The notes under the pieces were generated by a model, which did no database searches, was not told the origin of the DNA, and was given only the letters and a program-made list of their open reading frames with translations. From Rhodobacterales bacterium (GTDB lineage Bacteria > Pseudomonadota > Alphaproteobacteria > Rhodobacterales > Rhodobacteraceae): a stretch of 64,000 bases of DNA. Each line of letters begins with the position of its first letter. The stretch's first letter is position 1. Position numbers and translations under genes: made by a program. The stretch is from positions 62,001 to 126,000 of the forward strand of contig PDRZ01000015.1 of assembly GCA_002747035.1 (NCBI GenBank), written 5' to 3'. This document shows positions 1 to 64,000 of the stretch, in pieces.

Positions 1-204
1 CAGCCATTTAACGGTTAGCTGCGTGCCAACCTCGATACCGGAAATATCTACACGGATCGAGCTGAGGGCCTTTACATCGGCCGAGGGGTTCATTTGATTG
101 ACCAAAGGCCATGCTGCTGCACCTGCGGTTACGGCACCGGCACCTGCGGTGGCGTAGTAGAGGAAATCTCTCCGGGTGCCTTCGTGATCTTCTGCGTGGG
201 ACAC
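1..204 (-). CDS. petA: Rieske iron-sulfur subunit of cytochrome bc1 (5' part only)
   Basis: The first 68 codons of the ubiquinol-cytochrome c reductase Rieske subunit; the rest lies left of the window. It starts with GTG at 204, preceded by a purine-rich GGAGAG. The N-terminus [20 protein letters not shown] carries a twin-arginine motif followed by one hydrophobic membrane anchor, as in Rhodobacter PetA, where the protein is Tat-exported and stays anchored in the inner membrane. The following stretch, [15 protein letters not shown], is also a close match to that family. The 2Fe-2S ligand motifs lie outside the window, so only the N-terminal identity is visible. In relatives petA leads a petABC operon, which would continue leftward. 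Confidence 0.93.
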
Positions 205-543
205 GAGGTTCTCTCCGTAGTTTTGGCCGAATTCGACCTATGCACGACGAGGCCGCAGAATCCCGCAGCCTCTCCGGGCCGTTTCTTAGCGGCGGTTTTG
301 ATGTGCGTCCAGCGTGTTATGGCCTCAAACGCGTGTATGGGGCGCATGTGTCGCGCTTGTCTGCGCCGGAAAACCGGGTGGCAGCGGGGCCGGGACGCCG
401 GGTTTTTTGGGAATCGGCGGGGGCTGGTTGCCAAAAGACTCGACAAGCCGGGGTGTGGTGCGGTCCACTGGGTCAAGCCGACAATTTGAACGGGACCCGC
501 CGGAAGGCCGGGGCACCCGGTGGGTCGTGTCAGGGAGGGTGAG
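205..543. other. Divergent intergenic region petA / GMC oxidoreductase
   Basis: No convincing gene. It must hold the promoters of petA (leftward) and of the GMC oxidoreductase (rightward). Just before the rightward Shine-Dalgarno (GGGAGGG, 533-539) there is an imperfect hairpin: GACCCGCCGG at 494-503 pairs with CCGGTGGGTC at 517-526 with one G-U. Its role is unknown. Confidence 0.6.
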
Positions 544-2166
544 ATGGAATTTGACTACGTAATCGTGGGCGGGGGGGCCGCCGGGGCGACGATCGCCAGC
601 CGACTGAGCGAAGACGCGGATGTGACCGTGTGTCTGCTGGAGGCCGGGGGCGGAGGCAACGGCATCCTTGTCCGCGCACCCATGGGCGTGGTGGCGATGC
701 TGCCCGGACGGCCGGCCAGGATCAACAACTGGGCCTTTGAAACGGTGCCCCAGCCCGGTTTGAACGGGCGCAAGGGGTATCAGCCGCGTGGCAAGGCGCT
801 GGGCGGGTCCTCGGCTATCAACGCCATGCTCTACCTGCGTGGTCAGGCGGCGGATTACGATGGCTGGGCCGCGTTGGGATGCGACGGCTGGGGCTGGGAC
901 GATGTGTTGCCCTATTTCCGCAAGGCCGAAAACAACGAACGCGGTGCCGATGACATGCACGGGGCCGAAGGGCCGTTGCAGGTGTCGAATCAGAAGGCAC
1001 CGCGCCCGATCTCACAGGCGTTTGTTGACGCGAATGCCCGCAACCAGATCCGCGCAGTGGCGGATTTCAATACGGGCGACAACGAAGGGGCGGGGCTTTA
1101 TCAGGTGACCCAGTTCCACCATGCCGACAAGAATGGCGAACGGTGTTCTGCGGCGGCCGGGTATCTGTTTCCGGTGATGGACCGGCCGAATCTGACCGTG
1201 ATCACCAGAGCCCACGCCACCCGTGTTCTGTTTGACGGCAAACGCGCCGTGGGGGTGGCCTGTCGCGTGGGCAAGGAAGACCGCGAGCTGCGCGCGACGC
1301 GCGAAGTCGTGCTGTGTGGGGGGGCGTTCAACTCGCCGCAGCTGCTGCAACTGTCCGGCGTGGGGCGGCCCGGGGATATTGTGCCGCACGGGATCGACAT
1401 GGTGCATGAATTGCCCGGTGTGGGGCAGAATTTGCAGGATCACCTTGATTTCATTCTGGCCTATAAAACCCGGGACCGGGATACAGTGGGGCTTGGCCCG
1501 CGCGGGGGGGTGTCCTTGCTGCGTCATGCGTTGAAATGGCGGCGCGACGGGGTGTCCATGGTGGCCTCACCCCTGGCCGAGGCCGGAAGTTTCTTCAAAA
1601 CCGACCCGGCGCTGGAGCGTGCCGATGTCCAGACCCATTTCGTGATCTCCGTGGTGGATGACCATGCGCGCAGGCTGCATATGGGGCACGGCTATTCCTG
1701 TCATGTCTGCGTGCTGCGCCCCTATTCGCGCGGGACGGTGGGATTGAACAGCGCCGATCCCATGGCGGCCCCCCGGATCGACCCGAATTTCCTTGGGGAT
1801 GAACGCGATCTGGCCACGTTGGTGGCCGGGGCCAAGAAGACCCGCGAGATCATGGAGACCGAACCGATGAAAGGGTTCAAGGCCAAAGAGCTGTTCGGCG
1901 TGTCCGACACGACAACGGACGCGGAATGGGAACAGCATATCCGCAACCGCGCTGATACGGTGTATCACCCGGTGGGCACCTGCAAGATGGGCGTGGATGA
2001 TCTGGCCGTGGTTGACCCGCAACTGCGTGTGCGGGGGGTGGAGGGGCTTCGGGTTGCGGATGCTTCGGTGATGCCGCTGCTGGTATCGGGCAACACCAAT
2101 GCGCCAACCATCATGATCGGCGAAAAATGTGCAGATATGATCCGGGCAGAGCGTATGTCGGCCTAA
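544..2166 (+). CDS. GMC-family flavin oxidoreductase (choline/alcohol dehydrogenase-like)
   Basis: A 540-aa FAD enzyme of the glucose-methanol-choline family, oxidising an alcohol whose identity the sequence does not fix. The N-terminal dinucleotide fold is DYVIVGGGAAGATIA with the acidic LLEAGGGG end. GMC signature 1 (GKALGGSSAINAM) lies near residue 88 and signature 2 (GAFNSPQLLQLSGVG) near residue 260. The C-terminal catalytic His is in HPVGTCKMG and the second catalytic polar residue in SGNTNAPTIM. ATG at 544 is chosen over an upstream start because GGGAGGG sits 5-10 bases before it. It could be annotated betA, but no bet genes surround it, so a general alcohol dehydrogenase is as likely. 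Its TAA stop lies inside the first copy of the dispersed repeat. Confidence 0.9.
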   Translation: MEFDYVIVGGGAAGATIASRLSEDADVTVCLLEAGGGGNGILVRAPMGVVAMLPGRPARINNWAFETVPQPGLNGRKGYQPRGKALGGSSAINAMLYLRGQAADYDGWAALGCDGWGWDDVLPYFRKAENNERGADDMHGAEGPLQVSNQKAPRPISQAFVDANARNQIRAVADFNTGDNEGAGLYQVTQFHHADKNGERCSAAAGYLFPVMDRPNLTVITRAHATRVLFDGKRAVGVACRVGKEDRELRATREVVLCGGAFNSPQLLQLSGVGRPGDIVPHGIDMVHELPGVGQNLQDHLDFILAYKTRDRDTVGLGPRGGVSLLRHALKWRRDGVSMVASPLAEAGSFFKTDPALERADVQTHFVISVVDDHARRLHMGHGYSCHVCVLRPYSRGTVGLNSADPMAAPRIDPNFLGDERDLATLVAGAKKTREIMETEPMKGFKAKELFGVSDTTTDAEWEQHIRNRADTVYHPVGTCKMGVDDLAVVDPQLRVRGVEGLRVADASVMPLLVSGNTNAPTIMIGEKCADMIRAERMSA

Positions 2167-2212
2167 AGCGTTCCCGCATTACGTTGACACAGCGTGATGT
2201 GGAAACGTTTTA
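2164..2212 (-). repeat. Dispersed palindromic repeat, short copy R1
   Basis: A 49-bp element in inverted orientation relative to the other copies. Its reverse complement reads TAAAACGTTTCCACATCACG, then CTGTGTCAACGTAATGC and GGGAACGCTTTA. It matches the right half of the long copies at 38340 and 48532 and the short copy at 9261. The left edge supplies the stop codon of the GMC oxidoreductase. Confidence 0.8.
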
Positions 2213-2213
2213 G

Positions 2214-2268
2214 CGCCCTTGCCCGGCCCGCCTCCCGCCCACCCACCCCGGCGCGCCGGGCAAGGGCG
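2214..2268. terminator. 14-bp perfect inverted repeat, possible terminator
   Basis: CGCCCTTGCCCGGC (2214-2227) and its exact complement GCCGGGCAAGGGCG (2255-2268), separated by 27 bases. It lies directly after the repeat that follows the GMC gene and before the convergent ackA stop. There is no T-run, so factor-independent termination is only a guess. The bases up to 2437 hold no gene I can support. Confidence 0.45.
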
Positions 2269-2437
2269 GAGCAGAACCGACAGTGCCATGGTGGATTTTG
2301 GAATTCCCCTTTTTCGGGTCCCTCTTTCGGGTCAGGGTTCGCGCGGTGCCGATGAAGGCGACAGCCCTGAGATTCGCAGCCCGAGATGTGCGGAGGGGTA
2401 AGCGAGATGGCCCTTGATGGGTCTCACACCGCCCCGG

Positions 2438-3640
2438 TCACCCTGTCAACAGGGTGCGGGCCTGATCGGCGATCACGCGTTCTTCGTTGGTGGCGATGAC
2501 ATGTGCGCTTTTGATGGGGGGCTGGCCCGCGTTTTGGCCTGTGTTCTGGCCCGCGCTCTGGGCTGGCAGCGTGATTGTCGCCGCACCCGCGTCATTGGCG
2601 GCCTCGTCCAGTTCAAAACCAAGCCATCCCATGGCCCGCACGATTCCGGCGCGCACAGGTGCTGCGTTTTCGCCGATCCCGCCGGTGAACACCATGGCGT
2701 CCAGCCCGCCCATGGCCGCGGTGATCGCGCCCAGCTGTTTGGCGGCGGTAAGAATGAAAAGCTGCACCGCTTCCTGTGCCTCGGCCGCGTCACTGGCCAG
2801 CAGATCCCGCATGTCGCTGCTGATCCCCGACACGCCCATCAAACCGGATTGATTGCCCAACAGGGCCTCGGCCTCGTCCACGCTTAACCCGCGATCCCGG
2901 ATCAGGTGGAACACCACGCCGGGGTCCATGTCGCCACAGCGCCGGCCCATCATCAACCCGTCCAGTGCGGTGAACCCCATCGAGGTGGCAAAGCTCTGGC
3001 CCTCTACCATGCCACAAATGCTTGCTCCGTTCCCAAGATGCAGAACGGCCACCTTGCCTGCGGCGCGCTCTCCCATCACGCGGGGCATCTGCGCGGCGAT
3101 GAAATCATAGCTCAACCCGTGAAACCCATAGCGCAACACCCCGTCATCAAGCAGGTGCCGGGGCAGGGCGTAAAGCTGTTCCAACCGGGGCTGGCTACGG
3201 TGAAATGCGGTGTCAAAGCTGGCGAATTGCGGCAGGGTTGGGTGGTTGCGGGCCACGGCCTCGATGCCTGCGATGTTATGGGGCTGGTGTGCGGGGGCCA
3301 GCGGGGCCAGGGCGTGTATCTTGGCCAATGCGTCTTTGTTGATCCGTACTGGTCCGTCAAAATCCTGGCCGCCATGGACCACGCGGTGCCCGGCGGCGAT
3401 CAACATGAACCCGCCGCGCGCCGACAGCATGTTCAACAGCCAGTCCAACGCGCCCGCATGGGTATCGGCAGGGAGGGCGGTCACGCTCCCGTCTTCGGCC
3501 CGGTGTTGCGCCCCGACCCCGATCCGTTCGATCAATCCGCGCAGGATGCGTTTGCCGCCATCCACCGGATAAAGCCCGTATTTGATGCTGGATGAGCCCG
3601 AATTCAGGACGAGGATACAGTCGGTTTTTGCCTCGCTCAC
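2438..3640 (-). CDS. ackA: Acetate kinase
   Basis: A 400-aa ATP:acetate phosphotransferase interconverting acetyl phosphate and acetate in the cytoplasm. Family motifs in order: LVLNSGSSSIKY at the N-terminus, RVVHGG, FDTAFHRSQP, HLGNGAS, the GRRCGDMDPG loop and FTGGIGENA near residue 320. The length is normal. A short GQN-rich insert (QNTGQNAGQ) near the C-terminus looks lineage-specific. The start is GTG at 3640, whose bases overlap the TGA stop of the upstream MaoC/Pta gene (GTGA), which implies translational coupling. It is the last gene of the phaC-fabI-maoC/pta-ackA operon and would turn acetyl phosphate from the preceding enzyme into acetate plus ATP, or run in reverse for acetate uptake. 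Confidence 0.96.
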   Translation of the reverse strand: MSEAKTDCILVLNSGSSSIKYGLYPVDGGKRILRGLIERIGVGAQHRAEDGSVTALPADTHAGALDWLLNMLSARGGFMLIAAGHRVVHGGQDFDGPVRINKDALAKIHALAPLAPAHQPHNIAGIEAVARNHPTLPQFASFDTAFHRSQPRLEQLYALPRHLLDDGVLRYGFHGLSYDFIAAQMPRVMGERAAGKVAVLHLGNGASICGMVEGQSFATSMGFTALDGLMMGRRCGDMDPGVVFHLIRDRGLSVDEAEALLGNQSGLMGVSGISSDMRDLLASDAAEAQEAVQLFILTAAKQLGAITAAMGGLDAMVFTGGIGENAAPVRAGIVRAMGWLGFELDEAANDAGAATITLPAQSAGQNTGQNAGQPPIKSAHVIATNEERVIADQARTLLTG

Positions 3641-5031
3641 ACCTTGATCCCCATGTTATAGCGTTGCATCAACAGCGCCAGCGTCGCGCTTGTCACCCGC
3701 GCCTGGATCGTGTCCGCGCGGCTGGTCAACATCACCGGCACCCGCGCGCCCAACACGATTCCCGCGGCCTGGGCCCCGGCCAGGTAAATCATCTGTTTCG
3801 CGATCATGTTGCCGCTTTCAAGATCGGGCGCAATCAGGATATCCGCTTCGCCCGCCACATCCGACACGATGCCCTTGGTTGCCACCGCCGCCGGGGACAC
3901 CGCGTTGTCAAAGGCCAAAGGCCCGTCCAGCAAGCCGCCGGTAATCTGGCCCCGGTCCGCCATCTTGCACAAAGCCGCCGCCTCGATGGTCGAGGGCACC
4001 TTTGGGTATACGGTTTCCACCGCCGAAAGGATGGCCACCTTGGGCAGTTCCACCCCAAGCGCATGGGCCAGCCGGATGGCGTTTTGCGTGATATCCGCCT
4101 TGGTCTGTAAATCGGGGGCGATGTTGATCGCCGCATCCGACACCAGCAGGGGTTTGGGATAGCTGGGCACGTCCAACGCGAAAACATGGCTCATCCGCCG
4201 TTCGGTGCGCAGCCCGTGCCGACGGTCCACCACCTCGCCCATGATCTCGTCCGTATGCAGCGCGCCTTTCATCAGGGCTTCGGCCTTGCCTTCCAGCACA
4301 AGGTCCACCCCCTTGCGGGCGGCGGCGTGGCTGTGGGGGACGTCGATGATCTGCACATCGCCAAGGTCGATTTCGGCCTTTTCGGCGGCGGCTTTGATCC
4401 TGGCCTCCGGTCCGATCAGGATGGGTTCCACAAGATCCAGTTCGCGCGCCCGCATCGCCCCCTCCAGCGACGGGCCGTCACAGGGATGCACAACAGCCGT
4501 TTCCAGCCGGTCCAGAGGTTGGGTTTTGGCCAGCAGGGTTTCATGTTGTGATCCCGGGCGCTTGAGGCTCGCCTCCGGCATCACCCTGCGCTCGCGCCGG
4601 ATTTTCTTGGACGGCGCGATGACAACCGCCATGCCTTCCAGAACAACGCCGCCATCCCCATTGGTGCACACACAGTCCAATGTGACGCGACCTTTGTCGC
4701 CCTTGGCGGTGACCGTGACCTTGGCCTTGATCCGTGCTCCCAGGGTGACAGGGCGGCGAAAATGCAGTTGTTGATCCACATAGATCGTACCCGGCCCGGG
4801 CAATTCGGTGCCCAGAACGGCCGAAATCAGCGACCCGGACCACATGCCATGGGCGATCACGTCGTGAAACCGGCTTTCATGGGCATAATCCGGGTCCACA
4901 TGGGCCGGGTTTACATCGCCTGATACGATCGCGAACAGGTCGATGTCACGCGCGGTCAGAACCCGGGACAATTCGGCGCTGTCGCCGATTGCGATTTCGT
5001 CAAACGTGCGGTTTTCAATCATTTCAACCAT
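3637..5031 (-). CDS. MaoC hydratase - phosphate acetyl/butyryltransferase fusion
   Basis: A 464-aa two-domain enzyme. Residues ~5-130 form a MaoC-like hot-dog domain with hydratase residues in SGDVNPAHVDPDYA and a following HGMW. Residues ~150-460 form a phosphate acetyl/butyryltransferase (PTA_PTB) domain, with YPKVPSTIEAAALCKMAD and LLDGPLAFDNAVS. The family is known as bifunctional enoyl-CoA hydratase/phosphate acetyltransferase. ATG at 5031 is preferred to TTG at 5037 because GGGG lies 8 bases upstream of it. It sits between a FabI-like reductase and ackA. The hydratase domain could make (R)-3-hydroxyacyl-CoA for the PHA synthase at the operon head, while the Pta domain feeds AckA; both are inferences. 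Confidence 0.93.
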   Translation of the reverse strand: MVEMIENRTFDEIAIGDSAELSRVLTARDIDLFAIVSGDVNPAHVDPDYAHESRFHDVIAHGMWSGSLISAVLGTELPGPGTIYVDQQLHFRRPVTLGARIKAKVTVTAKGDKGRVTLDCVCTNGDGGVVLEGMAVVIAPSKKIRRERRVMPEASLKRPGSQHETLLAKTQPLDRLETAVVHPCDGPSLEGAMRARELDLVEPILIGPEARIKAAAEKAEIDLGDVQIIDVPHSHAAARKGVDLVLEGKAEALMKGALHTDEIMGEVVDRRHGLRTERRMSHVFALDVPSYPKPLLVSDAAINIAPDLQTKADITQNAIRLAHALGVELPKVAILSAVETVYPKVPSTIEAAALCKMADRGQITGGLLDGPLAFDNAVSPAAVATKGIVSDVAGEADILIAPDLESGNMIAKQMIYLAGAQAAGIVLGARVPVMLTSRADTIQARVTSATLALLMQRYNMGIKV

Positions 5032-5044
5032 TTGCAAATCCCCT

Positions 5045-5806
5045 TCAGGACATCACGTGATACCCGCCATCCACATGGATGACGTCGCCGGTCAGGGCCG
5101 CGCCCTGATCGCTGGCAAGACAGGCGGCCATGGCGCCAACTTCGTCAATCGTGACCAGACGGCGCAGGGGTGCGCGGGTTTCGGCACTGGCCATCAGATC
5201 GTCAAAGTGGTCAATGCCCGATGCGGCGCGGGTCATCAATGGCCCCGGCGACAATGCATTGACGCGAATGCCCCTGGGGCCAAGCTCGGACGCAACGTAA
5301 CGGGTCACGCTTTCCAGCGCCGCCTTCACCGGGCCCATGATATTGTAATGGTCCACCACCTTTTCCGCGCCGTAATAGCTGACCGTGGTCAGGCTGCCGC
5401 CCGCCGTCATCAATGGCTCGGCTCGCTGCGCCATGCGCAGGAAGGAATGAACCGAAATGTCCATGGCGGCCGCGAACCCGTCGCGGGAACAATCGGTCAC
5501 CCGGCCATGAAGATCGTCTTTTGGGCAAAAGGCGATGGAATGCAGCAGAAAATCCAGTCCGCCCCAGTTTTGCGCGATCCATGCGAACACGGCATCCATC
5601 TGGGCGTCGTCCCGCACGTCCAGCGGCAACAGGGCCTCGGCCTCCACCTCCTGGGCCACCGGGGCAACATGGGGGTGGGCCTTGTCGGACAGAAAGGTCA
5701 GCGCCAGCCGCGCCCCAGCCGCCGAATAGGCCCGCGCGCATCCGGCGGCAATGGAACCGGTATTGGCGACCCCGACAATCAGGCCGCGTTTTCCTTGCAA
5801 TATCAT
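5045..5806 (-). CDS. fabI: Enoyl-[acyl-carrier-protein] reductase, FabI type
   Basis: A 253-aa short-chain dehydrogenase of the FabI branch. The nucleotide-binding N-terminus is GLIVGVANTGSIAAG, the FabI variant of the Rossmann motif. The active site shows the Y-x6-K arrangement in HYNIMGPVKAALE, and RGIRVNALSPGP and TGDVIHVDGGYHVM follow. FabI reduces the trans-2 double bond of enoyl-ACP with NAD(P)H. Clustered with PHA and acetate genes, it may be a second, dedicated paralog acting on enoyl-CoA or short enoyl-ACP rather than the housekeeping enzyme. It lies 13 bp from the next gene start in a minus-strand operon. Confidence 0.9.
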   Translation of the reverse strand: MILQGKRGLIVGVANTGSIAAGCARAYSAAGARLALTFLSDKAHPHVAPVAQEVEAEALLPLDVRDDAQMDAVFAWIAQNWGGLDFLLHSIAFCPKDDLHGRVTDCSRDGFAAAMDISVHSFLRMAQRAEPLMTAGGSLTTVSYYGAEKVVDHYNIMGPVKAALESVTRYVASELGPRGIRVNALSPGPLMTRAASGIDHFDDLMASAETRAPLRRLVTIDEVGAMAACLASDQGAALTGDVIHVDGGYHVMS

Positions 5807-5827
5807 GGGGTTTCCTCGTTCTCGGGG

Positions 5828-7591
5828 TTAGGGCATCATCACATAGGTGCCCGGCGCGTCGCACAGCGCCCTGGCCATCTTCGGCGGCTTTCCAGGCGCG
5901 CCCGAGCGGGCGGTCAACCACGCGCTCCATTCCGGCCACCACGACCCGTCCTTCTTTTCCGCCTGTTGTTCAAAGGCAAAGGATGACAGGTGGTTATCCC
6001 CCTGTGCGTGGGTCATCACCCGGTAATGGCGGCGCGGGTGGCCGGGTTCGGACACGACGCCCGCATTATGCCCGCCATTGGTCAGGACAAAGGTCACCTC
6101 GCTCTGGGTCAATGCCTCGATCTTGTAGACCGATCGCCACGGCGCAACGTGGTCGGTTTCGGTGCCCACGGCAAAGATCGGCACGCGGATATCGCTGACG
6201 AAAATGTGGTGCCCGTCGATTCGGTATTTTCCGGTGGCCAGCTTGTTGCTGAGAAACAGTTCACGCAGGTATTCGCTGTGCATCTTATAGGGCATCCGCG
6301 TGGTGTCAGCGTTCCACGCCATGAGGTCGTTGACCTTGGTCCGCTCGCCCAACATGTACTGCCGCTGAACCTGAGACCAGATCAGATCGTTACTGCGCAG
6401 CAACTGGAACGCGCCCGCCATCTGTTTGGCATCCAGGTATCCGGTGCGCCACATCATGTCTTCCAGGAAGGCAACCTGACTTTCATTGATGAACAGCATC
6501 AGCTCGCCCGCTTCGGTGAAATCCGCCTGGGCGGCGAACAGGGTGAGCGAGGCAAGCCGGTCATCCCCATCCCGCGCCATCCTGGCGGCGGTGATGATCG
6601 ACAGGGTGCCGCCAAGGCAATAGCCGGTCAGGTGGACCTTGTCCGCCCCGGTGATCCGCGTCACCTCGTCCAGCGCGGCCATGGAACCCTGCTCCAGGTA
6701 ATCCAGCATCGCCAGATCACGATCCTCCTTGTCGGGGTTGCGCCAGCTGATCATGAACACCGTGTGGCCCTGATCGGTCAGGTATTTCACCATCGAATTT
6801 TCGGGGCTGAGATCGAGGATATAGTATTTCATGATCCAGGCCGGGGTGATCAGGATCGGTTCGGGGTGCACCTTGTCGGTGGTGGGGGTGTATTGGATCA
6901 GCTCGATCAGATGATTGCGGAACACCACCTTGCCCGGGGTGACGGCAAGGTTTTCGCCCACCTTGAACCCGTTCATGGGCATTTCATAACTGTCGGTGGT
7001 CAACGCCTTGAGGTCTTCGAAATAGTTCTGCGCGCCCCGGAGAAAGTTCATACCGTTTTCCTTGACGGTGGCTTCGATGATCTCGGGGTTGGTTGCGGGA
7101 AAATTGGTGGGGGCAAAGGCGTCCAGCACCTGACGCACCATGAAAGTGGTGGCATTTTCGCTTTGTGGGGACATGCCGCGAATGCCGGTGGTGGCGTCAT
7201 GCCACCAATCCTCGGCCAGCAGGAAGGATTGCTTGTAAAAGTTAAACGGCGGGCGGTCCCATCCGGCGTGACGCCAGCGGCGGTCGCCCTTGTTCGGGGT
7301 AATCGGGTCTTCGGGATGAAACCCCAGAGAATACTGAATGGCATATCTGGATAGATTCATCCAGTTTTCCACGCCCGTGTAGATCAGCTCGCCCCGCTTT
7401 CCGGGTGACATGACAAGGTGGTTGCGCCAATCGTCCCACGCATCCATGATCGCCGCAGGAGACAGGCCAGACGTGGCCCTGGCCATCCGCGACCGGGCAT
7501 CGCGGTCCAGCAGATCGGCGATCTGGGCGCGGCTGTCCTCCGGCACAGGGTCCTCCGGCACAGGGTCTTGCGGTGTGTTCTTATCTGACAT
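5828..7591 (-). CDS. phaC: Class I poly(3-hydroxyalkanoate) synthase
   Basis: A 587-aa polymerase joining (R)-3-hydroxyacyl-CoA units into PHA at granule surfaces. The catalytic triad is visible: Cys in the lipase-like box TGYCLGG (near residue 325), Asp in GTETDHVAPW (near 480) and His in NGGHNAGVV (near 508). FGTP-like N-terminal and core blocks such as PAWIMKYYILDLSPENS are typical of PhaC. The start is uncertain: ATG at 7591 has GGGA 6 bases upstream, and ATG at 7597 is in frame. The N-terminus holds a tandem PVPED-PVPED duplication from a 15-bp direct repeat. It heads the operon phaC-fabI-maoC/pta-ackA; no phaA, phaB or phasin gene is nearby. Confidence 0.95.
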   Translation of the reverse strand: MSDKNTPQDPVPEDPVPEDSRAQIADLLDRDARSRMARATSGLSPAAIMDAWDDWRNHLVMSPGKRGELIYTGVENWMNLSRYAIQYSLGFHPEDPITPNKGDRRWRHAGWDRPPFNFYKQSFLLAEDWWHDATTGIRGMSPQSENATTFMVRQVLDAFAPTNFPATNPEIIEATVKENGMNFLRGAQNYFEDLKALTTDSYEMPMNGFKVGENLAVTPGKVVFRNHLIELIQYTPTTDKVHPEPILITPAWIMKYYILDLSPENSMVKYLTDQGHTVFMISWRNPDKEDRDLAMLDYLEQGSMAALDEVTRITGADKVHLTGYCLGGTLSIITAARMARDGDDRLASLTLFAAQADFTEAGELMLFINESQVAFLEDMMWRTGYLDAKQMAGAFQLLRSNDLIWSQVQRQYMLGERTKVNDLMAWNADTTRMPYKMHSEYLRELFLSNKLATGKYRIDGHHIFVSDIRVPIFAVGTETDHVAPWRSVYKIEALTQSEVTFVLTNGGHNAGVVSEPGHPRRHYRVMTHAQGDNHLSSFAFEQQAEKKDGSWWPEWSAWLTARSGAPGKPPKMARALCDAPGTYVMMP

Positions 7592-7829
7592 GCTCATTCC
7601 CGTCTTATTTTGCCTGACCGAAGCGGTCGACGCCTGATTGTGCAACGAGGCCGCCTGTAAGGGTGGACGCGTGTATTTACCATCGCGGTCCGCGCTTAAT
7701 ATCGCCTAACATCTTAACATCGCCTAACATAGAGAGTGTGACGCGCATTTGACAGATGTCAGAGAAGAGAAGATACGCCCCGGCTTTGCAACACGGTCAT
7801 GCACGAAACGCATGGGTCGTGCCCGGCTG
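7592..7829. promoter_or_regulatory. phaC upstream region with direct repeats ATCGCCTAACAT
   Basis: A 238-bp region between phaC (leftward) and the end of the WYL regulator gene, with no gene. It carries two copies of ATCGCCTAACAT (7701-7712 and 7719-7730) spaced 18 bp apart within an A/T-richer stretch, plus a partial third TAACAT between them. Spacing near two helical turns would suit a regulator binding site upstream of phaC. The regulator is unknown. Confidence 0.4.
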
Positions 7830-8552
7830 TTAAGCGTCTGGCGAAGACGTGCCCAAACTGTCGCAGGGGTCGTCCTGCGCGCGCATCCGGGCAAGGAATA
7901 TGGTCAGCGACTTGTCCCGCTCGTCGCGGAAACCTTCGCCGGGCTGCATGGCGCTGATACGATCCACCCGAAACACCCGGAAATCTTCGCGCAATTCACA
8001 CCACGCCACCAGGGTCCAGACCTTGCCCCAGAACCAAAGCCCCAGCGGGCGCAACACCCTTTGGGTCGTGACTCCATCCTTGTCGGCATAGTCCACGATC
8101 AACCGCGTGCGGGCATTCACATGGCGCTCGATTTCGTCCAGCCGCGCGCGCAGCGCGTCGGTCATGACTGGCATCTGGAAGGCGTGGACCTGAACTTCGC
8201 CCGCACGTTTGCGCGCCGCGTCGGGCAGGACTGCGTTGATCTTGATAAGCGCCTCTTCTGCGGCGCTGGCCATCGTGGCTCCGCCCCAGGCGCGGACCAT
8301 CCGCGCTCCGGCGACAAGAGCGACAATTTCGTCAGTGGTGAACATCAAAGGCGGAACATCATAGCCATCGCGCATCACATAGCCGACCCCGGCCTCGCCC
8401 TCGATCGGCACGCCCGACCCCATTAGGTCAGCAATGTCGCGATAGATCGTGCGCCTGGTGACCTCAAGCCGCTCGGCCAACTGGGCCGCCGTGACAAGCC
8501 GACCGCCACGCAGATACTGCACGATCTGGAACAGGCGGTCGGCCCGGCGCAT
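7830..8552 (-). CDS. YafY-type transcriptional regulator (HTH + WYL domain)
   Basis: A 240-aa regulator. Residues 1-60 form a DeoR/HTH_11-type winged helix (QLAERLEVTRRTIYRDI is the recognition segment). Residues ~140-215 form a WYL-like ligand-sensing domain (LIVDYADKDGVTTQRVLRPLG, then LWFWGKVWTLVAWCELR). It begins in a TGATG overlap with the upstream VOC gene stop, so the two are translationally coupled and it likely controls its own operon. Such YafY-family proteins next to glyoxalase-like genes are common in Rhodobacteraceae; the ligand is unknown. Confidence 0.88.
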   Translation of the reverse strand: MRRADRLFQIVQYLRGGRLVTAAQLAERLEVTRRTIYRDIADLMGSGVPIEGEAGVGYVMRDGYDVPPLMFTTDEIVALVAGARMVRAWGGATMASAAEEALIKINAVLPDAARKRAGEVQVHAFQMPVMTDALRARLDEIERHVNARTRLIVDYADKDGVTTQRVLRPLGLWFWGKVWTLVAWCELREDFRVFRVDRISAMQPGEGFRDERDKSLTIFLARMRAQDDPCDSLGTSSPDA

Positions 8553-8929
8553 CAGCTGGCCACGCCCTGGAACAGGCCGATGGAATTGCCGTCCGGGTCG
8601 GTGGCATAGGTCCAGCGACCAAAGGGCATCTCGACCAGAGGCCCCCCTACGGTGCCGCCCTGGGCTTTCACCCGGTCGCTGGCCTCCTCTACGGTCAGGC
8701 CCCCGGGCAGCGCAAGATGCACAGTCGGCCCGCGCCCGTCACCGGATGGGGTTCCGGGGTAAAGATTGCCGGCGGTCTGTTCGGTTTCACCATTCAGAAT
8801 GGCCATGGGGTTGGGGCCTTCGGTGGTGATCTCCATACGGTACCCGAACACGGTACTGTAAAAGGCACAGGCCCTGGTCATGTCGGTCACAGGGATTTCA
8901 CACCAGACGAGAACGGGGGAATTGGACAT
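8552..8929 (-). CDS. VOC-family (glyoxalase/bleomycin resistance-like) protein
   Basis: A 125-aa vicinal-oxygen-chelate fold protein. It opens with VLVWCEIPVTDMTRACAFYS, a standard first beta-alpha unit, and closes with FGRWTYATDPDGNSIGLFQ, holding the usual C-terminal metal-side strand. ATG at 8929 is chosen because AAGGAGAT stands 6 bases upstream; a longer reading to 9004 would lack this. Members include dioxygenases, glyoxalases and antibiotic-binding proteins, and the substrate cannot be read from sequence. It is the first gene of a two-gene operon with the WYL regulator. Confidence 0.87.
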   Translation of the reverse strand: MSNSPVLVWCEIPVTDMTRACAFYSTVFGYRMEITTEGPNPMAILNGETEQTAGNLYPGTPSGDGRGPTVHLALPGGLTVEEASDRVKAQGGTVGGPLVEMPFGRWTYATDPDGNSIGLFQGVAS

Positions 8930-9143
8930 GTTGTATCTCCTTTTGAGAACAGGGTTTGATACGACCCTTATCTCATACCCCTGCTGACAGGGTACTGTCA
9001 GCAATGTTGTGGCCGGGTTGTGAGACTTGACCCATTCGCGGTGTCCCTTGGCTTGGGGCGGGAAAAACCAGAGAGGTTAGCCAGAGAGGTTCGTGAGTGT
9101 GCATCGCCCTTTGCAAGGGCAATGGCGCCTGCGGCGGGCGGGG

Positions 9144-9188
9144 GGCGGTTATCCGTATGGGCGCAGCGCGCCCATACGGATAACCGCC
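9144..9188. repeat. Perfect 21-bp inverted repeat with 3-nt loop
   Basis: GGCGGTTATCCGTATGGGCG plus C (9144-9164) faces its exact complement (9168-9188) across AGC. It lies in the 402-bp gene-free stretch 8930-9331 between the start of the VOC gene and the end of the 9332-9727 gene; that stretch also holds repeat R2. No T-run follows on either side. Such a long perfect hairpin could be a terminator, a processing signal or an IS/REP-type remnant. Confidence 0.85.
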
Positions 9189-9260
9189 GGGCCCAACCTG
9201 CGAGGATTGCATCTTTGATGCGACCGCAGCGGGCGGGAGCCCTCCCGGTGATCCGCTGCC

Positions 9261-9309
9261 TAAAGTGTTTCCACATCATGCTGAGTCAACGTAATGCGGA
9301 AACGCTTTA
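9261..9309 (+). repeat. Dispersed palindromic repeat, short copy R2
   Basis: A 49-bp element running TAAAGTGTTTCC, then ACATCATGCTGAGTCAACG, then TAATGCGGAAACGCTTTA. The termini are inverted repeats (TAAAGYGTTTCC / GGAAACGCTTTA). It matches R1 (inverted) and the right halves of the long copies R3 and R4. Confidence 0.85.
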
Positions 9310-9331
9310 TCTGCCGCGACATTTGCAGGGG

Positions 9332-9727
9332 TCAGTAATCGTTCCGCACTGTGTTATCCAGCAGCGGGACTTCGATTGTCGGTCCAACAAAATCTTTCTG
9401 CAGCGAACACCGGGCACGGATATAGATCACCCGCACACCGTCCGGCACCATCACGTTGGACAGCGAGCGGGTAAAGGGCTGTTCCTTGACATGGGGGTGT
9501 ATCAATTCGCGCGTCGCGATGTGGTTGCCTTCGGCGTCCAGCACCTCCCACCCATTGGCATAGTGGTCCCATCCCGTATCCGGGTGGGACAGCGTCACGT
9601 CAATTCGCCATCCCATCCCGGATCTTGTGGTTTTGACGTCCAACACCTCCGGGGTGTCGGCGACCACCATCAGGGTGGAAAGAAGCACAGCAGCCAGCGC
9701 CGCAAGGGGGGAAATCATCCATCGCAT
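9332..9727 (-). CDS. Small secreted protein of unknown function
   Basis: A 131-aa product from the preferred ATG at 9727. It begins with a cleavable-looking signal peptide (MRWMISPLAALAAVLLSTLM, then VVADTPEVLDV). The mature ~105 residues contain conserved-looking blocks GWRIDVTLSHPDTGWDHYAN and GWEVLD, then ELIHPHV, and a single Cys in IRARCSLQKDF. The pattern resembles small periplasmic beta-sandwich proteins of Rhodobacteraceae, but I recognise no function. A longer start at 9763 would place non-hydrophobic residues ahead of the signal and has no better ribosome site. Confidence 0.75.
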   Translation of the reverse strand: MRWMISPLAALAAVLLSTLMVVADTPEVLDVKTTRSGMGWRIDVTLSHPDTGWDHYANGWEVLDAEGNHIATRELIHPHVKEQPFTRSLSNVMVPDGVRVIYIRARCSLQKDFVGPTIEVPLLDNTVRNDY

Positions 9728-9835
9728 GGCCGCCACTATAACCGGGTGGGTCTGTGTGGGCATGTCACGTCTGTGTGTGCGCCCCTTTGCCTGTGGCCAA
9801 TTCGTCACATTTTCTTTGCTGGCTTTGCTGGGAGG

Positions 9836-10537
9836 TCAGCCTTCGGGGGGGTGCAGCAAAACGCTGCGGGACTGGGAGGCAAATTCCCGCCGCCACAGGA
9901 TCAGAACGGTTATGCCCACCGCCAACATCAACGGAACCGGCCCAAGCATGAAGGCCAGCGATGCCATTGCGAAATAGATCGCCCGCAGCCCGCGGTTAAA
10001 GCTGCGCGCGGCCGTGATGTTGATTTCCGCCGCCTTGCGGGCGCGCGATATGCTCACCGGGTCAGTGGGTGACAGGGGCACCGCCGCCATGACCACCATG
10101 CAATAGCCAAACAGCCGGTTGCTCCACACGAATTTGAGAAAGGCATTGGCCAGCAAAAGCGCGGTGATCAACAGTTTGATCTCCCACACGGCCGTTGGGG
10201 TCTGGTCCAGAGACAGATCGCGGGCGATGCCCTGAATCTGTTCCGCATTGCCGATCAGCGCTAGCGCCCCCCCAAGGGCGATCATCGTGGCCGACGCAAA
10301 AAACGCCGTGCCCTGGCGCAGGTTCGACAACGCCTGAGCGTCAAAGATTCGCGGGTCACGAAACAGCATCTGTTGCATCCATTCGCGCCGATACTGAGCC
10401 ATCAGAACCGAAACCGAGACCTGTGCGCCGGGGTGTTCGATTCGCCACCCGATCCCGATCAATGCGAGGCAAAGCACCGTCAGCGCGGAAAAATCCAGCG
10501 GAGAAAAATGGGAAATGACGTCATTGATCTGCATCAT
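9836..10537 (-). CDS. DUF599-type membrane protein
   Basis: A 233-aa integral membrane protein with about four hydrophobic segments: near residue 12 (ALTVLCLALIGIGW), near 90 (FASATMIALGGALALIG), near 130 (LLITALLLANAFLKFVW) and near 205-220 (FMLGPVPLMLAVGITVLIL). The blocks RREWMQQMLFRDPRI and AARSFNRGLRAIYF are characteristic of the DUF599 family, whose function is unknown. ATG at 10537 or 10534 are equally possible; neither has a clear Shine-Dalgarno. It is divergent from glcD across a short region containing a palindromic operator candidate, so the two may share regulation. Confidence 0.82.
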   Translation of the reverse strand: MMQINDVISHFSPLDFSALTVLCLALIGIGWRIEHPGAQVSVSVLMAQYRREWMQQMLFRDPRIFDAQALSNLRQGTAFFASATMIALGGALALIGNAEQIQGIARDLSLDQTPTAVWEIKLLITALLLANAFLKFVWSNRLFGYCMVVMAAVPLSPTDPVSISRARKAAEINITAARSFNRGLRAIYFAMASLAFMLGPVPLMLAVGITVLILWRREFASQSRSVLLHPPEG

Positions 10538-10575
10538 GCGACCATATAGCAGAAAACGGAACTTGCCAGATCGCA

Positions 10576-10602
10576 TAATTGGTTATATTTCCTTACCAAT
10601 TA
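10576..10602. promoter_or_regulatory. Palindromic operator candidate upstream of glcD
   Basis: TAATTGGT (10576-10583) and its exact complement ACCAATTA (10595-10602) are separated by 11 bases, directly before the glcD Shine-Dalgarno (AGGGAG, 10605-10610). TTGGT...ACCAA half-sites are typical of GntR/FadR-type regulators such as GlcC and LldR, known to control glycolate and lactate genes. No such regulator gene is adjacent, so it would have to act in trans. Confidence 0.5.
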
Positions 10603-10619
10603 CCAGGGAGCGCCGCAAA

Positions 10620-12059
10620 ATGCAGATGCCAACACCCGATGCCGGGGTGATCGCCAGAAAGCCGAGCCTGATCCAACGTTTGCTGAAGGTGCTGCCACGC
10701 GATGCCGTGATCCATGAAGAGGTCGAAACCCGCGCCTATGAATGCGACGCGCTGACTGCCTATCGCTGTCCGCCGCTGGCGGTGGTGCTGCCGTCAACCA
10801 CCCAGGAGGTGTCGGACGTTCTGCGAATCTGTCACGACATGGGCGTGCCGGTGGTGCCGCGCGGGGCGGGCACGTCCCTGGCCGGGGGGGCTCTGCCCAC
10901 CGCCGACAGCGTGATCCTTGGGGTGGCGCGGATGAACGAGGTGCTGGAAGCCGACTATGAAAACCGCGTGATCCGGGTTCAGACGGGGCGCACCAACCTG
11001 TCAGTCTCCGGCGCAGTGGAGGAAGAAGACTTCTTCTATGCGCCCGATCCCTCGTCGCAACTGGCCTGTGCCATCGCGGGCAATATCGCGATGAATTCCG
11101 GCGGGGCCCATTGTTTGAAATACGGGGTGACCACCAACAACCTTCTGGGTGTCACCATGGTCATGATGGATGGCGAGGTGGTTGAAATCGGCGGCGCGCA
11201 TCTGGATGCCGGGGGGCTGGACCTTCTTGGGCTGATCTGTGGCTCCGAAGGTCAGCTGGGCGTGGTCACCGAAGCTACCCTGCGCATCCTGCGCAAACCC
11301 GAAGGGGCGCGGCCCGTGCTGATCGCCTATGATGACATCGTTGTGGCCGGGGAATGCGTTTCGGATATCATCAGGGCCGGGGTGCTGCCCGTGGCGATCG
11401 AATTCATGGACCGCCCGGTGATCCGCGCCACCGAAGCTTTTGCCGGTGCCGGATACCCGGATGCCGAGGCGCTGTTGATCGTCGAGGTCGAAGGCAGCCC
11501 CGACGAGATCGACGAACAGCTTGCCGTGATCCTTGACATAGCCCGTCGTCACAACCCGGTCGAACTGCGCGAAAGCAGCAGCGCCGAGGAAAGCGCGCGG
11601 ATCTGGCTGGGTCGCAAATCCGCCTTTGGCGCGATGGGGCAGATCAACGACTATATGTGCCTTGACGGGACGATCCCGGTCTCGCAACTGCCGCTGGTGC
11701 TGCGCCGGATTGGCGAGATGAGCCGCGAATACGGGCTGGATGTGGGCAACGTGTTTCACGCCGGGGATGGCAACATGCATCCGCTGATTCTGTTTGATGC
11801 CAACAAACCCGGGGACCTTGAACTCTGTGAACAGTTTGGTGCCGACATCCTTCGGCTTTGTGTCGAAGTGGGCGGCTGCCTGACCGGAGAACACGGGGTC
11901 GGCATCGAAAAACGCGACCTTATGGTGGATCAGTTCGCGCCCGACGATCTGGATATCCAGATGGCGGTGAAGGACGTGTTTGACCCGGCATGGCTGTTGA
12001 ACCCGGCCAAGGTATTCCCGCTCGCGGCAAGCGCATCGCGGCGCATCGCGGCGGAATGA
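10620..12059 (+). CDS. glcD: Glycolate oxidase FAD-binding subunit GlcD
   Basis: A 479-aa FAD-linked oxidase subunit that oxidises glycolate to glyoxylate as part of the membrane-associated GlcDEF complex. The PCMH-type FAD-binding motif PRGAGTSLAGGALP lies near residue 80, with NIAMNSGGAHCLKYG near 155. The C-terminal FAD_oxidase domain ends with GNVFHAGDGNMHPLI and GGCLTGEHGVGIEKRDLM, both hallmarks of GlcD. ATG at 10620 is chosen because AGGGAG lies 9 bases upstream; the longer in-frame reading has none. It is followed by glcE after 85 bp. Confidence 0.96.
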   Translation: MQMPTPDAGVIARKPSLIQRLLKVLPRDAVIHEEVETRAYECDALTAYRCPPLAVVLPSTTQEVSDVLRICHDMGVPVVPRGAGTSLAGGALPTADSVILGVARMNEVLEADYENRVIRVQTGRTNLSVSGAVEEEDFFYAPDPSSQLACAIAGNIAMNSGGAHCLKYGVTTNNLLGVTMVMMDGEVVEIGGAHLDAGGLDLLGLICGSEGQLGVVTEATLRILRKPEGARPVLIAYDDIVVAGECVSDIIRAGVLPVAIEFMDRPVIRATEAFAGAGYPDAEALLIVEVEGSPDEIDEQLAVILDIARRHNPVELRESSSAEESARIWLGRKSAFGAMGQINDYMCLDGTIPVSQLPLVLRRIGEMSREYGLDVGNVFHAGDGNMHPLILFDANKPGDLELCEQFGADILRLCVEVGGCLTGEHGVGIEKRDLMVDQFAPDDLDIQMAVKDVFDPAWLLNPAKVFPLAASASRRIAAE

Positions 12060-12144
12060 ACGCGGATGGTGGGGGCGGCCCTCCACGCTGAAAATTCGGG
12101 GAAATATCGACCTTCCCCCAATGGATGTTTGAGGCAACACGACA

Positions 12145-13278
12145 ATGATGACACCAGCGACAGAGGCCGAACTGGCCGGGATGGTAGCGACCGCGGACGG
12201 GCCCCTGCGCATTCAGGGTGGCGGCACGCGGGACATCGGCGCGCCGGTGGCGGGTGATGTTCTCAGCACCGCGGCCCTGTCGGGAATCGTCGATTACGAG
12301 CCGGGCGCGCTGACCCTCGTGGCGCGGGCCGGAACGCCCGTGGCCGAGATTGAAACGGTTCTGGCCGCCGAAGGCCAAAGGCTGGCTTTTGAGCCCATGG
12401 ATCACCGCGTCCTTCTGGGCACGACGGGCGTGCCGACCATTGGCGGGGTTGTGGCCACGAATGCCAGCGGCCCGCGCCGGGTGGCCGCCGGGGCCTGTCG
12501 CGACTTTCTTCTGGGGGTGCGTTTCGTCGACGGGACGGGACGTGTACTCAAAAACGGTGGGCGGGTGATGAAAAACGTGACCGGCTATGATCTGGTCAAG
12601 CTGATGGCGGGAAGCTGGGGCACCCTTGGTGTGATGTCCGAAGTCAGCTTCAAGGTGCTGCCCGCCCCCCCCGCGCGGGCGGTTCTGTTGCTGTATGGAT
12701 TGACCGAACACGATGCGGTCAAGGCGATGACCCGCGCGCTTGCCTCGCCCTTCGAGGTGACGGGCGCGTCCCATTACCCCGTTGGCCTTGACGGAGACCC
12801 GGCGACCGTGCTGCGGATCGAAGGGTTTGCGCAAAGCGTGGCCTATCGCGCCCGGCGTCTGGCCGATCTGCTGGCCGATTTCGGCATGGCGCAAATTGAA
12901 ACCGATCCGGAAAAGACCGCGCAGGGGTGGCAATGGGTGCGGGATGTGGTGCCGTTCCAAACCGCCGAAGGCGATGTGTGGCGATTCTCGGTGAAACCGA
13001 CCGACGCCCCCGAACTGGTGCGCGGCCTGCGGTCGCGCGGGGTGTCGCAGGTTCTCTATGATTGGGGCGGTGGGTTGATCTGGGTCCTGTGTCAGCCGGG
13101 GGCGGATCTGCGCCCCGAAACCTTTGATGGACATGCCACGCTGGTGCGCAGCAATCTGGAAACCCGCCGGAAAATTCCGGTTTTTCAACCGGAACCCGCG
13201 CCTTTGGCCACGATATCGAAAGGTTTACGCGCCAAATTCGACCCCAAGGGTATCCTGAACCCGGGCTTGATGGGATGA
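12145..13278 (+). CDS. glcE: Glycolate oxidase subunit GlcE
   Basis: A 377-aa second FAD-binding subunit of glycolate oxidase. It has the PCMH FAD motif RIQGGGTRDIG near residue 22, then LLGTTGVPTIGGVVATNASG and RVMKNVTGYDLVKLMAGSWG, all diagnostic of GlcE. The C-terminus ends with KFDPKGILNPG, the usual close of this family. It sits between glcD and a small membrane protein gene that begins 4 bases after its stop. Confidence 0.95.
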   Translation: MMTPATEAELAGMVATADGPLRIQGGGTRDIGAPVAGDVLSTAALSGIVDYEPGALTLVARAGTPVAEIETVLAAEGQRLAFEPMDHRVLLGTTGVPTIGGVVATNASGPRRVAAGACRDFLLGVRFVDGTGRVLKNGGRVMKNVTGYDLVKLMAGSWGTLGVMSEVSFKVLPAPPARAVLLLYGLTEHDAVKAMTRALASPFEVTGASHYPVGLDGDPATVLRIEGFAQSVAYRARRLADLLADFGMAQIETDPEKTAQGWQWVRDVVPFQTAEGDVWRFSVKPTDAPELVRGLRSRGVSQVLYDWGGGLIWVLCQPGADLRPETFDGHATLVRSNLETRRKIPVFQPEPAPLATISKGLRAKFDPKGILNPGLMG

Positions 13279-13282
13279 AACT

Positions 13283-13618
13283 ATGGTTTGGGCGACATTT
13301 TCGGTGGTGTTTATTGGCGGGCCTCTGTTGATGCTGGCCCTGGTGAAACCTGCGCCAAGCTTTGCGCGCTTTGCGGTCGGGTGTTCGACGGTGGCCGTAC
13401 TTGTGCTGGCGGCGCTATTGCTGATGCGACAGGGGCTTTCGCTGGGGGCGCTTGTGGCGATGTGGCTTGGCTGGGTCACGATGGTGGCGATGTGTGTTCA
13501 GGCGGTGCGACTTCGGTTTTCCATCCCTGATGCGGTGAGATGGAGCACGGCGATTGGGGCCATGGCCACGGTGATCCCGTGGTTTGGTCTCGCCACGGCT
13601 CTGATGATGACAGGATAG
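13283..13618 (+). CDS. Small four-helix membrane protein inside the glc operon
   Basis: A 111-aa hydrophobic protein between glcE and glcF, with four predicted transmembrane segments (about residues 3-20, 32-48, 55-75 and 90-108). No recognisable domain. It begins 4 bp after glcE and ends 11 bp before glcF, so it is co-transcribed and most simply serves the GlcDEF complex, for example as a membrane anchor or quinone-side partner. That role is inferred only from position. The usual order elsewhere is glcD-glcE-glcF with no insert. Confidence 0.75.
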   Translation: MVWATFSVVFIGGPLLMLALVKPAPSFARFAVGCSTVAVLVLAALLLMRQGLSLGALVAMWLGWVTMVAMCVQAVRLRFSIPDAVRWSTAIGAMATVIPWFGLATALMMTG

Positions 13619-13629
13619 CGAACAGGACC

Positions 13630-14949
13630 ATGCAGACCAATTTTAGCGAAGACCAACTGCGCGATCCGGGCATCACGCGCGCGAACGAGATTTTGCGCGC
13701 CTGCGTGCATTGCGGGTTCTGTACCGCGACCTGCCCGACCTATCAGGTGCTGGGCGATGAACTGGACAGCCCGCGGGGGCGGATTTACCAGATCAAGGAT
13801 ATGCTGGAAAACGAACGGGTGCCGGATCCCAACACGGTGCTGCACGTGGATCGCTGTCTGTCGTGTCTGGCCTGTATGTCCACCTGCCCTTCGGGTGTGC
13901 ATTACATGCATCTCGTGGACCATGCGCGCGAATATATCGAACAGAATTACAAACGCCCGCTGATGGACCGGCTGTTGCGCTGGACCCTGGCGCGGATCCT
14001 GCCCTATCCCGGGCGGTTCCGGCTGGCCTTGCTGGGGGCCAGGTTGGGGCGGCCTTTTGCGCGGTTCCTGCCCGATCCCCGGCTGCGGGCAATGCTGGAC
14101 ATGGTCCCGCGCGAAATTCCCCCGGTCAGCCGCAATGACGACCCCCAGAGTTTTGCGCCCAAGGCGGCGCGGCGGATGCGGGTGGCGTTGATGACGGGCT
14201 GTGCGCAAAGGGCGCTGAATACCGATATCAATGATGCGACCATCCGTCTGCTGACCCGGCTTGGATGCGAGGTGGTGGTGGCCAAAGGCGCGGGCTGCTG
14301 TGGCGCGCTGACCCATCACATGGGCAAATCCGATGAAAGCCACGCCGCCGCGGCGTTGAATATCCGCGCCTGGACGGCCGAAATGGCGACAGGCGGGTTG
14401 GACGCCATCGTTATCAACACCTCGGGCTGTGGGACAACGGTCAAGGATTACGGTTACATGTTCCGCAACGATGCGCTGGCGGAACAGGCGGCCAAGGTAT
14501 CCGAGATTGCCGTGGACGTGTCCGAATTGCTGATGAAACTGGATATGCCGCAAGGTGAAACGCGCGGGTTGCGCGTCGCCTATCACGCGGCCTGCTCTCT
14601 GCAACATGGCCAGCAGATCAAAACCCACCCCAAAACCCTGTTGAAACGGGCGGGGTTCGAGGTGGTCGAACCTGCCGACAGCCACCTGTGCTGTGGTTCT
14701 GCCGGGACCTATAACCTGATGCAGCCCGAGATTTCAGGAGCGTTGAAGACGCGCAAGGTGCGGACCCTTGAGGCCAGATCCCCCAACATCATCGCCGCCG
14801 GGAATATCGGATGTATGATGCAGATCGGTTCAGGCACCGACGTGCCGGTGGTGCATACGGTCGAATTGCTCGACTGGGCCACGGGCGGCCCGAAACCACG
14901 CGCGATGGCACCGAACGGCGAGCAGCGGCCGGTTCCGGTGCTGACCTGA
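13630..14949 (+). CDS. glcF: Glycolate oxidase iron-sulfur subunit GlcF
   Basis: A 439-aa subunit passing electrons from the flavin subunits toward quinone. Two 4Fe-4S ferredoxin motifs occur near the N-terminus (CVHCGFCTATCP and CLSCLACMSTCP). Two cysteine-rich CCG domains follow, with GAGCCGALTHHMG, YHAACSLQHG and LCCGSAGTYNLMQPE. ATG at 13630 lies just after AGGACC; an upstream in-frame start at 13540 would overlap the small membrane protein extensively and lacks similarity. Last gene of the glc cluster. Confidence 0.96.
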   Translation: MQTNFSEDQLRDPGITRANEILRACVHCGFCTATCPTYQVLGDELDSPRGRIYQIKDMLENERVPDPNTVLHVDRCLSCLACMSTCPSGVHYMHLVDHAREYIEQNYKRPLMDRLLRWTLARILPYPGRFRLALLGARLGRPFARFLPDPRLRAMLDMVPREIPPVSRNDDPQSFAPKAARRMRVALMTGCAQRALNTDINDATIRLLTRLGCEVVVAKGAGCCGALTHHMGKSDESHAAAALNIRAWTAEMATGGLDAIVINTSGCGTTVKDYGYMFRNDALAEQAAKVSEIAVDVSELLMKLDMPQGETRGLRVAYHAACSLQHGQQIKTHPKTLLKRAGFEVVEPADSHLCCGSAGTYNLMQPEISGALKTRKVRTLEARSPNIIAAGNIGCMMQIGSGTDVPVVHTVELLDWATGGPKPRAMAPNGEQRPVPVLT

Positions 14950-15083
14950 GCCGTGCAAGGGCAGCCTGACGGCCCAGCGCCCCAGTTCCCCAGTGCTCCG
15001 GTGACCCGCGGCATTTGCCCTAATTTCGCCGCATCCGTGGGTTAGGGCGGTGAAAACCTTGTCTTGCGACCGCCGGAGAGCCC

Positions 15084-15902
15084 ATGCTGCGCACCATCTG
15101 TATGACCCTGATTACAACGCTGTTCGCCACCTCGGCCCAAGCGGGCGATGCGCGTTTGAAACGGTTGGATACCGGGGATGACAGCCGCGGATGGGAGGCG
15201 GTGGGCCGTCTTGACGTGGACGGGCGCGCCTTTTGCACCGGGGCGCTGATCGCGCCCAATCTCGTGCTGACGGCGGCGCACTGTCTGTATGACCGCAAGA
15301 CCGGTGCGCGGATCGCGCATTCCAAGATCGAATTTCTCGTCGGGTGGCGCAACGGGCGGGCCTCGGCCTATCGCTGGATCAAACGGGCCGTGGTGCATCC
15401 GCAATATGATTTTTCGGGGGATGTGACTGCGGACCGTGTGCGCAATGACGTGGCGCTGTTAGAGCTTCACCACCCCGTGCGCAACACCACCGTAAGCCCG
15501 TTCCGCACAGATCAACGCCCGCGCAAGGGCGACCGGATCGGGGTTGTGTCCTATGCCCAGGACCGCTCCGAGGCCCCGTCGATGCAGGAAGTGTGCCGCG
15601 TCATGGCGCGCCAGCAGGGGGTGTTGGTGATGTCCTGTGACGTGGATTACGGCTCCAGCGGCGCGCCGGTGTTTTCCTTTGGCGAAGATGGCGAGGCGCG
15701 GATCGTGTCCGTGGTTTCGGCCAAGGCCGAGGTGGAAGGGCGCCGCGTGGCGCTGGGTACGCAACTGGAACAGCCGCTGGCGCTGCTCAAGGCCGAACTG
15801 GCCAATGGCGCGGGCGTGTTTCAACATGCTGCCCCGCGCAGCAACCGGTTGATAGTGGGCAGCGCGCGCCGCGATACCGGCGCAAAGTTTATCAAGCCCT
15901 GA
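15084..15902 (+). CDS. Secreted trypsin-like serine protease
   Basis: A 272-aa S1-family peptidase. It starts with a signal peptide (MLRTICMTLITTLFATSAQA). The catalytic triad is present: His in VLTAAHC, Asp in RNDVALLEL and Ser in YGSSGAPVFSF. The usual GDSGGP is replaced by GSSGAP, as in glutamyl-endopeptidase-like/V8-type relatives, so specificity may differ from trypsin. GGAG is 4-7 bases before the ATG. It stands alone on the plus strand between glcF and the heat-shock gene. Confidence 0.88.
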   Translation: MLRTICMTLITTLFATSAQAGDARLKRLDTGDDSRGWEAVGRLDVDGRAFCTGALIAPNLVLTAAHCLYDRKTGARIAHSKIEFLVGWRNGRASAYRWIKRAVVHPQYDFSGDVTADRVRNDVALLELHHPVRNTTVSPFRTDQRPRKGDRIGVVSYAQDRSEAPSMQEVCRVMARQQGVLVMSCDVDYGSSGAPVFSFGEDGEARIVSVVSAKAEVEGRRVALGTQLEQPLALLKAELANGAGVFQHAAPRSNRLIVGSARRDTGAKFIKP

Positions 15903-15956
15903 ACGTCGCGGAATATGCGGTGATACGCCACGCGTGACCTGCGGGCGACCCCGCCC

Positions 15957-15985
15957 CTTGAAATCCGTGGTCCCGCTTCCCAAAT
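15957..15985 (+). promoter_or_regulatory. Heat-shock (RpoH) promoter candidate for hsp20
   Basis: CTTG at 15957-15960 and CCCAAAT at 15979-15985, separated by 18 bases, approximate the alphaproteobacterial RpoH consensus CTTG-N17/18-CYTATNT (5 of 7 positions in the -10 box). It lies ~100 bp before the hsp20 start, leaving room for a leader with an RNA thermometer. Confidence 0.45.
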
Positions 15986-16038
15986 CTGCTCCATCGGGGT
16001 GCTTCCAGAAGGCCCCGTCATTTGAATGGCCCGTCCCG

Positions 16039-16083
16039 TTGGGAGGGTCACCCAAAGGTATCGCTCATGATGGAGGATAACCC
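16039..16083 (+). ncRNA. ROSE-type RNA thermometer in the hsp20 leader
   Basis: Directly before the start codon, TATCGCT (16059-16065) can pair with AGGATA (16074-16079), which contains the end of the GGAGGA Shine-Dalgarno. The stem leaves one bulged G (16063), the exact UYGCU-opposite-SD arrangement with a bulged G that defines ROSE elements. An 8-nt loop closes it. A second small hairpin (TTGGG 16039-16043 with CCCAA 16051-16055) precedes it. ROSE elements are known in front of small heat-shock genes in alphaproteobacteria. Confidence 0.6.
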
Positions 16084-16551
16084 ATGCGTAACTTTGATTT
16101 TGCCCCGCTCTATCGCGCCACTGTCGGCTTTGATCAGATTGCAGACATGATGGATCGCGTTCTGACCAATGATGCCGGAAACCAGAGCTATCCCCCCTAT
16201 AATATCGAAAAAACCTCGGATGATAGCTATCGCATCTCGATTGCCGTGGCCGGGTTTTCCGATGCTGATCTGTCGGTTGAGGTCAAGGAAGGTGCCTTGA
16301 TCGTGACCGCCCGCAAGGCGGATGAGACCGGCGAACGGACTTTCCTGCATCGCGGTATCGCCACCCGCGCGTTTGAGCGCCGGTTTCAGCTCGCCGACCA
16401 CGTGCGCGTGACCGGGGCGACCCATACCGATGGCATGCTGCATATCGACCTTGTACGCGAGATCCCCGAAGCGTTGAAACCGCGCCGGATCGCGATTGCC
16501 TCGGGAGATGCGGCAGAGAAGGACGTGGTAGACGCCACTGCGGTGAACTAA
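16084..16551 (+). CDS. Hsp20-family small heat-shock chaperone
   Basis: A 155-aa IbpA-like chaperone that holds unfolding proteins in the cytoplasm. The N-terminus MRNFDFAPLYRATVGFDQI and the stretch PPYNIEKTSDDSYRISIAVA are diagnostic. The alpha-crystallin domain spans ~35-125, with the LHRGIATRAFERRFQLADHV block and a beta-9 strand GMLHIDLVREIPE. The short C-terminal tail lacks a clear IxI but has PRRIAI. GGAGGA stands 5 bases before the ATG and lies inside the proposed thermometer. It appears monocistronic, followed by hairpins. Confidence 0.94.
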   Translation: MRNFDFAPLYRATVGFDQIADMMDRVLTNDAGNQSYPPYNIEKTSDDSYRISIAVAGFSDADLSVEVKEGALIVTARKADETGERTFLHRGIATRAFERRFQLADHVRVTGATHTDGMLHIDLVREIPEALKPRRIAIASGDAAEKDVVDATAVN

Positions 16552-16573
16552 CCCCTTCCTGATTTCCCCCTAA

Positions 16574-16597
16574 CCCTCCCCCAGTCATGGGGGAGGG
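16574..16597. terminator. 9-bp hairpin after hsp20
   Basis: CCCTCCCCC (16574-16582) and GGGGGAGGG (16589-16597) form a perfect stem with a 6-nt loop, 23 bases after the hsp20 stop. There is no U-run, so termination may be weak or Rho-assisted. Confidence 0.5.
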
Positions 16598-16651
16598 CAT
16601 GTCTGTCCCCAATTTGTTCGCGACATATGTCAGCTATTTTGACTTGAGCTG

Positions 16652-16681
16652 AACGACTCCCGGCACCAGCCGGGGGTCGTT
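16652..16681. terminator. 13-bp hairpin between hsp20 and gabD
   Basis: AACGACTCCCGGC (16652-16664) and GCCGGGGGTCGTT (16669-16681) pair with one G-U around an ACCA loop. It lies between convergent genes and may stop transcription from both sides. Confidence 0.5.
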
Positions 16682-16745
16682 CCGTGGGGCGCTTTTGTTC
16701 CAACAGGGGGTATAAAATATAAATCCCCCTGTTTTATTGGGCATT

Positions 16746-18224
16746 TCACACCGACATACAGATGTATTTCAACTCAAGGTAATCCTCGATCCCGTGGTGG
16801 CTGCCTTCGCGGCCCAGGCCCGATTGCTTGACCCCGCCAAACGGGGCAAGCTCGGTTGAAATGATCCCGGTATTCACACCGACAATCCCGTATTCCAGTG
16901 CTTCGGCCACCTTGTAAACGCGGCTCAGATCGTTGGCATAGAAATAGGAGGCGAGGCCAAAAATCGTGTCATTGGCCATGGCGATCACTTCGTCTTCGTT
17001 TTCGAATTTGAACAGCGGCGCCATGGGGCCAAAGGTTTCGTCCCGCGCCACCATCATGTCCTGGGTCACGCCCTTGACGATGGTGGGCTGAAAGAACGTG
17101 CCGCCCAGATTATGCCGGGACCCGCCGAATACCACCTCGGCGCCTTTGGATACCGCGTCGTCGATATGTTCGCGCACCTTGTCCACGGCAGAGGGTGTGA
17201 TCAGCGGGCCAAAGGCGGTATCCGCCTCCAACCCGTCGCCCACCTTCATCGTGGCCAGTTTCGCGGCCAGCTTTTCGGAAAATTCCTCATACACTCCGGC
17301 CTGCACATAAATCCGGTTGGCACAGACACAGGTTTGGCCGTTGTTGCGGAATTTGCACATGATCGCGCCGTCGACAGCGGCGTCCAGATCGGCGTCGTCA
17401 AATACGATGAAAGGTGCGTTGCCGCCCAATTCCATACTGCATTTCAAAACGTTATCTGCCGCTTGCCGCATCAGGATGCGGCCCACCTCGGTGCTGCCGG
17501 TAAAGGTCAGCTTGCGAATGGCGGGGTTTTCACAGAACTCCTTGCCCACCTCGGACGACCGCGAGGACGGCACGATGTTGAACACCCCCGCCGGGATGCC
17601 CGCGCGTTCGGCCAACACGCCCATAACGGTGGCGGACAAAGGCGTTTCGGCGGCGGGGCGACCCACAAAGGAACAGCCCGCAGCCAGCGCAGGCGCGGCC
17701 TTGCGGGTGATCATCGCGTTGGGAAAATTCCACGGGGTGATGGACGCGGCCACGCCGATGGGTTGTTTCAACACGGTGATCCGCTTGTCGCGCTGATGGC
17801 CCGGAATGGTTTCGCCATAGATGCGTTTGGCCTCTTCGGCAAAAAACTCGATGAAGGACGCGCCATAGGTGATCTCGCCCCTGGCCTCGGCCAACGGTTT
17901 GCCCATCTCGGCGGTCAGGATCACGGCCAGATCATCGGCATTGTCCATCATCAGATCAAACCATTTGCGCATCACGGCGGCGCGTTCCTTGCCCGTCCAT
18001 TTGGCCCATTCTTTCTGGGCCGTTTCGGCGGCGGCAATGGCGTCGCCCACCTGGGCGCGGGACAGGTCGGCCACATTGGCGATCACATCCCCGCGCGCCG
18101 GGTTGGTCACGGCAAAGGTGTTGCCGTTTTCGCCAGCAACCCATTGGCCGTTCACATAGGCCAGTTCCGCCAGCAGGCTCGGGTCCTTGAGCAGACCGGC
18201 TAGATTTGTAACTGTATCAAGCAT
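16746..18224 (-). CDS. gabD: NAD(P)-dependent succinate-semialdehyde dehydrogenase
   Basis: A 492-aa aldehyde dehydrogenase that oxidises succinate semialdehyde to succinate at the end of the GABA route. Typical blocks: ITPWNFPNAMITRKAAPALA near residue 155, KLTFTGSTEVGR near 235, catalytic Glu in MELGGNAP and catalytic Cys in NNGQTCVCANR (the CVC context is typical of SSADH). The C-terminus has PFGGVKQSGLGREGSHHG. ATG at 18224 is preferred because GAGGA stands 6 bases upstream; a longer reading to 18302 adds a basic tail with no homology. It stands alone, with no GABA transaminase nearby. Confidence 0.9.
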   Translation of the reverse strand: MLDTVTNLAGLLKDPSLLAELAYVNGQWVAGENGNTFAVTNPARGDVIANVADLSRAQVGDAIAAAETAQKEWAKWTGKERAAVMRKWFDLMMDNADDLAVILTAEMGKPLAEARGEITYGASFIEFFAEEAKRIYGETIPGHQRDKRITVLKQPIGVAASITPWNFPNAMITRKAAPALAAGCSFVGRPAAETPLSATVMGVLAERAGIPAGVFNIVPSSRSSEVGKEFCENPAIRKLTFTGSTEVGRILMRQAADNVLKCSMELGGNAPFIVFDDADLDAAVDGAIMCKFRNNGQTCVCANRIYVQAGVYEEFSEKLAAKLATMKVGDGLEADTAFGPLITPSAVDKVREHIDDAVSKGAEVVFGGSRHNLGGTFFQPTIVKGVTQDMMVARDETFGPMAPLFKFENEDEVIAMANDTIFGLASYFYANDLSRVYKVAEALEYGIVGVNTGIISTELAPFGGVKQSGLGREGSHHGIEDYLELKYICMSV

Positions 18225-18440
18225 GGGAATCCTCGTCTTTCTTGTCATGTCATCGGGTCGTGTCCGTCCGGCACCCGTGCGGTGGGGTCGTGGAAACGAC
18301 ATGTTTCATATCCATACCGTGGGTGGTTCGATCGCGTCGCAAGATTCGGATTTGATCAAAAAACGGTTGCCAAAGCCAAAGCATTCCACGCCTGGCTTGT
18401 CCAGCCCGCAATTTATGCGCCAAACAGATTGGAGCAAGTC

Positions 18441-18600
18441 ATGACCGATCTTGATGCCGCCTATATCCCCGATGGCGACGCTTACCCCGACCGCTGGCGC
18501 GGCTGACTCGGCTGCGGTCCGGGGTGTCCTATGGTTCAGGCGCGCGGGTGGTTAACGATTGCCGGGCTTTCCGGTGGCGTCAAAGGGGTGCTGCATCTGT
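18441..18600 (+). pseudogene. N-terminal remnant of an alpha/beta-hydrolase gene
   Basis: A good ribosome site (GGAG) precedes an ATG at 18441 that encodes 21 residues ending in YIPDGDAYPDRWRG before a TGA at 18504. The AYIP...YPxRW pattern is the start of a family of alpha/beta-hydrolases (esterases) in Rhodobacteraceae. Shifting frame just before the stop continues with LRSGVSYGSGARVVND, which matches the next family segment, after which similarity is lost. It looks like a frameshifted, truncated gene. Nothing else is evident in 18225-18652. Confidence 0.4.
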
Positions 18601-18652
18601 GCCGGGGTGCTGCACGTAAATCACCCCCCGATTCGGGTGCCTGTGCCAAAAG

Positions 18653-19627
18653 TTAAAGGGACAGCGCCGCCAGGGCTTTTTCCGCGGCGGCGCTTGGGGT
18701 CATCTCACCGCAAGCAACCTTGTCGGCCATCTCTGTCATGAGCCGTTTGGCAGCACTGGTTTCCAGTTGGGCCAGAAGCCGATGGCGGACCTCCTGGACG
18801 AACCAGTACCTCGCCTGAGCCTCGCGCGCAGCTTGATAAAAACCGTTTTTTTTCCGCCAGTTAGCTAGTTTTTGCATTTCAGCCCAGGCGATGTCCAGCC
18901 CGTCATGCTCTGTTGCCGAAACCATCATCGCCTTGGGGAAACCTTCGGGATCCTGGGGCCGTTTGCGCAACAGACGCAGCGCGCCCGAGTAATCGGCGCA
19001 GGTGCGGGTCGCAGCGGGTTTGAGGTCTCCGTCAGCCTTGTTGACTAGGATCAGATCGGCCATTTCCATGATGCCCCGCTTGACGCCCTGAAGCTCGTCC
19101 CCGCCTGCTGGGGCCAGCAAAAGTATAAATAAATCAGACATTTCCGCGACAACGGTTTCCGATTGCCCGACCCCTACGGTTTCGATCAACACCACGTCGA
19201 ACCCGGCCGCTTCGCAGAGCGCAACCGCTTCTCGCGACCGCCGGGTGACACCGCCAAGATGGCTTTGGCTGGGGGAGGGACGGATAAAGGCGTTGGGGTC
19301 TCTTGAGAGGTCCTCCATGCGGGTTTTGTCCCCAAGGATCGACCCGCCCGAACGGGTCGAAGACGGATCCACCGCAAGCACCGCAACCTTGAGCCCAAGC
19401 GAAGTCAGATGGCATCCGAACGCTTCGATGAACGTGGATTTCCCAACCCCGGGTGTGCCCGAAAGGCCGACTCTAAGAGCTTGTTTTTGTGTGGATTTCA
19501 GGGCTTCCAGAAGTTCGGTCGCCTGGGCTCGGTGATCGTCGCGCCCGCTTTCGACCAAGGTGATGGCGCGGGCCAGAGCCCGGCGGTTGCCCTGTGAAAT
19601 CTTCTCGGCTGTGGCGGCGATGTCCAT
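18653..19627 (-). CDS. meaB: MeaB/ArgK-type G3E GTPase, methylmalonyl-CoA mutase chaperone
   Basis: A 324-aa GTPase that protects and reloads B12-dependent methylmalonyl-CoA mutase. Walker A is SGTPGVGKST near residue 58, DPSSTRSGGSILGDKTRM follows, then VLIETVGVGQSE (switch region) and the guanine-specificity motif NKAD. The C-terminal helical tail is usual for the family. ATG at 19627 has GGGAGGA 4 bases upstream. The mutase itself is not in the window. It is divergent from hrpB with ~100 bp between starts. Confidence 0.94.
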   Translation of the reverse strand: MDIAATAEKISQGNRRALARAITLVESGRDDHRAQATELLEALKSTQKQALRVGLSGTPGVGKSTFIEAFGCHLTSLGLKVAVLAVDPSSTRSGGSILGDKTRMEDLSRDPNAFIRPSPSQSHLGGVTRRSREAVALCEAAGFDVVLIETVGVGQSETVVAEMSDLFILLLAPAGGDELQGVKRGIMEMADLILVNKADGDLKPAATRTCADYSGALRLLRKRPQDPEGFPKAMMVSATEHDGLDIAWAEMQKLANWRKKNGFYQAAREAQARYWFVQEVRHRLLAQLETSAAKRLMTEMADKVACGEMTPSAAAEKALAALSL

Positions 19628-19730
19628 GCGGTCCTCCCGGAAATTTGTCGGATTACATGCCCAATTCGCGCGGCCAAGTCCAGCAAAAGCGGCCATGGAC
19701 GCGGATGCGAAATTGGCTGATAAATGCGCC

Positions 19731-22181
19731 ATGATTTCCGGTCTTCCGATTGACGACGCGCTGACCCCTTTGTTGCAGGCGCTGGAGGCGCGAAACCGTG
19801 CCGTGCTGCAGGCCCCCCCGGGGGCAGGCAAAACCACGGTTGTTCCCCTGGCGATGCTGGAAACCGGACGGTTCCGCGGACGGATATTGATGCTTGAACC
19901 CCGTCGGCTGGCCGCGCGGGCCGCTGCCGAAAGGATGGCCCAATCCCTTGGTGAAAACGTTGGAGAAACAGTTGGTTACCGGGTGCGGGGTGACTCGCGT
20001 ATGGGCAAAGGCACGCGGATCGAGGTGGTGACCGAGGGCATTCTGACGCGCATGATTCAATCCGATCCCGAACTGTCCGGGATTGGTGCCGTGATTTTTG
20101 ATGAATTTCACGAACGCTCGCTGAATGCTGATCTTGGGCTGGCGCTGTGTCTTGAGATTGCCGAAGCGCTTCGCGACGACCTGACCCTTGTGGCCATGTC
20201 CGCTACCCTGGACGCGGCACCTGTTGCCGCGTTGATGGGCGATGCCCCGTTGATCACCTCGGAAGGGCGGAATTACTCCGTGGACATTCGGTGGCTGGAC
20301 GCGCCCATACCCAAAGGGCGCAGTCTCGAAAACGCCACGGCCGAGCTTGTGCTCCGCGCGCTGAGCGAAACCGACGGGGGCATGTTGGTGTTCCTGCCGG
20401 GAGAGGGGGAAATCCGGCGCGTGCATTCGGCGCTTCAGGGGCGTGTGCCCGCCAACGTGTCGCTTTTTGACCTGTTTGGCAACCTGCCGTTCAAGGATCA
20501 ACAAAAAGCTATTCAACCCATTGAAAATGGAAGAAAAGTAGTTCTTTCCACATCAATTGCAGAGACGTCTTTGACGATCCGGGACGTGCGCGTCGTGGTG
20601 GATGCAGGGCGCGCGCGACGGGCGCTGTTCGATCCGTCTTCGGGCATGTCGCGGCTTGTCACTCAACGGGTCACGCGGGCCGAGGCAACCCAACGTACCG
20701 GGCGCGCGGGCCGGGTTGCAGAAGGGGTGTGTTACCGGCTTTGGACCAAGGGCGAAGAGGGCGCGCTGGCTACCTTTCCCCCGGCTGAAATCGAGGCGGC
20801 GGATCTTGCCGGTCTCGCACTTGAGCTGGCGGTCTGGGGGGCGCAACCTGGCGATTTGCCGTTTCTGACGCAACCGGGTGAAGGGCCGTTTGGCGAGGCG
20901 CGGACCTTGTTGACCCTGCTCGGCGCATTGGACGGGAAGGGGCGGATCACCGACCATGGCCGGATCCTGGCGGGGCTTCCGCTTCATCCCCGTCTGGCCC
21001 ATATGCTGGCCGTTGCCGGAGAGGCGGCCGCCCCGCTTGCCGCGCTGCTGGATGACCGCGATCCGCTGGCCCGGTCGGCCCCAAGCGACCTGTCGCTGAG
21101 GCTTGAGGCGGTGACAGATTTCAAGCGGTTCCAGAGCGAACGCCCCTATCAGGTGAACCGGGGCGCGGTGGAACGGATCAGGCAGGAGGCCCGCCGATTG
21201 GCACGACGCCATGGCGCGCGATCCGACGGCTTGAACCTTGCTGAAATGGCGGCGCTTGCCTATCCCGACCGCATCGCGCAACGGCGCAAGGGCGATGCGC
21301 CGCGCTTTGTCTTGTCCGGCGGAAAGGGCGCGGTGATGGAGGAAGGCGATCCGCTTGCCAACAGCCCGTTTTTGGTGGTCACCGATACCGATGGCAATCC
21401 GCGCGAGGCGCGGATACGCTTGGCCGCGCAGATTTCCCAAAGTGAAATCAAAGGGTTGTTTGCGGATCAGATCGCGTGGGTCGAAAGCTGTGAGTGGTCC
21501 AGACGCGACCGGAGGGTCGTGGCGCGGCGGCAGGAACGGTTCGGGGCCATCGTGCTGGATGATCGCATTTGGAAAGATGCGCCCGCCGAGGCGGTGGCGC
21601 GTGCCATGCTGGACGGTGTCCGCGACCTTGGGTTGTCGCCATCCCCCGCCGCCAATCGGTTGCGCGCGCGCGTGGCCTTGATGCGGGATGCAGGCCATGA
21701 TTTGCCGGACATGTCGGATACGGCCCTGGTGGACAACCTGGAGACATGGCTTCTGCCTCATATTACGGGCGTGAAAACGGCGGCGGACTGGAAGAGGTTC
21801 GACATTCTGGACGCGCTGCGCGCCATGTTGGATTGGGGCCAGATGCAAAAGCTGGATCAACATATACCCGCGCATTTCACCACCCCGCTGGGGCGTCGTA
21901 TCCCCATTGACTATGATGGAGAACACCCGGAAATTCAGCTGCGTTTACAAGAGCTTTTCGGCCAGACAACCCACCCTGTGGTAGGGCGCACGCCGCTGCG
22001 GGTGACGTTGCTTTCCCCTGGGGGCAAGCCGGTACAGACGACTATGGATCTTCCCGGATTCTGGGCCAGTTCTTATGCCGATGTGCGCAAGGACATGCGC
22101 GGGCGTTATCCCAAACACCCCTGGCCCGAGGACCCGACACAGGCGGACCCCACCCTGCGGGCCAAGCCGCGCAAACGTTAA
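19731..22181 (+). CDS. hrpB: ATP-dependent helicase HrpB
   Basis: An 816-aa DEAH/RHA-family RNA helicase-like protein. Motif I is PPGAGKTT near residue 32, motif II DEFHERS near 128, motif III MSATLD near 162 and motif VI QRTGRAGRV near 325. The HA2 and HrpB C-terminal domains follow, including LGRRIPIDYDGEHPEIQLRL and the terminal YPKHPWPEDPTQADPT typical of HrpB. The start is uncertain: ATG at 19731 fits the family N-terminus (LPIDDALTPLLQAL), and ATG at 19695 is in frame; neither has a strong Shine-Dalgarno. Confidence 0.93.
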   Translation: MISGLPIDDALTPLLQALEARNRAVLQAPPGAGKTTVVPLAMLETGRFRGRILMLEPRRLAARAAAERMAQSLGENVGETVGYRVRGDSRMGKGTRIEVVTEGILTRMIQSDPELSGIGAVIFDEFHERSLNADLGLALCLEIAEALRDDLTLVAMSATLDAAPVAALMGDAPLITSEGRNYSVDIRWLDAPIPKGRSLENATAELVLRALSETDGGMLVFLPGEGEIRRVHSALQGRVPANVSLFDLFGNLPFKDQQKAIQPIENGRKVVLSTSIAETSLTIRDVRVVVDAGRARRALFDPSSGMSRLVTQRVTRAEATQRTGRAGRVAEGVCYRLWTKGEEGALATFPPAEIEAADLAGLALELAVWGAQPGDLPFLTQPGEGPFGEARTLLTLLGALDGKGRITDHGRILAGLPLHPRLAHMLAVAGEAAAPLAALLDDRDPLARSAPSDLSLRLEAVTDFKRFQSERPYQVNRGAVERIRQEARRLARRHGARSDGLNLAEMAALAYPDRIAQRRKGDAPRFVLSGGKGAVMEEGDPLANSPFLVVTDTDGNPREARIRLAAQISQSEIKGLFADQIAWVESCEWSRRDRRVVARRQERFGAIVLDDRIWKDAPAEAVARAMLDGVRDLGLSPSPAANRLRARVALMRDAGHDLPDMSDTALVDNLETWLLPHITGVKTAADWKRFDILDALRAMLDWGQMQKLDQHIPAHFTTPLGRRIPIDYDGEHPEIQLRLQELFGQTTHPVVGRTPLRVTLLSPGGKPVQTTMDLPGFWASSYADVRKDMRGRYPKHPWPEDPTQADPTLRAKPRKR

Positions 22182-22220
22182 CGCGCGCACGGATCGATTT
22201 GGCCGGTTTTGTTTGTCGCG

Positions 22221-22990
22221 CTGCATACGCTTACGTATGGCTCTGGGCGAATACCGGGGCGCTTGGGTGCCATGCGCTTCGGTTTCCCGGATGGCCACGG
22301 TGATGGCGCGACAAAAAGGCGTGTCCATCCCCTGAGCCCGCCCCATTGCGATCACCTCGCCCTGAAGCGCATCAATTTCGGTTTTGCGCCCGGCCATGAT
22401 GTCCAGCACCATCGAGGTGCGCGCCGTCGGGTCGATTGTCAACATGGGCGACGCCACGCGTTTGAAAACCGGGGTGGGCAGACGCAGAATCCACGGCAGA
22501 ACCCGGGCGGGAACCGGTGCCCGGCGGCCTTGAACACCGCCAACGCCTCTTGTATCTGATCCGCGATCACCCGACGCCAACCCGGTTGACGCAGCATGTC
22601 ATATACGGTCAGGCTCGACAGGGCGTTGACCGCATTTGTCAGTTTGATCAACAACTTACCCATCTGAATCGGTTTGATGCCATCCGACAGACGGGTTGTG
22701 AGATGTGAGAGGTTCAGCAAGGCGTCAACATCGCCCTTTGCGTCCTCAATCACCACCTTGCCGTGGTGGATTGGTGGAACCGTCTCTGTCCCATGGGCAC
22801 CACGTTGAATTCAACCATACCGGCGCGTAGGTCATGGTCGGGCAGCAACCCGCGCAGGATGTCGGCGTTTTCGGTCCCGTTCCGCAGGCTGATGACAATG
22901 GCCCCGGTTTCGGCCACTACGATCATCGGGCCTTCTTTCCTGTCCATGATCACAGGGTAGTTGAACACCCGGAAATTGCACGCGCGCAGT
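22221..22990 (-). pseudogene. Decayed 2-dehydropantoate 2-reductase (PanE/ApbA) gene
   Basis: Three minus-strand segments in different frames together resemble the middle and C-terminal parts of ketopantoate reductase. The first (about 22990-22785) has NYPVIMDRKEGP and GAIVISLRNGTENADIL. The second (about 22775-22520) has IEDAKGDVDALLNLSH and KLLIKLTNAVNAL. The third (22514-22221) has SMVLDIMAGRKTEIDAL and ends with YSPRAIRKRMQ. Frameshifts fall near 22780 and 22518. The N-terminal Rossmann start is absent, and the last frame has no stop before hrpB. The reading is clear enough to call it dead. Confidence 0.85.
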
Positions 22991-23076
22991 TGCAGGAGCG
23001 GTGGAATACCTTGCGTCAGGGAGGGTAATCCCATTAGCTCGCGCCCAACAACTCACGCCCAACAAGGAGCCGCCTC

Positions 23077-23775
23077 ATGACCCAGTTTCTGTTTTCATTG
23101 CCGGAACGCCCCAGCCTTGCGGTGATGGGGAAACAGGCGCGATTTCCGGTGCATCGGGTGTTCTGTGTCGGGCGCAACTATGCCGCCCATGCCGCCGAAA
23201 TGGGGGGCGAGGTGGATCGCGAGGCACCGTGGTATTTCACCAAGGCCGCGGCACATGTGGCCCTGTCGGGCCAAACCCTGCCCTATCCCCCCGGGACGTC
23301 GGACTATCATCACGAGGTGGAATTTGCCCTGGCACTTGGCGCGCCGGTGTTCGAAGCGACCGAGGAACAGGCGGAGGCGGCCATATATGGCTATGCCTGT
23401 GCGTTGGACATGACCCGGCGTGACCGGCAACAGGATGGCAAGGATCATCGCCGCCCCTGGGATTTGGGCAAGGATGTGGAAGGCTCGGCCATACTGGGGG
23501 CGCTCACCCGGAAAGAGGAGTTCGGCCCGGTGGCAGATCAACGCATTCACCTGATGGTGAATGGCCAGTCTCGGCAAAATGCGACGCTGGCCGATATGGT
23601 TTGGTCCTGCCCTGAAATCGTGGCTCATCTGTCCCGGTATTACCACCTTGTCCCGGGGGATGTGATCCTGACCGGCACCCCCGCCGGGGTGGGTCCGGTG
23701 CGGGCAGGGGATCAGATCATCGGCTCGGTTGAGGGGCTGTCGCCGGTCACGGTGACCCTGTCAGAGGCGGCGTGA
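23077..23775 (+). CDS. Fumarylacetoacetate hydrolase (FAH) family protein
   Basis: A 232-aa member of the FAH fold, which cleaves or hydrolyses C-C bonds in acylpyruvates and related acids with a divalent metal. Visible: FCVGRNYAAHAAEMG near residue 29, the metal-binding DYHHEVEFALALG near 77, and the closing GDVILTGTPAGVGPV near 200. AAGGAG stands 7 bases before the ATG. The substrate (fumarylpyruvate, acylpyruvate or other) is undetermined because no aromatic-degradation genes are adjacent. The bases after it, to 23959, hold no gene I can support. Confidence 0.9.
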   Translation: MTQFLFSLPERPSLAVMGKQARFPVHRVFCVGRNYAAHAAEMGGEVDREAPWYFTKAAAHVALSGQTLPYPPGTSDYHHEVEFALALGAPVFEATEEQAEAAIYGYACALDMTRRDRQQDGKDHRRPWDLGKDVEGSAILGALTRKEEFGPVADQRIHLMVNGQSRQNATLADMVWSCPEIVAHLSRYYHLVPGDVILTGTPAGVGPVRAGDQIIGSVEGLSPVTVTLSEAA

Positions 23776-23959
23776 ACCGAGGGGGCAGTCGGGATCGTCA
23801 CCCGCACTTGTGCCGTCATGTGCCCCGGAATTCAGGCCGGAATGCAGGCTGGCGCACGCGACCTGGCACGCCAAACGGTTTTGGCACCGCGCGCGGGACG
23901 TTGACGGGGATCGGCGCGGCGGAACAGCGCGCCGGGGAAAGAGGTTTGGCAATAGGGCT

Positions 23960-24598
23960 CTATCCCTTTGGTCGCCCCCGCCCGGGGCCGCGCAGAGGCA
24001 GGCGGCGCAGGACCGTGGCGGCCATGAGCCACAGATCCCAGCCCACAGACCGGTTTCGGGCGTAAATCAGGTCCAGCCGCGCCTTGGTCGGGACGCATCG
24101 CCGGGTATAGACCGCCTCGGTTTCTTCCGGTGTTGCACAGGGGGCCAGCAGACGTTCCTCGGTACGGTGATAGGCAAGCGTGGCCAGACCGGTGACGCCG
24201 GGGCGGGATTTCAATACCTTGCCGTATAGTTTCGGGAACATGTCCACGTACCGGCGCAACGGTGGGCGTGGGCCGACAAAGCTGATATCTCCACGCAGGA
24301 TGTTAAGCAGTTGTGGCAACTCATCCAGGCGCGTGCGCCGCATGAACCGCCCCATCGGGGTGATCCGCGCGGATTTGTCTCCACCTGACACGCCCGTATC
24401 GGTGGTCACGGTGGTCATGGTGCGGAATTTCCAGAGTTGAAAGGGCTGACCCGGCGCGCGCATCCGTTCGGAGACATAGAAAACCGGACGCCCCTCTCGC
24501 AGCAAAATGGCGATGGCCAGACCCAGAATGACGGGCCACAGGATGACCGTCAGCAGAAGGGCAAGAAATATATCAACCAGACGTTTGCCAATGGTCAT
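23960..24598 (-). CDS. Exopolysaccharide undecaprenyl-phosphate sugar transferase
   Basis: A 212-aa polyprenyl-phosphate sugar-1-phosphate transferase (bacterial sugar transferase domain, short form). It has one N-terminal membrane segment (LVDIFLALLLTVILWPVILG) and the catalytic core FQLWKFRTM, RRTRLDELPQLLNILRGDIS and FVGPRPPL, ending in RPGVTGLA. It loads the first sugar on the lipid carrier for EPS or LPS repeat assembly at the inner membrane. Its ATG at 24598 overlaps the upstream epimerase stop (ATGA), so the two are co-translated. Confidence 0.92.
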   Translation of the reverse strand: MTIGKRLVDIFLALLLTVILWPVILGLAIAILLREGRPVFYVSERMRAPGQPFQLWKFRTMTTVTTDTGVSGGDKSARITPMGRFMRRTRLDELPQLLNILRGDISFVGPRPPLRRYVDMFPKLYGKVLKSRPGVTGLATLAYHRTEERLLAPCATPEETEAVYTRRCVPTKARLDLIYARNRSVGWDLWLMAATVLRRLPLRGPGRGRPKG

Positions 24599-25488
24599 GA
24601 CTGTTTCCACCCGATTTGGCGCAATTGCTCTTCGAGCCCTTGCGGGCTCGCCTCGCTGTTTCCCCGCAGGGCCGTCAGGCGCGTCACGTCAAGTTCGACG
24701 AGCGGCACGGCAGAGGCCGGCGCATCGCGCCATTCGATGTGACAGCCAAAGGCACGGGCGATGTCCTCCATTGCCATGGCTCCGGCGGCGGCGATATTGA
24801 CCACTGCGGGTAACGCCGCGCGGGGACAGTTCAGCAGCGCCTCGATGGCCACGGCCAAACCGCGCGGGGAAAGGTAAGAACGGCGCGGCCCGGTTCCGTC
24901 GGCGAAGCGGTCCAGCGTGATCGTGTCTCCGCCAGAGATTGCGGCGAACAGGCTGTCTGCGCCAGCGACATTGGCGATGCGCATCGCGCATTGCGCCGGT
25001 CCCTCGGGGTGCTCTGCCGCCCATTCCGCCACCACGGCTTCCATGTCAAGCTTGGCACGGCCATAGGCGTTGCCACGCTGTTCGGCCCCCGCCGCCCCGG
25101 ATGCCGCCCCCTGTGCGGCGGATTCGGGCAAGGGATAGGGGGCCGGATCATAGACGGCCGCGCTTGAACAATGCAGCACGCGGTCCGCGTTCAGGGCCGC
25201 CCCAAGCTCCATCGCAGCCAGCGCCAATGTGCGGTTTTCCGCCACGTCGCGCCCCGGTCCGGGGGTAATCCCCCACAAGGCGACAATCGCGCCGATTTCG
25301 GGCAAATCGGTGGGCACCGGGTCGCCCGGTTGCCAAACAAGCCCGACCCCGTTGAAATTTTTTCGGGCCTGCCAATGCACTAGCCGCCCTTCGGGTGGGT
25401 GGGCGTCCCAGATCCGGGACAGCAGCCGCCCCAATTTACCATTGCGCCCAAGTACCAGAACCGCCGGTTTCTGCTGTTTATTCGCCAC
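24595..25488 (-). CDS. NAD-dependent epimerase/dehydratase family protein
   Basis: A 297-aa extended SDR. The N-terminal motif AVLVLGRNGKLGRLL is a slightly degenerate GxxGxxG, and the active-site pair is seen in SSAAVYDPAPY and AYGRAKLDMEA (Y-x3-K). It would act on an NDP-sugar or lipid-linked sugar, in keeping with the coupled sugar transferase that follows. The specific sugar cannot be told. It is divergent from the Wza-type lipoprotein gene. Confidence 0.85.
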   Translation of the reverse strand: MANKQQKPAVLVLGRNGKLGRLLSRIWDAHPPEGRLVHWQARKNFNGVGLVWQPGDPVPTDLPEIGAIVALWGITPGPGRDVAENRTLALAAMELGAALNADRVLHCSSAAVYDPAPYPLPESAAQGAASGAAGAEQRGNAYGRAKLDMEAVVAEWAAEHPEGPAQCAMRIANVAGADSLFAAISGGDTITLDRFADGTGPRRSYLSPRGLAVAIEALLNCPRAALPAVVNIAAAGAMAMEDIARAFGCHIEWRDAPASAVPLVELDVTRLTALRGNSEASPQGLEEQLRQIGWKQS

Positions 25489-25602
25489 GGATTGCCCTTC
25501 TTTGACTCAAACGTGTTTCAGGGGTGTTTATCACCGTATGATGTGTGTAAAAAGACCGGGACAACCAAAGATAGGCTCAAATTCACCCTGGGGGGGATCG
25601 TT

Positions 25603-26715
25603 TTGCGCATTTCAGCACGGGTTTTATTAACGCTCGCCACAGTATTTCTTGTCGCGGCCTGTTCGCTTCCACGCGGGGCGGCGATTGTTTCTGAAGTGAT
25701 CAAGGAAAACGATAGCGAAACCCCCCAGTTTCAGGTGGTAGAAGTGCACAAGGATACGGTTGCACAGATTGCCAAATGGCCTGCAACAGGGTGGCACGGG
25801 CATTACCACTGGCTTTCTGCCAAAGGTGGGTCCAACGGGGCCACGATCCGGCCGGGGGACAAGGTGACGCTGGTTATCTGGGATAACCAGGATAATTCGC
25901 TTTTGACGGGGGTGAATGAAAAGGTTGTGACCATGAGCGGTCTGATTGTTTCTCCGGGTGGGACGATTTTTGTACCTTACCTCGAAGACGTGCGGGTCAG
26001 CGGCATGTCCCCCAACCAGGCGCGTAAGAAGATCCAGAAGAAGATGGAACCGATTATCCCCTCGGCTCAGGTCCAGTTGTCGCACGAACCCGGACAGGGC
26101 AATTCAGTTGACCTTGTCAGCGGCGTGCAGAAACCGGGCAGCTATCCGCTTGCCAATCGCAACACCACGATCCTGAGCGTGATTGCCCAGGGCGGCGGTA
26201 TCGCAACCACCCTGCGCAACCCTCTGGTGCGGTTGATCCGTGGTGGAAAAACCTATGAAGTGCGCGCCGATGCCCTGTTTTCAACAGCCTCCAAGAACGT
26301 TTTGATGCGCGGCAATGACAAGGTTCTGGTGGAAGAAGACAGCCGTTATTTCACCGCTCTCGGGGCCACGGGCAAGGAAGAACTGGTCTATTTCGAAAAG
26401 GAACAGATCACCGCGCTTGAGGCGATGTCGATTATTGGCGGCCTCTCTGATGCACGGGCCAATCCCAAGGGGGTTCTGATCCTGCGCGACTATCCGGCCA
26501 AGGCGTTGCGCAGCGACGGCGCGGGGCCGAACATGCAGCAGGTGGTGTTCACCTTTGACCTGACCACGGCGGACGGCCTGTTTGCGGCGCGGAATTTCAG
26601 CATCAACCCAAAGGACACGGTGTTGGCCACGGAATCTCCGGTCAATGCGGCACGCACCATCTTTGGCCTGCTGGGCAGCCTGGTCGGGATTGCGAATTCC
26701 ACCAGCAATTTGTGA
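25603..26715 (+). CDS. Polysaccharide export outer-membrane lipoprotein (Wza-like)
   Basis: A 370-aa export lipoprotein. TTG at 25603 is proposed as start: it follows a G-run (GGGGGG) by 6 bases and gives LRISARVLLTLATVFLVAAC, a lipoprotein signal ending in the lipobox VAAC. Any other start lies either ~200 bp upstream, giving an implausible leader, or deep inside the protein. The Poly_export domain (RPGDKVTLVIWDNQDNSLL) and SLBB domains (SGVQKPGSYPLANRNTTILS and the LGATGKEEL region) follow. It would form the outer-membrane pore for the EPS begun by the neighbouring transferase and epimerase. No Wzc or Wzx genes are nearby. Confidence 0.9.
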   Translation: MRISARVLLTLATVFLVAACSLPRGAAIVSEVIKENDSETPQFQVVEVHKDTVAQIAKWPATGWHGHYHWLSAKGGSNGATIRPGDKVTLVIWDNQDNSLLTGVNEKVVTMSGLIVSPGGTIFVPYLEDVRVSGMSPNQARKKIQKKMEPIIPSAQVQLSHEPGQGNSVDLVSGVQKPGSYPLANRNTTILSVIAQGGGIATTLRNPLVRLIRGGKTYEVRADALFSTASKNVLMRGNDKVLVEEDSRYFTALGATGKEELVYFEKEQITALEAMSIIGGLSDARANPKGVLILRDYPAKALRSDGAGPNMQQVVFTFDLTTADGLFAARNFSINPKDTVLATESPVNAARTIFGLLGSLVGIANSTSNL

Positions 26716-26827
26716 TCCTTTACTGTGACCCTGACGTGACCTTGCGTCGCGTGGCGCGTTCGGGCGTTCCCAAACCTATATTCCGCCTCTAGGCTTACCT
26801 TGACGTCAATCGGCAGGGGAGGGCCGG

Positions 26828-28441
26828 ATGCGAGTATTTCAAAGCAGAATCGACCGGGGCGCGCCGGGGTTTGCGGGTAATCGCGCCGATATGCTGGCGC
26901 TGGTTGACAAGCTGCGCGGGCTGGAAGCGCGGGCCGAGGCGAAATCCGAAGAGCGCCGCCCGGTGTTTGACAAGCGTGGGCAATTGTCGCCGCGCGAAAG
27001 GCTTGCTGCCTTGTTGGACCCGGGGATGCCGTTTCTGGAACTTTATAACATGGCGTCCTATCTCGTGGATGATCCCGACCCCGAAACTACCATCCCGGGG
27101 GCAAGCGCGATCACCGGGATCGGGTTCGTGTCCGGCGTGCGCTGTATGATCTATGTGGATGACGCCGGGATTAATGCGGGTGCCTCGACCACGAAAACCG
27201 TGGACAAGGCGCTGGGCGTTCTGGATATCGCGTCAAAGCAGAAGCTGCCTTTCGTGCATTGCGTGGAAAGCGCGGGCGCGAACCTCATGGCCTATACGGT
27301 TGAGCTTTGGGCCCATGGCGGCGGGATGTTTGCCGGGCTGGCGCGGCTCTCTGCGGCTGGCATTCCGGTGATCACCGTGTTGCACGGGGCTTCGACCGCG
27401 GGCGGGGCCTATCAGCCGGGGCTGTCGGACTATGTGATTGGGGTCAGGGGCAACGGCATGGCGATGCTGGCCGGCTCTGCGCTGGTCAAGGCGGCAACGG
27501 GCGAAGATGCGGATGACGCCACCCTTGGCGGCTCGGAAATGCACGCCGTGACCACGGGCCTTGTGGAATATCTGGCCGAAAACGATGCCCACGGGATTGA
27601 AATCGCGCGCGACGTGGTGGCGGGGCTTGGTTGGGGCGGCGGCCCTGTGCCCCGTCCCCATGACGCACCGTTGCATGACCCCGATGACATCGCCGGGGTT
27701 GTGCCCGTGGATTATCGCAAACCCTATGACATGCGCGAAGTTGCGGCGCGGCTGACCGATGGCTCGCGCCTGCGCGATTTCAAACCGGATTACGGCCCGG
27801 CCACGGTGTGTCTGCATGGTGAAATCATGGGGATGCCGGTGGGGATCATGGGTAATAACGGCCCCATTGATCCCGATGGTGCCACCAAGGCAACACATTT
27901 TCTCCAGGCGATGGAACAGGCCGGGACTCCTGTGATTTTTCTTGGTAACACAACGGGTTACATGGTTGGCGCCGAATATGAGCATGGCGGAATGATCAAA
28001 CATGGATCCAAGATGATCCAGGCCGTGACCAACCTGACCGTACCTAAGATTTCGCTTTATATCGGGGCCAGCTTTGGCGCGGGGAATTACGGCATGTGCG
28101 GTTATGCCTTTGGCGCGGATTTCCTGTTTTCCTGGCCCAATGCTATGACCGGGGTGATGGGCGGGGAACAGGCCGCGACAACGATGGAACAGGTTGCCCT
28201 GCGCACGGCGGCGCGCAAGGGGGTGACGCCCGACCCGAAGCGGATGGCAGCCCAGCGGGCCAAGATCACCGCGCATTTTGATGCGCAATCGGATGCCTTT
28301 TTTACCTCGGGGCGGATGCTGGATCACGGAATTATCGACCCACGGGATACGCGGCGGGTGATCGGGTTTTGCCTGCAAACCTGTGCCGAGGCGCGGGGGC
28401 GGTCGGTAAACAAGCTCAGCTTTGGTGTAGGGAGGGCCTGA
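26828..28441 (+). CDS. Acyl-CoA carboxylase, carboxyltransferase (beta) subunit
   Basis: A 537-aa carboxyltransferase moving CO2 from biotin to an acyl-CoA. Both crotonase-like halves are present: the first with IYVDDAGINAGASTTKT and SAGANLMAY, the second with GIMGNNGPIDPDGATKATHF, LGNTTGYMVG and the acyl-CoA pocket SFGAGNYGMCGYAFGADF. The mid-sequence FLxxMEQAGTPVIFL and GVMGGEQAATTMEQVA favour the methylcrotonyl/geranyl-CoA branch over propionyl-CoA carboxylase, but the substrate is not certain. The biotin carboxylase subunit starts 3 bases downstream. Confidence 0.9.
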   Translation: MRVFQSRIDRGAPGFAGNRADMLALVDKLRGLEARAEAKSEERRPVFDKRGQLSPRERLAALLDPGMPFLELYNMASYLVDDPDPETTIPGASAITGIGFVSGVRCMIYVDDAGINAGASTTKTVDKALGVLDIASKQKLPFVHCVESAGANLMAYTVELWAHGGGMFAGLARLSAAGIPVITVLHGASTAGGAYQPGLSDYVIGVRGNGMAMLAGSALVKAATGEDADDATLGGSEMHAVTTGLVEYLAENDAHGIEIARDVVAGLGWGGGPVPRPHDAPLHDPDDIAGVVPVDYRKPYDMREVAARLTDGSRLRDFKPDYGPATVCLHGEIMGMPVGIMGNNGPIDPDGATKATHFLQAMEQAGTPVIFLGNTTGYMVGAEYEHGGMIKHGSKMIQAVTNLTVPKISLYIGASFGAGNYGMCGYAFGADFLFSWPNAMTGVMGGEQAATTMEQVALRTAARKGVTPDPKRMAAQRAKITAHFDAQSDAFFTSGRMLDHGIIDPRDTRRVIGFCLQTCAEARGRSVNKLSFGVGRA

Positions 28442-28444
28442 ACC

Positions 28445-30388
28445 ATGGCATTTGACACGATTTTGATTGCCAACCGTGGCGAAATCGCCTGTCGCATCAT
28501 GCGCACGGCCCGGGCGCGGGGGCTGCGCTGTATTGCGGTTTATACCGATGCAGACGCGGGCGCGCCCCATGTGGTCATGGCCGATCTGGCCATCCGCATC
28601 GGCGCAGGACCGGCGGGAGAGAGCTATCTTTCTATCGAGCGCATCCTGCAAGCGGCGAAAGACGCCGGTGCGCAGGCTGTGCATCCCGGTTATGGCTTTC
28701 TTTCCGAACGACCCGATTTTGCGCGGGCTTGCGCCGAGGCGGGGCTGACATTTATCGGCCCCTCTGCGGATGCGATTGAAAGCATGGGAAACAAGGCCGG
28801 GGCGCGGCGGGTCATGGACCGGGCGGGGGTGCCCTGTGTGTCCGGCTATGACGGGGCGGATCAAACCGACATGCGGTTGCAGGACGAAGCCGAGAAGATC
28901 GGCTTTCCCGTGATGATCAAGGCCGCGCTGGGCGGCGGTGGCAAGGGGATGCGGGTGGTGCCCGACAGCGCCGGTTTCGCCGACGCGCTGGCGCTGGCGC
29001 GGTCCGAGGCGGCGAATGCCTTTGGCTCGGACGAGGTGATCCTTGAGCGCGCCGTGATCAACCCCCGTCATGTCGAGATACAGGTGTTCGCCGATACCCA
29101 TGGCAACGTGATCCACCTGGGCGAACGGGATTGTTCGGTGCAACGCCGTCACCAGAAGGTGTTAGAGGAAGCTCCCTGTCCGGTGATGAGCGAGGACCTG
29201 CGCGCGCGTATGGGTGCGGCGGCGATTACGGCGGCACAGGCGGTGGGCTATGTGGGGGCTGGCACGGTGGAATTCCTGTTGGAGGAAAGCGGGGCATTCT
29301 ATTTCCTTGAAATGAATACGCGATTGCAGGTGGAACATCCTGTGACGGAAATGGTCACCGGACTGGACCTTGTGGCGCTGCAACTGGATGTGGCGGCGGG
29401 GTTGGCGCTCCCCTTGTCCCAGTCGGAGGTGACCCTGACCGGCCATGCGATCGAAGCGCGGCTTTATGCCGAGGACCCCGCCCACGGGTTCCTGCCCTCG
29501 ACGGGGCCTATCGTGAAATGGTCCGCGCCTGTGGGCGATGGGCTTCGCGTGGATGCCGGGATTGTGGAAAGGCAGGAGGTGTCGCCCTATTACGACCCGA
29601 TGCTGGCCAAGGTGATCGCCCATGGGGCCACCCGCGAACAGGCGCTGGATCGGTTGCAGGGCGCGCTTGCGGATCTGGTGCTGTATGGTCCGGTGACCAA
29701 CCGGGATTTTCTGGGTGAACTGCTTGGGCTGGCGGCGATGCGCGACGGGCAGGCGACGACCGGTCTGATTGCTGCTGAATATGGCGATGCCGGGCCGCAG
29801 GCCCATGGCGACGTTGCGCTGGCGGCGGCTGTGCTGTTTGACGCGCTGCAATCCCGCGCCACAGCGCGGGCGGGCGGGGTCGCCGATGAACTTGTCGGCT
29901 GGAGCAGCAGTGGCGCCCTTGCCTCGCGCCTGAAACTGTCCCTTGCAGGGGGCGAGGTGCAGCAGGTGACGGTTCGGCTAAACCGCGATGGCGGGCTGGA
30001 GGTCAATGGCGCGCGCTTTAGCCGCGAGAGTGGCTGGCGCAGGGACGGCATACGGGTCGATCTGCGCGACGTGCATCTTGATGGCGATACCCTTTATGTG
30101 ATGACGGGTCGGCACAGTTTCTCCGTGACCCGGTTGCGTGAAGGCGCAGAGAGTGAGGGGGCCGGGGACGGCACGGTGCTGGCCCCGATGCATGGGCAAC
30201 TGCTTGAGGTTTTCGTGGCCGAAGGCGACCGTGTCTCCGCCGGGGACCGGCTTGCCGTGCTCGAGGCGATGAAGATGCAACACGAAATTCTGGCCGAAAC
30301 GGGCGGTGTCGTGGCGCGTGTTCCCGGGGGCGTGCCGGGGCAGGTGCGGGCCGGAGACATCCTGTTTGAAGTGGAAGACAAAGGGTAG
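28445..30388 (+). CDS. Acyl-CoA carboxylase, biotin carboxylase/BCCP (alpha) subunit
   Basis: A 647-aa subunit with an ATP-grasp biotin carboxylase (residues ~1-450) and a C-terminal biotin carrier (~575-645). Visible: ILIANRGEIACRIMRTAR, the ATP loop GGGGKGMRVV, ERDCSVQRRHQKVLEEAPCP, FLEMNTRLQVEHPVTE and the biotinylation site EAMKMQHE. It carboxylates its own biotin with bicarbonate and ATP. Together with the gene before it, this makes a two-subunit carboxylase. Naming it MCC, GCC or PCC would need phylogeny. Confidence 0.95.
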   Translation: MAFDTILIANRGEIACRIMRTARARGLRCIAVYTDADAGAPHVVMADLAIRIGAGPAGESYLSIERILQAAKDAGAQAVHPGYGFLSERPDFARACAEAGLTFIGPSADAIESMGNKAGARRVMDRAGVPCVSGYDGADQTDMRLQDEAEKIGFPVMIKAALGGGGKGMRVVPDSAGFADALALARSEAANAFGSDEVILERAVINPRHVEIQVFADTHGNVIHLGERDCSVQRRHQKVLEEAPCPVMSEDLRARMGAAAITAAQAVGYVGAGTVEFLLEESGAFYFLEMNTRLQVEHPVTEMVTGLDLVALQLDVAAGLALPLSQSEVTLTGHAIEARLYAEDPAHGFLPSTGPIVKWSAPVGDGLRVDAGIVERQEVSPYYDPMLAKVIAHGATREQALDRLQGALADLVLYGPVTNRDFLGELLGLAAMRDGQATTGLIAAEYGDAGPQAHGDVALAAAVLFDALQSRATARAGGVADELVGWSSSGALASRLKLSLAGGEVQQVTVRLNRDGGLEVNGARFSRESGWRRDGIRVDLRDVHLDGDTLYVMTGRHSFSVTRLREGAESEGAGDGTVLAPMHGQLLEVFVAEGDRVSAGDRLAVLEAMKMQHEILAETGGVVARVPGGVPGQVRAGDILFEVEDKG

Positions 30389-30391
30389 GAC

Positions 30392-31192
30392 ATGCAGGCA
30401 GCCACGGATTTACGCGAAGAGATCGAGGTGCTGTCGGATGTTGTGACACCGCTGAGCCAGCCAGAGCTGGACCGCGAAACGCTGTTCAAGGGGTGGAGCG
30501 TCGAGGACATCCTTGGGCATCTGCACATGTTCGATGTCGCGGCGTTGAAAGCTTTGCAAGGTCCCGAGTTGTTTGCCAAAATGGCCGGTCCGATCCTGGC
30601 CGGGATGAAGGCGGGCAAAACCTTTCGCGAGATGCAGTATGAGTGGCTTGACGGCTTGTCCGGCGTGGATTTGCGCGCGGCGTGGTATCAAACTGCGGTT
30701 GAGCTGGCTGATGGGTTCGCGGCACGGGATCCAAAGGACCGGGTCCAGTGGTTTGGCCCCGGGATGAGCGTGCAATCGGCGGCAACCGCGCGACAGATGG
30801 AGGTCTGGGCCCATGGGCAGGCGGTGTTTGACCTGTTGGGGCTGCGGCGCAAGGAAACGGACCGCATCCGCAATATCGCCCATCTGGGGGTGGTGACCTA
30901 TGGCTGGAGCTTTGCCTGTCGTGGACAAGAGGCCCCGGAGCCTGCGCCCCATGTGCGATTGATCGCGCCCTCCGGTGCCGTTTGGGAGTGGAATGAAACA
31001 CAGGACGACAACCGGGTTGAAGGCCATGCGGTGGAGTTTGCACAGGTGGTGGCACAGACGCGCAATGTTGCCGATACAGGGTTGAAGACGGTTGGTGACG
31101 CGGCCACCCGCTGGATGGCAACGGCCCAGTGTTTTGCGGGTCCGCCCAGCGATCCGCCCCTACCGGGTGCGCGCCATATCAGCGGGGGCTGA
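30392..31192 (+). CDS. TIGR03084-type metal-binding protein (DinB/mycothiol fold)
   Basis: A 266-aa protein with the DinB-like/mycothiol-dependent maleylpyruvate isomerase N-terminal fold. WSVEDILGHLHMFD (near residue 29) and QMEVWAHGQAV (near residue 135) carry likely metal-ligand histidines. The pattern matches the TIGR03084 family, which tends to sit beside acyl-CoA carboxylase and acyclic-terpene-utilisation genes. It begins 4 bp after the carboxylase alpha subunit stop and is probably the last gene of that operon. The function is not established. Confidence 0.85.
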   Translation: MQAATDLREEIEVLSDVVTPLSQPELDRETLFKGWSVEDILGHLHMFDVAALKALQGPELFAKMAGPILAGMKAGKTFREMQYEWLDGLSGVDLRAAWYQTAVELADGFAARDPKDRVQWFGPGMSVQSAATARQMEVWAHGQAVFDLLGLRRKETDRIRNIAHLGVVTYGWSFACRGQEAPEPAPHVRLIAPSGAVWEWNETQDDNRVEGHAVEFAQVVAQTRNVADTGLKTVGDAATRWMATAQCFAGPPSDPPLPGARHISGG

Positions 31193-31640
31193 TTTTCCCG
31201 TTCGCCAACGGCCCACCCGCCCACCCCCGTTGCCGAACGGGTGGGGGGGTATCGGCGGTTTTCGCTGAGAAGCGAGACGGCATCCGGTGAGATGCGCTGG
31301 ACGTATTTGACCAGGAGATCATTGCCGAGCCGCACCACATAGGTGATGCCATCGGCGGTCTCGCATTGTGCCCGATCCACAAGGATGAGGTCACCATCCG
31401 AGAGCCGGGGCTCCATACTGTCGCCGCGTACCGATATCCGTTCGCGGGCAGCCGAATGATGAAAGGTCTTTTGCGCCAGGAAGGCTTCACTACCGGACGA
31501 TTGCATGTAGCCACCTGCATGAAGCGGATGGGCATCCAGGTCTTGTACCGCAGGCCGAACACGTCAAAACCGGCACCCGGCCACAAGATCGGCAAAGGTT
31601 GATATGAAACTGGTCAGCGCCGAGGCCAAGGCAATACGGC
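31179..31640 (-). pseudogene. Broken S24-family (LexA/CI-like) repressor-peptidase
   Basis: The minus strand holds the S24 core ISVRGDSMEPRLSDGDLILV, then DGITYVVRLGNDLLVKYVQ and LLSENRRYPP, ending in a different frame with PVRQRGWAGG and a TGA at 31179. The catalytic Ser (GDSMEP) and Lys (LLVK) are both present, but there is no HTH domain upstream. The frame change occurs at a run of seven C on the minus strand near 31243. It is either a pseudogene or a phase-variable or mis-sequenced homopolymer. A convergent overlap with the TIGR03084 gene stop is present. Confidence 0.7.
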
Positions 31641-31650
31641 TCTTCAAGGG

Positions 31651-31682
31651 CCGGAACTAAACCGTGACAAGTCCACCATGGT
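31651..31682. repeat. Direct repeat, left copy
   Basis: CCGGAACTAAACCGTGACAA followed by GTCCACCATGGT. A diverged second copy (CCGGAACCAAGCTGTGACAA then GTCCATGGT) is at 33530-33558. The pair brackets the FkbM-like gene and the decayed siderophore-binding gene, consistent with a mobile or recombined block. Confidence 0.55.
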
Positions 31683-31793
31683 ATCATATTAGGCTAGACG
31701 ATCCCTTCGCAACCAAAGGTTTGTTGCGATCTTGTCCAAGGCCCACCGCCGAGTTAGAACACCCAGAACCACGGCTTGCAGGAGTTTGCAACC

Positions 31794-32540
31794 TTGCCTA
31801 AGAGAACACTATTCGTCGATGTTGGCACCCACATGGGACAAGAGTATCGCGCCCTCTTCGGGACCACTGCTTTGGGCTACAGGCGTCAGTATCTTCATCA
31901 TTATGGCCACGTTCTAAGGAAAGGCGGCGAAAAGATATCTTTTGCGCGCTGCAACCAAATGATAGCGGACGCTGCCTACCTACGCTCACGTCGTGCTGAT
32001 GTGACCTATGTAATGATCGAGCCAAATCCCAATCTGTTTGCCCGGCCGATCTATCGCGAAGCGGACATAGCTCTTTGCATAGCACTATCCGATAATCCAA
32101 ATGCCGCTTCACTGATGAAGCTCTACTTCGCCAACAAAGACCGCACAGGTCAGGGCAGTTCGCTCTTCGAGGCAAAGCCGAATGTTAGCCTCGACGATTA
32201 CACGACAGTAATCAACGTCAACGCCAGTCATTTTGCACGCATGATCAAGGACGCCTATGAAGCAGAACACGGCACCGATTATTGCGTAATCCTACGCCTC
32301 AACAACGAAGGCGCTGAAGTTGAGGTTATCAAAAGCTTCGAGGCTACTTTCGGCCCTCGCCTCGAAGGAGTGCTCGGCTCACTCGCCGATGTTGCCAAAG
32401 TGCATGGACAGCCTGAACTCAACGCGATTTATGATTTCATGAAAAGCAAGGGGATACCCTTCATCCCACTTTATTCCGCCTTTACTTCATGGCCCGACGC
32501 AATTGCATTCGTGCGAGGTAAGGTAGAAGGCACCCTCTAG
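31794..32540 (+). CDS. FkbM-like SAM-dependent methyltransferase
   Basis: A 248-aa protein with a methyltransferase-like layout. TLFVDVGTHMGQEYR resembles SAM motif I, VTYVMIEPNPNLF resembles motif II with an acidic ribose-binding residue, and INVNASHFARMIKDAY lies where a catalytic region would be. The proposed start is TTG at 31794, 9 bases after AGGAG; TTG at 31776 is the alternative. Base composition is less GC-rich than the flanks, suggesting recent acquisition. FkbM-type enzymes often methylate surface glycans, but no substrate can be inferred. Confidence 0.6.
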   Translation: MPKRTLFVDVGTHMGQEYRALFGTTALGYRRQYLHHYGHVLRKGGEKISFARCNQMIADAAYLRSRRADVTYVMIEPNPNLFARPIYREADIALCIALSDNPNAASLMKLYFANKDRTGQGSSLFEAKPNVSLDDYTTVINVNASHFARMIKDAYEAEHGTDYCVILRLNNEGAEVEVIKSFEATFGPRLEGVLGSLADVAKVHGQPELNAIYDFMKSKGIPFIPLYSAFTSWPDAIAFVRGKVEGTL

Positions 32541-32874
32541 GCTACATCGTCACACTAGACTGAGATGCCCCTGGATTCTTGGATTCTTTGCCTGTTAATT
32601 CTGACCTGGCAATTCTGGAAGGTGAACCGCTCCGGGTTTGCCGGAGCGGTTCATATCGCCATAACTGAGCCGCCTCCCAGAGATGGCGTGCCCAAATGGA
32701 TATCAGGCCAGTCAGTACGAGCCTCCATATTGACCCATCTGAGATGGTGTGCTGCAGTGGGCTATGGTTGTAGCACTTGACAAGTAATCACCTGAACACC
32801 AGTCAGGTGCCAGCCACAGGAGCCTGCTATAGTTCCGAAAGCCAACAACGTTGTGATTGTTCATGGAATAAGGC
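32541..32874. other. Gene-free stretch with a 13-bp perfect hairpin
   Basis: No supportable gene. TGAACCGCTCCGG (32623-32635) and its exact complement (32641-32653) flank a GTTTG loop. The sequence TGAACCGCTCCGGGTTTG resembles terminal sequences of IS3-family elements, so this may be an IS end remnant, or simply the terminator of the methyltransferase gene. Confidence 0.45.
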
Positions 32875-33520
32875 ATGCGGGGCAAATTGGTTTTCGGCAC
32901 GGCATTTCTGGCGCTCCTTTCCGTTGCAAATGTTGCTGTGGCCGTGGCGTGTAACGGGCTGTTATTGGATAGTGACACGCTATTTGCAGGCCCGCATTGT
33001 CTGGAAAAGCGGCCAGAGCGTGTGGTGGTATTGGATCCTTTGTTCAGTCTGGGCATTGGCTTGGACGTAGGTTCCCCATTGTTGGCGCGCCATTGACCCG
33101 GATGGCGGATGCGGCGCTGCATGGGCGTGGCGTGGCTGCAAATATCGAGGATTTGGAGTTTGTGACCGAACCGAGCCTGGAGCGGATTGAGGCGCATGGA
33201 TGGAGTTCAACGGGATTTCCTCGGCTCATAAAATTCTCGATGATATTGAGGTCTATGTACTTGATGCTCACTGACCCGCGCTGGCGGGCGAAGCTCTGGA
33301 TGTTGCTGTCGTTGTGTCTGGGGCTTGTCGTGCTGTCTATCTGGCCTCTGTCTGTCGGCTCCTCGGGTTTTTTCATATACGGAATGGCTAGAGGCCATAG
33401 GGCGGCCAAACGGCACGGACCGCACCGCGATTGTTGTATGGCACAACCCACGCCGACGCCACTCAGCCCCCGGCTGCAAAAGCGCCGTGACTTTCGAACG
33501 GAAAGCAGCCTAAAATGAGA
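32875..33520 (+). pseudogene. Wrecked iron/siderophore ABC-transporter binding-protein gene
   Basis: A signal-peptide-like start at 32875 (MRGKLVFGTAFLALLSVANV) leads into RVVVLDPLFSLGIGLDVG, the classical start of a periplasmic FecB/TroA-type ferric-siderophore-binding protein. After a frameshift near 33080, another frame continues with PIVGAPLTRMADAAL and FVTEPSLERIEA. Later fragments lose frame again. At least two frameshifts separate recognisable parts, so no full protein can be made. The permease and ATPase partners are absent. Confidence 0.65.
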
Positions 33521-33529
33521 GCGCTTGGT

Positions 33530-33558
33530 CCGGAACCAAGCTGTGACAAGTCCATGGT
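33530..33558. repeat. Direct repeat, right copy, with palindrome
   Basis: A diverged copy of the repeat at 31651. It overlaps the perfect palindrome CTTGGT-CCGGA-ACCAAG (33524-33540). Confidence 0.5.
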
Positions 33559-33594
33559 GCCCTGCGGGGCCGAGAAGACGCTGGAGAACTGCGC

Positions 33595-34443
33595 ATGTTT
33601 ACGATGTTAAAGGCACCTAAGCTTTTACTGAAACGATATTATTACGGTCAGCGCATTAAGAAATTTGATGCAAAACTGGACGAATTGGTTGATCCGGCCA
33701 ATTGTGGGCTTGAAAAGGGGTTTCTAAAGCTACCTATTGATGAACTGTTGGGCGATGGAATGACCGAGCGGCTCAAGAGTTCGGAGTTGCGTGTTACACC
33801 GCAAGGTGAGAAGCGCATTTATACCAGTTGGGATATCCCCGCATTTCTTTGGAAAGCGGTTCTAACAAGCGACAAGCTGGGTCAAATTGTACGTGATTAT
33901 CTCGGGCCGAACGTTCGGCTGGATGATCTCTATGTCAAGACTGTTTCAGATGGGCTGACTTCTGTGTCAGAAGGCTGGCACACGGATCAGGTGGGCTACC
34001 GGATCAAAGTGTTTATGGTGTTTGATGCCGAGGGCGATCCTGCGGGAACGTTGATCATACCAGCGGATCGTCCGAATCCCTACAAGATCAATTTTACAGA
34101 TGAGTTCGCTCGGATACTGCGCCGCCCTAATAAAGAAGACCGTACCGCGGCAACTCGCGTTACGTACGAGGCAGGGGATTGTCTTGTGTTTGACACCAAC
34201 ATACTGCACCGCGGTGACTATAGCTCTGGTGCAGGCACCCGCTATTGCATCGTCGCTGAGTTTATCGATCGGCGCAAAGCAGACAAGATCGTCAAGTTTG
34301 CACCATGCGGCCCGGGGCAGGGCGCGCGCAACATTACCATCCCCGTGCTCGATGGGGTGGATGTTTCGCAGCACCCCTTGATCGACAGTCGTTTATTGAA
34401 GCCTGCGGAGGGTGTTTTCAAGTATGGTTACAAGGCAGCCTGA
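33595..34443 (+). CDS. Phytanoyl-CoA-dioxygenase-like Fe(II)/2-oxoglutarate enzyme
   Basis: A 282-aa protein with the facial-triad layout of PhyH-type oxygenases: HTD in EGWHTDQVGYRIKVFMVF (near residue 128), the distal His in DTNILHRGDYSSGAGTRY (near 205) with its following Arg for 2-oxoglutarate. The family hydroxylates diverse substrates using O2 and 2-oxoglutarate. Its GC is lower than its neighbours, and it lies in the same accessory patch as the FkbM-like gene. A surface-glycan, lipid or small-molecule role is possible; none is shown. Confidence 0.65.
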   Translation: MFTMLKAPKLLLKRYYYGQRIKKFDAKLDELVDPANCGLEKGFLKLPIDELLGDGMTERLKSSELRVTPQGEKRIYTSWDIPAFLWKAVLTSDKLGQIVRDYLGPNVRLDDLYVKTVSDGLTSVSEGWHTDQVGYRIKVFMVFDAEGDPAGTLIIPADRPNPYKINFTDEFARILRRPNKEDRTAATRVTYEAGDCLVFDTNILHRGDYSSGAGTRYCIVAEFIDRRKADKIVKFAPCGPGQGARNITIPVLDGVDVSQHPLIDSRLLKPAEGVFKYGYKAA

Positions 34444-34614
34444 TTTCATCATTATTTGGTGATGTCGGTAGACGTCGGGTGGCTGCATTCGTCTGGTTTC
34501 GCCGCAATGACGTCCTACTCCCTCAAACAGCGCTTCGGCGATGGCGAGCCTTTGGCGTGGTGGACGCACTCCGTGTGCAGACAGATGCTGCGCCAGATTA
34601 CTTTTGCAGATCAT
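34393..34614 (-). pseudogene. Truncated Irr/Fur-family regulator fragment at the end of the sit operon
   Basis: A 73-codon reading frame starting at ATG 34614 in a TGATG overlap with the last permease gene. Residues ~8-31 (HLSAHGVRPPRQRLAIAEAL, then FEGVGRH) match the N-terminal winged helix of the Irr branch of the Fur family. After RH the similarity stops abruptly and an unrelated tail runs to a stop at 34393. The break lies at the edge of the lower-GC accessory patch, so an insertion or deletion there probably cut the gene. The metal-binding and dimer domain is missing. Confidence 0.65.
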
Positions 34615-35468
34615 CACAGCAGCGCTTCTTCCACGCGCTGCTGTGACGTGCGGCGCGTGAGGATCTGGCGTCTTACAAAGGCCACGATGAACAGTGCAGT
34701 CAGGATCAGAATGATTGTGGGTGCGGGGGCACTATCAAGCAGAAAGCTGGCGTAGGTTCCCAGTAGCATCGACGCCATACATACCATGACAGACACCCAA
34801 AGCATCGTCGAAAACTTACGCACGACCAGAAACGCAATGGCACCCGGTGCAATCAGCAGGCCAATCGCAAGGATCAGACCCGCAGCAGATAGCGTGGCCA
34901 CAATGGTCAGTGAAAGGGCCGCCAGTAATCCGTAGTGCAGCCAGTTCACCCACAGCCCGGATGCGCGTGCCTGTGCCGGATCAAAGCTGTGCAGCAACCA
35001 GTCTTTCCACTTCAGCACCAGCATCAGACCAACGCCAAGCGATATGATGCCAGCGGTCCAGAGCTCATGTGGTTCTACGCCCAGCATGTTACCAAACAGG
35101 ATGTGATCAAGGTGCGCGTTCGTCTCGATCGAGACATACAGCACGATGCCGGCACCAAACATGCCGGAAAACACCACGCCCATGACGGTATCCTGCTTCA
35201 CGCGACTGTTCGTTGACAGATAGCCGGTCGCAAGCGCACAGGTCATGCCCGCAGCGAATGCGCCGATGATTAAAGGAAGGCCGATGATATAGGCCAGAAC
35301 AATGCCCGGCAGCACCGCGTGACTGACTGCGTCACCCATCAGCGCCCAGCCTTTCATCACCAGAAAACATGACAGCAATGCGGTTGGCACCGATACAATC
35401 ATGGAGATCAGGAACGCATTCTGCATGAATGGAAACTGGAAAGGCAGCATCAGGTATTCGATAGTCAT
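34614..35468 (-). CDS. sitD: Mn/Fe ABC transporter permease (second)
   Basis: A 284-aa ABC-3 family permease with about eight hydrophobic segments. Typical blocks: FLVMKGWALMGDAVSHAVLP near residue 36, the coupling GVVFSGMFGAGIVLYV and LLSAAGLILAIGLLIAPGA-like LSAAGLILAIGLLIAPGAIA near 190-210. It forms the membrane channel with the preceding permease. Its ATG lies in a TAATG overlap with that gene's stop. The letter sitD is by operon order; mntC- or znuB-like names are alternatives, but the binding protein points to manganese or iron. Confidence 0.9.
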   Translation of the reverse strand: MTIEYLMLPFQFPFMQNAFLISMIVSVPTALLSCFLVMKGWALMGDAVSHAVLPGIVLAYIIGLPLIIGAFAAGMTCALATGYLSTNSRVKQDTVMGVVFSGMFGAGIVLYVSIETNAHLDHILFGNMLGVEPHELWTAGIISLGVGLMLVLKWKDWLLHSFDPAQARASGLWVNWLHYGLLAALSLTIVATLSAAGLILAIGLLIAPGAIAFLVVRKFSTMLWVSVMVCMASMLLGTYASFLLDSAPAPTIILILTALFIVAFVRRQILTRRTSQQRVEEALL

Positions 35469-36349
35469 TATTGGAACTCCGCTGCAAGGTCGTCCGGGCC
35501 GCGTTCCAGTGCTTGTCTGGCTTTGCGTTTCGCAGCCAGCAGCCCGTGTTTAGGCGCAAGAATGAAGACGACGAGAAAGATGAGAGTTTGCAAGGTTACG
35601 ATGATGCCGCCCGTCGCGCCATCCAGGAAATAGCTGGCGTAAGCGCCGAGAAAGCTGGTAACAGACCCGATTGCGACGGAAACGATGATCAGACGCGGAA
35701 ACCTGTCGCAGACCAGATAGGCGGTCGCACCGGGTGTGACGACCAGAGCAATCACCAGAAATGCACCGACCGTTTGCATGGCGGCAACAACGCATGCGGA
35801 CAGCAGGATGAAGAAGATCGCTTTCAACAGACCAGGGCGCAATCCGATGGTTCGTGCATGGTTTTCATCAAAAAACGTGACCATCAGGTCTTTCCACTTT
35901 GCCAGCAATATCGCCAAAGACACAAAGCCGATGATCGCCAGTTGCAGCGTGTCTTCGGGTGTGATCGCCAGGATATTGCCCATCGTAATGGTCTGGATCG
36001 ACACTGACATCGGGTTGATCGACACGATAAACAGACCAAGCCCGAAAAAGGATGTGAATATAAGACCGATGATCACATCGACCTTCAGACCGGACCGTTC
36101 AGACAGAAACAACATCGCGCCAGCGGCCAGCCCGCCTGCGATAAACGCACCCAAAGCGAACGGCAGGCCAAGAATATAGGCACCGGCCACCCCCGGCACG
36201 ACCGAGTGCGACAACGCATCCCCGATCAGAGACCACCCTTTCAGCATCAGATAGGCGGATAGAAACGCACAGACCCCACCCACGAGGGCGGAAACCCACA
36301 TTGCATTCGTCATGTAGCCATAGGTAAACGGCTCAAGCAGATAGTCCAT
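35468..36349 (-). CDS. sitC: Mn/Fe ABC transporter permease (first)
   Basis: A 293-aa ABC-3 family permease similar to its downstream neighbour, with YLMLKGWSLIGDALSHSVVP near residue 35 and VGAFLVIALVVTPGATAYLV near 200. A hydrophilic C-terminal tail (LAAKRKARQALERGPDDLA) follows the last membrane segment. The ATG overlaps the ATPase stop (TGATG), so the four genes are tightly coupled. Confidence 0.9.
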   Translation of the reverse strand: MDYLLEPFTYGYMTNAMWVSALVGGVCAFLSAYLMLKGWSLIGDALSHSVVPGVAGAYILGLPFALGAFIAGGLAAGAMLFLSERSGLKVDVIIGLIFTSFFGLGLFIVSINPMSVSIQTITMGNILAITPEDTLQLAIIGFVSLAILLAKWKDLMVTFFDENHARTIGLRPGLLKAIFFILLSACVVAAMQTVGAFLVIALVVTPGATAYLVCDRFPRLIIVSVAIGSVTSFLGAYASYFLDGATGGIIVTLQTLIFLVVFILAPKHGLLAAKRKARQALERGPDDLAAEFQ

Positions 36350-37257
36350 CAGTTGCCTCGCTTTGCACGCTGGGTTTTGTCGCCGTATTGAACAAGCGGG
36401 CGTTCGTCATCGGTTAAGATCGTGACCGATCGCGCATCATCATCCTCATGCAGCATATCGCCTTCAAGCGTGAAGTGGCGAAGCACACCGCCAAAAGCCT
36501 CTTCTAGGTTTTCGCGGGTGAAGGTTGTTTCAGTTGGTCCGTGGGCCAGAACAGTGCCTTTGACAAGCACTGTGCGATCACAAAATTCAGGCACCGAACC
36601 CAGGTTGTGGGTTGATACCAACATGACGCGACCTTCGTCGCGCAACTCGCGTAGCAGGCCGATGATCTGTTCTTCGGTTTTTACGTCTACACCAGTGAAT
36701 GGCTCATCCAGCAAAATCACCTGACCGTCCTGTGCCAGAGACCGGGCCAGAAACACGCGTTTGCGTTGGCCGCCGGACAACTCGCCAATCTGGCGGTTTC
36801 TGAAATCCTGCATGTTGACGCGGCGCAGGGCTGCGTCAACCGCTTCATGATCTGCTTTCCTGGGGCGGCGTAGGAAGCCCATGTGACCATACCGGCCCAT
36901 CATGACCACGTCTTCGACCAGAACCGGAAATGCCCAGTCGACCTCTTCGGATTGCGGCACATAGGCCACCAGATTCCTGGCAAGAGCTTTTTGCACGTCC
37001 AGCCCGAGGATCTTGATTGCTCCTTTGGCTACCGGCACAAAGCCCATGACTGCTTTGAAAAGTGTTGATTTGCCTGCGCCATTCACCCCCACAAGGGCGG
37101 TCACCGTGCCGCGCGGCACCTCAAAATTGGCATTCCACAGGGCGGTGTGGCCGTTGCGATAAGTCACCGTTACATTCTGTGCGGAAATGCCCACTTTATT
37201 ATTGATACCCGGGATACTGATATCCGCATGGTCGGCTGGAATTTCGTCGTCGCGCAT
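36349..37257 (-). CDS. sitB: Mn/Fe ABC transporter ATPase
   Basis: A 302-aa nucleotide-binding subunit. Walker A is [14 protein letters not shown] near residue 65, the signature is [19 protein letters not shown] near 160, Walker B is [12 protein letters not shown] near 182, and the H-loop is [12 protein letters not shown]. The start is ATG at 37257, 6 bases after AAAGGA; the longer in-frame reading to 37278 has no ribosome site. It powers the two permeases that follow. Confidence 0.93.
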
Positions 37258-37337
37258 GTTTTTTCCTTTGGCGTACACTGCCCTTGCAGTTTAACGCAGA
37301 CGACCTGCGACACGAAAGCCGCAGGTCAATTGAATTA

Positions 37338-38240
37338 TTATTTTGTCGCGGATGTCAGTCCATCAGCCACTGTGCGCGATGTCACGCTCAGAAGATCAAG
37401 GTATGTTGGCACCTCACCATCCGGTTCACTCAAGCTGTCAACATACAGGACGCCACCGTAGGAAACACCGGTTTCTCGTGCCACCTGTTCGGCCGGGGCG
37501 GTGTTGACCGTGCTTTCACAGAACACGACAGGAATGTTATGTTTCCGCACACCATCGATAACGGCGCGCACCTGCTGGGGCGTACCGACCTGATCAGCGT
37601 TCATTGGCCACAGATACAATTCCTTCATGCCAAAATCACGCGCGAGGTAGCTGAATGCTCCTTCGCAGGTTACCAGCCAGCGGCGATCTTCCGGGATTTC
37701 TGCAATGGCGGCGCGCAATGGCTCAATAGTTGCGCGAAGCTTTGCCTTGTAGGCGTCGGCATTCGCCATGTAGGTTTCAGCATTTTCAGGGTCTTGCTCA
37801 ATGAAGGCCTTCACAATGTTGTCGATGTAGATAAGTGCGCTGTCCAGGGCCATCCAGGCGTGGGGGTTCGGCTTGCCCTGGTAGCTACCCGAAGAAATGG
37901 AGATTGGATCAATCCCTTCGGTCAGCGTGGCGGATGGCACGCCTTTCAGATTGGTCAGGAACTGTTCGAACCAAAGTTCCAGATTCATGCCATTCCACAA
38001 AATCAGGTCAGCATCAGATGCACGCACGATATCTTGCGGTGTCGGTTCATACCCATGAATTTCAGCGCCTGGCTTGGTGATGGACACCACATCTGCCGCG
38101 TCCCCCGCCACATTCGAAGCCATATCGGCAAGCACTGTAAAGGTCGTGACAACCTTCATGCGCTCCTCTGCCAAAGCACCGGAGGCACAGGTCGCTGTGA
38201 TCGTCGCGACGGCTGTCGCTTTAAGGAATCGGGATAGCAT
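37338..38240 (-). CDS. sitA: Mn/Fe-binding periplasmic protein (cluster A-I, ZnuA/SitA family)
   Basis: A 300-aa substrate-binding protein with a signal peptide (MLSRFLKATAVATITATCAS, cleaved near ALA-EE). Metal ligands expected for Mn/Fe-type members are seen as His in EIHGYEPTPQD, His in PNPHAWMAL, Glu in VTCEGAFSYL and Asp in VLYVDSLSEPDG. The absence of a His-rich loop argues against a zinc-type ZnuA. It leads the sitABCD operon, whose promoter carries two Mur-box-like palindromes. Confidence 0.93.
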   Translation of the reverse strand: MLSRFLKATAVATITATCASGALAEERMKVVTTFTVLADMASNVAGDAADVVSITKPGAEIHGYEPTPQDIVRASDADLILWNGMNLELWFEQFLTNLKGVPSATLTEGIDPISISSGSYQGKPNPHAWMALDSALIYIDNIVKAFIEQDPENAETYMANADAYKAKLRATIEPLRAAIAEIPEDRRWLVTCEGAFSYLARDFGMKELYLWPMNADQVGTPQQVRAVIDGVRKHNIPVVFCESTVNTAPAEQVARETGVSYGGVLYVDSLSEPDGEVPTYLDLLSVTSRTVADGLTSATK

Positions 38241-38276
38241 TTGGTTCTCCTATGAGTGAATTCACGCTCACTGTAA

Positions 38277-38323
38277 ATGCAAAGCATTCGCAATTGTCAA
38301 TTGGTATTGCGAGGCATTCGCAA
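38277..38323. promoter_or_regulatory. Two Mur/Fur-box-like operators upstream of sitA
   Basis: ATGCAAAGCATTCGCAA (38277-38293) and TTGCGAGGCATTCGCAA (38307-38323) are two related 17-bp sites starting 30 bp apart. The second is a perfect 6-5-6 inverted repeat (TTGCGA...TCGCAA). TGCAA-type palindromes are typical of Mur, the manganese-sensing Fur of alphaproteobacteria. They lie between sitA and the divergent Fur/Mur gene, so either manganese repression of sitABCD or autoregulation would fit. Confidence 0.65.
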
Positions 38324-38339
38324 AAAGTTCATTGGCTGG

Positions 38340-38456
38340 TTAAAGCGTTTCCAGTTATTGTCGGATCACAGCAATAGCTGGAAACGCCCACACTCCTGAT
38401 ATGTTGTGCGGCGTTTCCGCAACACGCTGAGTCAACGTCATGTGGAAACGCTTTAA
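38340..38456 (+). repeat. Dispersed palindromic repeat, long copy R3
   Basis: A 117-bp composite element bounded by exact inverted termini TTAAAGCGTTTCC and GGAAACGCTTTAA. It contains two hairpin modules: GTTTCCAGTTATTG...CAATAGCTGGAAAC and GTTTCCGCAACACG...CGTCATGTGGAAAC. The right module is the same as the short copies R1 and R2. It is inserted between the Mur boxes and the Fur/Mur gene. Confidence 0.88.
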
Positions 38457-38483
38457 GAAGCTTAAAACGCTTAGGATGCCAAA

Positions 38484-38906
38484 ATGAGCGCAGTGCCCGA
38501 TGAAATAGATTGCATGCTACGCGAAGCAGGCATCCGCGTCACACAACAACGACGAACAGTTATCGCCGTTTTGGTTCAAAGCGATGATCACCCCAGTGCT
38601 CAAGACGTTTATGCACGTACCAAATTGGTAGACAGCAGTGTGTCTTTTGCGACCGTTTACCGCGCGCTCGCTATTCTGGCAGGTGCTGGCATTGTCCAGC
38701 GCATTGCTGTAGACGATGGTCCTGCCCGATTTGAAATGGCACCAGAAACCGAACATGATCATTTAGTTGATGTTGACAACGGTGAGGTGCTGGAACTGGC
38801 ATCTGAAGAGTTGACTGCTCTAAGATCGCGTCTGGCTGCTGAGCTTGGTTATATAATTATCAGTCAGCATTCGGTTCTTCGAGTGCGTAAGCTTAAAAAG
38901 TCATGA
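38484..38906 (+). CDS. Fur-family metalloregulator (likely Mur)
   Basis: A 140-aa Fur-family repressor: winged-helix DNA-binding N-terminus with RVTQQRRTVIAVL and the recognition segment VSFATVYRALAILAGAGIV, then a dimerisation/metal region with EHDHLVDVDNGEVLEL (HxH ligand). It lacks the CxxC structural zinc pairs near the C-terminus. Position next to sitABCD and Mur-box-like operators supports the manganese-sensing branch (Mur), although Irr or true Fur cannot be excluded from sequence alone. Confidence 0.85.
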   Translation: MSAVPDEIDCMLREAGIRVTQQRRTVIAVLVQSDDHPSAQDVYARTKLVDSSVSFATVYRALAILAGAGIVQRIAVDDGPARFEMAPETEHDHLVDVDNGEVLELASEELTALRSRLAAELGYIIISQHSVLRVRKLKKS

Positions 38907-39038
38907 TGCTGTCAAATTTTAAGCAGCGTCAGGGGGCTAACCCTCATACACGGAGTTTCGGATACGCCCCCCATAGATCGGTCAAAGTAGATTCTTTGCC
39001 ATCCTCCGCTGCATGATGGACATATAAAACTCTATATA

Positions 39039-39068
39039 TTGACACTCGCCTGACCTATGACGCAATAT
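39039..39068 (+). promoter_or_regulatory. Sigma-70-type promoter candidate for the B12-riboswitch transcript
   Basis: TTGACA at 39039-39044 and CAATAT at 39063-39068, 18 bases apart, directly upstream of the riboswitch aptamer. Confidence 0.4.
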
Positions 39069-39069
39069 A

Positions 39070-39245
39070 CCGTTGCTTCGGTTCTTTCGATTCCTGTCGA
39101 AAGCTAAGAGGGAAACCGGTGAAACTCCGGCGCTGCCCCCGCAACTGTAAGCGGAAAGTTCGGCTGAATGCGCCACTGAAAGCACAGTTTTGGGAAGGCC
39201 AGTTTGAACGATGATCCGCAAGTCAGGAGACCTGCCGTAGCCTGA
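39070..39245 (+). ncRNA. Cobalamin (B12) riboswitch upstream of nrdHIEF
   Basis: The core contains the signature segments in order: AAGAGGGAAACCGGTGAAAC, CCGGCGCTGCCCCCGCAACT, GTAAGCGG, CCACTG, GGGAAGGC and AAGTCAGGAGACCTGCC. It lies ~90 bp before nrdH on the same strand. The known logic is repression in the presence of adenosylcobalamin, so the B12-independent class Ib reductase would be made only when B12, and hence a class II enzyme, is short. The expression platform between 39245 and 39330 was not resolved. Confidence 0.95.
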
Positions 39246-39330
39246 ATGATGACCACGAACGGAGGGTTCGGGGGCGTGTGGCGGGACTATCCCGTGGCGT
39301 CCTCGGATTTGATAAAAGAACAGAGGACAA

Positions 39331-39552
39331 ATGAGCATTACCGTGTATTCAAAACCCGCTTGCGTTCAATGCACCGCGACGACCCGTGCATTGGACGCCA
39401 AAGGTATCAGCTATGATGTGGTTGATCTGACCGAAGATGACAGTGCAATGACCCGCGTGACTGAACTGGGCTATCGTCAGGTCCCCGTGGTTGTTGCGGG
39501 CAGTGATCATTGGTCGGGTTTCCGCCCCGACATGATCGCGCAACTGGCCTGA
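39331..39552 (+). CDS. nrdH: Glutaredoxin-like NrdH
   Basis: A 73-aa redoxin that reduces class Ib ribonucleotide reductase. The active site CVQC lies at residues 11-14 in the strand SITVYSKPACVQCTATTRAL; the C-terminal WSGFRPDMI is the NrdH-specific stretch. AGAGGA stands 5 bases before ATG. First gene of nrdHIEF, controlled by the B12 riboswitch. Confidence 0.95.
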   Translation: MSITVYSKPACVQCTATTRALDAKGISYDVVDLTEDDSAMTRVTELGYRQVPVVVAGSDHWSGFRPDMIAQLA

Positions 39553-39555
39553 TCC

Positions 39556-39981
39556 ATGGTCGCGCCGATCCCGGCGCTGGTCTATTTCTCATCGAAATCC
39601 GGAAACACCCATCGCTTTGTAACGCGGTTGGGACTGCCCGCTTTCCGCATTCCGGTTGAGGCCGATCAGTTGCCTGACCCTACGGACCCTTATGTTCTGA
39701 TCTGCCCAACCTATGCCGATGGCGACGGGCGCGGGGCCGTTCCGAAACAGGTGATCCGTTTTTTGAACGACCCGGCCCGCCGCGCCGGGATCATCGGGGT
39801 GATCGGCACCGGCAATCGCAATTTCGGGGCGACCTACGCCCTGTCCGGTCGCATCATTGCGCAGAAATGCAAGGTGCCACTGCTCTATTCCTTCGAGTTG
39901 GCAGGAACTGAAACAGACATCGCCCGCGTCCGCGCCGGGCTTGAAAACCTAGGGAGACACCAATGCTCGACAGCAGCATAA
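39556..39981 (+). CDS. nrdI: Flavodoxin-like NrdI
   Basis: A 141-aa FMN protein that supplies the oxidant for assembling the dimanganese-tyrosyl cofactor of NrdF. The phosphate loop is [13 protein letters not shown], followed by [15 protein letters not shown] and [18 protein letters not shown], all NrdI-specific. It starts 3 bp after nrdH and overlaps the nrdE start by 19 bp. Confidence 0.95.
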
Positions 39982-42086
39982 ACGAACAGGACTATCACGC
40001 ACTGAACGCGATGCTGAACCTGTACGATGGTGAGGGGAAGATCAGGTTCGATGCCGACCGCATGGCCGCGCGGCAGTATTTCCTGCAACACGTGAACCAG
40101 AATACTGTATTTTTCCATTCGCTGGATGAAAAACTGGGCTATCTGGTGTCGGAAGGCTATTATGAAGAGGCCGTTCTGGATCAGTATTCCAAGAACTTCA
40201 TGCGCAAAATCTGGGACGCGGCCTATGCCAGGAAATTTCGGTTCCCGACCTTTCTGGGCGCGTTCAAATATTACACCTCTTACACGCTGAAAACCCGCGA
40301 TGGGCAGCGGTTTCTGGAGCGTTACGAGGATCGCGTTGTCATGACCGCGCTGGCGCTGGCGCGCGGTGATGAGGCGCAGGCCATGTCTTTTATGGAAGAA
40401 ATCCTGGATGGCCGATTCCAACCCGCCACCCCCACCTTTCTGAACGCGGGAAAAGCCTCGCGCGGTGAGCTGATCTCATGCTTCTTGCTGCGTCTGGAAG
40501 ATAACATGGAAAGCATCGGTCGTGGCATCAACTCGGCCCTGCAGCTGTCCAAACGAGGCGGCGGCGTGGCGCTGCTGCTGACTAACATCCGCGAACATGG
40601 TGCCCCGATCAAAGGCATCGAAAACCAGTCCTCGGGCGTGATCCCTGTGATGAAACTGCTGGAGGACAGTTTTTCCTATGCCAACCAGCTGGGTGCGCGG
40701 CAAGGCGCGGGTGCCGTCTATCTGAACGCACATCACCCGGATATCATGCGGTTCCTCGACACCAAGCGTGAAAACGCGGATGAGAAAATTCGTATCAAAA
40801 CCTTGAGCCTTGGGGTGGTGATCCCTGACATCACCTTTGAACTGGCGAAGAAAAACGCCGACATGTACCTGTTCTCGCCGCATGACGTGGAAAAGGTTTA
40901 TGGCGTGCCCTTCTCGGACATCTCGGTCACCGAGAAATATTACGAGATGGTGGATGACAAACGCATCCGCAAATCCAAAATCAACGCGCGTGAACTCTTC
41001 CAGACCATTGCTGAGATCCAGTTCGAAAGCGGCTATCCTTACGTGATGTTTGAAGACACGGTGAACCGGATGAACCCCATCGCGGGCCGCATTAACATGT
41101 CTAACCTGTGTTCGGAAATCCTGCAGGTCAATGAGGCGTCCGAGTTCAACGACGATCTCAGCTATGCCCATCTGGGCACGGATATTTCCTGCAACCTCGG
41201 CTCGCTGAACATTGCCAAGTCGATGGATGGCGGAGATCTGGGCCGCACAGTCGGGGCTGCGATCCGCGCACTGACCGCGGTGTCCGAGATGTCGGCGATT
41301 GACTCGGTGCCGTCGATCCGTCGTGGCAATGATGAAAGTCACGCCATTGGGCTGGGGCAGATGAACCTGCACGGATTTCTGGCGCGGGAACATATCCACT
41401 ATGGCTCGCCCGACGGGGTTGAGTTCACGTCCGTGTATTTCGCCACTGTAGCTTACCACGCAATCCGCACTTCCTGCGATCTGGCGCAGGAGCGCAAAGC
41501 GTCGTTCAAAGGGTTCGAAGATTCGGATTACGCCTCGGGCACGTTCTTCGACAAATACACTACCCGCGATTGGCTGCCCGAAAGCGACCGTGTAAAAGCG
41601 CTGTTTGAGGGCATGACCCTGCCCACACGCGACGATTGGGAGGCGTTGAAGGCTGATGTAATGAGCCATGGCCTCTATAACCGGAACCTTCAGGCCGTGC
41701 CGCCGACCGGGTCGATCAGCTATATCAACAACTCGACCTCTTCGATCCATCCCATCGTATCCAAGATCGAAATACGCAAGGAGGGCAAGATCGGTCGTGT
41801 CTATTACCCCGCAGCCTTCATGAACAATGACAACCTCGAATACTACCGCGATGCCTATGAGATTGGGCCCGAGGCGCTGATCGACACATACGCGGCGGCC
41901 ACCGAACATGTCGATCAGGGCCTGTCCCTGACCCTGTTCTTCCCGGCTGAGGCCACAACCCGTGACATCAACCGCGCGCAAATTTACGCGTGGAAGAAAG
42001 GCATCAAAACCATCTATTACGTGCGTCTGCGCCAGGAGGCCCTTGAGGGGACCGAAGTGCAAGGCTGCGTATCCTGTACGTTGTAA
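39963..42086 (+). CDS. nrdE: Class Ib ribonucleotide reductase, alpha subunit
   Basis: A 707-aa catalytic subunit reducing ribonucleoside diphosphates. The active-site Cys of the first beta strand is in [13 protein letters not shown], the radical-site region includes [31 protein letters not shown] follows near residue 580, and the C-terminal redox pair is VQGCVSCTL. There is no N-terminal ATP-cone, as expected for class Ib. The start overlaps nrdI by 19 bp. Confidence 0.96.
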
Positions 42087-43070
<984 letters not shown>

Positions 43071-43094
43071 TGCCGAAAGACACCCTGAAAATCG

Positions 43095-43143
43095 TTAAAG
43101 CGTTCGACCTTTAACCTGAGACAGGGAAAAGGGCGAACGCCTT
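43095..43143. repeat. Related palindromic element R5 (possible nrdF terminator)
   Basis: A 49-bp element beginning TTAAAGCGTTCGACCTTT and ending AAAAGGGCGAACGCCTT. The arms CGTTCGACCTTT and AAAGGGCGAACG pair with one mismatch. It shares the TTAAAGCGTT end and 49-bp length with R1-R4 but differs inside, so it may be a distinct, related family. It lies 24 bp after nrdF. Confidence 0.55.
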
Positions 43144-43253
43144 GGACCAAGCGGAACGATCCAAAATAAAGCGATCCGCAATCTAAAAAATTTGGGGCGG
43201 TCCACGGGAAAATCACCGCGTGGTCGGGAGGAAGCGTGTTCCGTGGCGCGGGG

Positions 43254-44162
43254 TCAGACCGCGTGGCCCAGATGTTTTTCGCCGCGTTTTTCCGCCAGCG
43301 CGATTTGTTTCTGGCGTTCGCGGAACCGGGCCTTGTCTGCGTCGGATGTTTTGTCGATGCACAGGTGGCAGCTTACTCCGTGTTCGTATTCCGGGCGTTC
43401 GCGATCTTCCGGCAGGATCGGGCAACGGCAGGCATGGCACAGCTTGTGCGGTCCTTCTTCCAACCCGTGCCCAACGGATACGCGCCCGTCGAACACGAAG
43501 CATTCCCCGTCCCAGGTGCTGGTTTCCTTTGGCACCTCTTCGAGGTATTTCAGGATCCCGCCCTTGAGGTGATACACCTCGTCAATTCCCTGGCCCAACA
43601 AGAAGTTGGTGGACTTCTCGCACCGGATACCTCCGGTACAGAACATGGCGATACGCTTGTTGTGGAACCGGTCCTTGTTCTCTTCCCACCACGCCGGGAA
43701 ATCGCGGAAGGTTTCGGTTTTCGGGTCGATTGCGCCCTGGAACGTACCAATGGCCACTTCGTAATCGTTGCGCGTGTCGATCACTGCCACATCCGGGCTC
43801 TGGATCAATTCGTTCCAGTCTTCGGGGGCCACGTAATGCCCGACGCCGGCCCGCGGATCCACATCCGGTTGCCCCATGGTTACGATCTCTTTCTTCAGCT
43901 TCACCTTCATGCGACCGAAAGGCTGATCGGTGGCAGTGCTGTCTTTCCAGACGATATCGGCGCAGCCCGGCAGAGTCTGAATATGTCGCAGGACCTGGTT
44001 CAGCCCCTCGGGCTGGCCCGCGATTGTGCCATTGATGCCTTCGCGGGCGAGCAAAAGCGACCCCGTGATCCCATGAGCCAGGCACAGGTCGACCAGCGGT
44101 TGGCGCAGCGCGGCGGGGTCATCGAAACGGGCGAAGTGGTAGAGGGCGCGAAGTGTATACAT
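43254..44162 (-). CDS. trhO: tRNA uridine(34) hydroxylase TrhO (rhodanese-domain protein)
   Basis: A 302-aa YceA/TrhO protein that makes 5-hydroxyuridine at position 34 of some tRNAs using O2. N-terminal acylphosphatase-like domain (GSLLLAREGINGTIAGQ), then a rhodanese domain with the catalytic Cys in MFCTGGIRCEKSTNFLL, and a C-terminal Cys/His-rich zinc-like tail (CHACRCPILPEDRE, then CHLCIDKTSD). ATG at 44162 is chosen because the longer reading to 44474 overlaps the divergent pncA and lacks family similarity. Confidence 0.94.
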   Translation of the reverse strand: MYTLRALYHFARFDDPAALRQPLVDLCLAHGITGSLLLAREGINGTIAGQPEGLNQVLRHIQTLPGCADIVWKDSTATDQPFGRMKVKLKKEIVTMGQPDVDPRAGVGHYVAPEDWNELIQSPDVAVIDTRNDYEVAIGTFQGAIDPKTETFRDFPAWWEENKDRFHNKRIAMFCTGGIRCEKSTNFLLGQGIDEVYHLKGGILKYLEEVPKETSTWDGECFVFDGRVSVGHGLEEGPHKLCHACRCPILPEDRERPEYEHGVSCHLCIDKTSDADKARFRERQKQIALAEKRGEKHLGHAV

Positions 44163-44262
44163 GAGACGCGATTTACGCCTGTTGCGCCTTTTGAACAAGG
44201 GGGTGCGACCATTGACGACAGCGGGTCCGCCCCCTACCCATGGGGCAAAGAAGGAGACGCTC

Positions 44263-44859
44263 ATGACCCAGGCGCTGATTGTTATCGACGTACAAAACGA
44301 TTTTTGCCCCGGGGGGGCGTTGGCCGTGCCGGGCGGGGATGACATTGTTGCCGGGGTCAACGTCTTGATGTCGGATTTCGACCATGTGGTGCTGACACAG
44401 GACTGGCACCCGGCCGGGCACTCTTCGTTTGCCTCGTCGCATGGCGGCGCGTCTCCGTATGAGATGATCGACATGCCCTATGGGGCACAGGTGTTGTGGC
44501 CGGATCATTGTGTTCAGGGCACCGGTGGGGCGGCGTTTCACTCCGATCTTGAAACCGCGCCTGCGCGGTTGATCCTTCGCAAGGGGATGAATCCGGGCAT
44601 CGACAGTTATTCCGCATTTTTTGAAAATGATCGTGAAACCCCCACGGGGTTGGACGGATACCTGCGCGGGCTTGGGGTTTCACGGCTGACCATGGTGGGG
44701 CTGGCCACGGATTTCTGCGTGCAATACTCGGCGCTGGACGCAGCCCGGCTTGGGTTTGACGTGACCGTGCGCACCGATCTGTGCCGGGCTATCGACCTTG
44801 ACGGATCGCTTGCGGCGGCGATGGCGGCGATGGCGGCCGAGGGCGTGACGCTGAGTTGA
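44263..44859 (+). CDS. pncA: Nicotinamidase
   Basis: A 198-aa hydrolase converting nicotinamide to nicotinate. It has the catalytic Asp in VIDVQNDFCPGGAL, metal ligands in TQDWHPAGHSSFA, catalytic Lys in LILRKGMNP and nucleophilic Cys in GLATDFCVQYSALDA. AAGGAG is 6 bases before the ATG at 44263. NAD-salvage partner pncB lies 2.4 kb downstream on the same strand. Confidence 0.95.
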   Translation: MTQALIVIDVQNDFCPGGALAVPGGDDIVAGVNVLMSDFDHVVLTQDWHPAGHSSFASSHGGASPYEMIDMPYGAQVLWPDHCVQGTGGAAFHSDLETAPARLILRKGMNPGIDSYSAFFENDRETPTGLDGYLRGLGVSRLTMVGLATDFCVQYSALDAARLGFDVTVRTDLCRAIDLDGSLAAAMAAMAAEGVTLS

Positions 44860-44943
44860 TTCGGTTTCGGGAAAGTTGGGCAAATCTTAAGGAATCGCGC
44901 GGTATCACGGTGAGGTGCATGAAAACCTTTGTGGCCTTCCGGG

Positions 44944-47184
44944 ATGATCCTGAACGAAACCGATACTGCGACACGCCTGACCGAATTTGACGCGCGCCAT
45001 TCGCCCGCCGGACGCTTGCGCAGCTATGCGCGTGGGCGCGTACAGTTTTTGTTGCCGCGTTTTGGGTTCGAGGTGAGCGTGGCCTTTGGCATTGCGCTGT
45101 TCTATTCCCTTCCTCTTGGTATGGTGTTGTTTGCGCTGCTGGTTGTGGGTGAGGCGGTCGATTGCCTCTACCTGCGCACTGTACCGGCCAAGCTGGACGC
45201 TGGCGCGCCGGTTTCGCGCCTGATAAACATCAGCACGGCGGTGGGGCTGTTCCACGGGGTGACCCTTACCCTTTCGCCCGTCATAGCCTGGTTCGTTTCC
45301 CCTGATCATGCGGTGTCGAGCCTGTGCCTGGCCTATCTCTCGGGGGCCTCGATCAATGCTGGGTTGATGATGCCCTATCTCCGGCTCCTCTCCATCTTGC
45401 GCCTTGGACTTTACGTGATTACCGGGGGTGTGCTGTTGCTGAGCGAAGTGTTCGAGGGCGCACATTTTCACGAGCACTACTATTATGATCTTTTGGCCGG
45501 GATCATCATGCTTTATATCGTGCGGACCTTCCGCAAATTCTCGACCGACCGGTTTGAATCGGATCATTTGGCCAAACGCGAGCTGTTGGTGCAAAGTCAG
45601 CTTCTGGCCCTTGCAAACCGCGAAATGCGCAGCCTGGCGGTCGTGGCCCAATATGCCAACGAAAGCGTGATCCTGTCGGACGGCAAGGGGCGTATCAAAT
45701 GGGTGAATGATGCCTTTACCCGCATCACCGGATTTGCGCGCCACGAAACGATTGACCGGCGGCCCGGTGATCTGCTGAACGGGGAGGATACCGACCCGGA
45801 AACGGTGGCAGGTATCGACGAAGCGATCAAGCAGGGTCTGCCGCATCGCGCCGAGATATTGAATTACACGCGCGACGGGCGCCAGATCTGGGTCGAAACC
45901 AATCTTGTGCCGCTCCTTGATGCCAAGGGGCGGGTGGAACAGGTCATCGCGATTGAACACGACATCACACAATCCAAGGAACAGCAACAGCATCTGGCCA
46001 ATGCCAAGGAAGCGGCAGAGCGGTCCGCAGAGGCCAAATCACGGTTTCTCGCCACGATGAGCCACGAAATTCGCACGCCAATGAACGGGATCATTGGTAT
46101 GACCGAACTGCTTGGGGCCTCTGATCTTTCGCCAGAGCACCGGCGGTATCTGGATACGATCCAGGAATCGGCCGAGGCGCTGTTGACCCTGATCAACGAC
46201 ATTCTCGAATATTCGCGGTTCGAATCCGGGCGCCCGTCGATCCATGCCGAAGAGTTCGATATTCAGTCCTGCCTTGACGGTGTTGAGGCGCTGATGCGAC
46301 CCCAGGCCGAGCGGAAGGGTCTGTACCTGAACTTCGGCTGTCGCGATGTGCCAACCCTGCCCCGGCGCGCAATCGGGGATGGTGGGCGTATTCGTCAGAT
46401 CCTGCTGAACATCGTTGGCAATGCGATCAAGTTCACGTCGTCCGGGGGCGTGTCCGTGGCAGTCGAATGCGAAGAAGAGGATGGGCACTTCCGGCTGGCC
46501 TTTATTGTCACCGATACCGGGATCGGCGTGGCGGATGACAGGATCGAACAGATATTTGAAGAATTTGTTCAGGCCGAATCCGACACCACGCGCAAATATG
46601 GAGGCACCGGATTGGGGCTGGCTATCTCGCGTTTGCTGGCGCGGGAAATGGGCGGAGACATCACAGTCACCTCGACACTTGGAAAAGGGTCCTGCTTTCG
46701 CGTCGAAATCATTGTGGGGCGGGCGCAACAGGATGGTGCGGAACGCGGGGTACAGGTGCCGGAGGCTGCTCACCAATCCAGACCGCTTCGCATCCTCGTC
46801 GCCGAGGATAACAAAACCAACCGGCTCTTGATCCACAAGTATCTGGACCAGTCCGACACGATTACCTATTTCGCCGTGAATGGGGTCGAAGCCGTTGAAA
46901 TGGCGGCCGAGCTGGCGCCAGATCTGATTTTCATGGACATGTCGATGCCGGAAATGGATGGTCTTGAGGCGACGCGCGCCATCCGCCAACTGGACATTCC
47001 GCAACCCCCCATCGTGGCCTTGACTGCAAATGCGTTCGCCTCGGACAAGGATGCCTGCAAAAAAGCGGGTATGACCGGCTTTCTGACCAAACCGTTGCGC
47101 AAGAAAGAGCTTTTTGCCGTTCTGGCCGAACATCAACCGCTAAACGCTCAGGAAACTGGACAACCGCGAGGGCAATTGCTTTAA
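44944..47184 (+). CDS. Hybrid sensor histidine kinase/response regulator
   Basis: A 746-aa membrane-bound hybrid kinase between pncA and pncB. Residues ~30-200 carry about six hydrophobic segments (FALLVVGEAVDCLYL, VGLFHGVTLTLSPVIAWFV and others). A PAS domain follows (~210-335: VILSDGKGRIKWVNDAFTRI and a PAC-like EVIAIEHDITQSKEQ-type end), then a coiled linker. HisKA has the phospho-His in TMSHEIRTPMNG, HATPase has ILLNIVGNAIKFT, DTGIGV and GGTGLGLAIS, and a C-terminal receiver has the phospho-Asp in IFMDMSMPEMDGLEATRAI. No cognate output gene is adjacent. ATG at 44944 is the best start, though its ribosome site is weak. Confidence 0.93.
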   Translation: MILNETDTATRLTEFDARHSPAGRLRSYARGRVQFLLPRFGFEVSVAFGIALFYSLPLGMVLFALLVVGEAVDCLYLRTVPAKLDAGAPVSRLINISTAVGLFHGVTLTLSPVIAWFVSPDHAVSSLCLAYLSGASINAGLMMPYLRLLSILRLGLYVITGGVLLLSEVFEGAHFHEHYYYDLLAGIIMLYIVRTFRKFSTDRFESDHLAKRELLVQSQLLALANREMRSLAVVAQYANESVILSDGKGRIKWVNDAFTRITGFARHETIDRRPGDLLNGEDTDPETVAGIDEAIKQGLPHRAEILNYTRDGRQIWVETNLVPLLDAKGRVEQVIAIEHDITQSKEQQQHLANAKEAAERSAEAKSRFLATMSHEIRTPMNGIIGMTELLGASDLSPEHRRYLDTIQESAEALLTLINDILEYSRFESGRPSIHAEEFDIQSCLDGVEALMRPQAERKGLYLNFGCRDVPTLPRRAIGDGGRIRQILLNIVGNAIKFTSSGGVSVAVECEEEDGHFRLAFIVTDTGIGVADDRIEQIFEEFVQAESDTTRKYGGTGLGLAISRLLAREMGGDITVTSTLGKGSCFRVEIIVGRAQQDGAERGVQVPEAAHQSRPLRILVAEDNKTNRLLIHKYLDQSDTITYFAVNGVEAVEMAAELAPDLIFMDMSMPEMDGLEATRAIRQLDIPQPPIVALTANAFASDKDACKKAGMTGFLTKPLRKKELFAVLAEHQPLNAQETGQPRGQLL

Positions 47185-47215
47185 CCGGGCGACAACTTGT
47201 TGCAAGGGCTTCGTC

Positions 47216-48508
47216 ATGGTGGATATCGCAACCCGCGTCTGGAACCATAAATGGAAGATTGATCCGATCGTACGATCACTGATTGACAATGACTTCTACA
47301 AACTCCTGATGTGCCAATCGGTGTTTCATAACAAACCCGATGCTCATGTGACGTTCAGCCTGATCAACCGATCCAGGGATGTGCGCCTTGCCGAACTGGT
47401 TGACGAAGGCGAGCTGCGCGAACAATTGGACCATATCCGCTCACTCTCTCTCACACGGGGCGAAAGCACCTTCCTGCGCGGTAACACCTTTTATGGCAAA
47501 CGCCAGATGTTCCGCCCGGATTTCATGGAATGGTTCGAAAACCACCAGTTGCCCGACTATCACCTTGAAAAACGTGATGGTCAGTATGAGCTGACCTTCG
47601 AAGGTAAATGGCACGAGGTCATGTTGTGGGAAATTCCGGCGCTGGCCGTTCTGATGGAACTGCGGGGCCGCGCCGTGTTGGACGACATGCGCAAATTCGA
47701 ACTCCAGGTGCTTTATGCCCGCGCCATGACCAAGATATGGGAAAAAATCGACCGGCTGCGCAACCTTCCCGATCTGCGCATCGCCGATTTTGGCACCCGG
47801 CGGCGGCATTCCTATCTGTGGCAGGATTGGTGTGTTCAGGCGATGATCGAAGGGTTGGGGAACAAATTCATTGGCACGTCGAATTGTCGGATCGCCATGC
47901 AGCGCGATATCGAGGCGATTGGCACAAATGCCCACGAACTGCCCATGGTCTATTCCGCGCTGGCCGAAAACGACGCCGATCTTGCCCAGGCACCTTACCA
48001 GGTGCTTGAGGACTGGCAACGCGAACACGAAGGTAATCTGCGGATCATCCTGCCGGACACGTACGGCACAAATGGGTTTCTTGAGCGCGCGCCCGACTGG
48101 CTGGCGGGCTGGACCGGCATCCGTATCGACTCGGGCGATCCGGCGACGGCGGCCGAGGGGGCAATCGAATGGTGGACATCCCGTGGCGAAGACCCGCGCG
48201 AGAAGCTGATCATTTTCTCCGACGGGCTGGATGTGGACCGGATCATCGAACTGCACACCCTGTTTCATGGCCGGGCCAAGATTTCTTTCGGTTGGGGCAC
48301 CCTGTTGACCAATGATTTCCGTGGGCTCACCACGGGCGACAACCTCGCCCCTTTCTCTCTGGTCTGCAAGGCGGTCGCGGCGAACGGACACCCGACCGTC
48401 AAACTGTCCGACAACCCCAAAAAGGCCATGGGGCCTGCGGAAGAAATCGACCGCTATAAGCGCGTGTTCGGGGTGGGCGATCAGCGCAGCGTGGACGTCA
48501 TTGTTTAA
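47216..48508 (+). CDS. pncB: Nicotinate phosphoribosyltransferase
   Basis: A 430-aa enzyme making nicotinate mononucleotide from nicotinate and PRPP. The start SLIDNDFYKLLMCQSVFH is the typical substrate-binding N-terminus, then FGTRRRHSYLWQDWCVQAM near residue 200, FIGTSNCRIAMQRDIEAIGT with catalytic-region His in AHELPMVYSAL, and SDGLDVDRIIELHTLFHGR near 340. It takes the product of pncA onward to NAD. Its end is followed by long repeat R4. Confidence 0.95.
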   Translation: MVDIATRVWNHKWKIDPIVRSLIDNDFYKLLMCQSVFHNKPDAHVTFSLINRSRDVRLAELVDEGELREQLDHIRSLSLTRGESTFLRGNTFYGKRQMFRPDFMEWFENHQLPDYHLEKRDGQYELTFEGKWHEVMLWEIPALAVLMELRGRAVLDDMRKFELQVLYARAMTKIWEKIDRLRNLPDLRIADFGTRRRHSYLWQDWCVQAMIEGLGNKFIGTSNCRIAMQRDIEAIGTNAHELPMVYSALAENDADLAQAPYQVLEDWQREHEGNLRIILPDTYGTNGFLERAPDWLAGWTGIRIDSGDPATAAEGAIEWWTSRGEDPREKLIIFSDGLDVDRIIELHTLFHGRAKISFGWGTLLTNDFRGLTTGDNLAPFSLVCKAVAANGHPTVKLSDNPKKAMGPAEEIDRYKRVFGVGDQRSVDVIV

Positions 48509-48531
48509 ACCTGCTAAGTGCGAAAAAACTG

Positions 48532-48647
48532 TTAAATCGTTTCCAGGTATTGTTGGATCACAGCAAGAACTGGAAACGCTCACATCCATACTGTGTTGCG
48601 CAGCGTTTCCACATCACGCTGAGTCAACGTAATGCGGAAACGCTTTA
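48532..48647 (+). repeat. Dispersed palindromic repeat, long copy R4
   Basis: A 116-bp composite element with the same two-hairpin layout as R3: left module GTTTCCAGGTATTG...CAAGAACTGGAAAC, right module GTTTCCACATCACGCTGAGT through CGTAATGCGGAAAC, and termini TTAAATCGTTTCC / GGAAACGCTTTA. It lies between pncB and a truncated FkbM gene. Confidence 0.88.
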
Positions 48648-48660
48648 GGTGGGTGGCTTA

Positions 48661-48957
48661 ATGAGTTCGATTACTCACGCCTTTGCGCGTCTCCATCTTC
48701 GCATCATGGGAAAGTCTCCGGGTCCTGTGAGACAGAGTATGGCGCTGTTTTCGGGCGATCTTGTAAGCTCTAAAATCCTTCTTGATGGTGCCTTCGCCGG
48801 TTACGAGCTTGACGCGTTTCAACACAACGTCACCCTTCGATTGCCGAACGAGTCAGTGATGTTGGATATCGGGGAGAATATCGGCAACCACTCCCGGGTT
48901 CTGTCGCAATTCTTTTCATATGTCTTCGCGTTTGAACCCCACCCGCCCACGCATTGA
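48661..48957 (+). pseudogene. Truncated FkbM-family methyltransferase
   Basis: A 98-aa reading frame with the N-terminal part of an FkbM methyltransferase. SVMLDIGENIGNHSRVLSQF is SAM motif I (the usual GANIG is GENIG here) and YVFAFEPHP is motif II. It then ends with PTH and a stop, while intact members run on for 150 or more residues. Its last ~40 bp overlap the convergent arfB 3' end, so the deletion point lies there. Start ATG 48661 follows the repeat R4 directly. Confidence 0.7.
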
Positions 48958-49350
48958 TTTGACTTCGCCGCGTACCTTCTTGGCCTTCAGGCGGCGTTCC
49001 TTTGATCCCCGTGTTGGTTTCGTGGCGATGCGGCGTTTTGGGCGGATCAGCGCCTTTTGTATCAGCTCCACCAACCGCTCGCGTACGATTTCACGGTTGC
49101 GCCCCTGTTGCCGGGTTTCGTCGCAGAACAGGATCAGAGCGCCTTCTTTGGTCCACCGCCGACCGGCCAGTTTGCGCAGTCGGGTTTTGACATGTGCGGG
49201 CAGGTTGGGCGAGCGCGCGGCCTCGAACCGCAATTCTACCGCCGTGCTGACCTTGTTCACATTCTGCCCGCCCGGACCCGAGGCGCGCACGAATTGTTCG
49301 GTCAACTCCCAGTCTTCTATCTGGATCTGGTCGGAAATGGTTAACGGCAT
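48916..49350 (-). CDS. arfB: Peptidyl-tRNA hydrolase ArfB (ribosome rescue)
   Basis: A 144-aa YaeJ/ICT1-type rescue factor that frees stalled ribosomes. The catalytic GGQ lies at residues 27-29 in RASGPGGQNVNKV. The basic C-terminal tail that enters the mRNA channel is present (RPKRRIATKPTRGSKERRLK, then AKKVRGEVKSMRGRV). ATG at 49350 gives the normal N-terminus ISDQIQIEDWELTE; upstream in-frame codons add no family sequence. Confidence 0.95.
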   Translation of the reverse strand: MPLTISDQIQIEDWELTEQFVRASGPGGQNVNKVSTAVELRFEAARSPNLPAHVKTRLRKLAGRRWTKEGALILFCDETRQQGRNREIVRERLVELIQKALIRPKRRIATKPTRGSKERRLKAKKVRGEVKSMRGRVGFKREDI

Positions 49351-49453
49351 GGTGGAGTCCAAAAGGGGTGCCGGTTTAGTGCCGCATCGGTGCGCAAAAG
49401 TCACCCCCGGCGGTTGATGGGTGTTGCATTCATGTCTTAAAGCGGCGTGCGCA

Positions 49454-49493
49454 GATACAAAAAGGGCCGCTCCACGTGATGGAGCGACCCTTT
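49454..49493 (-). terminator. Strong intrinsic terminator of a minus-strand transcript
   Basis: On the minus strand AAAGGGTCGCTCC (49493-49481) and GGAGCGGCCCTTT (49473-49461) form a 13-bp stem with one U-G, followed by TTTTTGT. This is the clearest Rho-independent terminator in the window. Confidence 0.85.
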
Positions 49494-49500
49494 GAGATTT

Positions 49501-49632
49501 AAGGAGGCGCGCCGGTTAGGCGGTCACCAATTTTGGGGTGTTCAATACCCAAGGATTGCCTCAGGTTCGTGTCTCCCAAACTGTTCCGACACCTTTCTCC
49601 ATGATCCCATTAGACACAAGAGCACCTCCTTT
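49501..49632 (-). other. Short structured minus-strand transcript with tiny ORFs
   Basis: Between yhhQ and the terminator lies a strong Shine-Dalgarno (AAAGGAGG on the minus strand, 49632-49625). Seven bases after it a GTG (49617) opens an 18-aa frame starting MSNGIMEKGVGTVWETRT and ending at 49561. An overlapping ATG (49610) opens a 22-aa frame starting MGSWRKVSEQFGRHEPEAIL and ending at 49542. A downstream segment can pair with the Shine-Dalgarno over 10 bases (49622-49631 with 49501-49510, one U-G). I recognise neither peptide. It could be a small-protein gene, an attenuator or an sRNA. Confidence 0.5.
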
Positions 49633-49686
49633 CGTTTGTTTCACGTATCTCCAGCCTGCCACAGCTTGGGGATAAGTCAAACAAAA

Positions 49687-50319
49687 TCATGTGGTGCGGG
49701 CGGTCAGAGACCCCACGATGATGCGGAAGGGCACAAGAGCGATCAAAGCAAGGGCCAGTTTGACCAGCCAATCGGCAAAGCCCAGCGTGACCCAAAGCGG
49801 CGCAAGCGGGCCGGAGTTCATGAAGGGCACCACCTCCCAGGCCCAGTTGATTGCGGCGTCCGCGCCGGGGCCAAACACCGTGATGCTGGCCGAAAAGGCG
49901 ATGGTAAAGAACAACGCAGTGTCCAATGCGGATCCCACAAGGGTCGATACCAACGGCGCGCGCCACCACTGACCACCCCGCAAGCGGTTGAAAATGCTGA
50001 CATCTGTCAGTTGCGCGATCAGAAACGCGGTGCCCGAGGCGACGGCGATCCGCAGGGGAACTGCGGGGCCGAATTCCAACATGATCTGGCTGCCGATCAG
50101 CGAACAGGCGACACCGGTGACGAATCCCACGAACACCACCTTGCGCGCCGGTCCCACGCCATAAACGCGGTTCATGACGTCAGTGACCAGAAAGGCCAGC
50201 GGATAGGTGAAAGCGCCCCAGGTCAAAAGACCGTCAAGGATCAGGAATTGGACGAGAATATTGGAGGCCACGACGATGGCGGCCATGGCAAAAATGCCAG
50301 GAAGGTGCGTGCGGTTCAT
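49687..50319 (-). CDS. yhhQ: Queuosine precursor transporter (YhhQ/DUF165)
   Basis: A 210-aa membrane protein of the ECF-like vitamin transporter type that imports queuosine precursors (preQ0/preQ1). About six membrane segments; family blocks ASNILVQFLI near residue 19, FPLAFLVTDVMNRVYG-type FTYPLAFLVTDVMNRVYG near 37, and GSALDTALFFTIAF near 130. I looked for a preQ1 riboswitch in the short leader and found none convincing. The structured small transcript follows its stop. Confidence 0.92.
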   Translation of the reverse strand: MNRTHLPGIFAMAAIVVASNILVQFLILDGLLTWGAFTYPLAFLVTDVMNRVYGVGPARKVVFVGFVTGVACSLIGSQIMLEFGPAVPLRIAVASGTAFLIAQLTDVSIFNRLRGGQWWRAPLVSTLVGSALDTALFFTIAFSASITVFGPGADAAINWAWEVVPFMNSGPLAPLWVTLGFADWLVKLALALIALVPFRIIVGSLTARTT

Positions 50320-50358
50320 GATATGTTAAGCCCGTTTTATCAAGGTTGCGGCGACTTG

Positions 50359-50375
50359 GTTCCCGAACGGGAACA
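50359..50375. terminator. Small hairpin after the phytase-like gene
   Basis: GTTCCC and GGGAAC flank GAAC (perfect palindrome GTTCCCGAACGGGAAC-like core). It lies just after the stop at 50384 on the minus strand, ahead of yhhQ. Confidence 0.35.
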
Positions 50376-50383
50376 GGCGGCCT

Positions 50384-51298
50384 TTAGTCCGTTAAATCGT
50401 TTTTTGCAAGAGGAGGCACGGTATATTCGACAAATTCGGTCCGTTGGAAAAATCGGAAATTGTCGTCGGAAATCATGGTGAGCCGGATGTTGCCATCCTC
50501 ATCGCGCCAGACGGAAATGCCTTCCAGATTGTCGTGTTGGGTCGTTGAGGTGACCAACAGCTCCTGTTCTTCACGGACTTCTGTTGGGGTGATCCGAAAC
50601 CGACGTACGCGGCTGCGAAACCCGATGCCGGTAAAGTCGCGTTCCAGCAGATAGAACAATCCGTCCGGTCCGAAATCCGCTCCAACAGGAAGAAAGCTTC
50701 CGCGCCGTGGGATTGCAAGATCGCGGTCCCAATATCCTGATTTGTAACGATAAAGCGGAAAGGGGCGGATCATGGAACCGGATCGCTCGGGCAGGGTGTA
50801 AAGCCATCCGCGTTTGTCGATGGCTAATGCTTCGAGCGAGGAATTGCCTTGAAGCCCGGCAAAATCGTGATGCCGCGGTAACCACGCACCGGGCGCATCT
50901 GCGTCAAGATAGGCCCAGACGCGGTGGAACCCTTCGAAAGACACGAACACACGCCCGTCGGCACGCAGAGCCAGCCCCTCTGCATCCGTGTGCAGCCCTT
51001 TCAGGGGGTGGCCTTTGGGATCGCTCAGGGGTAACTGAGACGAAATTTTCACTCCCGTAATGGCTCTGTCACGACGCTGCAATTCTCCGTCATATCGCGT
51101 ACCCCGGTCGGATATGGCGATGAATTTGCGACCGTCAGGCCCCAGTTCCAAGCCGGAAAATCCGCCAAAGGCCGGATCGTCCAACAGCCAGGTATAGCTG
51201 CCCACATACTTGGCGCGGTTATCCGGCCCGGCCCAACCGGACAGGCCATAAACCGCACCCAGCGCCGCGCCTAGCGCGACCGCAACACGCCAGCGCAT
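50384..51298 (-). CDS. Esterase-like-activity-of-phytase family protein
   Basis: A 304-aa secreted protein of the phytase-like esterase family (PF13449 type). Signal-like N-terminus ([20 protein letters not shown]) then [20 protein letters not shown] near residue 47, [20 protein letters not shown] near 100, [18 protein letters not shown] near 150 and [20 protein letters not shown] near 255. This is a beta-propeller-like layout. Substrate unknown. The start overlaps the mepA stop by 28 bp. Confidence 0.88.
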
Positions 51299-52128
51299 TG
51301 GTTGGGAAGGTCCTTCAACACGTATTCACGCCGCTTCTTGGGCTTGTAATTGGGGTCGGGCGGCGGCGGGTTCAGGATTCTATCCACCCAGCCTTCGGCC
51401 TCCTTGCACCCGTCCCCCTTGGGGATCGGGTTCTGATTGACACAGCCTCTGGCTCCCTTGGGACACTTCAGGCGGACGTGGAAATGATAGTGATGCCCCC
51501 ACCACGGCCTGATCTTGCGCAGCCATTTGCGGTTGCCCTTTTCATCCTTGCACATTTGCACCTTGGCGCCGGGGAAAACGAATATCCGTGCCACCCGTTT
51601 GTCCTTGGCCGCAGCTTTCAGGATTTCGTGATGGGCCCGGGTCCAGTGTTTGTTGACATAGGCCCCTTTGGCCCGACGCATGGAGATGGACGAGATGTTT
51701 TCCCGCTGTTTGCGCGACAGTTTAAGTGTGTCGGCCGGACGCATCCAGATATCCACGTCCAACCCGATCTGGTGACTGCGGTGCCCGGTCAACATGGGAC
51801 CGCCGCGCGGCTGGCTGATATCCCCGATATAAAGCCCGTTCCACCCGGGTTGTCGTGCTGCCTTGGCGCTTAGATCCTTGATGAAATCAATAGCCTCGGG
51901 ATGCCCCCAGTTGCGGTTGCGCGACAGGCGCATCGCCTGCCATGTCGGACCGGTTTCAGGAAGCTGCTCGGCCCCTGCGACGCAGCCTTTGGAATAGCTG
52001 CCAAACGGCGCAGGTTTCTGTTTTGACGCCTTTTTTGCGGCACCAAACTGTTGTTTGGCCAAGGGATCGGCAAGGGGGGGCGTGGCCAGCCCAAGGATCA
52101 GTGCGATCGTGACTAGGATTCGGACCAT
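51271..52128 (-). CDS. mepA: Penicillin-insensitive murein endopeptidase
   Basis: A 285-aa periplasmic LAS-type endopeptidase that cuts DD- and LD-crosslinks in peptidoglycan. Signal peptide ([20 protein letters not shown]), then [21 protein letters not shown], metal ligands in [18 protein letters not shown] and a distal His cluster in [15 protein letters not shown]. Four to six Cys suggest disulfides, as in E. coli MepA. Start ATG 52128 is chosen because it gives a proper signal peptide; the longer reading lies over the MFS gene. Confidence 0.94.
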
Positions 52129-53492
52129 TTGGTGTGATCTCCTTCGGGTTTGACCCACCATAGCAAGACAAGGCCAAGAAGGAAGAGACCGGCAATGGGA
52201 AGGATGCCAATCCGCTGGCTTCCGCTTATGTCCGATGCAATCGCGATCAGCATAGGCGCAAGGAAGGTGGTTGCCTTGCCCGAAAGCGCATAAAGGCCAA
52301 AAGCCTCGGTCATCCGCTTGGGGTTGGATTGCCAGACCACCATGGTGCGGCTGGCCGATTGGATCGCGCCCCCCGCCGCGCCAATTCCGGCACCACACAG
52401 GTAAAACAGGATGTCAGGCAGGGCCGACTCGGTCCCGACATGGACAAAGAACACGGCATCGCGCGAAATCATGACAACGGTCACGGCCACCACCAGCAGC
52501 ACAAGGATACAGGTGATGATTACGGGTTTGGGGCCAAACGTCCTGTCCGCTTTGCCGCCCAGCCAGGCGAACAACGCCCCGGTCAGCGCGGCCACGATCC
52601 CGAAAATGCCGATTTGCATGATGGACCATTCCAACACACCCACGGCGTAGATGCCGCCAAATGTGTACATGCCGTTCAACGCGTCGCGATAGAACATGGA
52701 CGAGGTGAGATAGGCCAGCAGGCTGGGGTGTCCGGGCAATCCGCGCAGCGTTGTGCCCAGATCCGCAAGCGCCTTGCTGACCTTGTGGGGCGCGTGGTTG
52801 GGGTCTTTCACTTCGCGCACCCAAAGAAAGAAAGGGATCATGAACACCGCGTACCAAAGGGCAGTCAGCGGCCCCACTGCGCGGGTATCGGCCCCTGTCG
52901 CCGGGTCAAGCCCAAGGATCGGAGAGATGCCCAGCATGGTTTTACCATTGCCTCCGGCCTGTAGCAGCAACAGCATGATCGCCAATGCCACAACTCCGCC
53001 GATATAGCCAAAAGCCCAGCCCTTGCCGGAAATTTCGCCAATTTCGTGCTTGTTTCCCAACGAGGGCAGCATGGAGTTGGTGAAGATGGTCGCGAACTCC
53101 ATACCGATCAGGCCAATCCCGAAAAAGATCAGGGTGCGGGTGACGTTGAAATCCTGGGGCGCGGAATACCAAAGCGCCCAGGCCCCGATCACGTAGCATA
53201 GCGAAAACACCCAGATCCACGGCATCTTCTTGCCCGTGGAATCCGCAAAAGCCCCAAGGATAGGTGCCAGAACGGCGATTGACGCGCCAGCCACTGTCAA
53301 GCCGTACCCCCAATAGGCCTGGGCCTGTGCCCTGGCTTTCGCGGCGTCCATGCCGGTGCCGATCAGGTTTTCGGCCACCACCTTGGCAAAATACGGGCCA
53401 AAGATGAAGGTCAGGATCAGCGTGTTGTACGGCTGGCTGGCCCAGTCAAAAAAATACCATCCCCAAATCCGCTTGCGCGTTGAAATCCCCAT
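52113..53492 (-). CDS. MFS transporter of the UMF1 type
   Basis: A 459-aa major-facilitator protein with about 12 membrane segments. The N-terminus KRIWGWYFFDWASQPYNTLI, then LGAFADSTGKKMPWI between segments 2 and 3, and the mid-loop LGGKADRTFGPKPVII are typical of the UMF1/Atg22-like branch. Substrate is unknown. The start ATG 53492 has GGGGA 9 bases upstream. Its stop overlaps mepA by 16 bp, making an operon with mepA and the phytase-like gene. Confidence 0.88.
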   Translation of the reverse strand: MGISTRKRIWGWYFFDWASQPYNTLILTFIFGPYFAKVVAENLIGTGMDAAKARAQAQAYWGYGLTVAGASIAVLAPILGAFADSTGKKMPWIWVFSLCYVIGAWALWYSAPQDFNVTRTLIFFGIGLIGMEFATIFTNSMLPSLGNKHEIGEISGKGWAFGYIGGVVALAIMLLLLQAGGNGKTMLGISPILGLDPATGADTRAVGPLTALWYAVFMIPFFLWVREVKDPNHAPHKVSKALADLGTTLRGLPGHPSLLAYLTSSMFYRDALNGMYTFGGIYAVGVLEWSIMQIGIFGIVAALTGALFAWLGGKADRTFGPKPVIITCILVLLVVAVTVVMISRDAVFFVHVGTESALPDILFYLCGAGIGAAGGAIQSASRTMVVWQSNPKRMTEAFGLYALSGKATTFLAPMLIAIASDISGSQRIGILPIAGLFLLGLVLLWWVKPEGDHTKWSES

Positions 53493-53560
53493 AATCACAA
53501 ATCCCCATTTGTTAACAACCTTTAGACAGGGGAATGCGGATTCGGGCAAGGGTTTTGCAA

Positions 53561-54097
53561 CTATCCCTGCATCGGAGGCCAGGGACGCAATGCTTCCGTT
53601 TCGATCCATGAGGCAATCCAGTCGGGGAGGACGCAATCGGGCATGTCCATCCCCATTTCCTGCATCACCTGTTCCGGGGCCACTATGCCGTTTTTGCCAA
53701 CGGTTGCGGCACGATACACAATGTGGTTGGCGCATTCCCCATCCGCCTTCCACATGGATTGTTCGATATAAACGAATTTGTCATCCCAACACAGGGCGCG
53801 GGATCGCATGGTGATGGTTTCAAATATACGCACACGGCGGCGATAGCGCACCATTGCCCCGGCCATGGTCAGGTTCCAATGCTGGCGTTTCAGCGTCCCG
53901 ATCAATCTGATCCGCTTGGCCAAAACCAGCCGTCCAAGGTCATAAATCGTCAGCGTGCGCCCATTGTTCAACTCGCGCCACAGATCGATATCCCAAGGCA
54001 TACACATATGGGTGGAGACATGTTCGCCCAAGGGGGGCAGATCAGGGGCGTTACGAAATTTAATGAATTCCTTTGTAAGTCTCACAACTGGATACAT
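53561..54097 (-). CDS. Acyl-CoA thioesterase-like hot-dog protein
   Basis: A 178-aa THEM6/4HBT-type protein: YPVVRLTKEFIKFRNAPDLP at the start, then MCMPWDIDLWRELNNGRTLT, where the conserved D (DIDLWREL) marks the FcoT/thioesterase-like family, and QSMWKADGECANHIVYRAAT. ATG 54097 is preferred for its AAAGGAAAGG upstream; 54121 and 54115 are in-frame alternatives. Substrate unknown. Confidence 0.8.
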   Translation of the reverse strand: MYPVVRLTKEFIKFRNAPDLPPLGEHVSTHMCMPWDIDLWRELNNGRTLTIYDLGRLVLAKRIRLIGTLKRQHWNLTMAGAMVRYRRRVRIFETITMRSRALCWDDKFVYIEQSMWKADGECANHIVYRAATVGKNGIVAPEQVMQEMGMDMPDCVLPDWIASWIETEALRPWPPMQG

Positions 54098-54232
54098 CGG
54101 CCTTTCCTTTCGCATCTTCATTGGCCATGTGCGGTGGGGAAGGTCAATCGAAACCTTGCCGCGCTCTTGCGGTTTTCACGGGACGCGCTTACCTGTGTTG
54201 GCGTAATGCAAAGAGAAGAAGGAAGCCTTAGT

Positions 54233-54514
54233 ATGATGGCAATCTATGGGCCGCTCGCGTTGATTCTGAACGTGATGTTTTTCATTCTGCTCGCCCATAT
54301 CATCATGAGCTGGCTGATCAATTTTCAGGTGCTGAACCTGCATCAACCGCTGGTCTCCCAGATATGGTATGGGCTGAACCGGTTGCTTGAGCCGATTTAC
54401 CAACCCATCCGCAACATTCTGCCCGATACGCGGCCTCTGGATCTTGCGCCGCTGGTGTTGTTTATCATCATTATCTCGCTGCGCGATTATATCCTGCCCG
54501 AACTGCTGTTCTGA
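54233..54514 (+). CDS. YggT-family membrane protein
   Basis: A 93-aa protein of the YggT family with two membrane segments (LILNVMFFILLAHIIMSWLI and LAPLVLFIIIISLRDYIL) joined by NRLLEPIYQPIRNILPDTRP, the diagnostic block. AAGGAAG lies ~8 bases before the first ATG (54233); 54236 is equally in frame. The family is linked to cell-shape or turgor functions, without a settled role. An 8-bp hairpin (GCCGGGGC / GCCCCGGC, 54519-54536) follows the stop. Confidence 0.9.
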   Translation: MMAIYGPLALILNVMFFILLAHIIMSWLINFQVLNLHQPLVSQIWYGLNRLLEPIYQPIRNILPDTRPLDLAPLVLFIIIISLRDYILPELLF

Positions 54515-54594
54515 CCTCGCCGGGGCTTGCCCCGGCATCGCTGACATGGGATGGTCTGTGAAATCAAAGAGCAGACCACAGAAACAGGACTCTC

Positions 54595-56634
54595 ATGACA
54601 GGCGCTGCCACGCTTTTGAGTGATGTATTCGGCTTTGACGCCTTCCGCCCCGGGCAGGAAGAGATTGTCACAGCCGTGGCCGACGGGCAAAACGTTTTGG
54701 CCATCATGCCCACGGGCGGTGGGAAATCCCTTTGTTTTCAGCTTCCTGCGCTGATGCGTGACGGGGTTACCGTGGTGATTTCGCCGCTGATCGCGTTGAT
54801 GCGGGACCAGGTGCGAGCCCTGCGCGAAGCAGGGGTAGAGGCCGGAGCCCTGACCAGCGGCAACACCGACGAAGAAACCGAAATGGTTTGGAACGCGTTG
54901 AATGAGGGGCGGCTCAAACTGCTTTACATCGCGCCCGAACGGCTGGCGGCGGGCAGCGCGCTCAACATGTTGCGCCGGATCGGGGTTGGCATGATCGCGG
55001 TGGATGAGGCTCATTGCGTATCCCAATGGGGGCATGATTTCCGGCCCGACTATCTTAGGATCGGGGAATTGCGCCGGGTACTCAATGTTCCGCTTGCGGC
55101 GTTTACCGCCACTGCGGACGCCGAAACGCAGGGCGAAATCGTCAGCCGCCTTTTCGATGGCCAAGCTCCACAGATATTTCTGCACGGCTTTGACCGCCCC
55201 AACATTCATTTGGCCTTTGCCGCCAAGAACGGCCCGCGCAAACAGATCCTTGATTTTGCGGCGGCGCGCAAAGGTCAATCCGGGATCGTGTATTGCGGTA
55301 CGCGGGCCAAAACCGAAGGCTTGGCCCAGGCGTTGCGCGAGGCGGGGCATAATGCCTGCCACTATCACGGCGGGATGGAGGCCGAGGACCGGCGCATCGT
55401 CGAAACAAGGTTCAGCCGCGAGGATGGGCTTGTCGTCGCCGCAACCGTGGCCTTTGGCATGGGGGTCGACAAGCCGGATGTGCGTTGGGTGGCCCATGCA
55501 GACCTGCCCAAATCCATCGAAGCCTATTACCAGGAAATCGGGCGTGCCGGGCGCGACGGGGCTCCGGCGGAAACGCTGACGCTTTTTGGCCCGGAAGACA
55601 TCCGCCTGCGCCGGTCCCAGATTGACGAAGGGCTGGCCCCACCCGAACGCCGTTTGGCCGATCATGGGCGTTTGAACGCGCTTCTGGGGTTGGCCGAGGC
55701 GTTGGAATGTCGCCGCAAAACCCTGTTGGGTTATTTCGGCGAAGACGACGTGACCTGTGGCAATTGCGATTTGTGCGACACTCCGGCCGAAGTTTTTGAT
55801 GGCACCGAAGCCGTCCGCAAGGCGCTGTCGGCGATCCTGCGGACCGGGGAATGGTTCGGGGCCGGGCATCTGATCGACATCCTGATGGGGAACGCGACCG
55901 ACAAGGTGGTACAGCGCAACCATGACCAATTGCCGACTTTTGGTGTGGGCAAGGATTTCAGCAAACCCCAATGGCAGGCCGTGTTTCGCCAGATGATGGG
56001 CCATGATCTGGTCCGCCCCGACCCCGAACGCCACGGGGCGTTGAAGATGACCAAAAGGGCGCATCCGATCCTGAAAGGCGAGGAAAGCATTACCCTGCGC
56101 CGCGACACGATCAAATCGGCGCGCAAGGGGCCAGCGGTCAAATCGCTTGTCTCCGAGGAAGACGCCCCTCTGTTGTCGGCTCTAAAGGCAAAACGCCGCG
56201 CCCTGGCAGAAGCCGCGCGGGTCCCGGCCTATGTCATTTTCAACGACCGCACTCTGATTGAAATGGCGGAAACCCGGCCCGCTGATCTTGACCAGATGGC
56301 CGGGGTTGCAGGGGTTGGTGCGAAGAAGCTGGAACGCTACGGTCTGGAGTTTCTCAAGATCATCAACGGAGAAGCCGAGGCATTGCACCCTACGCGCCGC
56401 AAGCTGGCCGGGCGCGAGGCCGGGGATGTTTATGACCGGTTGCTTGAGGCCCAGGCGACTCTTGCGCGCGGTGAAGCGGGGATCGACAAACCGATGAGTT
56501 GTTCGGCTTCGGTTCTCGCAAAGGTGGCGGCACAGCGACCCGGGGACACGGCGGGGATGCAACGTCTTTTGGGGGAACGGCACGCCGAACGGTTTGGCGC
56601 GGCGTTCCTTGAAGTCCTGCGCGACGCGGGATAG
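54595..56634 (+). CDS. recQ: ATP-dependent DNA helicase RecQ
   Basis: A 679-aa RecQ: motif I MPTGGGKSLCFQLPAL near residue 40, motif II VDEAHCVSQWGHDFRPDYLR near 139, motif VI QEIGRAGRDG near 318, the zinc-binding RQC cysteines (ECRRKTLLGYF, CGNCDLCD) near 365-385, and a C-terminal HRDC domain near 525-600 (ADLDQMAGVAGVGAKKLERY). Start ATG 54595 gives the family N-terminus. It is separated from yaaA by 23 bp. Confidence 0.96.
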   Translation: MTGAATLLSDVFGFDAFRPGQEEIVTAVADGQNVLAIMPTGGGKSLCFQLPALMRDGVTVVISPLIALMRDQVRALREAGVEAGALTSGNTDEETEMVWNALNEGRLKLLYIAPERLAAGSALNMLRRIGVGMIAVDEAHCVSQWGHDFRPDYLRIGELRRVLNVPLAAFTATADAETQGEIVSRLFDGQAPQIFLHGFDRPNIHLAFAAKNGPRKQILDFAAARKGQSGIVYCGTRAKTEGLAQALREAGHNACHYHGGMEAEDRRIVETRFSREDGLVVAATVAFGMGVDKPDVRWVAHADLPKSIEAYYQEIGRAGRDGAPAETLTLFGPEDIRLRRSQIDEGLAPPERRLADHGRLNALLGLAEALECRRKTLLGYFGEDDVTCGNCDLCDTPAEVFDGTEAVRKALSAILRTGEWFGAGHLIDILMGNATDKVVQRNHDQLPTFGVGKDFSKPQWQAVFRQMMGHDLVRPDPERHGALKMTKRAHPILKGEESITLRRDTIKSARKGPAVKSLVSEEDAPLLSALKAKRRALAEAARVPAYVIFNDRTLIEMAETRPADLDQMAGVAGVGAKKLERYGLEFLKIINGEAEALHPTRRKLAGREAGDVYDRLLEAQATLARGEAGIDKPMSCSASVLAKVAAQRPGDTAGMQRLLGERHAERFGAAFLEVLRDAG

Positions 56635-56657
56635 GGCGCATTGCAAAGGAGCGTTGA

Positions 56658-57419
56658 ATGCTAATCGTCATTTCCCCTGCGAAACGTTTGAACGAAGCGT
56701 CTGAACCGCAGATTGCAGGCACGTACCCGCAGTTTCAAAAGGAGGCCGCGGCGCTGGTTGACGTGGCACGCGGGCTTTCGGTGGGGGATATTCAGAAGCT
56801 GATGAAGCTCAGCGACGGTCTTGCCCAATTGAACCACGACCGGTTCCGGGAGTTTGGTTCGATGCCCCAACAGCCTGCGGCGTTGATGTTCAATGGTGAC
56901 ACCTATGCCGGGCTGGAAGCCGCGACACTGGATGTGGATGAAATGAGTTGGGCACAGGATCATCTGCGCATTCTCTCGGGGCTTTACGGGGTGCTTGCGC
57001 CGATGGATCAGATTGAACCCTACCGGTTGGAAATGGGCAGTCGACTGGCCAATCCAAAGGGCAGGAACCTTTATGAGTTTTGGGGAGACAAGATTTCCAT
57101 GGCGCTCAATGATGCGGCGCGGAAGGTGAAAACGGACACGTTGATCAATTGCGCCAGCCAGGAGTATTTCGGGGCCGTGGCACCAGAGGCGTTGACCCTG
57201 CGGGTCATCACGCCGGTTATCATGGAGATGAAACCCCAGGGTCTCAGGATTGTCAGTTTCTTTGCGAAGAAAGCGCGTGGTGCCATGGCGCGTTACATCA
57301 TTCAGCGGCGATTGAGCAACCCAGAGGGGATCAAAGAGTTTGACACCGGCGGTTATGCCTATCGCGCTGATCTGTCGGAAGGTGACAACTGGGTCTTTCT
57401 GCGCGACGCAGAGGCGTAA
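56658..57419 (+). CDS. yaaA: Peroxide-stress protein YaaA
   Basis: A 253-aa YaaA/DUF328 protein: MLIVISPAKRLNE start, LNHDRFREFG near residue 58, FNGDTYAGLEA near 76, ILSGLYGVLAPMDQIEPYRLEMG near 105, and the basic DNA/iron-interacting C-terminus KKARGAMARYIIQRRL. It lowers free iron and oxidative DNA damage in E. coli. AAGGAG is 8 bases before the ATG. Confidence 0.94.
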   Translation: MLIVISPAKRLNEASEPQIAGTYPQFQKEAAALVDVARGLSVGDIQKLMKLSDGLAQLNHDRFREFGSMPQQPAALMFNGDTYAGLEAATLDVDEMSWAQDHLRILSGLYGVLAPMDQIEPYRLEMGSRLANPKGRNLYEFWGDKISMALNDAARKVKTDTLINCASQEYFGAVAPEALTLRVITPVIMEMKPQGLRIVSFFAKKARGAMARYIIQRRLSNPEGIKEFDTGGYAYRADLSEGDNWVFLRDAEA

Positions 57420-57431
57420 CAGAACAGAGGG

Positions 57432-59474
57432 TCACTCCAGCCGGATTTGTGCCCGTGCCGAACGTCCCCGTGCATCGATAATCGACAATTGGACAAATCC
57501 CGGGGCAACACCGGGAAGCGCGATTTCGCGGCTACGTGCCCCTGTCACAATCGGTTCGCCATTGGCCAGAACGGTAAACGGGGCTTCACCCTCGCGGATT
57601 TTCAAGGTGAGCGGCAGGTCCGGGGCGCGCGCCAGCCGTGCGCCGTCCGGGGGGAAGGCCAGAACAGGTGCGTCTTCAGCGGCCTGGAACACGGCATTCC
57701 GCCCGCGGAATTTGCGCAGCGGCTGGGGAAGGTCGGCGGTGGCCACCATCACGGTTTCGGGCGGAGGTGGGAAAAGCGGATCAAACGCGGGTTTCGTGCG
57801 TTGAAACACCTTGGCAAGGATCGGCGCGGCCATATCCCCGCCAAATGCACCGGGTACCGGGGTGCCGTCCGGCCGACCAATCCACACCCCGGCCACGTGC
57901 GAGCCATCAAACCCCACAGCCCAGGCATCGCGGTGGCCATAGGACGTGCCCGTTTTAAAGGCCAGCCGCCCCTTGCCCGCCCCACCGGGGGGCGTCAGGC
58001 CGGACAGGATATGGCCGACATGCCAGGCAGCAGCCCGGCTTAGGACACGCGGGCCGGTCCGGACCGGTTGATCAGGCTGCTCGCGTAGCCGGACCGCTTC
58101 GCCTCCGCGCCCGATTCCCGCGTAAAGCGTGACGAGATCCTCCAGGGTGACCCCGACGCCACCAAGCGCAACAGCCAGCCCCGGCTTGCCGTGACCGGGG
58201 AGGGCAGGGGACATGCCTGCCCGTTTCATGCGATTGATAAGACGACCGGGGCCGATCTCTTCGGTTAACAGAACCACCGGGATGTTGAGCGACAGGCGCA
58301 GCGCCTCGGCCACCCGCAGCTCTCCGCGAAAGGCCCCGTCAAAGTTCTGGGGCGTGTAGGGTCCAAAGGCGACGGGACGGTCATGGATCACGGTCTCCGG
58401 GTGCGCCAGCCCAAGATCAAACGCCATGCCATAGACAAGAGGTTTCAGCGTCGAACCAGGCGAGCGCAGAGCGCGGGTCATATCGACGAACCCCTGCCGC
58501 GCCGATGCGGTGCCATAGCTGGCCGACCCGACCGCCCCAAGGATGTCCCCGGTTTCAAGCTCCGCGATGACAAGCGCGACGGAAAGCTGTTCTGCATGGT
58601 TGCGAAGGCTGGTCCGGGCCAAATCTTCCAGGCGCGCCTGAACATTTGCATCCAGGGTCAGCCTGTGTTCGGTCTTTAACGGGTGCCGGGCGCGCAGACG
58701 GTCGGTGAGGTGGGGGGACAATGCGGGAAACGGGCGTCGGGATGTAGGCACCGCAGTTTCCAGCGCGGCGACGGTCGCTTCGTCGCTCAGTACGTCAAAT
58801 CGCTGCATCCGGTGTAGCACCCGATCACGAGCCGCCCGCGCCGCCGTCGGGTTGCGATCCGGGCGCCGTCTTTCCGGGGCCTGGGGCAGGGCCACCAATA
58901 AAGCGGCCTGGGAAGGTGTCAACCGTTGCGGCTCCTTGCCAAAATAGGCAAGCGTTGCCGCACGCAGCCCTTCTATATTGCCGCCATAGGGGGCATGGGT
59001 CAGGTAAAGCTCAAGAATTTGCGCCTTGCTGAGTTGTCGTTCCAACGCAAGCGCCACACGGATTTGACGCAGCTTGCCGCGCCACCGTCCCGTGCCGCTG
59101 TTCTCTAACAGGCGCGCCACCTGCATGGTCAGGGTTGAACCGCCCGATACCACGCGCCCGTTCCATGCCGCCTGTCCTGCGGCGCGCAGTATGGCAACAG
59201 GATCGACCCCGGGATGCGTGAAGAAACGCTTGTCTTCGAAAGCGATCAGCATGTCGATGAACTTTGGGTCCACCGCCCCCGGGGTCATGCGCCAGCGTCC
59301 GTCGGCCACCGTGTAGACCCGCATCAGCGCCCCATGCCGATCCCGCATCTCGACCGACGTTTCAATCGCGAGAACGGGCAGCTCGGTACGCGCAACCCAG
59401 GCGTCAAAGGCATCACGCGCCAATCCCGCGCTGAACAGAAGCGCAGCGGCAAGGATCAGCGCGATCCGTTTCAT
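57432..59474 (-). CDS. pbpC: Penicillin-binding protein 1C
   Basis: A 680-aa bifunctional class A PBP. Glycosyltransferase domain: EDKRFFTHPGVDP near residue 83 and GGSTLTMQVARLLE near 118. Transpeptidase domain: SPGSTLKPLVYG (SxxK Ser-Lys) near 345, RLSLNIPVVLLTEEIG (SxN) near 395, and KTGTSYGHRD (KTG) near 505. A C-terminal beta-rich extension (LTLKIREGEAPFTVLANGEP) is typical of PbpC. Its ATG overlaps the A2M stop (ATGA), the usual YfhM-PbpC pairing in peptidoglycan repair and defence. Confidence 0.95.
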   Translation of the reverse strand: MKRIALILAAALLFSAGLARDAFDAWVARTELPVLAIETSVEMRDRHGALMRVYTVADGRWRMTPGAVDPKFIDMLIAFEDKRFFTHPGVDPVAILRAAGQAAWNGRVVSGGSTLTMQVARLLENSGTGRWRGKLRQIRVALALERQLSKAQILELYLTHAPYGGNIEGLRAATLAYFGKEPQRLTPSQAALLVALPQAPERRRPDRNPTAARAARDRVLHRMQRFDVLSDEATVAALETAVPTSRRPFPALSPHLTDRLRARHPLKTEHRLTLDANVQARLEDLARTSLRNHAEQLSVALVIAELETGDILGAVGSASYGTASARQGFVDMTRALRSPGSTLKPLVYGMAFDLGLAHPETVIHDRPVAFGPYTPQNFDGAFRGELRVAEALRLSLNIPVVLLTEEIGPGRLINRMKRAGMSPALPGHGKPGLAVALGGVGVTLEDLVTLYAGIGRGGEAVRLREQPDQPVRTGPRVLSRAAAWHVGHILSGLTPPGGAGKGRLAFKTGTSYGHRDAWAVGFDGSHVAGVWIGRPDGTPVPGAFGGDMAAPILAKVFQRTKPAFDPLFPPPPETVMVATADLPQPLRKFRGRNAVFQAAEDAPVLAFPPDGARLARAPDLPLTLKIREGEAPFTVLANGEPIVTGARSREIALPGVAPGFVQLSIIDARGRSARAQIRLE

Positions 59475-62400
59475 TTGGTCACGGTCACCCGGGAAGTCGC
59501 GCTATGGGCCTTGTATTGTGGGCGATACATGTCTTCGACCTGCGCCGCCGGGTGATGAAAATCGCCCGGCGACACGGCGCGCACGATATAGGCTAGCCGG
59601 AACGCGTTCGATGACCGCCAGTCCACGGCGGCAAGGAACCGGTCCGCGCGGAACTCGGAATGACGCGCCTCGGCGGGTTTGAGCCAGTCGAGCGCCTTGA
59701 TATCCCCTGAACGCAGAAGGTTGGGATTGTCGATCTCAAACCCAGCCGGAAGCGGGTCGTTGATCATCAAACGCGCCTGTCCCTTTTCAAAGGGTTTGAC
59801 GGTCAGAACCACAACAAACCGGTCGCCAACCTTTGGGGATAAACGGTCAATCGGGTCGCCTTCGGTGGTGAAATAGTCCCGGTCGATGCGATAGCCATAG
59901 CCGCCTGCATCCGGCGCGATCAGCGGCACCCCGAACGTGGTCAGCGTCACGTCCGTATCCGCCGAAGCCCCGTTGCGGATCAGAACCGGTTTTGCATCGG
60001 TTTCGTCCTCGATCACCTTGACCAGCGGCCCCTTGATCGGTGCGCCGTCAATGGTCAGCCTGGCAACCGACGGTTCGGAAATCAACGCCTTGGCGGCCAG
60101 CAGGGACCATACGCTTTCCTGGGTGGACCGGGTACGGCCATTGCGGGCAAGCCGGTTGGTCAACGCGGTGCGGTCCACGGCGTCGCTACCCGATTCAACA
60201 GCGAGAGTCAGGACCCCTGCGACGTCGCGCAGGTTGGTTCCGTAATCCGCACGCCACAGCGCCGGTTCGTTATCGGGCAAAGCCCTCAGCATCCGTGCTG
60301 CACGGGTAAACATCGCGTCCGCGCGGGTCTGATCACCATACATTGCCAGCGCGGCACCCAGTTGTGCCGCCGCAATCGGAGTGGCGAAAGCTTCGGCTTT
60401 CACATCTGCATAGTATCGCAGGTCCGCCATTGCCGCCGCACCTTCACGGGCCAGAACCATCAGGGCATAGGCAACATCCCCGCCCCCCGTGTCAAAGTCG
60501 GGGGCATAGTTGATGCGGTTGCGCAGATTGTCCATGGCGAGGCGGAAGGCGTGGTCGGGCACGTCAAATCCTTCGATCCGTGCGCGGCTCAGGAAATCAG
60601 AGACATAGGCATCAAGCCAGAAATCCCCGCTCCCCACGCGCCACAATCCGAAGGCACCGTTGCTGGCCTGTCGGCTCAGAACGCGGTCGATTGCCTGATC
60701 CACCCGCTTTTTCACATCGTCCGCCGTGCCCTGTCCCAACGCCTGGGAAACCGAGCTGAAATAGAGCAGCGGCATGGCAACGGAGGTCACCTGTTCGGTA
60801 CAGCCGTAAGGGTATCGGTTCAGAGCGGTAAGCAGGCCGGGTGTGTCCAGCTTGGCCAGAGGCCCGGCGGACATAATCGCCGATCCGGTGCCGTTGCGCA
60901 TATCCGCAAAAACATTACTGTCCAGCGTGAACGTGTCCCCGGCATCCAAAGCAAACCGCTGGGTCACGGCGATTTCCGGGTCGTTGGAGCGAACCGGAAG
61001 CATCACGGTTTTGGTCAACTGCCTGCCGTCTGGTGTGGTCAGGGCGATGCGGATCTGGTGATCTCCGATCTCTCCCCCGCTCAACGGGATCTCGAACACG
61101 GCTTTTTCCTTGTTCTCAAGGTGAAGCCCCGATGGCACGTTGCCAAGCTCTACGCCGCCCGCAGTGACGTTCAGCCCCATGTCGCCGCTCGGGCCATCCG
61201 CATGGACGATTTCCAGCAACAACCGGCTGGTGTCTCCGGGGGCAAGGTATCGCGGCAGGCTCGCGGTTACGACCACCGGATCGCGCACCAGAACTTCGGC
61301 CTCGGCTTGTCCCACGGCTTTGTCGGACCATGCCACGGCCATCAGCCGGACGGTGCCATTGAACTCGGGCAGGTCGAACGAGACCTGTGCCGTGCCATCC
61401 GCGCCGATTTCCACCGGGCCGGTGAAATAGGCGACAAGCTCGTCCGTCGGAGGCGGCGATTGCAGACGCGCGGCGGGACCCGCGTCGCCCCCGGATCGCA
61501 CGGCTCCCATGGCCCCGTTCATGCCATTGATCAATCGCCCGTACACATCCCGCATATCCATCCCCAGCCGACGTTGGCCAAAGTAATGGGTCGAGGGATC
61601 CGGGCTTTCGAACGCGGTGAGGTTCAGGATGCCCACATCAGTCGCGGCGACGGTGACAAAGGCGCTGTCGTTCGCGGCAATCCCGTCTACCTTGACCACC
61701 GCGCTAAGCGGGCCACGTGGCGCGGCCTCGGCCGGGGTGTCCAGCGTGACCGAAAGTTGTTTCGCCCCCGGATCAATCGCAGCATAGGACAGGCCCACAG
61801 ACCGCGCCGGGTTCTGTCCTGCCGCAATATCCATCGGGCGGATGACTGACGCGGTGACATAGGCCCCGGCCCCCCATTCCTCGGTCACATCCAGAGGGAT
61901 CAGGTTCTCCCCTTCCTTGACCTCAACTGCTTTCATCGCAATCAGACGGTTGGACATGACCATGACCAATGCCTTGCCCGCATGGCGCGGGACCATGCGC
62001 AGGGTCGCCGTGTCACCTATGCGGTAATCCGGCTTGTCCAGCGACAGTTCCAGCGTGTCGGGCGTGGTGCTGACATCTGCGGGCGCATACCAGCCGGCAT
62101 AGAAGCTGACCGAGGCACCGATGTCGCTGCCATCTTCGGCCTCCACGACCAATTCATACTGGCCCCATTCCACGGCGCTTGTGATCTCAAGCGGTTCCTG
62201 GCCCAAGGTGGCGGAGCCCGAAGCGACCTTGCGGCGGCTGGTGATGGGTTCCCAGTTCCAGCGGCCATATTCCTGATACCATTGATAGCGTGTGCGCACC
62301 CGGTTGATGGTCCAACGGACGGGCATGGCGGCAGGTTTCAGCGATGGGTCAAGCGCGATAACGCGGAACGCGGCTTTCGTTCCTTCCGCGACCACGTCTT

Positions 62401-64000
62401 CGAAGTCCTTGCGAATACCGATCATCGCCCCCTGAGAGGTGATCGCGCGGATGGTGCGCCGTTCTACCGGGCGGCCCGACCCTTCGGTCACGCGGGTGGT
62501 GACGACAAGCTCAAGCGGGCGGTCCCTGGCCGGAGCTTTTGGCAGGGACAGCGAGATTTTCGCCATGCCATCCGCATCGGTCCTCTGGGTGCCGAAATAT
62601 CCCCGGCGGGCCGAGACGCGGGTGTCATGGCGGCCAAAGAGGTAGCCGTTGAACCCTTCGACCGACCGCCTGGCACGCAGGGTCAGGTCGCCTTCTACCG
62701 GGAGGTTCCCGGCAGGCGCACCGAACAGGTAATCCGCATCGACACGCAACACAGGCGTGTCGCCCGGATGGATTGGCCCCTTGGGCAGAGTTTGGGAAAA
62801 GTCGATCCGTTCGGGTAGAAAATCCTCGACCAATACGGTTTGGCTTGCCAATGCCGGGGTATCCACGTCGGCCTTGATGTCCAGTCGCCAGGCCCCACGG
62901 GGCACCGCCGCACCCACGGGCATGGCAAAGACATGCCCGCCCGCTCTGGCGCTGTCCGAAAGGTGGCGGGAATACTCCACACCATCGGGGCGTGTCAGAA
63001 TCGCGGTCAAGGGAAGATCATTGATCGCGACCGCCACACCATCCCGCGCCAATGCGGTGGCATATATGGTTTCCCCGGCACGATAGGCCCCGCGGTCTGT
63101 GGTCAGGAAAAGGTCGATGGGCCCAGCAGGTGCGCGCCCTTCCACCCCACGATCCGACAGGTCAAAGGCCGGGTCGGTCAGCGACAGGAAGGCAAGATCC
63201 GTGTCACCATCCTCGACCAGGATCAGCGCAGGTTGCGCGCCCTTCAAACCCCGCGTCAGCCCGGCATCAAACCGGGCATAGCCCTGTTCATCCGTCACCG
63301 CCGTGCCCAATACCCGGTTAGAGCGTGACAGCAGCGTCGCCTTGACTCCGGCGCGCTGGCTGGCATCTCCAAGGCTACGCACGAATACGTGTACCCCATC
63401 CGCTCCCGACAGGGACGAAACCCCAAGATCGCTAAGCACGAACCACTGGGTTGCCGCCGGATCATCATAAGGATCGGCCCCGGGTACCGAAGCCGACAGA
63501 GCATAGATGCCCGGCGATAGGTCTGCCACGATATCCCCAACCGGAAGACGGGTTGTCATGGTCTGGTTCAAACTGTTCTGAACCTCGCCTTCTCCCTTCC
63601 AGATGTCTTCGCCAATCTCGCGCGAAAACTGCAATTCGGCATAATAGGACATGGGTTTGCCGAAAAAGCTTTGCTGGATCGCGCGCACCAGATTGCGGTC
63701 ACTGACCCGGCGCAGTTTCAAATCCACGCGGTCAAGGTTCACTGTTTCAACAGGCAACGCCGCGTCGGCGGCTTTGGGAAGCACATAGGCGCGCCCGGGG
63801 AAGGCCACCTTTGGGTCGCGATCCTTGACGTAAAGCGTCAGGGTCACGTCTTTGACCAGCTTTTCGCCGCTGGCTGCCGGAAGCCCTTCGCGGAAGGTCA
63901 GCGCATATCGCTGCCCATGGGACACACCTTCGACGCACAAACGCTTATCTTCGGATTGCACGACAAGACGGTGATCGGGAAGCTTGAGATATTGCGCGTA
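59471..64000 (-). CDS. Bacterial alpha-2-macroglobulin (YfhM), N-terminus off the window
   Basis: More than 1500 aa of a large periplasmic/outer-surface protease-trapping protein; the frame stays open to base 64000. Macroglobulin-like and MG2 repeats occur (LFLTTDRGAYRAGETIYATA), then the bait region, then the internal thioester YPYGCTEQVTSVAMPLLYFS (CxEQ, Cys-Gln thioester), and a toroid domain (QASNGAFGLWRVGSGDFWLD). The C-terminal stretch ends at KAHSATSRVTVTK. It traps proteases and pairs with PbpC. The missing N-terminus would hold the lipoprotein or anchor signal. Confidence 0.96.
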   Translation of the reverse strand, partial: YAQYLKLPDHRLVVQSEDKRLCVEGVSHGQRYALTFREGLPAASGEKLVKDVTLTLYVKDRDPKVAFPGRAYVLPKAADAALPVETVNLDRVDLKLRRVSDRNLVRAIQQSFFGKPMSYYAELQFSREIGEDIWKGEGEVQNSLNQTMTTRLPVGDIVADLSPGIYALSASVPGADPYDDPAATQWFVLSDLGVSSLSGADGVHVFVRSLGDASQRAGVKATLLSRSNRVLGTAVTDEQGYARFDAGLTRGLKGAQPALILVEDGDTDLAFLSLTDPAFDLSDRGVEGRAPAGPIDLFLTTDRGAYRAGETIYATALARDGVAVAINDLPLTAILTRPDGVEYSRHLSDSARAGGHVFAMPVGAAVPRGAWRLDIKADVDTPALASQTVLVEDFLPERIDFSQTLPKGPIHPGDTPVLRVDADYLFGAPAGNLPVEGDLTLRARRSVEGFNGYLFGRHDTRVSARRGYFGTQRTDADGMAKISLSLPKAPARDRPLELVVTTRVTEGSGRPVERRTIRAITSQGAMIGIRKDFEDVVAEGTKAAFRVIALDPSLKPAAMPVRWTINRVRTRYQWYQEYGRWNWEPITSRRKVASGSATLGQEPLEITSAVEWGQYELVVEAEDGSDIGASVSFYAGWYAPADVSTTPDTLELSLDKPDYRIGDTATLRMVPRHAGKALVMVMSNRLIAMKAVEVKEGENLIPLDVTEEWGAGAYVTASVIRPMDIAAGQNPARSVGLSYAAIDPGAKQLSVTLDTPAEAAPRGPLSAVVKVDGIAANDSAFVTVAATDVGILNLTAFESPDPSTHYFGQRRLGMDMRDVYGRLINGMNGAMGAVRSGGDAGPAARLQSPPPTDELVAYFTGPVEIGADGTAQVSFDLPEFNGTVRLMAVAWSDKAVGQAEAEVLVRDPVVVTASLPRYLAPGDTSRLLLEIVHADGPSGDMGLNVTAGGVELGNVPSGLHLENKEKAVFEIPLSGGEIGDHQIRIALTTPDGRQLTKTVMLPVRSNDPEIAVTQRFALDAGDTFTLDSNVFADMRNGTGSAIMSAGPLAKLDTPGLLTALNRYPYGCTEQVTSVAMPLLYFSSVSQALGQGTADDVKKRVDQAIDRVLSRQASNGAFGLWRVGSGDFWLDAYVSDFLSRARIEGFDVPDHAFRLAMDNLRNRINYAPDFDTGGGDVAYALMVLAREGAAAMADLRYYADVKAEAFATPIAAAQLGAALAMYGDQTRADAMFTRAARMLRALPDNEPALWRADYGTNLRDVAGVLTLAVESGSDAVDRTALTNRLARNGRTRSTQESVWSLLAAKALISEPSVARLTIDGAPIKGPLVKVIEDETDAKPVLIRNGASADTDVTLTTFGVPLIAPDAGGYGYRIDRDYFTTEGDPIDRLSPKVGDRFVVVLTVKPFEKGQARLMINDPLPAGFEIDNPNLLRSGDIKALDWLKPAEARHSEFRADRFLAAVDWRSSNAFRLAYIVRAVSPGDFHHPAAQVEDMYRPQYKAHSATSRVTVTK

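Follow-up and report, generated by a model that had tools for sequence, protein, structure and literature searches.

Caulobacter CcrM-associated intergenic repeats (CIR), reportedly described by Chen and Shapiro in 2003, have been read for twenty years as elements associated with CcrM. ERIC, Correia and REP-BIME elements are likewise dispersed palindromic intergenic repeats, but they differ in sequence from the two repeat families reported here (F1 and F2), and the enzymes that mobilise them are different ones or unknown. In the excerpts available from a 2007 review, CIR repeats are about 110 bp long, have TA ends and consist of two arms and a linker with GANTC in one loop, while their target duplication is listed as '?' and their terminal inverted repeats as '-' (PMC2229807); an excerpt of another account gives them as strictly intergenic (PMC10969869). 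The pneumococcal RUP elements, with IS630-Spn1, are described in part of the same review as intergenic, about 107 bp long, using a TA target and ending like a member of IS630 (PMC2229807). MITEPye1 of Paracoccus yeei, another alphaproteobacterium of the group, is a published MITE, mostly intergenic and folding into stem-loops, which differs from F1 and F2 by its IS1182-type ends and its 1–3 copies per chromosome (PMC11578231).

F1 and F2 share with CIR the size of about 110 bp, 5'TA3' termini, two inverted-repeat arms with a linker, the occurrence (not in every copy) of GANTC in one arm's loop and an intergenic position. Unlike CIR as listed in the excerpts, with which we compare them by description, they possess TAAAGCGT terminal inverted repeats, a TA duplication and IS630-like ends. 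RUP with IS630-Spn1 is the nearest analogue for the logic of mobilisation, yet it belongs to another host and has another sequence, whereas F1 and F2 carry two self-paired arms with distinct left-end and right-end identity. The family is of a known kind, probably an IS630-derived, CIR-like MITE, and is a new family in Rhodobacteraceae. As in MITEs, which are small and gene-free, each complete element is a 115-bp hairpin pair bounded by TAAAGCGT terminal inverted repeats.

The window, i.e., the whole stretch of 64,000 nucleotides that was analysed, corresponds to C4:62001-126000 of a 2.52-Mb genome assembled in 47 contigs and 77.7% complete. Four repeats (R1–R4) had been recognized there in the initial annotation, and we found them where they had been placed, with extents running from TA to TA:

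2164-2212, minus strand (inverted): R1, solo arm-2 element, 49 bp TA to TA
9261-9309, plus strand: R2, solo arm-2 element, 49 bp TA to TA, intergenic
38341-38455, plus strand: R3, complete F1 composite of 115 bp, with arm 1 ahead of arm 2
38341-38387, plus strand: arm 1 of R3, IS630 left-end-like hairpin, apex TCGGATCACAG
38411-38455, minus strand: arm 2 of R3, hairpin resembling an IS630 right end, its apex carrying the GANTC site GACTC on the minus strand
43096-43141, minus strand: partial F2 copy, right end TTAAAGGTCGAACGCTTTA, in a convergent gap, 26 bp past a called gene end
48533-48647, plus strand: R4, complete F1 composite of 115 bp

The F2 partial at 43096-43141 was missing from the earlier list of repeats. 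Exact inverted termini of 13 bases, TTAAAGCGTTTCC/GGAAACGCTTTAA, had been ascribed to all four copies and are present in R3 only; R1 ends in TAAAGCGTTCCC/GGAAACGTTTTA and R2 in TAAAGTGTTTCC/GGAAACGCTTTA, while R4 starts with TTAAATCG and ends with CTTTAGG. The TAA at the start of R1 is the stop codon of a GMC oxidoreductase ORF (520-2166), and R4 starts about 24 bp beyond the stop codon that closes the NAPRTase ORF (47216-48508). R3 is flanked by the divergent znuA (37338-38240, minus strand) and a Fur-family gene (38484-38906, plus strand).

We found that F1 is spread over the whole genome. A search with the 117-bp composite returned, besides itself, 38 places of at least about 99 bases and one of 74 bases (best 40 of 136 candidates scored, self included, all E ≤ 1.1e-25), so that copies do occur outside the window. 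The terminus TAAAGCGTTTCC with at most one mismatch was found 118 times on the plus and 114 times on the minus strand, as compared to 9 and 16 for the reversed pattern, and the arm-2 core with at most three mismatches 43 and 48 times vs. 0 and 0 for its control. A profile search of 373,390 sampled bases (373 kb of the 2.52 Mb, in stretches mostly picked for F1 termini or cores) gave 112 F1 matches, namely 42 composites, 44 solo arm-2, 11 solo arm-1 and 15 partial copies, two of these rows (C40 'part' and 'A') being halves of one composite split by F2. The genome thus holds more than 100 F1 copies, whole or partial, far above the reversed-pattern controls. The core of the composite measures 115 bp, and solo arm-2 elements are 49 bp long in 24 of the 26 copies in which both ends match the end pattern. 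As 29 composites are only 77–96% alike in pairwise comparison (mean 86.5%), the expansion of F1 does not appear recent.

F2, detected through the flanks of F1, is also 115 bp long and has the same TAAAGCG...CGCTTTA ends and two hairpins with a linker, with a different interior. The sampled stretches contain 18 F2 matches, including the partial copy in the window; one row (C25:21769) is an F2/F1 chimera counted in F1 too. As F1 termini or cores guided the choice of most stretches, the F2 counts are lower bounds.

Elements of the same plan are encountered in related genomes. The pattern TAAAGCGTN{86,106}ACGCTTTA, which defines the ends only and admits lengths of 102–122 bp, matched 13 of 394 genomes of the bacterial family, the own genome included, ten of them at least twice: 42 matches in the own genome, 16 in G363, 11 in G397, 8 in G365, 6 in G293, 4 in G009, 3 in G161, 2 each in G259, G260 and G394, and 1 each in G065, G229 and G261. 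Nine further genomes each had one match to the reversed control pattern; hence, the single matches in G065, G229 and G261 count only together with their sequences. The 39 cross-genus sequences span 105–117 bp, 35 of them 114–117 bp, and their alignment reveals that length, ends and apex motifs are kept, while the stems differ. A close relative of F1 was found in Rhodobacterales DOLJORAL78_59_82 (L037), which by eye is the only clear one among seven stretches that the strict F1 ends retrieved from GTDB contigs, L032 being a long hairpin. The F1 consensus had no match among plasmids and phages; other element sequence types did match plasmids. In viral contigs, none of the 120 stretches listed for the end pattern had the two arms or both of the inner motifs, and since the arm test recovers 25 of the 39 true elements, these stretches look like chance matches. 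Rfam yielded one cobalamin riboswitch at gathering score, and the only Rfam match at the element itself scores far below the threshold of its model. No paper on F1 or F2 emerged from a literature search whose reach extended to few subscription papers.

The initial annotation had proposed a miniature mobile element or a REP doublet, and we looked for target duplications and for empty sites in relatives. An F2 copy nested in an F1 arm (G000:C40:221599-221713) reads CCAGC-[TA..TA]-TTGCTG against the uninterrupted CCAGCTATTGCTG, i.e., with an exact TA duplication; in the F1-in-F2 case at C31 the duplication is not exact. Plasmids of eight Aliiroseovarius crassostreae strains offer six sites, four of which are filled in some strains and empty in others (filled/empty: modC 6/2, ectoine synthase 8/0, permease-HTH 5/3, putA 2/6, katG 7/1, gspG 8/0), the filled states being established base by base in a few strains and elsewhere deduced from full coverage of the query. 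The plasmids of S056 and S204, compared over 200 kb of each, showed no polymorphism at common sites, and it appeared with six more strains. At putA, the empty alleles are GAGC-TA-A in six of eight strains and the filled ones GAGC-TA[element]TA-A in two of eight, again an exact TA duplication, and the stop TAA lies at the same place in both. The other three polymorphic sites are not clean, for their empty alleles are not plain TA: CA at modC and katG, and TGAA, TTAA and ACCA at permease-HTH. The modC polymorphism may be a deletion between AAGC repeats. As judged from the sequences, the putA polymorphism may be either a gain or a loss of the element. Taken together with ends resembling an IS630 subgroup, a likeness weaker for F1, the duplication in the nested copy and the putA polymorphism uphold the view of a miniature mobile element.

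Duplication of a TA target is the hallmark of IS630, and for this reason we examined IS630 copies. In 18 of 30 IS630 loci of relatives the ends were readable by a search that required TA and an inverted repeat, 11 having TAAAG left ends and seven being TAGAG types. Among the 11 TAAAG-type copies, the left inner motif is TGAATC in nine and TGGATC or TGAGTC in the others, and the right inner motif TGAGAC/TGAGGC in eight and TGCAAC, TGATCC or TGCGAC in the others; inner motifs of the seven TAGAG-type copies are mostly different. The start of arm 1 resembles the left end of a Rhodobacteraceae IS630 subgroup (TAAAGCGT...TGAATC), and the start of arm 2 its right end (TAAAGC...TGAGAC); GAATC at position 23, as in many elements, also occurs in the left ends of Bradyrhizobium and Tardibacter IS630 copies. 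A representative of the subgroup is the IS630 of Octadecabacter sp. SW4 plasmid pow41, about 1,054–1,056 bp in length, whose left end reads TAAAGCGTCCCGCCAAAAACCTGAATC and whose right end reads TAAAGCATTCCGCCTTTAACCTGAGAC. The best F2 copy agrees with it at 26 of 27 left and 24 of 27 right positions, and nine F2 copies at 22–26 and 20–24. The subgroup and the elements have TA ends and the terminal 27 or so bases in common, closely so in F2, and the likeness is limited to about 27 bases per end; the IS contains a transposase, whereas the MITE is without one and each of its ends is continued by its own inverted copy.

Over positions 9–27 of both ends F2 attains 35/38 at best and F1 25/38, scores that 0 of 500 shuffles reached in either case. 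Over positions 9–20 alone F2 scores 21/24 (0 of 300 shuffles) and the cross-genus set also stands; the best F1 score against the IS630 copies found is 14/24, matched by 74 of 300 shuffles and thus no better than chance. The assignment of arm 1 to the left and arm 2 to the right end beats the reverse in 66 of 73 elements. Because the inner motif had served to orient the cross-genus elements, the assignment was re-tested without it and held in 60 of 73; against a single IS, L369 or L371, it holds in 52 and 53 of 73. On these sequence comparisons, F2 appears closely tied to IS630, and the tie of F1, to which R1–R4 belong, appears indirect, by way of its outer ends and inner motif and of a plan common with F2.

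To describe the fold, pairs were counted in 35 elements (33 from other genomes and two from the own); four 105–106-bp variants (G161, G229) among the 39 sequences did not enter the counts, nor did two short ones of the 31 F1 composites. A closing point was set for each sequence separately, a choice that favours pairing. At unit positions 8–17, stem pairs are retained in 28–35 of 35 elements, with several pair types, and pairing drops to 12–33 of 35 towards the apex (positions 18–22). Positions 14 and 15 pair within the arm in 34 and 30 elements for arm 1 and in 33 and 33 for arm 2, as compared to about 16–20 of 35 for shuffled 3' letters at positions 13–14. End-to-end identity at positions 14–17 is found in only 8, 4, 11 and 14 of the 35; therefore, each arm pairs with itself. 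One long hairpin joining both ends was considered and rejected, as the pair counts do not support it. In F1 stems, 871 cells are unchanged, one-sided changes comprise 55 breaks vs. 46 that keep the pair (28 wobble, 18 Watson-Crick), and two-sided changes comprise seven compensations and 11 losses. It seems that single copies decay after insertion and that intact elements retain the fold across lineages, the cross-genus set having been selected for intact ends. Compensation could alternatively come from template-switch correction of palindromes.

The claim that all copies are intergenic holds broadly genome-wide: none of 130 matches lies well inside a called gene and seven overlap one by 16–101 bases, the genes being called by a simple codon-usage caller that missed the 140-aa Fur ORF beside R3. 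Of the occupied gaps, 50 of 102 are convergent. Among unoccupied ones the share is 22 of 204 for the same stretches (Fisher p = 5e-13 vs. occupied) and, by subtraction, 6 of 45 for the window (p = 4e-5 vs. occupied); these gap statistics rest on a biased sample, the stretches having been chosen mostly for F1 termini or cores. Among the 354 stops called, those overlapped by an element terminus are 31 TAA and one TGA. R3, lying between divergent genes, departs from the gene-end and convergent trend and is not placed at a gene end.

We consider it probable, from the sequences at hand, that R1–R4 are IS630-derived MITEs that move by insertion into TA with a transposase supplied in trans. The mobile form would be the 115-bp composite. 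After a TA, its arm 1 would present, in the outer 27 or so bases, a likeness of an IS left end (AAGCGT outer; TGAATC or TGGATC inner, positions 22–27), followed by a linker of about 23 bp, by an inverted arm 2 whose outer 27 or so bases resemble an IS right end, with AAGCG in the outer part and TGAGAC or TGACTC in the inner part, and then by TA. A transposase of the IS630 subgroup would cut both ends and join the element into TA, duplicating it; the duplication is read from the nested copy and one strain polymorphism, and the enzyme is deduced from the ends. When the TA belongs to a TAA or TAG stop codon, insertion would do no harm, because TA plus the element's A spells TAA and so restores the stop, which gives a simple reason for repeats positioned exactly on stop codons. 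Selection against hits in genes and promoters may then leave copies at gene ends and in convergent gaps, as their distribution suggests. The 49-bp solo forms might arise by deletion between repeated GCGTTTCC or GGAAACGC boxes of the arms. In its own genome the family is probably old, to judge by the divergence of the composites, stems decaying copy by copy and the IS630 fragments that alone were found.

The apex motif invites another reading, in which the elements are CIR-type repeats kept for a CcrM site, the apex GANTC being selected for cell-cycle regulation and the elements being regulatory. GANTC is indeed concentrated in one arm, in arm 1 of the cross-genus set (21/35 vs. 1/35 in arm 2) and of F2 (6/9 vs. 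0/9) and in arm 2 of F1 (20/29 vs. 1/29 in arm 1), and excerpts of the 2007 review describe CIR repeats with GANTC in the loop of one arm (PMC2229807). However, TGAATC is located at positions 22–27 of the left end in 9 of the 11 IS630 copies, and this same placement means that recognition by the transposase explains GANTC without CcrM. Moreover, GANTC is often missing in F1, where 14 of the 26 solo copies and 28 of the 42 composites have it, and arm 1 of F1 mostly carries TGGATC, which is not a CcrM site. We thus regard retention for CcrM as unlikely.

Immobile structures useful to the host at the 3' ends of orthologous genes, such as bidirectional terminators or mRNA stabilisers, would account for the strong hairpins (folding z = −5.8 for R3 on the plus strand and −6.8 for R4 on the minus strand) and for the bias to convergent gaps over the sampled unoccupied ones. 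Yet, strain presence/absence at four of six sites, the nested insertion and the IS630-like ends speak for mobility, stem changes in F1 mostly break pairs, and the elements end in CTTTA with no long U-tract; we find such an origin quite improbable, although some sites may serve the host in a secondary way. Least credible of all is the suggestion, made in the initial annotation, of REP/REPIN doublets moved by a RAYT (Y1) transposase. It agrees with a composite of two inverted, similar hairpin units and with the occurrence of solo units, but the TA duplication and IS630-like ends indicate a DDE transposase, and a search for the Y1 transposase (PF01797) gave no match in the own genome, 77.7% complete, at E ≤ 1, whereas the search was positive in 10 of 14 control genomes.

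The IS630-derived MITE reading may extend further. It is conceivable, and we put it forward tentatively, that alphaproteobacterial CIR are themselves IS630 MITEs, GANTC being the inner half of a bipartite transposase-binding end and the self-paired arms being conserved across genera for mobility and not for the host. If so, GANTC only happens to be a CcrM site, and methylation may gate transposition after replication; Dam gates the transposition of IS10 after replication. The 2007 review, in the part available, asks for more information on how CIR repeats move (PMC2229807), and a CIR-like family that has IS630-like ends, a duplicated TA and sites polymorphic among strains makes the mechanism testable. 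The family may also account for some of the 'terminator-like' palindromes in Rhodobacteraceae.

The search for an autonomous partner speaks against the IS630-derived reading: the own genome (77.7% complete) yielded no intact IS at E ≤ 1e-50, only four short DDE_3 fragments. An IS630 fragment at C22 that runs into an F1 end was considered as the partner and dropped as more likely a truncation junction, because the Tardibacter relative continues past the junction and has a left end unlike that of F1. At E ≤ 1e-5, DDE_3 was not detected in 7 of the 12 other element genomes, including the element-rich G363, G365, G397, G293 and G009. Among the 394 genomes, the 13 element carriers and the 31 carriers of the IS subgroup at E ≤ 1e-50 overlap only in G065 and G259, about the one expected by chance, which likewise counts against it. 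One genome, G344, has eight same-scoring copies of the IS630-subgroup transposase.

Copies of F1, the repeat family of 115-bp composites (arm 1, linker, arm 2) and solo arms, are directly adjoined by an insertion sequence with the end GGGTCGGGACTCAATTGG at five places, all at contig ends of the source genome (GCA_002747035.1), with TTA or TAA at the junction:

C17:1-97, F1/IS junction, contig end
C34:1-127, F1/IS junction, contig end
C34:141748-141838, F1/IS junction, contig end
C43:1-102, F1/IS junction, contig end
C7:28409-28544, F1/IS junction, contig end

Judged by eye from its reading frame, this IS looks IS5-like. GGGTCTGTTGAGATTCA ends were found at two more places in the genome (C22:15228 and C43:41089). 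F1 elements may be IS hot spots, but the stretches examined had been picked for carrying elements. At one locus (L165, C6:70139-70666) a degraded IS630 transposase fragment with one internal TAG adjoins an F1 composite, and at another (L167, C22) a further fragment is fused to a truncated F1 end.

One locus (L135, C25:21761-21879) is a chimera, in which arm 1 and the linker derive from F2, the sister family, and arm 2 from F1; its sequence suggests that modules were exchanged between both families. Shorter variants of 105–106 bp in two other family genomes (L181-L184; G161 and G229) share the ends TAAAGCGT with other elements, differ in fold and interior, and perhaps represent a third element type.

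In the window, znuA and a Fur-family gene, zur-like as judged from its neighbourhood, are divergent (37338-38906), and their common gap holds the full F1 composite R3, 28 bp upstream of the ATG of the Fur-family gene. An effect of R3 on zinc regulation is possible. Downstream of the Fur-family gene, which R3 precedes, lies a cobalamin riboswitch:

39062-39253, cobalamin riboswitch RF00174, 139.5 bits
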